Shown: in pieces, positions 1-35,269 of the stretch
Layout of the letters: every line of letters begins with the position of its first letter
How positions within the stretch are numbered: position 1 is the first letter of the stretch
Assembly (NCBI GenBank): GCA_902762855.1
Contig: CACWPR010000016.1
Span: forward strand, 1-35,269
Source: Ruminococcus flavefaciens
GTDB taxonomy: Bacteria > Bacillota > Clostridia > Oscillospirales > Ruminococcaceae
Direction: 5' to 3'
Length of the DNA: 35,269 nucleotides
Notes under the pieces: generated by a model
Told to the model about the DNA's origin: nothing
Databases searched by the model: none
Seen by the model: the letters and a program-made list of their open reading frames with translations, nothing else
Position numbers and translations under genes: made by a program

Positions 1-1
1 A

Positions 2-316
2 ACAGATCCGCTGAACTGCGAATACGCTTCGCACAGTCTGTTTCCGCAGCTGATAGTCAGTATCTCACTGGAAGATCAGGATACATGGCAGATAGACGGC
101 AGTCAGACTTACATCGGCAGAGAATGTACAGCCGTGAGCGGCAAGGACGGCATTTTTTCAGCACTTATCGACGCTAAGACAGGAGTGCTTCTGAAATATG
201 TTTCTTACGATGAAAAGGGCGAGATAAGCGGATATATCTGCGTTCAGAGCATTGCATTCGACGATGAAGCGGACGATGTTCGCAAGTTCGATTTTACGGA
301 AAGTGAGGCTGATTAA
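2..316 (+). CDS. 3' end of an unrecognised, probably secreted protein (partial)
   Basis: The reading frame is open from the first bases of the window to TAA at 314-316, so the gene begins upstream. About 104 C-terminal residues are visible. They contain alternating beta-type segments: a stretch reading YIGREC near residue 39, then a segment ending DAKTGVLLKY, then an acidic tail. This pattern (ligand shell, cysteine, 'D..TG..L.Y') loosely resembles the LolA/RseB-like fold found in lipoproteins and anti-sigma-linked proteins, but the similarity is too weak for a name. The stop is followed directly by the ATG of the next lipoprotein gene (TAAATG), so the two are probably one transcription unit with coupled translation. 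Confidence 0.6.
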   Translation, partial: TDPLNCEYASHSLFPQLIVSISLEDQDTWQIDGSQTYIGRECTAVSGKDGIFSALIDAKTGVLLKYVSYDEKGEISGYICVQSIAFDDEADDVRKFDFTESEAD

Positions 317-2422
317 ATGAAAAGGATAGCTTCATTCGCAATTGCAGTTATCACGCTTCTATCTGCTGTATCTTGCAGCTCTGCCAGTGAAAAAAGCAAC
401 AGTACATCAAATAAAGCGGCAAATGTAATAACTGATAAGTCGCGTATTTTTAAGAGGTCAGAGCTTCCGTTCCCCGATAAGCTGAACATTATAACAGATA
501 TACTATATGATGAAAAAACGGAAAAAGTCTGCATTATCGGACAGAGCGGGAGTGGTGAAACGTTATGCTGCTCGACTGACAGCAGCTTTTCAATGTACAA
601 ATACGCTGACCTTGGCATACAGAGCGGAACTGAGAACAGTGCAGTGTATTTATTGGCTGACGGAACGCTCTATGCTCTCTGCACACAAATCAAATATGCG
701 GACGGTGATTTTACCGACACTGAATACACATATAAGCTGAACACTTACGATGACGGTTTCAATTTGGTATCGTCTGCAAATATTGAGAATGTGGAACAAT
801 ACTTTAATGAAAACGGTTCTGGACAGGCTATAAGTCTGCATATGGCTAAGGACAATGGTTTTGTTGCAGAAATTGGTGCACAGTATGTGACTATTACCCC
901 TGATGGCAGGATGACAGGTGCAACACCACGTGAAAAGGACGATGAACTTGGTATCGTTGATATGATAGAGAATACGGGAAAATATTCATATTATTATAAT
1001 GATAATACAGCCTTTTACGGCGTAAAGTCCGATAAAAGCAGGGAAAAGCTCATTGACTTTGCAAATTCCGGACTTAGCGAGGTTAGGTGCATCGCTCCGT
1101 TAGCCGATGAAGAATTTGTCTGCGCTATCGGCAGTAAGCTGTACAGGCTCTCCGAGAGAGACGCTGATGATTTGGCGGAAATCAAAGAAATAACACTCGC
1201 TGTTGCTCTCAATATCGACAGCATACAGCCAATGATAGCAGATTTCAACTCGGGCAGCAATCTTTACAGGGTAAATGTCAAAAACTATTCCGACGGACAC
1301 GAGCACACTATTGAAGGTTTTGAAAGTGCTGCACACGATCTTGAAATGGATATAATTTCAGGAAATGCTCCTGATATGGTCTGGCTCGATACAAATGAGA
1401 CGGAAAAACTGGCTTCAAAGGGTGCATTTACGGACTTATATGAGCTTATGGATAGCGACACAAGGTTTACAAGGGATGCTTTTCTGCCGAATTATCTGGA
1501 AGCCGCTGAGACTGACGGCCATCTTTATTCTATAACTCCCACATTCATGATAAGAACTATGGCTGCAAAGTCGAAATTTGTTGATAAGGAGAACTGGACT
1601 TTTGATGAATTCAAGTCAGCTTATGAGTCACGTCCTGACGGTATGGAGTTATTTGAAACAGCCAATAACAGGAATGCAGTTTTCGACAGGCTTTCAAACT
1701 CCAGAGCTGACTTCATTGACCTGACTACACATACCTGTTCATTTGATTCGCAGGAGTTTATTGATATGCTTGAATTTGCAGGACAGTTCCCGGGCGTGGA
1801 CGAATATGCATGGGAACAGTGCTCATGCAGAAATGATACGGCTCTGCTGAGTGATATGTACTTTTCCTCTTTCAGAGATATAAATGTGCAGAAGCAGTCA
1901 GTATTTGGCGAGGCTATAACATTTGTGGGAGCTCCGTCCGCTGACGGAAAAGGCTCTGTCATGCTGCCGTCAAATCAGTTTGCAATTATGGATACTTCAG
2001 ATAATAAGGAAGGTGCGTGGGAGTTTATCAAGCTGTTTCTTGCTGATGAATGCTACAATGGGAATCCGGATGGTATCCCTGTTACCGAAAACGGATTAAA
2101 AAAGGTTATGGAATCCGCTCTTGAACCGCCATTTTATTACGATGAGCTGAACGGCAATAAAAAGGTATATATGGACGAAACAGGTATGGATTCATATTCA
2201 AATGAACAGATAAAGATAACTCCTATGACTGATGATGAGCAGAAGAGATACGAGCAGTTTGTCCGCAGCGTCCGAAGGATATCCTCGGGAAATACAGAGC
2301 TCGCTATTAGCTCTATAATCTCCGAGGAAACGGAATACTATTTTGCAGGAGAACATTCTGCCAAGCAATGCGCTGAGATGATACAGAACCGTGTATCTAT
2401 ACTGCTAAGTGAACAATCGTGA
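317..2422 (+). CDS. Extracellular solute-binding lipoprotein with an extra N-terminal domain
   Basis: A 701-aa lipoprotein. The N-terminus has a short basic start, a hydrophobic core and a lipobox ending SAVSC (Cys20), so it should be lipidated and held on the outer face of the membrane. Residues about 45-285 look like repeated beta-strand blades with no obvious family. Residues about 290-690 look like a family 1 solute-binding protein: ITLAVALN, then IADFNSGSNLYRVNV, then DMVWLD, and later PSNQFAIMDTSDNKEGAWEFIKLF. Such proteins usually feed carbohydrate ABC importers, but no permease lies in this window, so the ligand is unknown. It is longer than the usual 400-450 aa because of the N-terminal half. 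Its start touches the upstream stop. The codons look more A/T-rich than those of the rest of the window. Confidence 0.8.
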   Translation: MKRIASFAIAVITLLSAVSCSSASEKSNSTSNKAANVITDKSRIFKRSELPFPDKLNIITDILYDEKTEKVCIIGQSGSGETLCCSTDSSFSMYKYADLGIQSGTENSAVYLLADGTLYALCTQIKYADGDFTDTEYTYKLNTYDDGFNLVSSANIENVEQYFNENGSGQAISLHMAKDNGFVAEIGAQYVTITPDGRMTGATPREKDDELGIVDMIENTGKYSYYYNDNTAFYGVKSDKSREKLIDFANSGLSEVRCIAPLADEEFVCAIGSKLYRLSERDADDLAEIKEITLAVALNIDSIQPMIADFNSGSNLYRVNVKNYSDGHEHTIEGFESAAHDLEMDIISGNAPDMVWLDTNETEKLASKGAFTDLYELMDSDTRFTRDAFLPNYLEAAETDGHLYSITPTFMIRTMAAKSKFVDKENWTFDEFKSAYESRPDGMELFETANNRNAVFDRLSNSRADFIDLTTHTCSFDSQEFIDMLEFAGQFPGVDEYAWEQCSCRNDTALLSDMYFSSFRDINVQKQSVFGEAITFVGAPSADGKGSVMLPSNQFAIMDTSDNKEGAWEFIKLFLADECYNGNPDGIPVTENGLKKVMESALEPPFYYDELNGNKKVYMDETGMDSYSNEQIKITPMTDDEQKRYEQFVRSVRRISSGNTELAISSIISEETEYYFAGEHSAKQCAEMIQNRVSILLSEQS

Positions 2423-2430
2423 ATACCAGA

Positions 2431-2462
2431 ACAGAGGCACTCGTCTGAGTGCCTCTGTTTTT
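2431..2462 (+). terminator. Rho-independent terminator of the solute-binding lipoprotein gene
   Basis: A perfect 12-bp inverted repeat (2431-2442 and 2447-2458) with a four-base loop is followed by a run of T. It lies 8 bases after the lipoprotein stop. It faces the end of pfkA on the other strand and could weakly stop that transcript too, but the minus-strand side has no T-rich tail. Confidence 0.9.
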
Positions 2463-2541
2463 AGTCCTATTCGGTTTGGTTGTTCAATTGTTCCGCTAAG
2501 AGTAGCACGCATATGTGTGCCCTTATTGTTCTTTCAATTTC

Positions 2542-3504
2542 TCAGAATGCTATCTGCTCTGCGATGTGGTGAAGCTCCTCATCATAGGGCTTCTTCATGG
2601 AGAGTGCCTCCTGGATGTCATAGTCAACTATCTTGCTGTCCTTGATGCCGACAACTCTGTTGCCGATGCCCTGCTCAAGGAGCTCAACAGCGTAGTGACC
2701 CATTCTTGTAGCCTCAACTCTGTCTCTGAGAGTAGGATTTCCGCCTCTCTGAACGTGGCCGAGGATAGTAGCTCTTGCCTCGATGTGAGTCTTTTCCTGG
2801 AGAGCAGTTGCTATCTCCTGGGAGTGTCCCACGCCCTCAGCAACGATAACTACGAAGTTCTGCTTGCCCTTTGCCTTCTTCTCAAGCATTGTCTTAGCGA
2901 TAGCGTCAAGGTCGTAGGGAACTTCCTTTGTGATTATATCTGTAGCGCCGCAGGCGATACCTGTATTTACTGCGATATGTCCTGCACCACGGCCCATTAC
3001 CTCAACAACAGAGCATCTGTCGTGGGACTGGGATGTGTCACGGAGCTTGTCTACGAGCTCCATAGCTGTATTCATAGCTGTATCGAATCCGATAGTGTAG
3101 TCTGTGCAGGCGATGTCGTTGTCGATAGTTCCGGGGATACCGATGCAGAGCATACCCTGTGCAGAAAGGTCAGCAGCACCTCTGAAAGAGCCGTCGCCGC
3201 CGATAACTACCAGGCCTTCGATGCCCAGTTCATCGCACTTTGCCTTGCCCTTTGCAACGCCCTCTGCGGTTCTGAATTCGGGGCATCTTGCGGTATAAAG
3301 GATAGTACCGCCTCTATGGATGATGTCGGATACACTTCTCTCGTCCATGGGGAAAATATCACCGGTGATGAGTCCCATATAACCTCTGCGGATACCGTAG
3401 ACCTCCATGCCCTTGCTGATAGCTGTTCTAACAACTGCTCTTACAGCGGCATTCATTCCAGGAGCGTCTCCTCCGCTTGTCAATACACCGATCTTCTTAA
3501 TCAT
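2542..3504 (-). CDS. pfkA: ATP-dependent 6-phosphofructokinase
   Basis: A 320-aa enzyme that phosphorylates fructose 6-phosphate to fructose 1,6-bisphosphate, the committed step of glycolysis. The N-terminus MIKKIGVLTSGGDAPGMNAA is the classic PfkA opening. GGDGSFRGA carries the glycine typical of ATP-using rather than pyrophosphate-using enzymes (which have GGDD). PGTIDNDIACTDYTIGFDTA holds the catalytic TIDND loop. The length fits bacterial PfkA (about 320 aa). I chose the ATG at 3504 because a GGAGA site lies 7 bases upstream; a longer frame to 3531 has no such support. It is the last gene of the rpe-to-pfkA cluster and also has its own promoter at 3583-3611. A dnaE-pfkA order is common in Firmicutes. 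Confidence 0.97.
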   Translation of the reverse strand: MIKKIGVLTSGGDAPGMNAAVRAVVRTAISKGMEVYGIRRGYMGLITGDIFPMDERSVSDIIHRGGTILYTARCPEFRTAEGVAKGKAKCDELGIEGLVVIGGDGSFRGAADLSAQGMLCIGIPGTIDNDIACTDYTIGFDTAMNTAMELVDKLRDTSQSHDRCSVVEVMGRGAGHIAVNTGIACGATDIITKEVPYDLDAIAKTMLEKKAKGKQNFVVIVAEGVGHSQEIATALQEKTHIEARATILGHVQRGGNPTLRDRVEATRMGHYAVELLEQGIGNRVVGIKDSKIVDYDIQEALSMKKPYDEELHHIAEQIAF

Positions 3505-3582
3505 ACATATTCTCCATTCTGCCCTTGGCATATATTATTTAACTTCCAGCGTCATTGCTGAAGCCTAATTCCATACATTTAT

Positions 3583-3611
3583 ATTTTACTACTTTGTAGA
3601 AATATTGTCAA
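3583..3611 (-). promoter_or_regulatory. Sigma-A type promoter for pfkA
   Basis: On the minus strand TTGACA (3606-3611) is followed after exactly 17 bases by TAAAAT (3583-3588). It lies in the 153-bp gap between dnaE and pfkA, giving a leader of about 70 bases before the pfkA ATG. This allows pfkA to be transcribed apart from the long upstream cluster. Confidence 0.75.
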
Positions 3612-3657
3612 GTGTATTTCGGCTTTTTTTTCGATTATTTTTACTCCCTGCCCCAGA

Positions 3658-6600
3658 CTACCGGATAAGGCCGATATTTCCGGCTCCGAAAGCCTCGGAA
3701 AGTGCCTTGTATGACTCTCCGCTGACCTCCAGTGAAAGGCCGGACTTAGGCATCAGGGTCTTTTTCATGTCAGTGAGGTAGAAGCAGACCCTCGTATCTC
3801 CACGGAATTGTCCGCATATTCGGCTGACCTCCGGGAGGATGTCCCTGTCTGAAGGAGTCTTTATGCAGAGCTTCATGTTCGAGACGAACCTCGGCAGCTC
3901 CTTTTCGGACACTATTGAGCCGCAGACTACCGTCACGCTGTCGTCCTTCACCGATATTTTGCCGGTAATGAGCAGGATGCTCCCCTCTTTCAGCTTTGGA
4001 CCTGACATTGCGTAGAGGTCCGGGAACACCACGCACTCCGTTTCTCCGGAGCTGTCTGATGCGGTGATGAAGGCCATTCTCTCGTTCCGGCGTGTCATGT
4101 GGAGCTTCTGTTCCTGCAAGGTACACAGAGTTCTGACCTCCTGGCCGTCCCTGAGACCGTTCAGGCTGTTTATGTCCTTCATCAGACTGGTCCTCAGGAG
4201 TGCTGCGACGTAGCTGTACTCCCCGGTGGGGTCTCCGCTCAGGTACATTCCTGCGGCTTCCTTTTCCATTGCAAGGAGCTCCCGGCTGCTGTACTCCGGC
4301 ACCGGCATGATGCGTATGTCCATGCCGTACTGCTCGGAAAGTCCGAAGAGACCAAGCTGTCCCTCCATGACTCCCCGTCCCTCTGCGGAGACAGCAGTCA
4401 TTATCATCTCGTAATTCTCAGTCATCTGACGGCGGTTGAGTCCCAGACCGTCAAAGGCTCCGGCCTTGATGAGGTTCTCAAGAGCCTTCTTGTTCAGCTC
4501 CCTGCCTTCAAGACGCTCGCAGAAGTCCTGGAGGCTGCGGAAGGGACCGTTCTCAGTCCTTTCTGCGATTATCCTGTCAGCAAGTCCGCTGCCTGCGTTC
4601 TTTATGGCAAGGAGTCCGAAATACATCTTTCCCTCGGTGAAGGTGAACCCCTTCATACTGCGGTTTATGTCCGGGCGGAGCACCTCGATGCCTGCGCTCC
4701 TGCATACGCTGATGTACTCAGCCAGCTTGCCTGTGGCCGACATGACACTGGACATCAGTGCCGCCATATATATCCCTCTGTAGTGGTATTTCAGGTAGGC
4801 TGTCTGGTAAGAAAGGTAGGAGTAGGCCGCTGCATGGGACTTGTTGAATGCGTAGGATGCAAAGCTGACCATTTCGTCGAAGATAAGGTCAGCAGTCTCC
4901 TTCGGGATGCCGTTCTCGGCCGCTCCCTTTACAAAGCTGTCACGCTCCTTCAGCATGACGTCGTGCTTCTTCTTGGCCATTGCCCTGCGGACTATGTCTG
5001 CGTGTCCGTAGGAGTAACCGGCTATTTTCCGGCATATCTCCATGACCTGCTCCTGGTAGACCATTACCCCGTAGGTGTCCCTGAGGATGTTCTCCAGCAG
5101 AGGATGCTTGTACTTTATCCTGTCCGGGTGCTTTTTGTTCTCGATATACTCCGGAATGGACTTCATGGGTCCCGGACGGTACAGTGACATGACAACTATA
5201 AGGTCCTCCAGCCGCTCCGGAGAAAGCTCCATGAGCCGCTGGGTTATGCCCTCGCTCTCGAACTGGAAAACTCCGGCAGTGTCTCCCTTGGCGAGCATGG
5301 AGTAAACGTCCGGGTCGTCAACGGGTATTGATGAGATGTCAAAGTCCGGGTCTGTCCGGCGGATGCCGTTCACTGCATCCCGGATGACCGTCAGGTTGCG
5401 GAGTCCGAGAAAGTCCATTTTCAGCAGTCCGAGAGACTCCAGCACCGTCATCGTGTACTGGGTCACAACTGTATTGTCGTTCCTTTGCAGAGGCACAAGG
5501 TCACTGAGGGGAACTGCCGAGATGACCACTCCTGCCGCATGGGTGGAGGCATGGCGGGGCATACCCTCCAGCTTCATGGCCATATCCAGAAGCTCCCGGA
5601 CCGTTCTGTCTGTCTCGTACAGCATTTTCAGGTCCGGAGAGGTTTTCAGAGCCTCCCTCAGGTCGGCCTTGGGGTCTATGAGCTTTGCCGCCCGGTCGCA
5701 GATGTTGTAGGGCACGCTCATCACACGGCCGACGTCCCGGACTGCCGCTCTCGCTTTCAGGGTATCGAAGGCAATTATCTCCGAAACATAGTCCTCTCCG
5801 TACTTCCTTACCACGTAGTCCTTGACGCTCTGGCGGCCCTCGATGCAGAAGTCTATGTCGAAGTCCGGCATACTCACTCTCTCAGGGTTGAGAAACCGCT
5901 CGAACAGCAGGTTGAACCTTATCGGGTCGATGCCTGTTATCCCTATGCAGTAGGCGCAGAGACTTCCGGCTCCGGAGCCCCTTCCGGGCCCCACAGGGAC
6001 GTTGTGCTCACGGGCATACTTTATAAAGTCCCAGACGATGAGGTAGTAGTCGGTGTAGCCCATTCTCGTTATCACAGAAAGCTCGTATTCAAGCCTTTCT
6101 TTTACCTCAGCCGCCGGAGCGGCTCCGTATCTTTCATACATTCCCTTCCGGCAGAGCTCCCGGAACCAGGCCTGGTTGTCGGTGACTCCCTCTATGGTGA
6201 ACTTAGGGAGCTTGATGCTGCCGAACTCAAATTCCACATTGCATCTTTCGGCTATCACTGCGGTATTCGTTACTGCCTCCGGGCGGGCTCTGAAAAGCTC
6301 CGCCATTTCGCCGGCAGATTTAAGGTAGAATTCCTTTGTCTCAAAGCTCATAGGGTTCGGCTCGCCCAGTATCTTTCCGGTCTGGATGCATATGAGAACG
6401 TTCTGCATCTCTGCGTCCTCCCGGCGGATATAGTGGCAGTCATTGGTAGCCGCAAGGGGGATGTCCAGCTCTGCTGACAGCTTGTACAGCAGTGGAAGCA
6501 CCTTCAGCTCGTCTGCGATGCCGTGGTTCTGGACCTCGATGAAGTAGTTCCCCCGGCCGAAAATGTCAAGGTAAGCAAGTGCAGTCTCCCGTGCGCCCTC

Positions 6601-7062
6601 GTAGTCGCCGGAGTTCAGCTTTCTCGGTATCTCTCCTGCAAGGCAGGCTGAGAGACAGATGAGCCCTCCGCTGTACTTCCTCAGGAGCTCCCGGTCAACT
6701 CTCGGCTTGTTGTAGAATCCGTCCAGTGCCGCTGCGGACACCAGCTTTACCAGGTTGCTGTAGCCCTCGTTGTTCTCGCAGAGGAGTATCAGATGATACG
6801 GAGACTGGTCCAGTCTCGGCTCCTTGTCCCTGTGACCTCTTGGCGCAACGTAGACCTCACAGCCGATTATCGGCTTTATGCCTTGTTTTTTCGCCTCGTT
6901 CCAGAACTCCACCGCACCGTACATATTGCCGTGGTCTGTTATTGCGGCGGCAGTCTGTCCCAGCTCCTTCACACGGCTGACAAGGTCCTTTATACGGCAG
7001 GCTCCGTCCAGCAGACTGTACTCCGTGTGGACGTGAAGGTTCACAAAGCTGCTCTCATTCAT
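3658..7062 (-). CDS. dnaE: DNA polymerase III alpha subunit, DnaE type
   Basis: A 1134-aa replicative polymerase subunit. The PHP domain (about 1-210) keeps metal-binding patterns: NLHVHTEYSLLDG near residue 8, ITDHGN near 41, and NDCHYI near 207. The polymerase core has GPGRGSGAGS near 358 and the catalytic aspartates in PDFDIDF near 399. Finger and helix-hairpin-helix regions follow, and an OB-fold-like segment lies near residue 980-1060 (MAFITASDSSGETECVVFPDLY). There is no inserted exonuclease domain, so it is DnaE and not PolC. The start at 7062 is set by GGAGGT seven bases upstream; the frame is open to 7089 but without support. It overlaps the whiA stop by 8 bases, suggesting coupled translation. 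Confidence 0.96.
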   Translation of the reverse strand: MNESSFVNLHVHTEYSLLDGACRIKDLVSRVKELGQTAAAITDHGNMYGAVEFWNEAKKQGIKPIIGCEVYVAPRGHRDKEPRLDQSPYHLILLCENNEGYSNLVKLVSAAALDGFYNKPRVDRELLRKYSGGLICLSACLAGEIPRKLNSGDYEGARETALAYLDIFGRGNYFIEVQNHGIADELKVLPLLYKLSAELDIPLAATNDCHYIRREDAEMQNVLICIQTGKILGEPNPMSFETKEFYLKSAGEMAELFRARPEAVTNTAVIAERCNVEFEFGSIKLPKFTIEGVTDNQAWFRELCRKGMYERYGAAPAAEVKERLEYELSVITRMGYTDYYLIVWDFIKYAREHNVPVGPGRGSGAGSLCAYCIGITGIDPIRFNLLFERFLNPERVSMPDFDIDFCIEGRQSVKDYVVRKYGEDYVSEIIAFDTLKARAAVRDVGRVMSVPYNICDRAAKLIDPKADLREALKTSPDLKMLYETDRTVRELLDMAMKLEGMPRHASTHAAGVVISAVPLSDLVPLQRNDNTVVTQYTMTVLESLGLLKMDFLGLRNLTVIRDAVNGIRRTDPDFDISSIPVDDPDVYSMLAKGDTAGVFQFESEGITQRLMELSPERLEDLIVVMSLYRPGPMKSIPEYIENKKHPDRIKYKHPLLENILRDTYGVMVYQEQVMEICRKIAGYSYGHADIVRRAMAKKKHDVMLKERDSFVKGAAENGIPKETADLIFDEMVSFASYAFNKSHAAAYSYLSYQTAYLKYHYRGIYMAALMSSVMSATGKLAEYISVCRSAGIEVLRPDINRSMKGFTFTEGKMYFGLLAIKNAGSGLADRIIAERTENGPFRSLQDFCERLEGRELNKKALENLIKAGAFDGLGLNRRQMTENYEMIMTAVSAEGRGVMEGQLGLFGLSEQYGMDIRIMPVPEYSSRELLAMEKEAAGMYLSGDPTGEYSYVAALLRTSLMKDINSLNGLRDGQEVRTLCTLQEQKLHMTRRNERMAFITASDSSGETECVVFPDLYAMSGPKLKEGSILLITGKISVKDDSVTVVCGSIVSEKELPRFVSNMKLCIKTPSDRDILPEVSRICGQFRGDTRVCFYLTDMKKTLMPKSGLSLEVSGESYKALSEAFGAGNIGLIR

Positions 7063-7969
7063 CCTGTTTACCTCCGTGGCGCAGCTCATCGGCTATCTTC
7101 GCCAGTTTCCTGAAACGGTGGTTGACTCCCGAACGGCTTATGGGTGCAGAAAGGCTCTCCCCTATCTCCTGAAGGCTCATGTCGCTGTTTTCAAGTCTCA
7201 GCTCAGCAACCTCACGGAGCTCCTCGGAGAGGGAGTCAAGGCCTATGGTCCCGGCAATGAGCCTTATGTCCTCACGCTGCTTGAGGGCGGCTTTCAGGAC
7301 CTTGTCTATATTTGCGGCATCGCAGTTGGCGATGCGGTTCGCCTTGTTGCGGACGTCCTTGTATATCTTCACGTTCATCAGCTCCAGTGTACACTGCTGG
7401 GCACCTATGAATGTAAGGGTGTCCTCAATAGACTCGCTGCCCTTGATGTACACTATGAACTGTCCCCTGCGTACAACTCTTCCGGCAGATACTCCTATAT
7501 CTCCCAGAAGGAGCGAAAGTCCCGACGCCAGCTCATCCGTGGGTGCGGAAAACTCCATGTGGTACTCCTTGGAAGGGTCATTGACACTTCCGCAGGCAAG
7601 GAAAATTCCTGCTGTATATACTCCCAGACTGCTTGTGGATATGAGCTCCTGGTCCATTTCCCTTGCTCCCTCGCTGAACCCGTACTTCCGGAATATCCTC
7701 CCGATGAGCTCCGGGTCTGTAATATCGTAGGTATACAGGGTTATCCCGCTGCGTCTCACGCTCTCACGGCAATGTATCTCACTGTGGAAAACGCTCCTGA
7801 ACAGAGTCCCGAAGAGCTCTGCGGATATGCTGCTCTCGCTCTGAAAACAGATATGCTCCCTTGTCAGCAGCTTACTGAAAAGGAGCATACCGTACAGACA
7901 GGCGAAACGCTTGTCCTTATCATTTATCGAGGAGCATATTTCCTTTCTAACATCATTTGAGAAGGATAT
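7055..7969 (-). CDS. whiA: WhiA, LAGLIDADG-fold DNA-binding regulator (apparent ATA start)
   Basis: WhiA joins a homing-endonuclease-like N-terminal fold to a C-terminal helix-turn-helix. In actinomycetes it controls sporulation; in Firmicutes it affects division and chromosome segregation. The C-terminal block MSLQEIGESLSAPISRSGVNHR is diagnostic. The first ATG (7888) would give 277 aa and remove conserved N-terminal sequence. The frame stays open upstream and encodes SFSNDVRKEICSSINDK, the usual WhiA N-terminus, preceded at the expected Met position by ATA (7967-7969). AGGAGGGG lies 6-8 bases upstream of it. No ATG, GTG or TTG occurs in between, and the frame closes at TAG 7982-7984. From ATA the protein is 304 aa, close to the family's usual 310-330. 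It lies between rapZ and dnaE. Confidence 0.93.
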   Translation of the reverse strand: MSFSNDVRKEICSSINDKDKRFACLYGMLLFSKLLTREHICFQSESSISAELFGTLFRSVFHSEIHCRESVRRSGITLYTYDITDPELIGRIFRKYGFSEGAREMDQELISTSSLGVYTAGIFLACGSVNDPSKEYHMEFSAPTDELASGLSLLLGDIGVSAGRVVRRGQFIVYIKGSESIEDTLTFIGAQQCTLELMNVKIYKDVRNKANRIANCDAANIDKVLKAALKQREDIRLIAGTIGLDSLSEELREVAELRLENSDMSLQEIGESLSAPISRSGVNHRFRKLAKIADELRHGGKQDE

Positions 7970-7984
7970 GACTGTCCCCTCCTA

Positions 7985-8857
7985 TCAGAATTTTTTATCC
8001 TTGGTTATGTCACGGTGATACTTCTGCACCCTGTACTCCTTTTCGCTGAGGTGCTTTGCAATGAGCTCTGCAAAGGTTATGGAGCGGTGCTTTCCGCCTG
8101 TACAGCCAAAGGCTATGACGAGCTGGCTCTTTCCCTCGTGGACGTAAAGGGGTATCAGGTAGTCGATAAGGTCACAGAGCTTTCCGAAGAGCACCTGTGA
8201 CTGCTCAAAGCTCATAACGTAGTCCCTGACACAGCTCTCACATCCTGTATGGCTGCGGAGCTCGTCTATGTAGTAGGGATTCGGCAGGCATCTTACGTCA
8301 AATACCAGGTCACTGTCTGTGGCAACTCCGTACTTGAAGCCGAAGGACATTACCTTGATGAGAAGGGAATCGGAGTCCTTCTCCAGGAAGATGTTCTTCA
8401 CCTGTTCCTTGAGCTGTGAGGAGGTGAGTGCGGTGGTCTCAATGAAATAGTCAGCTATCTCCCTGAGCTGGGCGAGCTGGCCGGCCTCGTACTCTATGGC
8501 CTCCAGTATGTTTCCGCTGAACTTCTCCTGTAGAGGATGCTTGCGGCGGGTCTCCTTGTACCTCTTCACAAGCACCTCATGGGATGCGTCAACGAAGAGG
8601 ACCTTCACGTCCACATCGTTCTCATCTCTCAGCTCCTGCCAGGAGTGGAAAATCTCCGTGAACATATCTCCGGTCCTTATGTCTACTGCCACTGCCACCT
8701 TGGATATCTCGCTCTCAGACTGGCGGCAGAGGTCAACGAATTTTGAAATGAGCTTTGGAGGGATATTGTCTATGCAATAGTAGCCTATATCCTCCATGAC
8801 GTCCATGACGCTTGACTTTCCTGCGCCGGACATTCCTGTAACTATCAAAAGCTGCAT
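7985..8857 (-). CDS. rapZ: RapZ/YvcJ-family P-loop nucleotide-binding protein
   Basis: A 290-aa protein starting MQLLIVTGMSGAGKSS, whose P-loop sits at residues 8-16. The C-terminal half carries FGCTGGKHRS near residue 252-259, the family signature. In E. coli RapZ is an RNA-binding adaptor controlling glucosamine-6-phosphate synthase. In B. subtilis YvcJ hydrolyses GTP and is linked to competence; the Firmicute role is less clear. I chose the ATG at 8857 because TCGGAGGAAATT precedes it; the frame extends to 8929 without a binding site. The gene lies 22 bases after murB and its stop is just before the whiA ribosome binding site. The rapZ-whiA pair is widely conserved in Firmicutes. Confidence 0.95.
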   Translation of the reverse strand: MQLLIVTGMSGAGKSSVMDVMEDIGYYCIDNIPPKLISKFVDLCRQSESEISKVAVAVDIRTGDMFTEIFHSWQELRDENDVDVKVLFVDASHEVLVKRYKETRRKHPLQEKFSGNILEAIEYEAGQLAQLREIADYFIETTALTSSQLKEQVKNIFLEKDSDSLLIKVMSFGFKYGVATDSDLVFDVRCLPNPYYIDELRSHTGCESCVRDYVMSFEQSQVLFGKLCDLIDYLIPLYVHEGKSQLVIAFGCTGGKHRSITFAELIAKHLSEKEYRVQKYHRDITKDKKF

Positions 8858-8879
8858 AATTTCCTCCGATTTACGGGTC

Positions 8880-9785
8880 TTATTTGAGGATGACCGGTTC
8901 AAGCTCCAGCTTGTAGCCTGTCTTTTCACGGACTATATCCTGTACCTTTGAGCAGAGCTCAAGGACGTCGGCACAGGTGGCATAGCCTTTATTGATGACG
9001 AATCCGCTGTGCTTTTCGCTGACCATAGCTCCTCCGCAGCTCATGCCTTTCAGTCCGCACTGCTCAATGAGGAGGGAGGCGTAGCTGCCCTCCGGACGCT
9101 TGAAGGTGCTTCCTGCGCTGGGGTAGTCAAGAGGCTGCTTGGAGCTGCGCTTGCCCATGCACTCGTTCATTGCCGACTTGATAGTGTCCGGGTCCCCTTC
9201 TGTCAGCTTCATGGTAACGGACGTTATCACGCAGCCGGAACCGGAAAATACGCTGTGTCTGTAGGAGAGCTCCATGTCCTCAGCGCTTATGCTGCGGATA
9301 TTGCAGTCATTGTCGATATACTCAGCAGACACCACGATGTCCTTCATCTCGCTGCCGTAGGCTCCGGCATTCATGTAGAGTGCTCCGCCAACTGTTCCGG
9401 GGATGCCGAAAAGGTTCTCCATACCGCTGAGTCCGGACTGCTGTGCGTGTACGCAGGCAGATGCAAGAAGAGCTCCGGCATCGCAGCGGATAGTGGTGCC
9501 GTCGATGCTTATGGAGGCAAAGTCGCTGCCGAAGAGGAGTATCACTCCGTCAAAGCCTTCGTCTGCTGCGATAACGTTGCTGCCTCGTCCGAGGATGCCG
9601 TATCTGACGGAATTCTCCTTCATGTATCTCATCAGCTCTGCTGCGGACTCTGCCGAATTAACGCTTATGAGTGCTCTGCACGGACCTCCGAAGCGGAAGG
9701 TCACATATTCGCTGAGCGGACATTCAGGTGTGATGCGGCAGCCGAGTCTTTCGCATAGCTGAGTCAATGAGTTCATATCTATCAT
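8880..9785 (-). CDS. murB: UDP-N-acetylenolpyruvoylglucosamine reductase
   Basis: A 301-aa FAD enzyme that reduces UDP-GlcNAc-enolpyruvate to UDP-MurNAc in cytoplasmic peptidoglycan precursor synthesis. Visible motifs: the FAD-binding GRGSNVIAADEGFDGVIL, GIPGTVGGALYMNAGAYGSE, YRHSVF, and PSAGSTFKRPEG with the serine that donates the proton in this family. The C-terminal GLKGMSCGGAMVSEKHSGFV matches the usual substrate-binding end. Length and layout fit the shorter (type II) MurB of Firmicutes. The start at 9785 follows AGGGGGAAACAA; a Met four codons later is possible. It lies 52 bases after hprK. Confidence 0.95.
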   Translation of the reverse strand: MIDMNSLTQLCERLGCRITPECPLSEYVTFRFGGPCRALISVNSAESAAELMRYMKENSVRYGILGRGSNVIAADEGFDGVILLFGSDFASISIDGTTIRCDAGALLASACVHAQQSGLSGMENLFGIPGTVGGALYMNAGAYGSEMKDIVVSAEYIDNDCNIRSISAEDMELSYRHSVFSGSGCVITSVTMKLTEGDPDTIKSAMNECMGKRSSKQPLDYPSAGSTFKRPEGSYASLLIEQCGLKGMSCGGAMVSEKHSGFVINKGYATCADVLELCSKVQDIVREKTGYKLELEPVILK

Positions 9786-9837
9786 TTGTTTCCCCCTGGG
9801 TCATTATGTATTTTCAGGATGTATCATGTCATAAGGC

Positions 9838-10797
9838 TCAGAAAGCCTCGTAGTCACGGACTATTTCCTTTGCGTCGGACTCCATTCCCAGACGGTTAAG
9901 GAGCTCCTGTGCGGCATTGTAGCCCATTTTCTTCTGCCTGTTGTTCATAGCTGCAACTTCGAGGATAACAGCCAGATTTCGGCCGGGCTTTACGGGTATC
10001 GTAAGTGAGGGCACCTTTACGCCGAGAAGGCTGACGTACTCTGTGTCAACACCCATTCTGTCGTATATCTTTTCGGGGTTCCACTGTTCGAGCTCCACTA
10101 CAAGGTCCAGCTTTTCAGTCATCTTTACAGCACCGATACCGAAGAGGCGGCGGGCATTGATGATGCCTATGCCTCTGAGCTCAAGGAAGTGGCGGATGTT
10201 GTCCGGGGAGCTTCCCACAAGGCTGATATTCGATACCTTTCTTATCTCTACCGCATCGTCTGCAACAAGGCGGTGTCCACGCTTTACCAGCTCGATAGCA
10301 GTCTCGCTCTTGCCGACGCCGGACTCTCCTGTGATGAACACACCTTCACCGTATATCTCGATGAGTACACCGTGGCGGGTTATCCTGGGAGCAAGAGTCA
10401 GGTTGAGGAAGGCGATGAGTCCGGACATGAAGTTGGAAGTGCTCTCCTTGCTTCTCAGAAGGGGCACCTCGTACTCCTTTGCAAGCTCCAGCATCTCTGC
10501 GAAATACGGGAGCTCTCTTGATATGATAAGAGCCGGTATCCTCTGTGCGAACAGGAGCTGGAGCCTCTCACGGCGGGTCTTTTCGTCCAGAGTGGACAGG
10601 TATGCGAACTCCATTTTTCCTATTATCTGGATGCGCTCCGGGTTGAAGTACTCATAGAATCCCATGAGCTGGAGACCGGGTCTGTTGACGTCGTTCTCGT
10701 CTATCATGACTTCACTTGCGTCCTTGTGGATGTATATGACTTCCAGTTTGAATTCTTCTACTATCCTCTGAAGGGATACCTTGAAATTTTCTGCCAT
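9838..10797 (-). CDS. hprK: HPr(Ser) kinase/phosphorylase
   Basis: A 319-aa bifunctional enzyme that phosphorylates and dephosphorylates Ser46 of HPr or Crh, the sensor step of carbon catabolite control in Firmicutes. The P-loop GESGVGKSE is near residue 157, followed by LVADDAVEI. The C-terminal signature VPSLTIPVKPGRNLAVILEVAAMNN is present. The ATG at 10797 is preferred over 10809 because GGAG lies 6-7 bases before it, whereas the earlier ATG has its GGAGA immediately adjacent. No PTS gene is in the window, so its partner HPr must be elsewhere. Confidence 0.96.
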   Translation of the reverse strand: MAENFKVSLQRIVEEFKLEVIYIHKDASEVMIDENDVNRPGLQLMGFYEYFNPERIQIIGKMEFAYLSTLDEKTRRERLQLLFAQRIPALIISRELPYFAEMLELAKEYEVPLLRSKESTSNFMSGLIAFLNLTLAPRITRHGVLIEIYGEGVFITGESGVGKSETAIELVKRGHRLVADDAVEIRKVSNISLVGSSPDNIRHFLELRGIGIINARRLFGIGAVKMTEKLDLVVELEQWNPEKIYDRMGVDTEYVSLLGVKVPSLTIPVKPGRNLAVILEVAAMNNRQKKMGYNAAQELLNRLGMESDAKEIVRDYEAF

Positions 10798-10850
10798 TTT
10801 ATTCTCCATTCTCCGGGCATTGCCGGACTTATTCAGGGACTTCCTCAGTT

Positions 10851-12059
10851 TCAGCCAATAACGAATGAGGTATAGCCCTTATCTGCCATTTTGTCTCTTG
10901 CGTCAAGGAGCTCCGACATATTGGATGTGCTGCCGGAAAGTCTCACAGCGACGTTGAAGTCGGAGAGGTCACCCTCTACGAGCTCCAGCATTTTTTCTGC
11001 CTTGTCCACAGGCTTTCCGCTGAATTCGTACACCGTGTCCGCTGTATAGACTCCGGAGCTTATCTCGTCAAGGTCTATGTTCAGGACCACTGTATTCACA
11101 TTCAGCAGCATCGGCTGGAGGATGTCCTTGCTGCCTTTAAGCAGGTCAGATGCGGACACCTCTATGAACATTGCAGAGCCGTTGGAAAGTATAGTGTCAT
11201 TGAACTTATTAGCGGCGGCAGTCAGAGCCATTGACCTGCCCGGTGAAGCAAGCTCCGGGTCCAGCATATTCAGGTCGCTCTCCCTGAACAGAGGGAAAAC
11301 GAAGTCCGAACAGATGACCTTCTCAAAGCCTGCCGAGGACACCTCGTCAACGATATCGTTGATATAGTTCAGCGAAGTCTGTGAGTAGGGCGAGGTCCAG
11401 GGCTTGCCGCCTGCGTTGTAGTCGTTGTCTATCCACTGCTCTCCGGTATCCGCAGTAACGTAGCCTGCGCTGCCGTCGATGACAGGGAGCATATTGTCCT
11501 TGAAGGTGCTTATCACAGCCACAGGCTTGTAGCCTGCGCTCTCAATGGGACCTGTTATCTGGTCAAGTGTCATCATGTCCTGGAAGGCCTGTGACTGAGC
11601 GGCATAGTACACGCTGCTGCTGTAATATATCAGTCCTCCGCTGACTTTCAGCGGCACCTCGATGTACTCTATCTGCTGACCGGTAGGCAGTCTTTTCAGT
11701 GCCAGAGCCAGAGTCTCCGGGGACATGAGGTCACTGTCTTTCAGTGCGGCTGCACGGTAGGTCTCAAAGTTGACGCTCTGGTGAGGGTCAACACCGTCGG
11801 GAAGAGTCACAGCAGGAACAGTCCCCTGACCGTTCTCATCAGATACGGTAGTCGTCTCAGATGAGACCGCTGTACTGTCGTCGCCTTTTTTCTTAGTGTA
11901 GTTGACGATAGGCTCAGCCACACTGTAGCCGATAAAGCCTATGCCTCCTATCAGAAGTATGGAAAGTCCCACAGAGAATGCCTTTCCCAGCGGACTTTTT
12001 CCATAGTAATTTTTTTCTTTGGTCTTGTAGATTTTCCTTCCTTTGTTCCTGAATCTCAT
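10851..12059 (-). CDS. Membrane-anchored protein resembling DUF4015 putative glycoside hydrolases
   Basis: A 402-aa protein. Residues 1-25 are basic and cytoplasmic, one membrane helix spans about 26-52, a Ser/Thr-rich linker runs to about 95, and a folded domain fills the rest. That domain has a series that looks like the DUF4015 TIM-barrel family: GYKPVAVISTFKDN, then EQWIDND, then WTSPYSQTSLNYINDIVDE, then SSAGFEKVICSDFVFP. This family is annotated as putative glycoside hydrolase but its activity is unproven. It sits on the outer face of the membrane if the helix is oriented by the positive-inside rule. The start is supported by AGGAGA. It lies 34 bases after the RnfA-like gene and 53 bases before hprK, in the same direction. 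Confidence 0.6.
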   Translation of the reverse strand: MRFRNKGRKIYKTKEKNYYGKSPLGKAFSVGLSILLIGGIGFIGYSVAEPIVNYTKKKGDDSTAVSSETTTVSDENGQGTVPAVTLPDGVDPHQSVNFETYRAAALKDSDLMSPETLALALKRLPTGQQIEYIEVPLKVSGGLIYYSSSVYYAAQSQAFQDMMTLDQITGPIESAGYKPVAVISTFKDNMLPVIDGSAGYVTADTGEQWIDNDYNAGGKPWTSPYSQTSLNYINDIVDEVSSAGFEKVICSDFVFPLFRESDLNMLDPELASPGRSMALTAAANKFNDTILSNGSAMFIEVSASDLLKGSKDILQPMLLNVNTVVLNIDLDEISSGVYTADTVYEFSGKPVDKAEKMLELVEGDLSDFNVAVRLSGSTSNMSELLDARDKMADKGYTSFVIG

Positions 12060-12093
12060 TTTTGTTCTCCTATTGCCCTATGCATTTATTTCT

Positions 12094-12666
12094 TTATTTG
12101 AGTGCATAAACGGCCATTGATATAATGCCAAGATATACGAGCATAGCCGGGAAACCCCTGAATGCCGCAGGTACCTTTGAGGAGTTCAGCTTGCGGTATG
12201 CCGCAGTGAGGATGAGTGCCGCAATGATGAATCCGACACCGGCCTCAAGTCCTGCTGCCATATAGCTGCCAAGGTTCCTGAGAGAGGAGTCCTCCGCAGC
12301 CCTTCCGCTGACTGTGAACAAGGTACCCATAACGGCACAGTTGTAGGCCGATATGTGTATATATTTTCTGAATTTTACAAATTTTTCCCTGCTGATAAAA
12401 TATAGTGCAGAGAGAAGGATAACATATATTATGCCCACCGACAGGGTGTAGATGAGCAGAGTGTAGTCGGCATATTTTTCCGGGAGGTTCCTGTCTGTCA
12501 GGTATGCAGCTCCGGAGCCAAGCACTGCGAAAATAGTTATGACGCAGGCTGTGCCGATGAGGTTCTTTCTGCTGCCTGAGGCTATGAACAGTGTACTTGT
12601 TCCGAGAGCCTGGGACAGTATGAGGTTAGCAGCCAGAAGGGCGATGATTTCATTTACCAGATGCAT
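12094..12666 (-). CDS. RnfA/NqrE-like membrane protein lacking one Fe-S cysteine
   Basis: A 190-aa protein with about six membrane helices. It aligns along its length with RnfA/RsxA: LAANLILSQALG near residue 11, YNCAVMGTLF near 108, and VPAAFRGFPAML near 165. In RnfA the motifs FLGLCP and TNCAVLG each supply a cysteine to the [2Fe-2S] cluster buried between RnfA and RnfE. Here the second cysteine is kept (Cys110) but the first motif reads LGTST, with Ser24 at the cysteine position. It overlaps the RnfE-like gene by 17 bases and has a GGAGGG site. The genes for RnfB, C and G are not next to it. The family is clear; the function is open. I leave the symbol empty because the redox role is doubtful. 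Confidence 0.85.
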   Translation of the reverse strand: MHLVNEIIALLAANLILSQALGTSTLFIASGSRKNLIGTACVITIFAVLGSGAAYLTDRNLPEKYADYTLLIYTLSVGIIYVILLSALYFISREKFVKFRKYIHISAYNCAVMGTLFTVSGRAAEDSSLRNLGSYMAAGLEAGVGFIIAALILTAAYRKLNSSKVPAAFRGFPAMLVYLGIISMAVYALK

Positions 12667-13282
12667 CCTGTTCCCTCCCTGCTTTACTTATATCGGGTAT
12701 CTTAGCTCTTATCCAGCGGTAAAGTCCGCACATCAGTCCAAGGAAGATGAATCCTCCGAAGGGCTGGGAAAGTCCGCTGATAAGGACGTCTGCGTCAACG
12801 ATGCGGCCGTTTATGGTGCCGTAGGCCAGGAGCTCACGGACCACTCCTGTGAGCAGCATCACGATGTCGAACCCAAGGACGTAGAATATGAGCGAGAAGA
12901 ACATCCTTGCCCGCTTCATCCGGAAGAACTTCGCCTCAGTCTGGAAAACGATGAGAGAATTCACAGCAAGCAGAGGGAAGTAGATCCCGATACGCTCGAT
13001 AGCGTCCCTGTAGAATTCATGAGTAGCCACCTTCACGGGGATGTAGATGAGGGACGAGATAAGTGCATAAATGACTATCTTCAAGGCATAGGGCAGCTTT
13101 TTCGGCACCAGTGAGGATATGAGCACTGACAGTATGGTTATCGAAGTGAACGCATAGCTGAGAGCCTCAGCGTTTTTAAGGCTGTCACCGCACATTATCA
13201 CCGGTGAGATGACCATGAGAGCTGACAGTACCGTGTTGTCTCCGAGGACACCGTCAAACACTGAATTTCTGCGGTCATTCAT
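12650..13282 (-). CDS. RnfE/NqrD-like membrane protein lacking both Fe-S cysteines
   Basis: A 210-aa polytopic protein aligning with RnfE/RsxE. GVLGDNTVLSALMVISPVIM corresponds to the region that holds LGLCP in RnfE, and YFPLLAVNSLIV corresponds to IPLIVTNCIVV. Both expected cluster cysteines are serine here (Ser26 and Ser109). A TEA follows the second motif, as in RnfE. I chose the ATG at 13282 because GGAGG is centred 9 bases upstream; this gives an 8-base overlap with the RnfD-like gene. The frame is open to 13312 but without support. It is part of the tightly packed D-E-A trio. Confidence 0.82.
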   Translation of the reverse strand: MNDRRNSVFDGVLGDNTVLSALMVISPVIMCGDSLKNAEALSYAFTSITILSVLISSLVPKKLPYALKIVIYALISSLIYIPVKVATHEFYRDAIERIGIYFPLLAVNSLIVFQTEAKFFRMKRARMFFSLIFYVLGFDIVMLLTGVVRELLAYGTINGRIVDADVLISGLSQPFGGFIFLGLMCGLYRWIRAKIPDISKAGREQDASGK

Positions 13283-14408
13283 CTTCCTCAGCCTCCTCTC
13301 CGGGTACTTCATCTGTGGAAGGAAGTTCAGTCTCAGGGACCTCAGCAGTGAGCTCCTCTATCATTTCAGAGACAGTCTCCTCCGGGTCAGGCAGCTCCAC
13401 ATCATCAGTGAGCTCCCCTTTTTCTTCCGGGACCTCCGGTCCCGGCGCAGGCTCCTGCACCGCCTGAGCCTCGTTTTCAAGGCTCTCAGCGTAGGCCAGG
13501 TCTATCTTCTTTTCAAGATTCTTTATAGCCAGGGCCGCAGGTGTAAAGAGCACTGCCACAATGACCACTGCATTTTCCTTTGCGGTGGTAAGTACCAGTA
13601 TATAGGCAAATACAGCTATGAAGAAGCCGTAGAAAAATGCAAAATAGTCACGCTTGGGAGCTATCCTCCGGTCTGCCACGATGTATATTGACGCAAAGAG
13701 CACCATATTGGTCACCAAAGTGTACTTCACGGAGTCAGAGCGTGTGCCTGCGATAGGTGTAACTGCTGCAAAGAGGACAGTCCCGGCCACTGAGCCTATG
13801 AAAGCACCGGCAGAGATGTCACGTCTGAGCATGAGCATGACTGCGGCGATGACCAGCAGAAGTATGCTGACTGCACCGGCAGGTCCGGTGAAATTGCCAA
13901 GCAGTATCTCAAAGTCGGTGTAGTCCATTTTTCCGGTGGTATTATAAATGTAGCTCGCAGAACCGGTAAGGCCCTCCGGGTCGTCAAAGATACCGGTCTT
14001 TACGTGGGGAGCCGTGTACATGAGCAGCTTCCGTCCCCAGGATGTGAGAACGAATACATAAGCTGCTGCCGCCGGCGAGAATATCATGTTCTGCCTTCCG
14101 CCGAAAATATTCTTTGCTGCCACAACTGCAAATACCGACGCTATAGCAGCGATGCGGTAGTCCATTACTGCCGGCATCATCAGAGCGATGATAAGGGCGT
14201 CAGAGGTACAGGTAAGGTCATCAGCAGAGAATTTCCGGTGCATCAGCCTGAGGCTCGCCAACTCCGCAGCAAGGGAGAATGCCACGCATACTCCACCCAG
14301 CACTACTGTCCTCATGCCGTAGTAGAAATAGGACATCAGCTCCAGAGTCACCAGAGTTATCATAAGGTCCAGCCATACTATGCGTTCTTTTCTGGCTTTT
14401 TTCAGCAT
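13275..14408 (-). CDS. RnfD/NqrB-like membrane protein with altered FMN motif and acidic tail
   Basis: A 377-aa protein with 8-10 predicted membrane helices in residues 10-290. It matches RnfD in order: a cytosolic start, SDALIIALMMPAV near residue 69, FGGRQNMIFSPAAAAYVF near 102 (RnfD has FGGLGQNxxNPA), and MVLFASIYIVADRRIAPK, the counterpart of the GAFFMATDxxTSP segment. RnfD normally carries FMN on the threonine of a D-x-x-(S/T)-G-A-T motif. The equivalent stretch, residues 145-152, reads EGLTGSAS, with Ala151 at the threonine position. Residues about 298-377 form a Glu/Pro-rich tail not usual in RnfD. The gene starts inside the end of rpe (7-base overlap). Confidence 0.82.
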   Translation of the reverse strand: MLKKARKERIVWLDLMITLVTLELMSYFYYGMRTVVLGGVCVAFSLAAELASLRLMHRKFSADDLTCTSDALIIALMMPAVMDYRIAAIASVFAVVAAKNIFGGRQNMIFSPAAAAYVFVLTSWGRKLLMYTAPHVKTGIFDDPEGLTGSASYIYNTTGKMDYTDFEILLGNFTGPAGAVSILLLVIAAVMLMLRRDISAGAFIGSVAGTVLFAAVTPIAGTRSDSVKYTLVTNMVLFASIYIVADRRIAPKRDYFAFFYGFFIAVFAYILVLTTAKENAVVIVAVLFTPAALAIKNLEKKIDLAYAESLENEAQAVQEPAPGPEVPEEKGELTDDVELPDPEETVSEMIEELTAEVPETELPSTDEVPGEEAEEDE

Positions 14409-15061
14409 ATTCCGGGATTCCTCAGCTTTCCGGCTGCATCAGCCATATTTTCTGCCCTGAACAGGTAGCTGCCTGACACAAGTACGTCGGCTCCTGCTGA
14501 GACTGCATCAGAGACAGTTACATCGTTGATGCCTCCGTCAACTTCAATGTGCATATCCATTCCGTTCTTGTCAAGATACTCTCTGAGGGTCCTGACCTTC
14601 TCCACGGTCTCCGGGATGAAGCTCTGTCCTCCGAATCCGGGCTCAACGGTCATCACAAGGACCATATCAAGCCTGTCGAGATAGGGGTAGACCTCCTCCA
14701 CGGGAGTTCCGGGCTTTACGGCAACTGCCGCTTTAGCTCCGGCGCTGATTATCTCGCCGATGACAGCTCCGGTATCGCTTTCGCTCTCAACGTGGAAGGA
14801 TATTATGTCCGCACCTGCCTCTGCAAAGCGTCTTGCATATTTCAGAGGGTCAGCGATCATCAGGTGGACGTCCAGAGTGAGGTCAGTGACCTTCCTCACC
14901 TGTTCCAGAACAGGCAGTCCATAGGTGATATTCGGGACGAACAGTCCGTCCATAACGTCGAAATGGAGCATCTCTATCCCATTTTTCTCAAGTTTTTTTA
15001 TTTCCTTTTCAAGATTCAGCATATCCGCACTGAGCACGGATGCTGACACTGAATTTTTCAC
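14402..15061 (-). CDS. rpe: Ribulose-phosphate 3-epimerase
   Basis: A 219-aa TIM barrel that interconverts ribulose 5-phosphate and xylulose 5-phosphate in the pentose phosphate pathway. Motifs: SASVLSADMLNLEKEI, LHFDVMDGLFVPNITYG, LDVHLMIADP, VMTVEPGFGGQSFI and EVDGGIN, which include the metal-binding His and Asp residues. The GTG at 15061 gives the usual family N-terminus and length, with GGAAG about 10 bases upstream. A GTG at 15085 in the same frame would add 8 residues of atypical sequence. It is the first gene of the minus-strand cluster, and its promoter lies at 15136-15164. Confidence 0.95.
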   Translation of the reverse strand: MKNSVSASVLSADMLNLEKEIKKLEKNGIEMLHFDVMDGLFVPNITYGLPVLEQVRKVTDLTLDVHLMIADPLKYARRFAEAGADIISFHVESESDTGAVIGEIISAGAKAAVAVKPGTPVEEVYPYLDRLDMVLVMTVEPGFGGQSFIPETVEKVRTLREYLDKNGMDMHIEVDGGINDVTVSDAVSAGADVLVSGSYLFRAENMADAAGKLRNPGIC

Positions 15062-15135
15062 TTTATCACTTCTTCCGGTTAACACAGCTCATACTGTCAA
15101 AGCTGGGTATCAAGGTTATTTTTTCACACACTTTT

Positions 15136-15164
15136 ATTATATAATATTTCTCTCTTTTCGTCAA
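15136..15164 (-). promoter_or_regulatory. Sigma-A type promoter for the rpe-to-pfkA cluster
   Basis: On the minus strand TTGACG (15159-15164) is followed after 17 bases by TATAAT (15136-15141). It lies in the AT-rich gap between rpe and the divergent sigma factor gene, about 75 bases upstream of the rpe start. It is the only clear promoter seen for the ten genes between here and the pfkA promoter. Confidence 0.82.
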
Positions 15165-15215
15165 TATGCTGAAATTGTTTTTTTCTTTTATCTTTTTCTG
15201 TTATGCATTTTTTAT

Positions 15216-15277
15216 GAATATTGACTTCCAGAATGAATATTTGTGACGAATATTGTTCAAGCATTCACTCATAGTAT
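15216..15277 (+). promoter_or_regulatory. Three GAATATT repeats and a possible sigma-E-like promoter before sigK
   Basis: GAATATT occurs at 15216-15222, 15235-15241 and 15248-15254. The last copy is followed after 15 bases by CATAGTAT (15270-15277). The B. subtilis sigma-E consensus is roughly G(T/G)(C/A)ATATT, 13-15 bases, CATACAAT, so the match is partial. No convincing sigma-A promoter is seen for this gene. The assignment is tentative. Confidence 0.3.
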
Positions 15278-15307
15278 TTCCTATAACTATTTCCGGAGGT
15301 GTTTGAT

Positions 15308-15991
15308 TTGCTGTTTGAACTGCTCAGAAACTTCTTTTTCTTCGCACTTCATATCGAAAGTGCATCGGTGTTCCCGAAGCCATTGTCCAAAAAAGACGAG
15401 GAGGACTGCTTCGTCAGGATGTCTCATGGGGATAAGTCCGCTAAAAACAGGCTCATCGAGCACAATCTCCGGCTGGTGGCGCACATCGTGAAGAAGTACG
15501 CTTCCTCCCCTGCCGACCAGGATGAGCTCATTTCTGTTGGGACTATCGGCCTGATAAAGGCTGTGTCCACCTTTGACTACACCAAGGGAGCAAAGTTCGC
15601 CACCTATGCCAGCAGGTGCATAGAGAACGAGATACTCATGAACTTCCGCTCTGCTAAAAAAACTGCCGGTGACGTCTACATGAACGAGCCTGTGGAGACT
15701 GACAAGGACGGCAATGCCCTGACACTTCTTGACCTCCTTGACGACGGCACAGACATCCACGAGCAGGTGGATACACTCATTCGCTCACGGCTCCTGCGCC
15801 GTTTTCTCAGCGAGTGCCTTGACCAGAGAGAGTACCGTATAATCGTACTGCGCTACGGCCTCTGCGGATGCTCCCCCCACACCCAGAACGAAACTGCGGA
15901 AAAGCTGGGCATATCCCGTTCCTACGTTTCCCGGATAGAGAAAAAGGCTATCGAAAAGCTGCGGAAAAAGTACGATTCCACTCCCTTCTGA
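15308..15991 (+). CDS. sigK: Sporulation-type sigma factor, pro-SigK-like
   Basis: A 227-aa sigma-70 family factor. Region 2 contains EHNLRLVAHIVKKY and SVGTIGLIKAVSTFDYTKG, close to sigma-K, and region 4.2 is ETAEKLGISRSYVSRIEKKA. Ahead of the sigma domains is a hydrophobic leader (LLFELLRNFFFFALHIES) followed by SVFPKPLS. This matches the layout of B. subtilis pro-sigma-K, whose leader is removed by the SpoIVFB protease. The gene is not split by a skin-type element. I chose TTG at 15308 because GGAGGT lies 7 bases upstream; a GTG at 15299 falls inside that site. The gene is divergent from rpe. Whether this organism sporulates cannot be judged here, and a different regulatory use is possible. 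Confidence 0.87.
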   Translation: MLFELLRNFFFFALHIESASVFPKPLSKKDEEDCFVRMSHGDKSAKNRLIEHNLRLVAHIVKKYASSPADQDELISVGTIGLIKAVSTFDYTKGAKFATYASRCIENEILMNFRSAKKTAGDVYMNEPVETDKDGNALTLLDLLDDGTDIHEQVDTLIRSRLLRRFLSECLDQREYRIIVLRYGLCGCSPHTQNETAEKLGISRSYVSRIEKKAIEKLRKKYDSTPF

Positions 15992-15994
15992 CTG

Positions 15995-16023
15995 TTGACA
16001 GTTCTGCCTTTATATGCTACAAT
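15995..16023 (+). promoter_or_regulatory. Consensus sigma-A promoter for the epimerase-HD operon
   Basis: TTGACA (15995-16000), 17 bases, then TACAAT (16018-16023). It begins three bases after the stop of the sigma factor gene. Transcription should start near 16030, leaving a leader of about 25 bases that contains AGGAGG before the ATG at 16056. Confidence 0.88.
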
Positions 16024-16055
16024 CAGAGTGTAATTTTATGCTCAGGAGGCTTCAT

Positions 16056-16964
16056 ATGGATATTCTCATCACCGGCGGTACCGTCTTTGCAAGCAGATAT
16101 ACTGCGGAATACTTCGCAAAGGCCGGTCACAATGTTTTCGTTCTCAACCGTGGCACCAGACCTCAGTCAGAGGGAGTGACTCACCTGTGCGGTGACCGTC
16201 ACGACGCTGCTCATCTTCTGAAAAACAGGCACTTTGACGCTGTTATCGACGTCACTGCCTACTGCGGCGAGGACATCACCGGACTGCTGGACTCCCTCGG
16301 AGACTTCGGGGCCTATGTGATGATAAGCTCCAGTGCCGTCTACCCGGAGACTCTCCCTCAGCCTTTTTCTGAGGACGCTCCCTGCGGTCCCAACAGCATA
16401 TGGGGGGACTACGGCACCAGAAAGCTGGATGCTGAGAATGCACTCCTTGAACGTGTCCACGATGCCTATATCCTCCGTCCGCCCTACCTCTACGGCCCTA
16501 TGAACAACGTTTTCCGTGAGGCCTTCGTCTTTGAATGCGCCGAGCAGGGACTCCCCTTTTATGTGCCTCAGTCCGGCGGGATGACCTTGCAGTTCTTCCA
16601 TATCCGTGACCTGTGCAGGACTGTTGAAGTCATCCTTGAAAAGAGGCCCCGGCAGCACATCCTCAACGTCGGTGACCCCGTATCCGTCACTGTGAATGAC
16701 TGGGTAAAGCTGTGCTACGGAGTTCTCGGAAAGGTCCCGGAGATAAGATACGTCCCCGGCAGCGTCCCTCAGAGGAGCTATTTCCCCTTCTATGACTACG
16801 ACTATCGCCTTGATGTTTCCGCTGTGCAGAGCCTTTTGCCGGAGCTCACACCTCTTGACAAAGGACTTGCGGAGTCCTGGGAATGGTTCCGGGAAAACCG
16901 TGAACTGGTAGTCAGAAAGCCTCTCCATGAGTACATCAGCGAGAATTTCGGAGGTAACCAATGA
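16056..16964 (+). CDS. NAD(P)-dependent epimerase/dehydratase-family protein
   Basis: A 302-aa extended short-chain dehydrogenase/reductase. The Rossmann start MDILITGGTVFASRYTAEYF replaces the usual GGTGFIG with GGTVFAS, a form seen in a clostridial subgroup related to CSP41-like epimerases. The catalytic elements are visible: SSSAVYPE and YGTRK (Y-x-x-x-K), followed by LRPPYLYGP. The substrate is probably a nucleotide sugar but cannot be read from the sequence. The start at 16056 is fixed by AGGAGG six bases upstream. Its stop overlaps the next gene by ATGA. Confidence 0.85.
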   Translation: MDILITGGTVFASRYTAEYFAKAGHNVFVLNRGTRPQSEGVTHLCGDRHDAAHLLKNRHFDAVIDVTAYCGEDITGLLDSLGDFGAYVMISSSAVYPETLPQPFSEDAPCGPNSIWGDYGTRKLDAENALLERVHDAYILRPPYLYGPMNNVFREAFVFECAEQGLPFYVPQSGGMTLQFFHIRDLCRTVEVILEKRPRQHILNVGDPVSVTVNDWVKLCYGVLGKVPEIRYVPGSVPQRSYFPFYDYDYRLDVSAVQSLLPELTPLDKGLAESWEWFRENRELVVRKPLHEYISENFGGNQ

Positions 16965-17404
16965 TATACACACCCCTGACGATAAAAGCTCTGAAGCTGT
17001 CCTATCAGGCTCATGAAGGACAGTTCGACAAGGCAGGCATCCCCTATATTTACCACCCCTATCACTTGGCGGAGCAAATGGACTCTGAATACACCGTCTG
17101 TGCCGCACTTCTGCACGATACTGTTGAGGACACCTTTGTCACTTTAAAGGAGCTCTCCGGCCTTTTTCCGCCGGAGGTGGTCCATGCAGTGGAGCTCCTC
17201 ACACACGAGGACCACGTCCCGTATATCGAGTACATCCGGAGGATAAAGCCGGACCCCATTGCCAGGGCAGTCAAGATAGCTGACCTCCGGCATAACTCAG
17301 ACCTGAGCCGTTTCGCAGTGGCTAAGACTGTTAACGAGAACAAGCTGAGACAGCTCCGGGAAAAGTACGAAAAGGCACTGGAGCTCCTTCTTGCTGAGGA
17401 CTAA
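16961..17404 (+). CDS. Small HD-domain hydrolase, Mesh1-like (possible ppGpp hydrolase)
   Basis: A 147-aa single-domain protein. It shows the HD signature of RelA/SpoT hydrolase domains: YIYHPYHLAEQM supplies the first histidine, AALLHDTVEDT supplies H-D and E-D, and VKIADLRHNSD supplies the last aspartate. Stand-alone proteins of this type (small alarmone hydrolases, Mesh1-like) remove pyrophosphate from (p)ppGpp, but relatives act on other nucleotides. There is no synthetase domain. It overlaps the epimerase stop by four bases (ATGA) and has GGAGGT at 16950-16955. Confidence 0.85.
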   Translation: MIYTPLTIKALKLSYQAHEGQFDKAGIPYIYHPYHLAEQMDSEYTVCAALLHDTVEDTFVTLKELSGLFPPEVVHAVELLTHEDHVPYIEYIRRIKPDPIARAVKIADLRHNSDLSRFAVAKTVNENKLRQLREKYEKALELLLAED

Positions 17405-17455
17405 AATAACAAATCCTCCCGGTTTTTTCTCCGCCGTGATTGTCTATTTTCATGG

Positions 17456-17484
17456 TGGACAACCTTCATAAAATGTGGTATAAT
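17456..17484 (+). promoter_or_regulatory. Sigma-A promoter for the dnaD-dnaC operon
   Basis: TGGACA (17456-17461), 17 bases, then TATAAT (17479-17484). The -10 box is the left end of a perfect 28-bp palindrome (17479-17506), so the start point near 17491 lies at the palindrome centre. This would give a leader of about 200 bases before the DnaD-like gene. Confidence 0.72.
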
Positions 17485-17653
17485 GAATGCGTACGCATTC
17501 ATTATAATTTATCTGAATGCCCTTGCAGATACGCAAATCATAGATTTGCTCCCTGCATATCGGGCAATTATATCATAACGCTGTGCTTTTATGATATAAT
17601 GAAATGCGTAAGCATTCATTATAATTGATTTAAATGCCGAATGCAATGCATTC
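17479..17653. repeat. Palindromic repeat cluster upstream of the dnaD-like gene
   Basis: The 285-bp gap between the HD gene and the DnaD-like gene is mostly repeats. A perfect 28-bp palindrome lies at 17479-17506. A 44-45 bp near-copy of it and its flank recurs at 17595-17638. A third, shorter pair GAATGC-AAT-GCATTC lies at 17639-17653. All share the GAATGC/GCATTC core. Between them are an inverted repeat at 17533-17549 (7-bp arms) and an 11-bp inverted repeat at 17567-17577/17590-17600. This could be a regulatory operator array or a small palindromic mobile repeat. Confidence 0.75.
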
Positions 17654-17689
17654 ATCACAATACTTTTGTTGCCATTCCGGAGGAATAAA

Positions 17690-18688
17690 ATGGATTTCAA
17701 AACTAACAGCGGCGTTTGGGGCACTATGTTCGGAGTCCCCTGTGTTGTTGCGGATAATTTTCTTAAACTCGCTACCGGAGAACAGCTCAAGGTCCTCCTC
17801 TATATACTCAGATGCTCCGGACGCTCCTGCTCTGATGAGGAGATAGCTCTGAATACCGGTGTCTCCATACAGCAGGCCTCCGATGCCGTCCTTTTCTGGC
17901 AGCAGGTCAACGTGCTGACTCCCCAGTCTACAGGGAGCTTTTCCGCTCCCCAGCCTTCGCTCATGGCTCCCCCTGAGCCTGCGGATGTGCGTGAGACCGT
18001 ACAGGAAGCTCAGCCGGAGCCTCCCCAGGAGCCTGCAAAGGCATCTCCAAGACCTAAGCAGAACCTCACTCCCTCGGAAATATCCCAGGTCCTCTCTGAC
18101 TCCGTGGATATTTCCGAGCTCTTCAAAATTGCCGAGTCCGCTCTCGGCCCCCTCACCCATACCCAGCAGAATTCCCTGATTTGGATGCACAACTACCTCG
18201 GACTCAAAACTGAGGTCATCGTGACGCTCATCTACTACTGCATCTCTATCGAAAAGACCAATTCCGGCTACATTGAGAAAATTGCCTGCGACTGGGCCGA
18301 CAACGAGATAAATGACCTCGGCGCCGCTCAGGAAGAGGTACAGAGGCTCACTAAGCACAACGACTTCACAGGCAAAATAATGAAGAAGTTCGAGATGATA
18401 CGCCGCCCTACCCAGAAACAAGCGGAGTTCATCGCTCAGTGGCAGAAGGAAGGCTTCAGCCTGGACCTCATCGGGTGCGCCTATGAGAAAACTATCGAGC
18501 AGATAAACAAGCTCTCATTCGAGTACATAAACAAGATACTCCTTTCCTGGAAGGAGAGCGGCTTCACCACCGTAAAGCAGGTCCGTGACGCTGAGGCTGA
18601 TTTCAAGAACAGCCGTGCTCCCAGGAAAAAGACCGGCGAGACCGGTTCCGACGTGGACAAGTATAAGATAGTCATAAATCATTTCTGA
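17690..18688 (+). CDS. DnaD-domain replication initiation protein
   Basis: A 332-aa protein with the DnaD plan. Residues 1-90 look like a winged helix (GEQLKVLLYILRC, EEIALNTGVSIQQASDAV). A Pro/Glu-rich linker covers about 95-130. Two DnaD-type helical domains follow at about 135-215 (IWMHNYLGLKTEVIVTLIYYC) and 225-305 (ending FEYINKILLSWKESGF). In B. subtilis DnaD helps load the helicase at origins and restart sites. The start at 17690 has GGAGGAATAAA before it. It precedes a DnaC/DnaI-like loader by 16 bases, a typical pairing. Confidence 0.88.
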   Translation: MDFKTNSGVWGTMFGVPCVVADNFLKLATGEQLKVLLYILRCSGRSCSDEEIALNTGVSIQQASDAVLFWQQVNVLTPQSTGSFSAPQPSLMAPPEPADVRETVQEAQPEPPQEPAKASPRPKQNLTPSEISQVLSDSVDISELFKIAESALGPLTHTQQNSLIWMHNYLGLKTEVIVTLIYYCISIEKTNSGYIEKIACDWADNEINDLGAAQEEVQRLTKHNDFTGKIMKKFEMIRRPTQKQAEFIAQWQKEGFSLDLIGCAYEKTIEQINKLSFEYINKILLSWKESGFTTVKQVRDAEADFKNSRAPRKKTGETGSDVDKYKIVINHF

Positions 18689-18704
18689 AAGTCAGGTGTG
18701 GATA

Positions 18705-19667
18705 TTGGATAACTCTGTTTTTGAAAAGGCTCAGTCTATAATGACTTCAAGACGGATGAAGGCTGTCAGCGAAAACGACAGGCGCATTGATGAGATAAAC
18801 AGAAAGCTCCCGCAGATAAAAGAGATAAACGACGCACTCTACAGCACCGGAAAGGAGCTCATCGGGATAATCACATCCGGCAGAGGCGCCGACGTTTCCG
18901 GCAAGATAGAGGAGCTCAAGCGCAATAATCTCGGCGCTCAGGCTATGGCAAGGAAGATACTCACCGATAATGGCTACCCTGCCGACTACCTTGACATCCG
19001 ATACTCCTGCCCCAAATGCCATGATACAGGCTATTTCGGTGACCAGTTCTGCGACTGCTTCCGTCAGCTCTGCGGCAAACTCTCCGCTGACCAGCTCAAT
19101 AAAAGCGCTCACCTGAAACTCTCCAGCTTTGAAACATTCAGTCTCAGCTACTACAAGGGTGAGGACTACACTACGATGAAGAACATCTTCGACCTTACAA
19201 GGCAGTTTGCCGAGACCTTCGGCAGTGAGACCGGCAGTATACTCATGTTCGGCGCTACAGGTCTGGGAAAGACTCACCTTTCCCTCGCTATCGCAAACAG
19301 GGTCCTCGAAAAGGGCTACAGCGTCATCTATGACTCAGCTATAAACATCCTCCGCAAGATAGAACAGGAGCATTTCAGCAGGGAGCATTCCTCTGAGATG
19401 ATAGACCTGGTCATGGACACTGACCTCCTTATCCTCGATGACCTCGGCACTGAGTACGAGACCACCTTCTACAACGCTACCATTTATAACATTATCAATA
19501 CCCGCCTTAACAAGGGAAAGTCCACTATAATAAGTACTAACCTTGGCTTCGAGGGCATTGCTAACAGGTACGACAGCCGAGTGGTGTCAAGGATAGTTTC
19601 CGCCTACTCCTGCCTCGAATTCAAGGGTGAGGACGTAAGGCTCCAGAAGAAAAAAGACTCGATGTAA
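18705..19667 (+). CDS. DnaC/DnaI-like helicase loader ATPase
   Basis: A 320-aa AAA+ protein that probably loads the DnaB helicase with the DnaD-like partner. The N-terminal half is helical. A zinc-binding pattern CPKC...FCDC lies at about 102-118, as in DnaI. The ATPase domain has Walker A FGATGLGKTH (about 182-191) and Walker B LLILDDLGTE. A sensor-like STNL follows. I favour TTG at 18705, which gives the usual short start before DNSVFEKAQSIM and has AGGTG 6 bases upstream; GTG at 18696 in frame is the alternative. The operon ends at a strong terminator 6 bases after the stop. Confidence 0.88.
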   Translation: MDNSVFEKAQSIMTSRRMKAVSENDRRIDEINRKLPQIKEINDALYSTGKELIGIITSGRGADVSGKIEELKRNNLGAQAMARKILTDNGYPADYLDIRYSCPKCHDTGYFGDQFCDCFRQLCGKLSADQLNKSAHLKLSSFETFSLSYYKGEDYTTMKNIFDLTRQFAETFGSETGSILMFGATGLGKTHLSLAIANRVLEKGYSVIYDSAINILRKIEQEHFSREHSSEMIDLVMDTDLLILDDLGTEYETTFYNATIYNIINTRLNKGKSTIISTNLGFEGIANRYDSRVVSRIVSAYSCLEFKGEDVRLQKKKDSM

Positions 19668-19673
19668 AAAAAT

Positions 19674-19702
19674 GCCAGCAGTTCAACTGCTGGCTTTTCT
19701 TT
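19674..19702. terminator. Bidirectional Rho-independent terminator
   Basis: A 10-bp inverted repeat (19674-19683 and 19685-19694) has a T-rich run on its right side and an A run (19667-19671) on its left side. It can end both the dnaD-dnaC transcript and the converging minus-strand transcript of the lipoprotein gene, whose stop lies at 19702. Confidence 0.88.
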
Positions 19703-20190
19703 TAGTCTATGGGGATAATTGGCAGCTCGATAGGGCCTTCGTCCTGAGGAGGGGCTGTCGCCGGCTCTTCGGCTGTGGACTGGCCTCCGCTCTGGGTATC
19801 AGGCTGGACTTCCGGAACGTCTGTCTGCACCGGGAGCTCTGCCTCCGGCTGGTCTGTGACTGCGCTCTGAGGAGCCTGTGAGGTCACGGACTGCACTTCT
19901 GAGGATGCCGGCTCCGTGACAGCTCCGGTGGTCACTGCTTCGGACCTGCTTGCTGTCGTAGCAGCGGCAGACGTGCTGCCTTCCCCTGACTCTCCGCTGC
20001 CGGAGCTCTTCGCTGCTTTTTCTTCGGATAAAGTGGTCTCCGATGCTTTTTCTTCGGATAAAGTGGTCTCCGCTGCTGTTGTCACTGGACTTTCGGGTGC
20101 TGCGGCATCAGATGAGGAGCTGCCGGAGCCTCCCTTGCAGCCTGTGAGGATGAGTGATGAAAGTAATAAAACCGGTAATATCTTTTTCAT
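19702..20190 (-). CDS. Small Ser/Thr/Pro-rich lipoprotein of unknown function
   Basis: A 162-aa protein starting MKKILPVLLLSSLILTGCKG, with a clear signal and lipobox LTGC (Cys18). The mature part is low-complexity, rich in Ser, Thr, Ala, Glu, Pro and Gln, with no recognisable folded domain. It contains a tandem ETTLSEEKA duplication. It ends in a short IELPIIPID segment. The start at 20190 follows GGGAGATTTTAAA. It lies 23 bases after the second ABC transporter gene on the same strand and probably shares its transcript. A surface stalk or spacer role is possible but is not shown. Confidence 0.78.
   Translation of the reverse strand: MKKILPVLLLSSLILTGCKGGSGSSSSDAAAPESPVTTAAETTLSEEKASETTLSEEKAAKSSGSGESGEGSTSAAATTASRSEAVTTGAVTEPASSEVQSVTSQAPQSAVTDQPEAELPVQTDVPEVQPDTQSGGQSTAEEPATAPPQDEGPIELPIIPID
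20015..20072. repeat. Tandem 30-bp direct repeat inside the lipoprotein gene
   Basis: Two nearly complete copies of a 30-bp unit lie back to back (20015-20042 and 20045-20072 are identical). The repeat is in frame and encodes ETTLSEEKA twice. This is a typical result of slippage in a low-complexity stalk and could vary in copy number between strains. Confidence 0.9.
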
Positions 20191-20213
20191 TTTAAAATCT
20201 CCCTTTGGATATA

Positions 20214-21953
20214 TCATGTGGCAAACTGACTGTTGTAGAGCTGGGAATAGAATCCGCCCTTTTTCATCAGTTCGTCGTGACTTCCCTGCTCGATGACGTT
20301 TCCGCTCTTCATTACAAGGATAGTGTCTGAATTCTTTATAGTTGAAAGCCGGTGGGCTATTATAAAGCTGGTGCGGCCTTCCATGAGCTTGGTGAAGGCC
20401 TTCTGTATCCTGTGCTCGGTACGGAGGTCTATAGAGCTCGTCGCCTCGTCAAGTATGAGCATGGGCGGCGACATGAGCATTATCCTCGCAATGCAGATGA
20501 GCTGCTTCTGTCCCTGTGAAAGTCCGCTGTCCTCGCTTATGACCGTGTCGTATCCCTTTGGCAGACGCTTGATGAAGCCGTGGGCGTATACCGCCCTGGC
20601 AGCCTCAATGACCTGTTCCCTCGTCGCTCCCGGAACTCCGTAGGCGATGTTCTCTTCAACTGTGCCTGTGAATATCCAGGTTTCCTGGAGCACCATTCCA
20701 AAGGCTGAGCGGAGACTGTCTCTGGTGTAATCCGTGAAGTCCCTGCCGGAGACCTCTATTGTACCGCTGTCAGTGTCGTAGAATCTCAGCAGCAGATTGA
20801 TTATCGTAGACTTTCCGCAGCCTGTGGGACCTACTATGGCCACTCTCTGCCCGGGACTTACGTCAAGGCTGAAATCCTGTATCAGCTTTACCTTTGGGTC
20901 ATAGGAAAAGTTCACGTTCCTGAAGCTGAGCTGACCGGAGGCATTCTCCAGCACTGCCTTGTCAGAGTCCTCCGGGACCTCCTCTTCGTCAAGGACATCA
21001 AATACCCGTCCTGCTGAGGCAACTGCATTCTGGAGCTCTGCGAAAACTCCCGATATTTCGTTGAACGGCTTGGTGTACTGGTTGGAGTAGGCAAGAAAGC
21101 TGGACAGGCGGCCTACAGACATCGCTCCCACAAAGGAGGAATACCCTATCGCTCCAAGAGAGCCGAGAAGTCCTACTGCCGCATAGATAAGGCCGTTCAC
21201 AAAACGGGTGGTAGGGTTGGTCATTGAGCTGAAAAAGGTTGCTCTGGTGCCTATCCTGCCGTACTCACGGTTTATCTCCCCGAAACGCTCCATTGCCCTG
21301 TCGTCGTAGACAAAGGCCTTGACCAGCTTCTGATTTCCGGCCATTTCCTCTGCAAGGGCAACCATGTCTCCACGGAGCCTGGACTGTGCCATGTAGGAAT
21401 CGTGAGATGCCTTGGTTATCCTGGACGCCGCTATAAAGGAAAGAGGAGTCATGAGCACGACTACAAGAGCTATCTTCACGTTAATGGTCATCATGAATAT
21501 CAGGGTGCCGAGAATGGTCATCACTCCGCTGAAAAACTGGGTGAAGCCCTGCAAAAGTCCGTCTGAGATTATCTCTATGTCGTTTATGACACGGCTGGTG
21601 AGTTCGCCCTTGGTGTGGCCGTCGATATACCTGAGCGGAACACGCTCGAACTTGTTGAATATATCAGCCCGGAGGTCCCGGACTGTAAGGAATGCCAGCT
21701 TGTTGGTACAAAGGCTCATGAGCCACTGGAAAAGTCCGCTGAAAAGGACCATGGCGCCCAGTGCTGTGACTATCTTTTTCAGCCTTTCAAAGTCAACCTC
21801 TCCCCTGCCCACACAGCAGTCTACTGCCTCGCCTATGAATACCGGCACTGCCAGTGAAAGGGATATGCCTGCCGCCGCAAATATCACGGTCAGCACGAAG
21901 TACCTCATGTACGGCTTTGCATAGGAGAAAACTCTTTTCAGTGTTTTAAGCAT
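20214..21953 (-). CDS. ABC exporter half-transporter with a canonical ATP site
   Basis: A 579-aa fused permease-ATPase. Residues about 1-310 hold six membrane helices of the exporter type. The ATPase has Walker A GPTGCGKST, signature LSQGQKQ, and Walker B LILDEATSSID with the catalytic Glu503. The H-loop is IAHRLST (His534). The first position of the signature is unusual (LSQGQ, not LSGGQ), as in heterodimeric exporters where this signature faces the partner's degenerate site. I chose the ATG at 21953, with GGAGG about 10 bases upstream; this overlaps the stop of the partner gene by 8 bases. The substrate may be a drug, lipid or peptide. Confidence 0.92.
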   Translation of the reverse strand: MLKTLKRVFSYAKPYMRYFVLTVIFAAAGISLSLAVPVFIGEAVDCCVGRGEVDFERLKKIVTALGAMVLFSGLFQWLMSLCTNKLAFLTVRDLRADIFNKFERVPLRYIDGHTKGELTSRVINDIEIISDGLLQGFTQFFSGVMTILGTLIFMMTINVKIALVVVLMTPLSFIAASRITKASHDSYMAQSRLRGDMVALAEEMAGNQKLVKAFVYDDRAMERFGEINREYGRIGTRATFFSSMTNPTTRFVNGLIYAAVGLLGSLGAIGYSSFVGAMSVGRLSSFLAYSNQYTKPFNEISGVFAELQNAVASAGRVFDVLDEEEVPEDSDKAVLENASGQLSFRNVNFSYDPKVKLIQDFSLDVSPGQRVAIVGPTGCGKSTIINLLLRFYDTDSGTIEVSGRDFTDYTRDSLRSAFGMVLQETWIFTGTVEENIAYGVPGATREQVIEAARAVYAHGFIKRLPKGYDTVISEDSGLSQGQKQLICIARIMLMSPPMLILDEATSSIDLRTEHRIQKAFTKLMEGRTSFIIAHRLSTIKNSDTILVMKSGNVIEQGSHDELMKKGGFYSQLYNSQFAT

Positions 21954-23676
21954 TTTTTCCGTCCTCCTTTTCATTCATCTGAGAACAGTATATCTCCCGG
22001 TACACCGGACAGCTTTCAAGGAGCTCTTCGTGTGTGCCGATGCCCACTGCCTGACCTTCGTCCATGACGATTATCCTGTCAGCGTCCTTTATGGACGTGG
22101 TGCGCTGGGATATCATTATGACTGTAGTCTCCGCCATATCGCTTTTCAGAGCCTTTCGGAGGGCAAGGTCAGTTGCGTAGTCAAGGGCGCTGGTGGAATC
22201 GTCAAGTATGAGGATATCCGGCTTTCCAACAAGTGCTCTGGCTATGGACAGACGCTGTTTCTGGCCCCCTGAGAAGTTCTTTCCGCCCTGTGACACCGGT
22301 GCGTCAAGTCCCTCAGGCTTCTGTGAGACAAACTCCCAGGACTGAGCTGTTTTCAGAGCAGAGATGACCTCTTCATCTGATGCGTCGGCCTTGCGCCAGG
22401 TCATATTTGACCTGACTGTGCCGGAAAAGAGCACCGCCTTCTGCGGGACATAGCCTATATGCCTGCGGAGGTCACTGAGACTGTACTCCTGCACGTTCCT
22501 GCCGCTGACGAGGACCTCCCCCTCAGTTGCCCTGTAGAAACAGGGTATGAGCCGGGCAAGTGTGGACTTTCCGCTGCCCGTACCGCCGATGATACCCAGC
22601 ATCTCCCCTTTTTTAAGGGTAAAGCTGACTCCGCTGACAGAGCTGTCACCTGCGGCTTCATAGGCAAAGGAAACGTTCCTGAATTCCAGTATGTTCTCAC
22701 TGTCACCTGACACCTGAGCGGTGCCGTCCTCTTCCGGCTCTATGGCAAAAACCTCGCTGACACGGTTTGCCGACGCAAAGGCCTTTGTGAATATGACTAT
22801 CAGGTTTGCAAGCACCACAAGAGCCAGGAGGATCTGTGTCATATAGTTCGTGAACGCGGTGAGCTCGCCCTGAGTGAGCCTTCCGCTGTCTATGCGGACT
22901 CCTCCGAACCAGATTATCGCTGCGATGCCCAGGTTCATTACCATAAAGGCCACAGGGTTGAGTATTGCGGATATTTTTCCCACTGCAACGGAGCAGTCCG
23001 CAATGTCGTCAACTGCTTCCCTGAATTCGTCTATCTCCTCCTGCTGACGGGAAAATGCCCTTATGACCCTTGTACCTTCAAGGTTCTCCCTTGTGAGCAT
23101 GGACGCTCTGTCCAGCTTCTGCTGAGCCTTCCGGTACATGGGGACGGTCTTTCGCATTATTATGAATATCACCAGTGATATGAGGGGTGCGGCTATGAAG
23201 AAGATCATAGCCAGCTTTGCGTCTATCATTACCGCCATTACTGCCGCTCCTATAACAAGAAAGGGAGCTCTCACTGCAAGGCGGATGAACATATTCACTC
23301 CGTTCTGGACTGTGTTGGTGTCGTTGGTCAGACGGTTCACCAGTGAGGCAGTTCCGACCTTGTCGATGCCGCTGTAGGAAAGGGTGTTTATATGCCTGTA
23401 CAGAGCCTCCCGGAGCTCTGTGCCGAAGCCATAGGCGCACCGTGCCGCAAGGTACTGGCAGGTCAGTGCGAAGCCAAGTCCGCAGACTCCCAGCAGGACT
23501 ATCAGTCCGCCCATCCGGAAGATATAGCCGCTGTCGTTATTTCCGATGCCGTTGTCTATCATCTTCGCCATCACCACAGGGACTATCAGCTCGAAAACCG
23601 CCTCCAGCAGCTTGAAGAAGGGGCCGAATACAAGCTCTTTTTTGTAGTTTTTCAGATATTTTAATAATTTCTTCAT
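21946..23676 (-). CDS. ABC exporter half-transporter with a degenerate ATP site
   Basis: A 576-aa fused permease-ATPase with six membrane helices in about 1-310. The ATPase has Walker A GGTGSGKST and signature FSGGQKQ, both normal. The Walker B region reads LILDDSTSALD, so the catalytic glutamate is Asp493. The H-loop reads ISQRTTS, with Gln524 in place of histidine. These two changes mark the non-hydrolysing site of heterodimeric exporters such as TM287/288 or BmrC/BmrD. The partner at 20214-21953 carries the canonical residues, so the two genes form one pump. The start at 23676 has AGGAAA upstream. Confidence 0.92.
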   Translation of the reverse strand: MKKLLKYLKNYKKELVFGPFFKLLEAVFELIVPVVMAKMIDNGIGNNDSGYIFRMGGLIVLLGVCGLGFALTCQYLAARCAYGFGTELREALYRHINTLSYSGIDKVGTASLVNRLTNDTNTVQNGVNMFIRLAVRAPFLVIGAAVMAVMIDAKLAMIFFIAAPLISLVIFIIMRKTVPMYRKAQQKLDRASMLTRENLEGTRVIRAFSRQQEEIDEFREAVDDIADCSVAVGKISAILNPVAFMVMNLGIAAIIWFGGVRIDSGRLTQGELTAFTNYMTQILLALVVLANLIVIFTKAFASANRVSEVFAIEPEEDGTAQVSGDSENILEFRNVSFAYEAAGDSSVSGVSFTLKKGEMLGIIGGTGSGKSTLARLIPCFYRATEGEVLVSGRNVQEYSLSDLRRHIGYVPQKAVLFSGTVRSNMTWRKADASDEEVISALKTAQSWEFVSQKPEGLDAPVSQGGKNFSGGQKQRLSIARALVGKPDILILDDSTSALDYATDLALRKALKSDMAETTVIMISQRTTSIKDADRIIVMDEGQAVGIGTHEELLESCPVYREIYCSQMNEKEDGKNA

Positions 23677-23694
23677 ATATTTCCTGTCATGAAT

Positions 23695-23718
23695 AACGGA
23701 CGCATAGCAGCGTCCGTT
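23695..23718 (-). terminator. Hairpin between the UDP-sugar pyrophosphorylase and the ABC exporter genes
   Basis: A perfect 9-bp inverted repeat (23695-23703 and 23710-23718) with a six-base loop lies 4 bases after the pyrophosphorylase stop. The following minus-strand sequence has only a short T-rich stretch, so it may be a weak terminator or a processing or attenuation hairpin. No separate promoter for the exporter genes was found, so some read-through is likely. Confidence 0.5.
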
Positions 23719-23722
23719 ACAA

Positions 23723-24955
23723 TTATAATTCTATGCCGTTTTCCTTGAGGAGCTCCCTTGCAGACTCTACTGAGTCAACACCTGTAGGGTTCTTTATAGG
23801 TGCGAACTCCCTGTTTCTCACTACCTCGTAGGGCAGACAGCTATCCTGCATATGGACCATATCCAGCACCAGTGTCTCGAACTTATGGCCGTTGGGCTTG
23901 TCAGGCTTGATGAACTCGCCGTTCTCGTCCATATAGGGTATCTTCTTGTCCACAACGTGTACCGGCAGCTTGTCGTTGAGTATGGACTCCAGCTTATCCA
24001 CGCTGAAAAGATAGTTCAGTATAACTCCGAACTTGTATGCCAGCTCGTCTTTTTCATCACGAAGTGTACGCATCTCCTCAGTCATTTCGTAGTACTCGAC
24101 GATAGAGGGCATACCGTCCTCAAGACAGAGCACTCCCACTCTCTCATCGGGGTCAGCCTTGCTGACTACCTTGCCGCCGGACTGGAGACCGGAGCTTATG
24201 ACAGCTCCCACATAGAGAGGGTCAGCGATGCGCTGGAGAACGTTGTCAACTGCAAATACATTTATCCACTCGATGCCCTTCGCCTTTATCTCATCAAGGA
24301 GACCGGCTCTTACAAGAGAGGTGAACCAGCCGCCGTTGCCGTTGGGGGATATGGATATACGAGACTTGCTCTCCATATATATCTTTCCGCTGAAGTCAAC
24401 GGAAGGAGCCATGTCCTGCACAAAGAACTTAACGTAGTCGCTGTTGTAGCCGAAGAAGTCCTTCTCCTTCAGGAAGCTGACAGTATCGTCGTTGTTCTTC
24501 TCGCTTGTCATTATATAAAGAGGTACCCAGGCACCTGTCTCCTTAACAACGTCCATGAGGTTATTGATAAGGCACTGGAAGATGTAGAGCTCTCTGGTTA
24601 CGCCCACGTTGAACATACCCTTGGGCTTGTCGAAGCCCAGACGGGTGCCCTGTCCGCCTGCAAGGAGGACGGCAGCTACCTTGCCTGCCTTTATAGCCTC
24701 TGTTCCGGCAGCGGAGTACTTCTCACTGTTCTGCTCGATGTCCTCGATAGTAGCAGCTCCCAGAGGCTCGAACTTTCCTCTTGATGCTGTGAATCTGTTC
24801 TCTTCCTTGAGGTTATCGAGTACTGAGAAATCAATGAGCTCTATCTGTGAGAGGAGCTCCTTCTGTTCGGACTCGCTGAGCTCGTCATAATATTTCAGCA
24901 GGTGCTCCTGCCCGTATTCTTTTAGTATATCCTTTGCTTTGTCTAATGTAAGCAT
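23723..24955 (-). CDS. UDPGP-family UDP-sugar pyrophosphorylase (eukaryotic type)
   Basis: A 410-aa nucleotidyltransferase of the UDPGP family, which includes eukaryotic UAP1 and UGP, rather than the usual bacterial GalU. The uridylyl-binding motif LAGGQGTRLGFDKPKG is at residues 99-113. Further family features are MTSEKNNDDT, PNGNGGWFTSL and INVFAVDNVLQ. It should make UDP-GlcNAc or UDP-glucose from UTP and the sugar 1-phosphate; the sequence favours the UAP1-like group but does not fix the sugar. GGAGG lies upstream of the ATG at 24955, and a consensus promoter lies at 24998-25026. Confidence 0.88.
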   Translation of the reverse strand: MLTLDKAKDILKEYGQEHLLKYYDELSESEQKELLSQIELIDFSVLDNLKEENRFTASRGKFEPLGAATIEDIEQNSEKYSAAGTEAIKAGKVAAVLLAGGQGTRLGFDKPKGMFNVGVTRELYIFQCLINNLMDVVKETGAWVPLYIMTSEKNNDDTVSFLKEKDFFGYNSDYVKFFVQDMAPSVDFSGKIYMESKSRISISPNGNGGWFTSLVRAGLLDEIKAKGIEWINVFAVDNVLQRIADPLYVGAVISSGLQSGGKVVSKADPDERVGVLCLEDGMPSIVEYYEMTEEMRTLRDEKDELAYKFGVILNYLFSVDKLESILNDKLPVHVVDKKIPYMDENGEFIKPDKPNGHKFETLVLDMVHMQDSCLPYEVVRNREFAPIKNPTGVDSVESARELLKENGIEL

Positions 24956-24997
24956 TTACCTTCCTCCTGTTTTCGGTCTGCCCGATATTATATTTTG

Positions 24998-25026
24998 ATT
25001 ATAACATATAATTTCTGAATAGTCAA
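24998..25026 (-). promoter_or_regulatory. Sigma-A promoter for the UDP-sugar pyrophosphorylase
   Basis: On the minus strand TTGACT (25021-25026), 17 bases, then TATAAT (24998-25003). The -35 box begins one base after the T-tract of the tRNA terminator, so one unit ends and the next begins without spare sequence. Confidence 0.85.
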
Positions 25027-25027
25027 C

Positions 25028-25060
25028 AAAAAAATCCGGTATTCAAAAGAATACCGGATT
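25028..25060 (-). terminator. Rho-independent terminator of tRNA-Pro
   Basis: A 12-bp perfect stem (25049-25060 and 25033-25044) with a four-base loop is followed on the minus strand by seven T. It lies 21 bases downstream of the tRNA 3' end. Confidence 0.93.
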
Positions 25061-25081
25061 CTGGGGTAAATGTTGATCTAC

Positions 25082-25157
25082 TGGTCTGAGTGACGGGACT
25101 TGAACCCACGGCCTCTACCACCCCAAGGTAGCGCGCTACCAACTGCGCCACACCCAG
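25082..25157 (-). tRNA. tRNA-Pro, anticodon GGG, CCA encoded
   Basis: A 76-nt cloverleaf. The acceptor arms CTGGGTG and CACTCAG pair with one G-T. The D-stem is GCGC/GCGC. The anticodon stem is CTACC/GGTAG with loop TTGGGGT, giving anticodon GGG with G37. The T-loop is TTCAAGT. The discriminator base is A and CCA is encoded. It reads proline codons CCC and CCU. Confidence 0.96.
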
Positions 25158-25189
25158 ACGTTTTGTGTGTTCCTCAATCAACGATATAT

Positions 25190-25218
25190 ATTATATCACG
25201 CTTTTCACGGTTTGTCAA
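25190..25218 (-). promoter_or_regulatory. Consensus promoter for tRNA-Pro
   Basis: On the minus strand TTGACA (25213-25218), 17 bases, then TATAAT (25190-25195). It lies in the gap between the YdbT-like gene and the tRNA, about 32 bases ahead of the mature 5' end. The full match to consensus suits a stable RNA gene. Confidence 0.9.
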
Positions 25219-25248
25219 GCATTTTTTGAAAAAATCTCAAAAAATTTT

Positions 25249-26724
25249 TCAGGAGCCGAGATTTGCGGATATATGGGCATTCCGGTCCAGGAGCTCTGCT
25301 ATCTTTACGGCATTTTTTTCGTCGAAGGCCTTCACCTTGTATTTTATATGCTCCTCACCCTCAAACCAGAGACTCACACTGCACCGCTTCCCTATCCTCT
25401 GAAAGACTGTCTGCTCCAGCTCCAGCTTTACCAGTTTCTTTCTCTCGGCTATTATGGTATGGAACCCGGTCCACTTGCAGCAGCGGACCATTATCTTGTC
25501 GTCGTATACCGAGATGCCGCTGGTAAAAAAGGCTGCGGTCTTTACTATGATGAACCAGACCGAGGGTATCTCAAACATTATCAGCATGAAAAGCGCCAGT
25601 CCGGAGGCTATGGAGAAGAAGTGGACTACCAACAGATAGGCCGGGACAAGGGCTGCTGCTATTATGGACGGCTGCCAGATGTACTGCCAGAATCCGGTCC
25701 TTTTCGGACGGTATTCGCTTTTCACTCCCATAAATACTCCGATGGGCTCGAACTCATCGCCGATGTGCTTCTGCTTTTTCACCGGCATGAGCACCGGCAG
25801 GCTCCGCCGGCCTGCTCCGTAGCCTGAACAGCTTATGTTCACCGCAACTGCCCCGAACAGCTTCATTATCAGGTTCTGCCGCAGGTCTGTGTAGTTTATC
25901 TGTGCAGCCGAGATGTGATACTCCCTCTTGGTTATCACCCCGTATGAGGTGGTCAGGCACTGGTCATCGCACTTTATATCGAACCGGAAGTACCTGAGAA
26001 GGTTCAGTATAAAGGACAGCAGCCAGGCTGCCAGGAAGAATATGGCGATACCTATGGCAGCGTCCGGGACTCTCAGCAGCAGACGCTGTGATATTTTCGC
26101 AGTCTGCTCAGTGAGCGTGCTTATGGAACGTCCAATGAGGTCACGGGCAAGATTTCCTCCCTGAAAGAAGAATGCGGCTATATACACCGTCCCGGTGAAT
26201 CCGCTGGAGAAGAATACCGAAAAAAGCACCACTGACATGAGCGTCGGTCTTGGGATGTTGCCGAGACGCTTTTCCTCGTTGACCTGGGGCAGCCTTTTCA
26301 CAAGCTCAGCACAGGTGCTCTCCCTGACCATGAATGACATATCCGCAGAATTAAAAATGCCTGCACTGGTATCACACCTGAACCTTGCAGCCTTGAAGGG
26401 TGCAAGGTAGAATGGGCGCTCCACCGTTCCGGAGCTTATACGTGAATAGGGTATGACCTTCCTTACCTTTATGATGATGCCGTCGTCGTGGATAATGGCT
26501 GAGTCCGTGAGCCTTATCACCGAACAGTGCCAGCGTACAAGTCCGAAAAGGACGATGACTCCGATAGTAAGGATGTCGAACCAGGCTCCGCGGAGCCAGT
26601 TGTAGAACCAGTTCCTGTCAGTCCAGACTGCGTTTATTCCTCTGAGCAGAGGGAATACAAGCAGCCATATGTTCTTTATGGAGTATCTGAGTATCCTCAG
26701 AGGATGTTCACTGTAGGTCATCAT
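25249..26724 (-). CDS. Multi-domain bPH2 membrane protein, YdbT-like
   Basis: A 491-aa protein with repeated units of paired membrane helices followed by bacterial PH-like (bPH2, formerly DUF304) domains. Three such units are seen: helices near 15-60 then a domain with VIRLTDSAIIHDDGIIIKVRKVIPYSRIS; helices near 160-245 then FDIKCDDQCLTTSYGVITKREYHI; helices near 350-410 then ISVYDDKIMVRCCKWTGFHTIIAERKKLVKLE. This is the plan of B. subtilis YdbT. YdbS/YdbT contribute to bacteriocin resistance there; the molecular role is unknown. Its ATG overlaps the stop of the YdbS-like gene, with GGAGG upstream. Confidence 0.83.
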   Translation of the reverse strand: MMTYSEHPLRILRYSIKNIWLLVFPLLRGINAVWTDRNWFYNWLRGAWFDILTIGVIVLFGLVRWHCSVIRLTDSAIIHDDGIIIKVRKVIPYSRISSGTVERPFYLAPFKAARFRCDTSAGIFNSADMSFMVRESTCAELVKRLPQVNEEKRLGNIPRPTLMSVVLFSVFFSSGFTGTVYIAAFFFQGGNLARDLIGRSISTLTEQTAKISQRLLLRVPDAAIGIAIFFLAAWLLSFILNLLRYFRFDIKCDDQCLTTSYGVITKREYHISAAQINYTDLRQNLIMKLFGAVAVNISCSGYGAGRRSLPVLMPVKKQKHIGDEFEPIGVFMGVKSEYRPKRTGFWQYIWQPSIIAAALVPAYLLVVHFFSIASGLALFMLIMFEIPSVWFIIVKTAAFFTSGISVYDDKIMVRCCKWTGFHTIIAERKKLVKLELEQTVFQRIGKRCSVSLWFEGEEHIKYKVKAFDEKNAVKIAELLDRNAHISANLGS

Positions 26725-27161
26725 AGGTCCGCTCCTCCTGCACTGCCGGAAAGCCTGAGTACCTCCCTTGCGTCGCTGAGTGACAGGAAGGAAAGTCTCA
26801 TGTGTCCCCCGAAAACGAAGAATACCACAAAGTTAAGGCCCGTAACGTCAGAAAGAGGGGTCCTTATAACGGCTGCGTACTGTATGGATGAGTATTTCAC
26901 CGACTGGTGGAACTTTATGAATACTCCGCTGGACCTTATGACCTCGGAATCCGTTGCTGTGTACTTCACAGAGGACATATACAGCGGAAGGTATATGAAC
27001 ATTATCAGCAGGGCAAGTCCTGCTATGACCGCCCCTGAAATGAACACGACTTTTTTAAGTGGGATGTAATAGTACAGGACCGATATTATAAAAACTGTCA
27101 GCACCGTTATCACGGCTCTGAGTGCCGCAAGGCTGTTTTCCGCCGGACGGAAATGTCTCAT
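26721..27161 (-). CDS. bPH2 membrane protein, YdbS-like
   Basis: A 146-aa protein with two membrane helices (about 12-30 and 33-55) and a single bPH2 domain: YTATDSEVIRSSGVFIKFHQSVKYSSIQYAAV. This matches YdbS, the partner of YdbT. It overlaps the YdbT-like gene by four bases. The start at 27161 has GGAGGTGGGAGA directly upstream. It is probably the first gene of a two-gene operon. Confidence 0.82.
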   Translation of the reverse strand: MRHFRPAENSLAALRAVITVLTVFIISVLYYYIPLKKVVFISGAVIAGLALLIMFIYLPLYMSSVKYTATDSEVIRSSGVFIKFHQSVKYSSIQYAAVIRTPLSDVTGLNFVVFFVFGGHMRLSFLSLSDAREVLRLSGSAGGADL

Positions 27162-27196
27162 TCTCCCACCTCCTGAAATAGTTCTGGTATATTCCT

Positions 27197-27225
27197 ATTA
27201 TACCACAAATATCCTTTAATGTATA
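27197..27225 (-). promoter_or_regulatory. Extended -10 promoter for the bPH2 gene pair
   Basis: On the minus strand TGGTATAAT forms an extended -10 (TATAAT at 27197-27202). A poorer -35, TATACA, lies 17 bases upstream (27220-27225). It is about 36 bases from the YdbS-like start. It overlaps the leader region of the divergent symporter gene. Confidence 0.62.
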
Positions 27226-27256
27226 CCACTTTTTTATGAAGGAGCTGTTTTTCTGC

Positions 27257-28516
27257 ATGGAGGGAACTCTCGTCAAATTTCTTGAAAGGCTCAGCGGTCT
27301 GATATGGGGACCGGGTCTGGTAGTCCTGCTGCTGGGTGCAGGGCTTGTTTACACTTTCCGTCTTGGAGCTCCTCAGCTCAGGATGTTCCCGGAGCTTGTC
27401 AGAAACGTGAGGAAGAGCAAAAGCTCCGGCAGAGGTATGTCCCAGTTCAGGACTGTCTGTATGTCTCTGGGGACCGCCATGGGTACCGGGAATATCACCG
27501 GAGTCGCCTCCGCTCTTGCACTGGGAGGTCCGGGGGCAGTTTTCTGGATGTGGGTGTCCGCCTTCTTTGGAATGGCTCTTGTCTGTGCCGAAAATGCCCT
27601 GTCCTCCAGGTACAGCTCCGACGATGCCAAGGGGCCGATGGCCTACATCTCAAAGGGGCTCGGATGCAGGAGACTTTCTCTTCTGTACGCAGCAATGTGC
27701 CTGGGAGCGTCCATGGGTATGGGCGGTATGGTACAGGTCAGCTCCGCTGCGGCCCCGCTGTGCAGAGTCTCCGGGATTGGCCGGTATGCCGCTGCTGCCG
27801 CCGCTTTTGTACTTATTTATATAGTAGTATCAGGCGGAGCCCGCAGGATAGGCCGCACTGCTCAGTCTCTTCTGCCGCTGGCCACTGTCCTGTACGCCGG
27901 AGTATGTGCCGCTGTACTTATTGAAATGCACGAAAACATCCTCCCCTCTTTTGGACGTATCTTCTCCGGAGCCCTCGGACTGCGGAGCGCTGCTGCCGGG
28001 ACCTTCGGCTGTGCTGTGTCGGCAGGCATAAAACGTGGCATTTTCTCCAACGAAGCCGGACTCGGCAGCTCCCCTCTCCTCCACAGCGCCGCAGAGGACC
28101 AGTCTCAGGGTACCCAGAGCTGCTGGGCAATGTTCGAGGTCTTTATTGATACCGTCCTCTGCTGTACCCTCACTGCCCTGACTATCCTCTGTGCGTCTCC
28201 GGACCTTTCCGCCGAGAGAGCACTTTCCGCAGTTCTCGGCAGAAATACGGCAGCTTTCCTCGCCGGGGAGCTGTGCCTTTTCGCTTTCTGTACTATCATC
28301 GGCTGGTACTTCTGCGGTGAGACTGCCCTCCGCTATCTGACCGGAAAGGACACTGTGAAGGCATTCCCCTTTATTTTCGCTGCCGCAGCTTCCCTTGGAG
28401 CTGTCTTTCGGGTGGACACCGTATGGCTCCTTTCAGATATATTCAACGGCGCTATGGCTCTCCCGAACCTCGCAGCCGTTATCCTGCTGATTAAAACCGT
28501 CCCCGAAAGGGAATGA
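27257..28516 (+). CDS. Sodium:alanine symporter, AGCS family
   Basis: A 419-aa polytopic transporter. The family signatures are clear: WGPGLVVLLLGAGLVYTFRLG at the start, MGTGNITGVASALALGGPGAVFWMW near residue 80, and IKRGIFSNEAGLGSSPLLHSAAE near 260. It imports alanine or glycine with sodium (or possibly protons). It is a little shorter than usual (about 440-490 aa), mainly at the C-terminus. I prefer the ATG at 27257, which gives the usual short N-terminus; AAGGAG lies 12 bases upstream, which is long. The ATG at 27236 is the alternative and has no site. The next gene follows after 42 bases. Confidence 0.88.
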   Translation: MEGTLVKFLERLSGLIWGPGLVVLLLGAGLVYTFRLGAPQLRMFPELVRNVRKSKSSGRGMSQFRTVCMSLGTAMGTGNITGVASALALGGPGAVFWMWVSAFFGMALVCAENALSSRYSSDDAKGPMAYISKGLGCRRLSLLYAAMCLGASMGMGGMVQVSSAAAPLCRVSGIGRYAAAAAAFVLIYIVVSGGARRIGRTAQSLLPLATVLYAGVCAAVLIEMHENILPSFGRIFSGALGLRSAAAGTFGCAVSAGIKRGIFSNEAGLGSSPLLHSAAEDQSQGTQSCWAMFEVFIDTVLCCTLTALTILCASPDLSAERALSAVLGRNTAAFLAGELCLFAFCTIIGWYFCGETALRYLTGKDTVKAFPFIFAAAASLGAVFRVDTVWLLSDIFNGAMALPNLAAVILLIKTVPERE

Positions 28517-28558
28517 TAATTATATCATCAAGGCCTGTCAGGCAGAAAGTGTGTTTTT

Positions 28559-29659
28559 ATGAGCTATATCGGACAGAATGAACTGTTTTCCTTCCGTGAC
28601 GGACGCTGTGAGTCCCTGCCGGGGAAGGTCCTATCCTCTGCACGGGCCGCCGGATTCGGAAAAGTCCTCGCCGGTACTGCCGGAAGGTTCATTGCAGGCT
28701 GCGGAAATTACAGCCACACCCACATCCTCTACGCTCTTTGCTCCGGACTTTCAGAGTGCGGCCGGGAGGTCTATCTCTGTGAGGACACCGACATGCAGTC
28801 CTTCCGTTACAGCATCCCCATGCTTTCAGCAGACTGCGGCGTATACATCTCCGGGACCGGTCAGACCGTCATAATGGACTTCTTCCGCCGTGACCGCCTT
28901 CCTTTCAGCCGTTCAGAAACACTTTCCGTCATGAACGGAGCTCCGGCCGAAAGAGCCGGACGTCCCGGCCGCCTGACTCAGTTCACTTCATTCAGGAGCA
29001 TATACCTCAACAGCATCAGAGACTCCCTCGGTCCGGATATGCTCCCCATTTCTGCCGGTGTGAGCTGCGGATGCAGAGAGGTACGTTCGCTGTGGCTGGA
29101 ATTCTTCTCCGGCGAAAGTGACGAACTTGTCTTTCAGGTCTCAGAGGACGGTTCAAGAGTCAATGCATACTCCCGTTCCGCCGGGTTCATATCCCACGAA
29201 AAGCTCCTGATATGCTATGCTGCAAAATGTGCAGTTCACGGACAAAGGGTCTGGCTCCCTGACCAGGTACACTACGCTGCCGAGGAATCGGCTGGCAGCA
29301 TGATAAGCCGTTTCAGCCGGGACGAGCTCCCGGAGGATGCTGCGTCACAGCGGCACCTCTTTGACCCTCTTTATATGTGTACCGCTCTTGCCTCTGATGT
29401 GAAGTCCTTCCTCCATATGGCCGGCAGACTGCCTGCCTTCTCGTCATCGAAGCGTGAGGTCACTGTTGACGCTCCGGACAAAGTCCCTGTAGGCAAAAGC
29501 CTGACAGCTCCCGGCGGAAGAGTCATCCTTGAAAGGAGCGGACGGAACCGTATTTCTGTTCTGGCTCAGGCCTACAGTGCCGAGACCGCTGCCGAGCTCT
29601 GCTGCTCATGGACCGAAAAGCTCCGCAGGTTCGACAAGTGCGGAGGTCCTTTGATATAA
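28559..29659 (+). CDS. Degenerate phosphohexomutase (phosphoglucomutase/phosphomannomutase) homologue
   Basis: A 366-aa intact frame that follows the four-domain plan of alpha-phosphohexomutases but lacks their catalytic residues. Domain 1 fits ILYALCSGLSECGREVYLCEDTD and ADCGVYIS, but the phosphoserine loop TASHNP is SGTGQT (about 98-103). Domain 2 keeps AYSRSAGFISHEKLL, but the metal loop DGDxDR is SEDGSR (about 195-200). Domain 3 fits FDPLYMCTALASDVKSFLHMAGRLPAF. Domain 4 keeps RVILERSG, but the phosphate-binding RxSGTEPxxR reads RSGRNR (about 326-331). It is shorter than the usual 450-500 aa. It cannot be a normal mutase; a sugar-phosphate sensor or scaffold role is conjecture. Confidence 0.7.
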   Translation: MSYIGQNELFSFRDGRCESLPGKVLSSARAAGFGKVLAGTAGRFIAGCGNYSHTHILYALCSGLSECGREVYLCEDTDMQSFRYSIPMLSADCGVYISGTGQTVIMDFFRRDRLPFSRSETLSVMNGAPAERAGRPGRLTQFTSFRSIYLNSIRDSLGPDMLPISAGVSCGCREVRSLWLEFFSGESDELVFQVSEDGSRVNAYSRSAGFISHEKLLICYAAKCAVHGQRVWLPDQVHYAAEESAGSMISRFSRDELPEDAASQRHLFDPLYMCTALASDVKSFLHMAGRLPAFSSSKREVTVDAPDKVPVGKSLTAPGGRVILERSGRNRISVLAQAYSAETAAELCCSWTEKLRRFDKCGGPLI

Positions 29660-29728
29660 CTTTATACGCACTGTTATCAAAACTTTTTATCTATTATGCA
29701 TAATGTTGAAAATCCTCCCGTTTTTCTA

Positions 29729-29757
29729 TTGACATTGACTGAGATTTTTTGTATAAT
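29729..29757 (+). promoter_or_regulatory. Perfect-consensus sigma-A promoter of the RNase J leader
   Basis: TTGACA (29729-29734), 17 bases, TATAAT (29752-29757). Transcription should begin near 29764, more than 300 bases upstream of the RNase J start codon. Confidence 0.93.
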
Positions 29758-29763
29758 TGTAAT

Positions 29764-30056
29764 GTGTAATTTTATGCGCTGATGCCCGTCAGCGCTCATC
29801 ATGACTTTATTGGCGCAGAATACGCCTTTAACTACAGCGGGCCCTCCCGCAACATCCCGTACTGTAGTTTTATAGACAACGCAGGGCTGCAAGCTGCACT
29901 CGCCGTTTCGGCAAGGTACGTTCAGGCGGCCTGCCTTGCTGTGTCCTCAGAAATTTTTGCTGAACTCAGTTGCTGTATCCACAGTATACTATATAGTACG
30001 GTACATCCGCATTAAGGCTAAGAGCCGGCCCTGTCCGTTACAGTCCCGGCTCATGA
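29764..30056 (+). ncRNA. Candidate structured non-coding RNA or long 5' leader of RNase J
   Basis: The 417-bp gap before RNase J has no convincing gene. After the promoter it contains a chain of stems: 29776-29782/29789-29795 (7 bp), 29812-29815/29823-29826, 29831-29837/29862-29868 (7 bp) enclosing 29838-29841/29846-29849, 29911-29916/29934-29939 (6 bp) enclosing 29923-29926/29930-29933, and 30022-30028/30046-30052 (7 bp) with an inner 4-bp stem. No T-tract follows the last hairpin, so the RNA probably continues into the RNase J message. I do not recognise RNase P, tmRNA, SRP, 6S, T-box or a known riboswitch. Bases 29660-29728, before the promoter, are AT-rich with nothing I can name. Confidence 0.55.
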
Positions 30057-30076
30057 CACGAAAGTGAGGTCAAATA

Positions 30077-31906
30077 GTGAACGAAAAAGAAAAGACAAAG
30101 TCAACACGCAAGACAGACTCTTCCGCTGCCCCAAAGGCTCCGGCTAAGAGATATTATAAAAGGAAGGCTCCAGCTCAGGATAAGGTACAGAATGAGACCG
30201 TCAAGCCTGCTGCAAAGTCCAGAACAAGACAGCCTAAGGAAGTCAAGCGCACTCCCGTAAGGATAATCCCCCTCGGAGGTCTCAACGAGATAGGCAAGAA
30301 TATGACCGTCTTTGAGTGTGCCAACGATATGTTCATCCTCGACTGCGGACTTGCCTTCCCCGACGCTGATATGCCCGGTGTTGACATAGTTATCCCGGAT
30401 TTTACTTATGTTGAAAGAAACAAGGACAAGGTAAGAGGTGTCGTTATCACCCACGGCCACGAGGACCACATCGGCGGTCTGGCTTACCTCCTCAAAAGGA
30501 TAAACGTCCCCGTTTATGCCACAAGGCTCACCATAGGCCTCATAGAGGGAAAGCTCCGTGAGCAGGGCCTTTACGGCAAGGTAACTCTCAATGTGGTAGA
30601 GCCTAAAAAGACCGTGAAAATGGGCTGTATGGCCGTTGAGTTCATAAAGGTCAACCACTCTATCCCCGACTCTGTCGGCATGGCTATCCACACTCCTGCC
30701 GGTATTATCGTACACACCGGCGACTTCAAGGTGGACTACACTCCTATCGACGGCGAGATAATCGACCTTGCCCGCTTCGGTGAGCTGGGAAGCCGCGGAG
30801 TCCTCGCTCTTATGGCCGACTCCACAAACGCTGAGCGCCCCGGATATACACACTCCGAACGAACTGTGGGCGAGTCCTTCGACAAGCTCTTCAAAAAGGG
30901 CGAGGGCAAGCGTATCATCATCGCTACATTCTCCTCCAACATCCACCGTGTACAGCAGATAATCAACTGCGCTGTCCGCTACGGACGTAAAGTGGCTGTA
31001 TTCGGCCGGAGCATGGTAAATGTTATAAATACCGCCATCGAGCTGGGCTACCTGAAGGCTCCCGACGGCCTCATCATCGACATCGAGACCATGAACCGCT
31101 ATGACAGTGACAGGATTGTCCTCATAACTACCGGAAGTCAGGGCGAGCCTATGTCTGCCCTCACAAGAATGGCTATGAACGACCACAAGAAGGTCAATAT
31201 CACTCCCATGGACTTCATCATCATCTCCGCTACTCCTATCCCCGGAAACGAGAAGTTCGTCACAAGAGTGGTAAATGAGCTCATGAAGTCCGGCGCTGAG
31301 GTAGTCTACGAAGCAATGTATGAGGTACACGTTTCAGGTCATGCCTGCCAGGAGGAGCTCAAGCTCATGCTGGGACTTACCAAGCCCAAGTTCTTCATCC
31401 CCGTACACGGCGAGTACAAGCACCTGAAAAAGCACGCAGGCCTCGCCCTCCAGATGGGTATCCCCGAAAGCAACGTTATAATCGCTGAGATAGGTAATGT
31501 CATCGAGACCGACGGAAACAAGATGAGCGTAGTCTCTCAGGTGCCCTCCGGACGCATCCTCGTTGACGGCCTCGGAGTCGGTGACGTTGGCTCTATCGTC
31601 CTCAGAGACAGAAAGCATCTGGCTCAGGACGGCCTTATCATTATCGTTATCGGCATAGAGCGCAGCTCCAATGAGCTCGTGGCCGGTCCGGACATTATTT
31701 CAAGAGGTTTCGTTTACGTAAGAGAGTCCGAGGAGCTTATGGTAGAGGCAAGAACCCTCCTCAGCAATACCCTCGCTTCCTGCTCTGCCGCTGAGCTCAG
31801 AGAGTGGAACACCCTCAAGGGCAAGCTCCGTGACGCCCTCTCTGACTACATCTATCAGAAGACCAAGAGAAGTCCTATGATACTTCCTATAATCATGGAG
31901 ACATGA
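30077..31906 (+). CDS. rnj: Ribonuclease J
   Basis: A 609-aa metallo-beta-lactamase/beta-CASP ribonuclease with 5'-exo- and endonuclease activity on mRNA and rRNA. Residues 1-58 form a Lys/Arg/Pro-rich, probably disordered extension. The catalytic domain follows: RIIPLGGLNEIGKNM, then HGHEDHIGG at 126-134 for zinc binding, VNHSIPDSVG, HTGDFKVD and DSTNAERPGY. The beta-CASP part has ATFSSNIHRVQQII, TGSQGEPMSALTRMA and VSGHACQEEL, and HGEY completes the metal site. The start is GTG at 30077 with GAGGT upstream. It may control its own long leader, as nuclease genes often do, but this is inference. Confidence 0.95.
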   Translation: MNEKEKTKSTRKTDSSAAPKAPAKRYYKRKAPAQDKVQNETVKPAAKSRTRQPKEVKRTPVRIIPLGGLNEIGKNMTVFECANDMFILDCGLAFPDADMPGVDIVIPDFTYVERNKDKVRGVVITHGHEDHIGGLAYLLKRINVPVYATRLTIGLIEGKLREQGLYGKVTLNVVEPKKTVKMGCMAVEFIKVNHSIPDSVGMAIHTPAGIIVHTGDFKVDYTPIDGEIIDLARFGELGSRGVLALMADSTNAERPGYTHSERTVGESFDKLFKKGEGKRIIIATFSSNIHRVQQIINCAVRYGRKVAVFGRSMVNVINTAIELGYLKAPDGLIIDIETMNRYDSDRIVLITTGSQGEPMSALTRMAMNDHKKVNITPMDFIIISATPIPGNEKFVTRVVNELMKSGAEVVYEAMYEVHVSGHACQEELKLMLGLTKPKFFIPVHGEYKHLKKHAGLALQMGIPESNVIIAEIGNVIETDGNKMSVVSQVPSGRILVDGLGVGDVGSIVLRDRKHLAQDGLIIIVIGIERSSNELVAGPDIISRGFVYVRESEELMVEARTLLSNTLASCSAAELREWNTLKGKLRDALSDYIYQKTKRSPMILPIIMET

Positions 31907-31928
31907 CATTCCGAAAGGAGTCAGAAAA

Positions 31929-33905
31929 GTGAAGAATAAATTTCCGGCAGCTTTATTCGTTCTCCAACTGCTGCTGCTCGCTGATGTCGCTGTTTCAGCT
32001 CTGCTGCTCCACAGATACAACGGCCGGCTCGGTCTTGTCTGCCTTGCATCGGCTTTTGTTCTCATGACCGTCTGCATAGTTTTCTACCTGTTCTATACAA
32101 GAAATTCTATCAGACATATCTCCAAGATGAACACTCATCTGGAAAATTCAGCCGCAGAGTTCATGAACTCGCTCCCAGCTCCCGTTGCTGTCATCGACGG
32201 CAGCAGACAGTTTGTGTGGTATAACCAGATATTCGCTGAAAAGATAAGTCTCGGACAGGACGTCTTTGGTCTGGACTTCGAGGGATTCGTTAAAATGGAC
32301 CTCTCCTCCCTCCAGGCTAACGGCCATGCGATCTGCCCGATAAACGGCTGCGTTTACAGAGTCACCGCCGAAAAGTTCGACAAGCTGGATATGAGTTTCA
32401 GCGTTCTCTACTTCCATGATGAGACTGACTTTTTCGCACTGAAAAAGCGCTCAGATGAAACTCACCAGAACGTTGTGATCATCACTATCGACAACTACGA
32501 TGAGATAATGCAGAATGCCAAAGAGAGCGAGAAGTCCCAGGCATCTCTGGAGACTGAACGCCTTATCGAGAGCTTCTCAAACAGCACTGACAGCTTCATA
32601 AAAAAGACTTCATCCAATACCTTCTACGCTATAATCGAAAACAAGAATCTCAAAAAGGTCATAGACGAAAAGTTCAAGATACTGGACTCCGCAAGGAACA
32701 TCAAAATATCTGCAAAGTACCCCCTGACCTTCTCTATCGGTGTGGGTCTGGGTGCAGACTCCCTTGCTGAAAGCGAGAAAATTGCCCGCCAGTGCATCGA
32801 CATGGCCCTCGGACGCGGCGGTGACCAGGCTGTTGTCAAGACTGAGAACGGCTACCGCTTCTTCGGCGGTGTCTCAAAGGGTGTGGAAAAACGCTCCCAC
32901 GCCAAGACAAGAGTCATCGCAAATGCCCTCCAGGACCTCATCATCAACTCCGAAAAGATATTCATTATGGGTCATCGCTTCGGAGACCTGGACTCCGTGG
33001 GTGCTTCCTGCGGACTTGCCGGCGCTATAAGGCTCCTGGGCAAGGAGGTACACATTGCCGTTGACAGGCAGAAGAACCTCGCTTCCCACCTCATCGACCT
33101 TGTGGAGGAGCAGACCGACAGTGAGCTCTTCATCACTCCCGCAGAGGCAGAGTCCTCAGTGGGCGAAAATGACCTCCTCATAATCGTGGATACCCACAAC
33201 AAGGACTTCCTCGAGAGCAGAGCCCTCTACGAAAAGATGCGCTCAGTCGTCGTCGTTGACCACCACCGTAAAACTGTCAACTTCATCGACAATGCAGTCA
33301 TCTTCCACCATGAGCCCTATGCATCCTCTGCATCTGAAATGGTCACCGAGATAATCGAATACTTCCGCTACGATACTGACGAAAGGCTCCCAAGCATCCA
33401 TGCCGAGGCTCTCCTTGCCGGTATCATGCTCGACACCAAGAACTTCGTTATGCGTACTGGTGTCCGCACCTTCGAGGCTGCCGCTCATCTGAAAAAGCTG
33501 GGCGCTGACACAGTAGCCGTAAAGCTGCTGTTCTCCAACTCTATCGAGTCCTACAAGCGCAAAGCCCAGATAGTCAGCTCCGCAAAGGTACACCGCCGCT
33601 GCGCTATTGCCGCCACTGACCTGAAAACTGACGACATCCGTCTCGTTGCTCCTCAGGCCGCTGACGAGCTCCTGAATATATCCGATGTGGACGCTTCCTT
33701 CGTCGTGTACAGGACAGGCTCCACTGCTAACATCTCTGCCCGGTCTCTGGGCGCTGTAAACGTACAGGTCATAATGGAACAGCTCGGAGGCGGAGGTCAT
33801 CAGACCATGGCCGCTGCCCAGCTTGAAAACACTTCCATACAGGAGGCCGTAAAGGCACTCATATACGCTATCGACGACAACAAGGCCGCCGATGCTAATA
33901 CATAA
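31929..33905 (+). CDS. gdpP: GdpP-type c-di-AMP phosphodiesterase
   Basis: A 658-aa membrane protein that hydrolyses c-di-AMP to pApA. Two membrane helices lie at about 6-28 and 34-56. A PAS-like domain runs about 75-165 (PAPVAVIDGSRQFVWYN). A degenerate GGDEF domain covers about 180-310. The DHH domain has GHRFGDLDSVGAS near 349, IIVDTHNKD near 418 and VVVDHHRK near 442. The DHHA1 domain ends with GGGGHQTMAA. The start is GTG at 31929 with AAAGGAG upstream. The order gdpP-rplI-dnaB is conserved in Firmicutes. Confidence 0.95.
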   Translation: MKNKFPAALFVLQLLLLADVAVSALLLHRYNGRLGLVCLASAFVLMTVCIVFYLFYTRNSIRHISKMNTHLENSAAEFMNSLPAPVAVIDGSRQFVWYNQIFAEKISLGQDVFGLDFEGFVKMDLSSLQANGHAICPINGCVYRVTAEKFDKLDMSFSVLYFHDETDFFALKKRSDETHQNVVIITIDNYDEIMQNAKESEKSQASLETERLIESFSNSTDSFIKKTSSNTFYAIIENKNLKKVIDEKFKILDSARNIKISAKYPLTFSIGVGLGADSLAESEKIARQCIDMALGRGGDQAVVKTENGYRFFGGVSKGVEKRSHAKTRVIANALQDLIINSEKIFIMGHRFGDLDSVGASCGLAGAIRLLGKEVHIAVDRQKNLASHLIDLVEEQTDSELFITPAEAESSVGENDLLIIVDTHNKDFLESRALYEKMRSVVVVDHHRKTVNFIDNAVIFHHEPYASSASEMVTEIIEYFRYDTDERLPSIHAEALLAGIMLDTKNFVMRTGVRTFEAAAHLKKLGADTVAVKLLFSNSIESYKRKAQIVSSAKVHRRCAIAATDLKTDDIRLVAPQAADELLNISDVDASFVVYRTGSTANISARSLGAVNVQVIMEQLGGGGHQTMAAAQLENTSIQEAVKALIYAIDDNKAADANT

Positions 33906-33923
33906 CAGAAAGGCTGATAGAAA

Positions 33924-34370
33924 ATGAAGGTTATTTTTTTACAGGACGTTAAAGGCTCCGGCAAGAAAGGCGAGGTCAAGAACGTCGCCGACGGATATGC
34001 AAGAAATATGCTCCTCCCCAAGGGCTACGCTGTTGAGGCTACTCCCGCAAACATGACAAAGCTCCAGGGACAGCAGTCCTCCGCTCAGCACAAGATAGAC
34101 CTTGAAATAGCTGCTGCAAAGGAATCCGCTGCAAAGCTCAAGGGCAAGAAGGTAGTCATCGCTGCCAAGGCAGGTTCAAACAGCAGGCTCTTCGGCTCCG
34201 TTACATCCGGCAATGTTGCCGATGCCGTAAAGGAGCAGTTCGGAGTTGACGTTGACAAGAAGAAGATAACTCTTAGCACCGATATAAAGAACTTCGGCTC
34301 CTACACAGCAGCAATAAAGTTCTATAACGGCATAGCTGAGACTATCGATGTTGAAGTCATCGAAGGCTGA
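33924..34370 (+). CDS. rplI: 50S ribosomal protein L9
   Basis: A 148-aa ribosomal protein. The N-terminal domain [40 protein letters not shown] is nearly the family consensus. A long helix rich in Lys and Ala follows, and a C-terminal domain with [22 protein letters not shown]9 stabilises the L1 stalk region of the large subunit and aids reading-frame fidelity. It lies 18 bases after gdpP and 8 bases before dnaB. Confidence 0.98.
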
Positions 34371-34378
34371 AAATAACT

Positions 34379-35269
34379 ATGGACGAAAATGACATCTTAC
34401 TCTCCGCCAGAGAGCTGCCCCACAGCATCGAGGCGGAGCAGTCCGTTTTAGGAGCCATAATCTCTCAGCCTTCGGTCTTTGCGGAGGTCTCGAACCTCCT
34501 GAAACCGGAGTATTTCTACAATGAACAGCACAAGGAGCTCTTCGCTCTCATGCAGCGAATGGACTCCCTCGGACAGCCTATCGACATTGTAACTCTCCTC
34601 AACGAGGCTGAGCAGCTCCACATATTCCAGAATTCCACCGAGGGCAGACGCTATCTCGCTGAGATAGGCAATATGCTCCCGACTACCTCAAATATCGAAA
34701 GCTACTGCAAGATAGTCGCTGATAAGTACTTCATCAGGAGCCTCAGCTATGCGGCAAGGTCCATTCTTGAGGACATCCAGTCCGGCGAGCATGACTCGTC
34801 CCTTCTTCTGGATGCCGCAGAGCAGAAGATATACAACGTCCGTCAGGGCAGAGATGTCCGTGGACTTGTTCCCCTTTCTGACGCTATCGCAGAGGCATAT
34901 GACAGGCTGGGCAAAATATCCGGCCCGGATAAGGACAAGTACGTGGGCGCAAGGACAGGCTTCACCCTCCTTGACAGCATCACATCCGGACTTAACAAGT
35001 CTGACCTTATCATCATTGCCGCCCGTCCCGGTATGGGTAAGACCTCATTCGCCATGAACATCGCCACCAACGTTGCAAGACGCTCCGATAAGGAAGTAGT
35101 CACATTCAACCTGGAAATGTCCAAGGAGCAGCTCGCTACCCGTATCCTTTCAACTGAGGCTCTTGTGGAGTCCCACAATCTCCGCAACGGCCGCATATCC
35201 GGCGATGACTGGGTAAAGCTGGCCGTAAGCGCCGGATACCTCAGCGGACTCCCCCTTTTTATCGACGAT
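34379..35269 (+). CDS. dnaB: Replicative DNA helicase DnaB (5' part, cut by window end)
   Basis: The frame opens at ATG 34379 and stays open for 297 codons to the last base. The N-terminal domain starts with LPHSIEAEQSVLGAII and continues through MLPTTSNIESYCKIV. The RecA-like domain begins with TGFTLLDSITSGLNKSDLIIIAARPGMGKTSFAMNIA, whose Walker A is ARPGMGKT, and LEMSKEQL follows. About 150 C-terminal residues lie beyond the window. The binding site is weak (AAGG in the end of rplI), so translation is probably coupled to rplI. Confidence 0.96.
   Translation, partial: MDENDILLSARELPHSIEAEQSVLGAIISQPSVFAEVSNLLKPEYFYNEQHKELFALMQRMDSLGQPIDIVTLLNEAEQLHIFQNSTEGRRYLAEIGNMLPTTSNIESYCKIVADKYFIRSLSYAARSILEDIQSGEHDSSLLLDAAEQKIYNVRQGRDVRGLVPLSDAIAEAYDRLGKISGPDKDKYVGARTGFTLLDSITSGLNKSDLIIIAARPGMGKTSFAMNIATNVARRSDKEVVTFNLEMSKEQLATRILSTEALVESHNLRNGRISGDDWVKLAVSAGYLSGLPLFIDD

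Follow-up and report, generated by a model that had tools for sequence, protein, structure and literature searches.

A second, conserved copy of the Rnf membrane core in rumen Ruminococcus and many relatives appears to have lost its redox cofactors

We identified in Ruminococcus flavefaciens three overlapping genes that, judged from their sequences, are a second and conserved copy of the membrane core of the Rnf complex, kept beside a normal Rnf in rumen Ruminococcus and many relatives. In their products, D', E' and A', the residues that attach the iron-sulfur cluster and the flavin are gone, and the trio is therefore probably not an electron pump. We are highly confident that the D'E'A' complex would hold neither the [2Fe-2S] cluster nor the D' flavin; electron transfer across the membrane would be abolished. 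We suggest, with close to even confidence, that the trio may be a pseudo-Rnf, descended from the Rnf membrane core but redox-dead, which perhaps serves as a cation-conducting platform for a DUF4015-like protein encoded next to it.

Gene order and homology of the trio

The window, that is, the whole stretch of 35,269 nucleotides that was analysed, has the gene order rpe–D'–E'–A'–DUF4015-like–hprK–murB–rapZ, with the following features.

14402..15085, minus strand: rpe, ribulose-phosphate 3-epimerase (TIGR01163, 267 bits), overlapping D' by 7 bases
13275..14408, minus strand: D', RnfD/NqrB-like membrane protein, 377 aa (PF03116, 124.7 bits, above the Pfam cut-off)
13956..13976, minus strand: D' codons 145-151, equivalent of the FMN motif (E-G-L-T-G-S-A against D-x-x-S-[GS]-A-T)
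13671..13673, minus strand: D' codon of Asp246, equivalent of RnfD Asp248 (proposed Na+ site), retained
12650..13312, minus strand: E', RnfE/NqrD-like, 220 aa, with S36 and S119 at the cluster-cysteine sites (PF02508, 88.2 bits, above the Pfam cut-off)
12094..12666, minus strand: A', RnfA/NqrE-like, 190 aa, with Ser24 and Cys110 (PF02508, 58.6 bits, above the Pfam cut-off)
10851..12059, minus strand: DUF4015-like protein, 402 aa (PF13200, 32.7 bits, cut-off 27, residues 128-249)
9838..10809, minus strand: hprK, HPr kinase/phosphorylase (TIGR00679, 378 bits)
8880..9785, minus strand: murB (PF02873, 120 bits; PF01565, 70 bits), order conserved among relatives
7985..8929, minus strand: rapZ (PF03668, 159.6 bits; PF22740, 152.1 bits), order conserved among relatives

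A first-pass annotation of this DNA had called three overlapping open reading frames matching RnfD, RnfE and RnfA, and they lie where it placed them, all on the minus strand and with Pfam matches above the cut-offs. By these matches D', E' and A' are true homologues of RnfD, RnfE and RnfA; the NCBIfam rnfD, rnfE and rnfA subfamily cut-offs are far from reached (D' 79.7 against 207, E' 60.1 against 213 and A' 38 against 229). The Rnf membrane fold is recognized in D' by its model (pLDDT 86.5; best Foldseek matches RnfD 8ahx, 9eri, 8rbq and 7zc6), in D' and E' by profile matches to chains D and E of 7zc6, and in A' by Pfam alone. D' also has an acidic C-terminal tail. The same membrane families occur in Na+-NQR (NqrB, NqrD and NqrE), with the D' and E' profiles matching chains B and D of 7xk3, but NqrB scores below RnfD with the D' profile, and the same cofactor ligands are missing from the module.

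The module differs from the Rnf complex (RnfCDGEAB, a Na+/H+-translocating ferredoxin:NAD+ oxidoreductase) in its lack of RnfG and RnfB. At the window locus, open reading frames and the Pfam scan yield D, E and A alone out of the six subunits C, D, G, E, A and B; as annotated at first pass, no rnfB, rnfC or rnfG adjoins the trio, rpe precedes it, and the DUF4015-like gene and hprK follow. A search for a separate complete operon found rnfCDGEAB intact elsewhere in the same genome, which thus holds another, complete D/E/A set.

Loss of cofactor ligands in the window and among relatives

In C. tetanomorphum the ligands are RnfA Cys25/Cys113, RnfE Cys26/Cys109 and RnfD Thr153, according to an excerpt of PMC9588780, from which we also took the RnfD site positions, verifying the numbering on structure 7zc6. 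Read against the host genome's own intact Rnf, the window trio keeps one of the four [2Fe-2S] cysteines. As claimed at first pass, A' has Ser24 for the first and retains Cys110, and E' has serines at both sites; these are Ser36 and Ser119 of the 220-aa frame, previously counted from the internal Met11 as Ser26 and Ser109. No ligand was restored by alignment other than this Cys110. Residues 145-152 of D' indeed read E-G-L-T-G-S-A-S, against D-A-V-S-S-A-T in the canonical RnfD of the same genome. At RnfD Arg130, Thr153, Glu185 and Gly237, D' has Tyr117, Ser150, Ala179 and Met235, and thus neither the FMN-bearing threonine nor its pocket; at Asn124, near riboflavin, it has Ser111, and at Asp248 it keeps an aspartate, Asp246. 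The Thr153 loop is the sole place where alignments disagree (Ala in one, Ser in two others), and flavinylation of D' at Ser150 or Ser152 is possible.

The substitutions recur in the window and 80 named relatives (81 rows): the first E' column is Ser in 80 rows with one gap, the second E' column and the first A' column are Ser in all 81, and the second A' column is Cys in all 81. We reject an alignment artefact as the cause of the ligand loss, because the genome's own Rnf served as the reference and individual residues are constant across 81 rows; nor is the loss due to chance, since the cysteine substitutions have become fixed among the 80 relatives. The order rpe-D'-E'-A'-DUF4015 is found in 76 of the 80 relatives, with hprK next after the module in the window's genus; among 60 family loci fetched, hprK follows only in one (L036), from the same genus. 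The genes look to be under purifying selection, with dN/dS of 0.03-0.23 for D', E' and A' (finite pairs), and by a hand tally of match counts the divergent set seems to be present in ~116 of 148 family genomes. That the trio is a decaying rnf duplicate, as its strong divergence from canonical Rnf might imply, is hardly credible, since it is contradicted by the open frames, low dN/dS, conserved synteny and wide presence.

Beyond the R. flavefaciens group, E-values alone fail to separate D' from RnfD, and locus classes were therefore set by geometry plus ligands, with 15 loci lacking a D+E pair set aside. Of 90 D-E-adjacent loci, one or both E cysteines are missing in 84 (the first in 83 and the second in all 84), which are referred to here as module loci; the remaining six, from other orders, retain both. 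The 84 module rows represent 80 distinct D sequences (duplicates include L231/L283 and L237/L275), and one of the 35 loci classed as having G, L282, resembles the module but has a wider gap. The first A cysteine is present in 0 of the 77 module loci having an A' row. The D' pocket is similarly eroded: Arg130, Thr153, Glu185 and Gly237 are retained in 0, 6, 5 and 4 of the 84 rows, against 32, 32, 32 and 30 of 32 canonical RnfD sequences. The Asp248 column is Asp in 79 of 79 rows of the R. flavefaciens group; among the 84 module rows, 65 have Asp there and 12 have Glu, and the Asp is not universal in these. The sequences thus give good support to the first-pass view that the module kept the membrane fold and lost electron transfer: the residues for cluster and FMN are missing groupwide, the D' fold is kept in the model, and an intact rnf lies elsewhere in the genome.

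The module might still be redox active, through other cofactors (riboflavin, heme, or a cluster held by Cys110, Cys41, His104 or Ser) or through G and B borrowed from the intact operon. In support of this idea, the riboflavin-site residues Asn124 and Asp248 are each retained in 65 of 84 module rows, A' Cys110 does not vary within the genus and is retained in 43 of 77 other rows, hydroxyl residues stand at the other ligand sites, and possible metal ligands occur genus-wide (E' Cys41 in 78/78 and Cys195 in 78/79, A' His104 in 79/79; also D' Cys41 in 77/78 and Cys67 in 73/78). However, outside the genus the E' cysteines become rare (Cys41 is Cys in 8/84 and Cys195 in 9/84; A' His104 is His in 33/77), many rows have Ala, Pro, Gly, Phe or Tyr at the lost positions, no FMN site is left, and the set persists in some genomes in which no intact Rnf was detected. 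We consider continued redox activity very unlikely. At two D' columns, Cys is found in 52 and 55 of the 84 rows outside the genus; the window has Ser and Ala there. Relocation of the cluster ligands is likewise disfavored, A' Cys110 being the only Cys column common to the genus and the wider group, and is ruled out only in part because genus-wide Cys and His columns exist.

Cofactor loss from Rnf appears, from gene order and ligand columns, to have occurred a second, independent time in another family. One genome there (G432, locus L266) has prmA-C-D-G-E-A-B-DUF4015 with the ligands present, and another of the same genus (G391, L265) has prmA-C-D-E-A-DUF4015 at the matching locus with the ligands lost; prmA (PF06325) flanks both.

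Neighbours of the module

The most constant neighbours are rpe and the DUF4015-like gene, each found at 43 of 58 family/order module loci; besides these and an RnfC-like gene, C', no same-strand gene cluster occurs in more than 7 of the 58. The DUF4015-like protein has one N-terminal helix (23-43), a disordered linker and a barrel domain resembling glycosidases (model pLDDT 81.1), and is predicted to be membrane-anchored with the barrel presumably extracytoplasmic. Foldseek places its model closest to 4s1a, then to Cwp19 (TM-scores 0.49-0.55) and PgaB, and also to GH191, with the alignment covering the Cwp19 functional region. The Asp of the FDYxRFP stretch, which we take to be the active site of DUF4015 as a glycosidase, is replaced by Ser in the window, with an Asp directly after it; module loci that have C' keep the Asp of the stretch in 15 of 23 cases, and those lacking C' in 5 of 30. 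Cwp19 (GHL10) itself is a peptidoglycan lytic transglycosylase (excerpt of PMC6016235), from which the window protein differs by this missing Asp, its predicted membrane anchor and its linkage to D-E-A. The linkage is positional and is not confined to the module, for DUF4015 also occurs at 2 of the 11 complete rnf loci. Outside the family, DUF4015 failed as a marker: 74 of 243 class genomes match, and of 30 loci only three, from the window's family, adjoin E'/A'. We regard the DUF4015-like protein as probably a functional partner of D'E'A'.

C' is present at 38 of the 84 module loci. It is homologous to RnfC, and all 24 rows from families f1 and f5 retain both 4Fe-4S motifs but have lost GLGGAGFPT, presumably the FMN/NADH-holding loop of RnfC, and YPQGAEK. 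Thus no RnfC with an NADH/FMN site was found, the window locus having no RnfC and the C' of relatives lacking the loop. Module loci of these two families gave no G or B match. Ten loci inspected for a hidden G or B in the gap between rpe and C'/D' show at most short same-strand frames, except L041 with a 232-aa frame; neither this nor the gap frame of L269 has a Pfam match. The gap also contains a cluster of 26 opposite-strand frames, one representative of which is MecA-like.

Partial Rnf/Nqr sets with an NqrB/RnfD-type membrane domain are known among the NQR/RNF-like systems, with flavinylation gene clusters and an NqrF-type NAD domain (excerpt of PMC8238504). Here D' scans as PF03116 only, with no C-terminal NqrF NAD domain (PF00175), and no FMN-binding gene was found among the window neighbours scanned. 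The constancy of the DUF4015-like gene, C' in relatives and the second independent loss are new relative to the first-pass annotation.

Possible functions and significance

The former cluster site would be the narrowest point of the A/E hourglass, and residues there are mostly small (A, S, G, T, C or P account for 290 of the 322 in the four columns). Together with the mostly kept aspartate of the RnfD Na+ site, this would make a cation-conducting or cation-gated platform the most likely reading, one by which the DUF4015-like ectodomain would be held, and perhaps moved, against glycan of the cell envelope. The module's job may include ion flux through D', though we lean against this. We are more doubtful of an ion-driven envelope machine, in which cation flow through the D'-A'-E' core would move the ectodomain on peptidoglycan or another surface glycan; it would act in the manner of MotAB, ExbBD or TolQR from an unrelated fold, and would have evolved at least twice by removal of the electron wires of Rnf.

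Alternatively, D'E'A' may move nothing and be a pure scaffold or regulator, an anchor or assembly partner for the DUF4015-like protein, C' or the intact Rnf. Retained fold-shaping glycines and prolines in the trio are consistent with this idea, as is the maintenance of C' with its two 4Fe-4S motifs (in the rows checked) despite there being no electron path. However, four genomes of genus g284 (G391, G408, G420 and G454) and G102 (94% complete) show the weak PF02508 pair alone, and regulation of the intact Rnf is therefore not general; in two others (G068 and G087), D accompanies a single weak PF02508 match. A scaffold would also leave the retention of Asp248 without explanation, and we think this reading somewhat unlikely.

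Less likely still is a solute channel or transporter, in which D' or A'E' would move a non-cation small molecule that the DUF4015-like protein processes or captures outside. Urea and ammonium transporters have folds similar to that of RnfD (excerpts of PMC9588780 and PMC12174285), and the small residues at the former cluster columns would suit a channel. Yet no substrate-linked neighbours were found among 58 module loci, and the sole Foldseek matches of this kind for the D' model, RhAG (E 0.083) and Amt1 (E 0.32), fall short of significance. Faecalibacterium duncaniae A2-165 is described as having "two putative rnf operons (rnfDEA, rnfCDGEAB)", the first credited with membrane NADH:ferredoxin oxidoreductase activity; the excerpt of PMC10781979 makes no mention of its cofactor residues. 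Compared by description only, rnfDEA, with locus tags CG447_09840-830, has the same D-E-A gene set as the module, and by that gene set it probably belongs to this group.

When an rnf set is annotated in a gut anaerobe, it is easily read as ion-coupled energy conservation. Our results indicate that much of the family has a second "rnf" set that, judged by its residues, is very probably unable to work in that way, and at least one D-E-A set has already been published within Faecalibacterium energy metabolism (excerpt of PMC10781979). Models with the ion route through RnfD and through RnfA-E are both given in a review (excerpt of PMC12174285), and the module is a natural experiment on this question: with the electron path gone and the RnfD aspartate mostly kept, it suggests that the ion site and the electron path of Rnf are separable.

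The divergent membrane core and its former ligands

The first-pass annotation had described an Rnf-like D-E-A membrane trio with rnfB, rnfC and rnfG missing beside it. Pfam matches for all three proteins (D', E' and A') bear this out, with rpe on one side and a DUF4015-like gene, encoding a predicted membrane-anchored barrel protein (PF13200), and hprK on the other. From rpe to murB, neighbouring genes overlap or lie within ~50 bases of each other.

Genes of the module and its surroundings
14402-15085, minus strand: rpe
13275-14408, minus strand: D' (PF03116, 124.7 bits)
12650-13312, minus strand: E' (PF02508, 88.2 bits)
12094-12666, minus strand: A' (PF02508, 58.6 bits)
10851-12059, minus strand: DUF4015-like gene
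9838-10809, minus strand: hprK
8880-9785, minus strand: murB
7985-8929, minus strand: rapZ

All three proteins score over the Pfam cut-offs and far under those of the NCBIfam rnf subfamilies. Four PF02508 matches were found in the genome, namely this pair (88 and 58 bits) and a pair of 225 and 193 bits on contig C18, where a complete rnfC-D-G-E-A-B operon (197-5049) has its D, E and A ligands present; the trio is thus not the only D/E/A set. The C-terminal end of D' (window 13275-13460) is an acidic, E/P/D-rich tail of ~60 residues, partly low-confidence in the model.

In the C. tetanomorphum structure, the intramembrane metal site is formed by RnfA Cys25 and Cys113 together with RnfE Cys26 and Cys109; RnfD carries flavin on Thr153, with Arg130, Glu185 and Gly237 close to the flavin ring, and its riboflavin adjoins Asn124 and Asp248, the latter possibly marking a Na+ site (PMC9588780). 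A review assigns a [2Fe-2S] cluster to the four cysteines (PMC12174285). With RnfD numbering verified on PDB chain 7zc6_D, alignment places Ser24 and Cys110 of A', and Ser36 and Ser119 of E', at the cluster-cysteine columns. In D', Tyr117, Ser150, Ala179 and Met235 are equivalent to Arg130, Thr153, Glu185 and Gly237, Ser111 to Asn124 and Asp246 to Asp248. Placement at the Thr153 column is not unique: it holds Ala in one alignment and Ser in two others, never Thr. A serine there could in principle take flavin, yet the pocket residues are lost as well. The losses read by eye in the annotation (Ser24 in A', serine for both E' cysteines, no FMN threonine in D') are therefore upheld, and the one ligand that alignment restores, A' Cys110, had already been named as kept. 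As to its wider claim of a retained fold without electron transfer, the fold of D' is kept, and from the ligand losses we infer that no trans-membrane electron path is left in the module.

Conservation and distribution

Relatives were taken as the best 80 of 116 from a contig scan with the E' alignment. Among these 80, 75 are labelled Ruminococcus, including R. flavefaciens FD-1, 007c, MC2020 and ATCC 19208, and the order rpe-D'-E'-A'-DUF4015 is found in 76. Three of the other four have no rpe match (one of them also no D') and one no DUF4015 match, likely due to contig ends. A contig titled Alistipes sp. (L161) has a Ruminococcus-type locus and is probably mislabelled or from a mixed metagenome bin. 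Across the window and the best 80 of 116, the E' cysteine columns hold Ser in 80/81 (one gap) and 81/81, and the A' columns Ser and Cys, each in 81/81. NG86 dN/dS over ten chosen pairs (finite for 6 to 8 of ten per gene, and rough because dS is often saturated) was 0.07-0.13 for D', 0.03-0.16 for E', 0.04-0.23 for A' and 0.04-0.13 for the DUF4015-like gene; hprK gave 0.005-0.05.

Near-invariant inside the genus are E' Cys41 and Cys195, A' His104, and D' Cys41 and Cys67. Outside it, E' Cys41 is Cys in 8/84 and Cys195 in 9/84, A' His104 is His in 33/77, and A' Cys110 is retained in 43/77 rows. The whole group thus has no metal site in common, and the window's genus may have a new one.

A hand count of PF02508 in 148 family genomes gave at least three matches in 101, only a strong pair in 21, only weak matches in 15 and none in 11. 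The divergent set is thus seemingly present in ~116, a count that a genome with two intact rnf sets would also enter, since divergence was confirmed only at fetched loci (60 regions, some canonical). Neither set was found by PF02508 search in G135, a genome of the window's genus. Weak-only genomes are mostly <90% complete, the three exceptions being G102 (a weak pair) and G068 and G087 (D and one weak match each). The same pattern reappears elsewhere in the order, namely in family f5 and scattered other families.

Architecture and recurrent loss

Fetched family loci take two forms, rpe-D'-E'-A'-DUF4015 and rpe-C'-D'-E'-A'-DUF4015, and no match to G or B was found at these module loci. The RnfC-like C' retains both CxxCxxCxxxC motifs; its GLGGAGFPT loop and YPQGAEK stretch, which we take to hold FMN and NADH, are gone in 24/24 rows (the window's family and f5). 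RnfC of loci with G retains both, L278 being altered.

The comparison covered 204 loci whose D and E share a strand, with 15 others set aside. Adjacent D and E were found in 169 and a wider gap in 35; of the latter, 32 retain both E cysteines, the remainder being L237/L275 (one locus, fetched twice) and the module-like L282. Outside the R. flavefaciens group there are 90 loci with adjacent D and E. At least one E cysteine is missing in 84 of them, and the six with both (L242, L248, L251, L258, L262 and L263) come from other orders of the phylum. Among D columns 90% conserved in canonical rows, 19 of 65 are lost (kept in <30% of module rows), including Arg130, the FMN-motif Asp, Thr153, Glu185 and Gly237, so the loss extends beyond the FMN site; many more are lost in E' (24/49) and A' (26/49). 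Those kept at >=70% include many glycines, prolines, Lys109, Arg271 and Asp245 (numbering of the window genome's RnfD). In 84 module rows, Arg130 is kept in 0, Thr153 in 6, Glu185 in 5 and Gly237 in 4; Asn124 is kept in 65, and Asp248 in 65 with Glu in 12 more. The four former cysteine columns hold A, S, G, T, C or P at 290/322 residues. An opposite-strand ORF cluster lies between rpe and C'/D' in 26/58 module loci (for example L043:6813-7511), and one scanned ORF of it is MecA-like.

Two otherwise complete C-D-G-E-A-B operons are altered: L275/L237 (G228) has Gly at the second E and first A columns, and L278 (G524) has Glu and Ala at the A columns. Both genomes carry another rnf set, and these operons are possible intermediates of cofactor loss.

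In a D tree of 122 sequences (SH-aLRT support only, midpoint root, some long branches), a 100% branch has on one side 42 rows, comprising intact RnfD and four ligand-less D' of g284, a genus outside the window's family; the cofactor-less D' of the window's family and f5 fall outside. The g284 D' stand beside L266 (G432) with 97% support. L266 reads prmA, C-D-G-E-A-B-DUF4015 with every ligand present, and L265, from G391 of that genus, has prmA, C-D-E-A-DUF4015, with the FMN Thr replaced by Asn, Phe and Gly at the E columns (a Cys lies one residue ahead of the second), Arg and Val at the A columns, and an RnfC with a broken loop and YPQG still there. G391, G408, G420 and G454 (90-98% complete) have only a weak PF02508 pair. 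The g284 loss looks like a conversion in place, separate from the main group. Its E' (L265:5857-7374) has a charged, low-complexity N-terminal extension of ~290 residues, of which the intact L266 operon has none.

L269 (G546), with C-D-(313-aa ORF without Pfam match)-E-A, an E of 20.8 bits to PF02508 and none of the cluster cysteines in E or A, is possibly a third form of cofactor loss. L267 and L268 (G398 and G426, in f83, another family of the order) have, after C-D, a short, 200-aa RnfB-like Fe-S protein; the D' profile matches their D proteins at 234 and 245 bits, no E or A was found at either locus, and neither genome has a PF02508 match.

The probable DUF4015-like partner and possible function

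In the AlphaFold model of the DUF4015-like protein (pLDDT 81.1, 60 sequences), a basic N terminus and one helix (23-43) are joined by a disordered linker, which runs to ~97, to an ordered alpha/beta domain. Its top Foldseek match, 4s1a (Cthe_0052 of R. thermocellum), was also found by sequence profile (95 bits), followed by the Cwp19 functional region, the PgaB hydrolase domain and GH191 enzymes, with TM-scores of 0.39-0.51 on the query indicating resemblance at fold level only. Cwp19 itself acts on peptidoglycan as a lytic transglycosylase and contains a GHL10 domain (PMC6016235). Module loci retain the Asp of FDYxRFP in 15/23 cases with C' and 5/30 without; in the window this position is Ser, followed by Asp, so that here the domain may serve for binding and not for cleavage. 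DUF4015 also lies 3' of the intact operon in L274 and adjoins rnfB in L182, and its link to Rnf may thus predate cofactor loss. In one set of 11 complete rnf loci compared, 2 showed it. The L182 gene (G165, family f23) carries the stretch YDYVRFP. The downstream murB and rapZ, seen there only in the window's genus, fit a cell-envelope setting.

RnfA-E is described as a cluster-driven alternating-access element, and models let Na+ cross either through RnfD/NqrB or through RnfA-E (PMC12174285). The module would be without this driver and mostly retains the RnfD Asp, which leads us to favor D'E'A' as a putative cation-conducting or cation-gated platform carrying the DUF4015-like ectodomain, with a plain scaffold and a solute channel close behind as alternatives.

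Among the titles and opening abstracts of the open-access papers listed, we found no description of a cofactor-free Rnf set. Faecalibacterium rnfDEA and rnfCDGEAB are both credited with energy conservation in PMC10781979. A flavinylation survey reports partial NQR/RNF sets (PMC8238504), from which the module differs in that those sets sit in flavinylation gene clusters. We would call the module derived from Rnf and, by function, probably no member of it.
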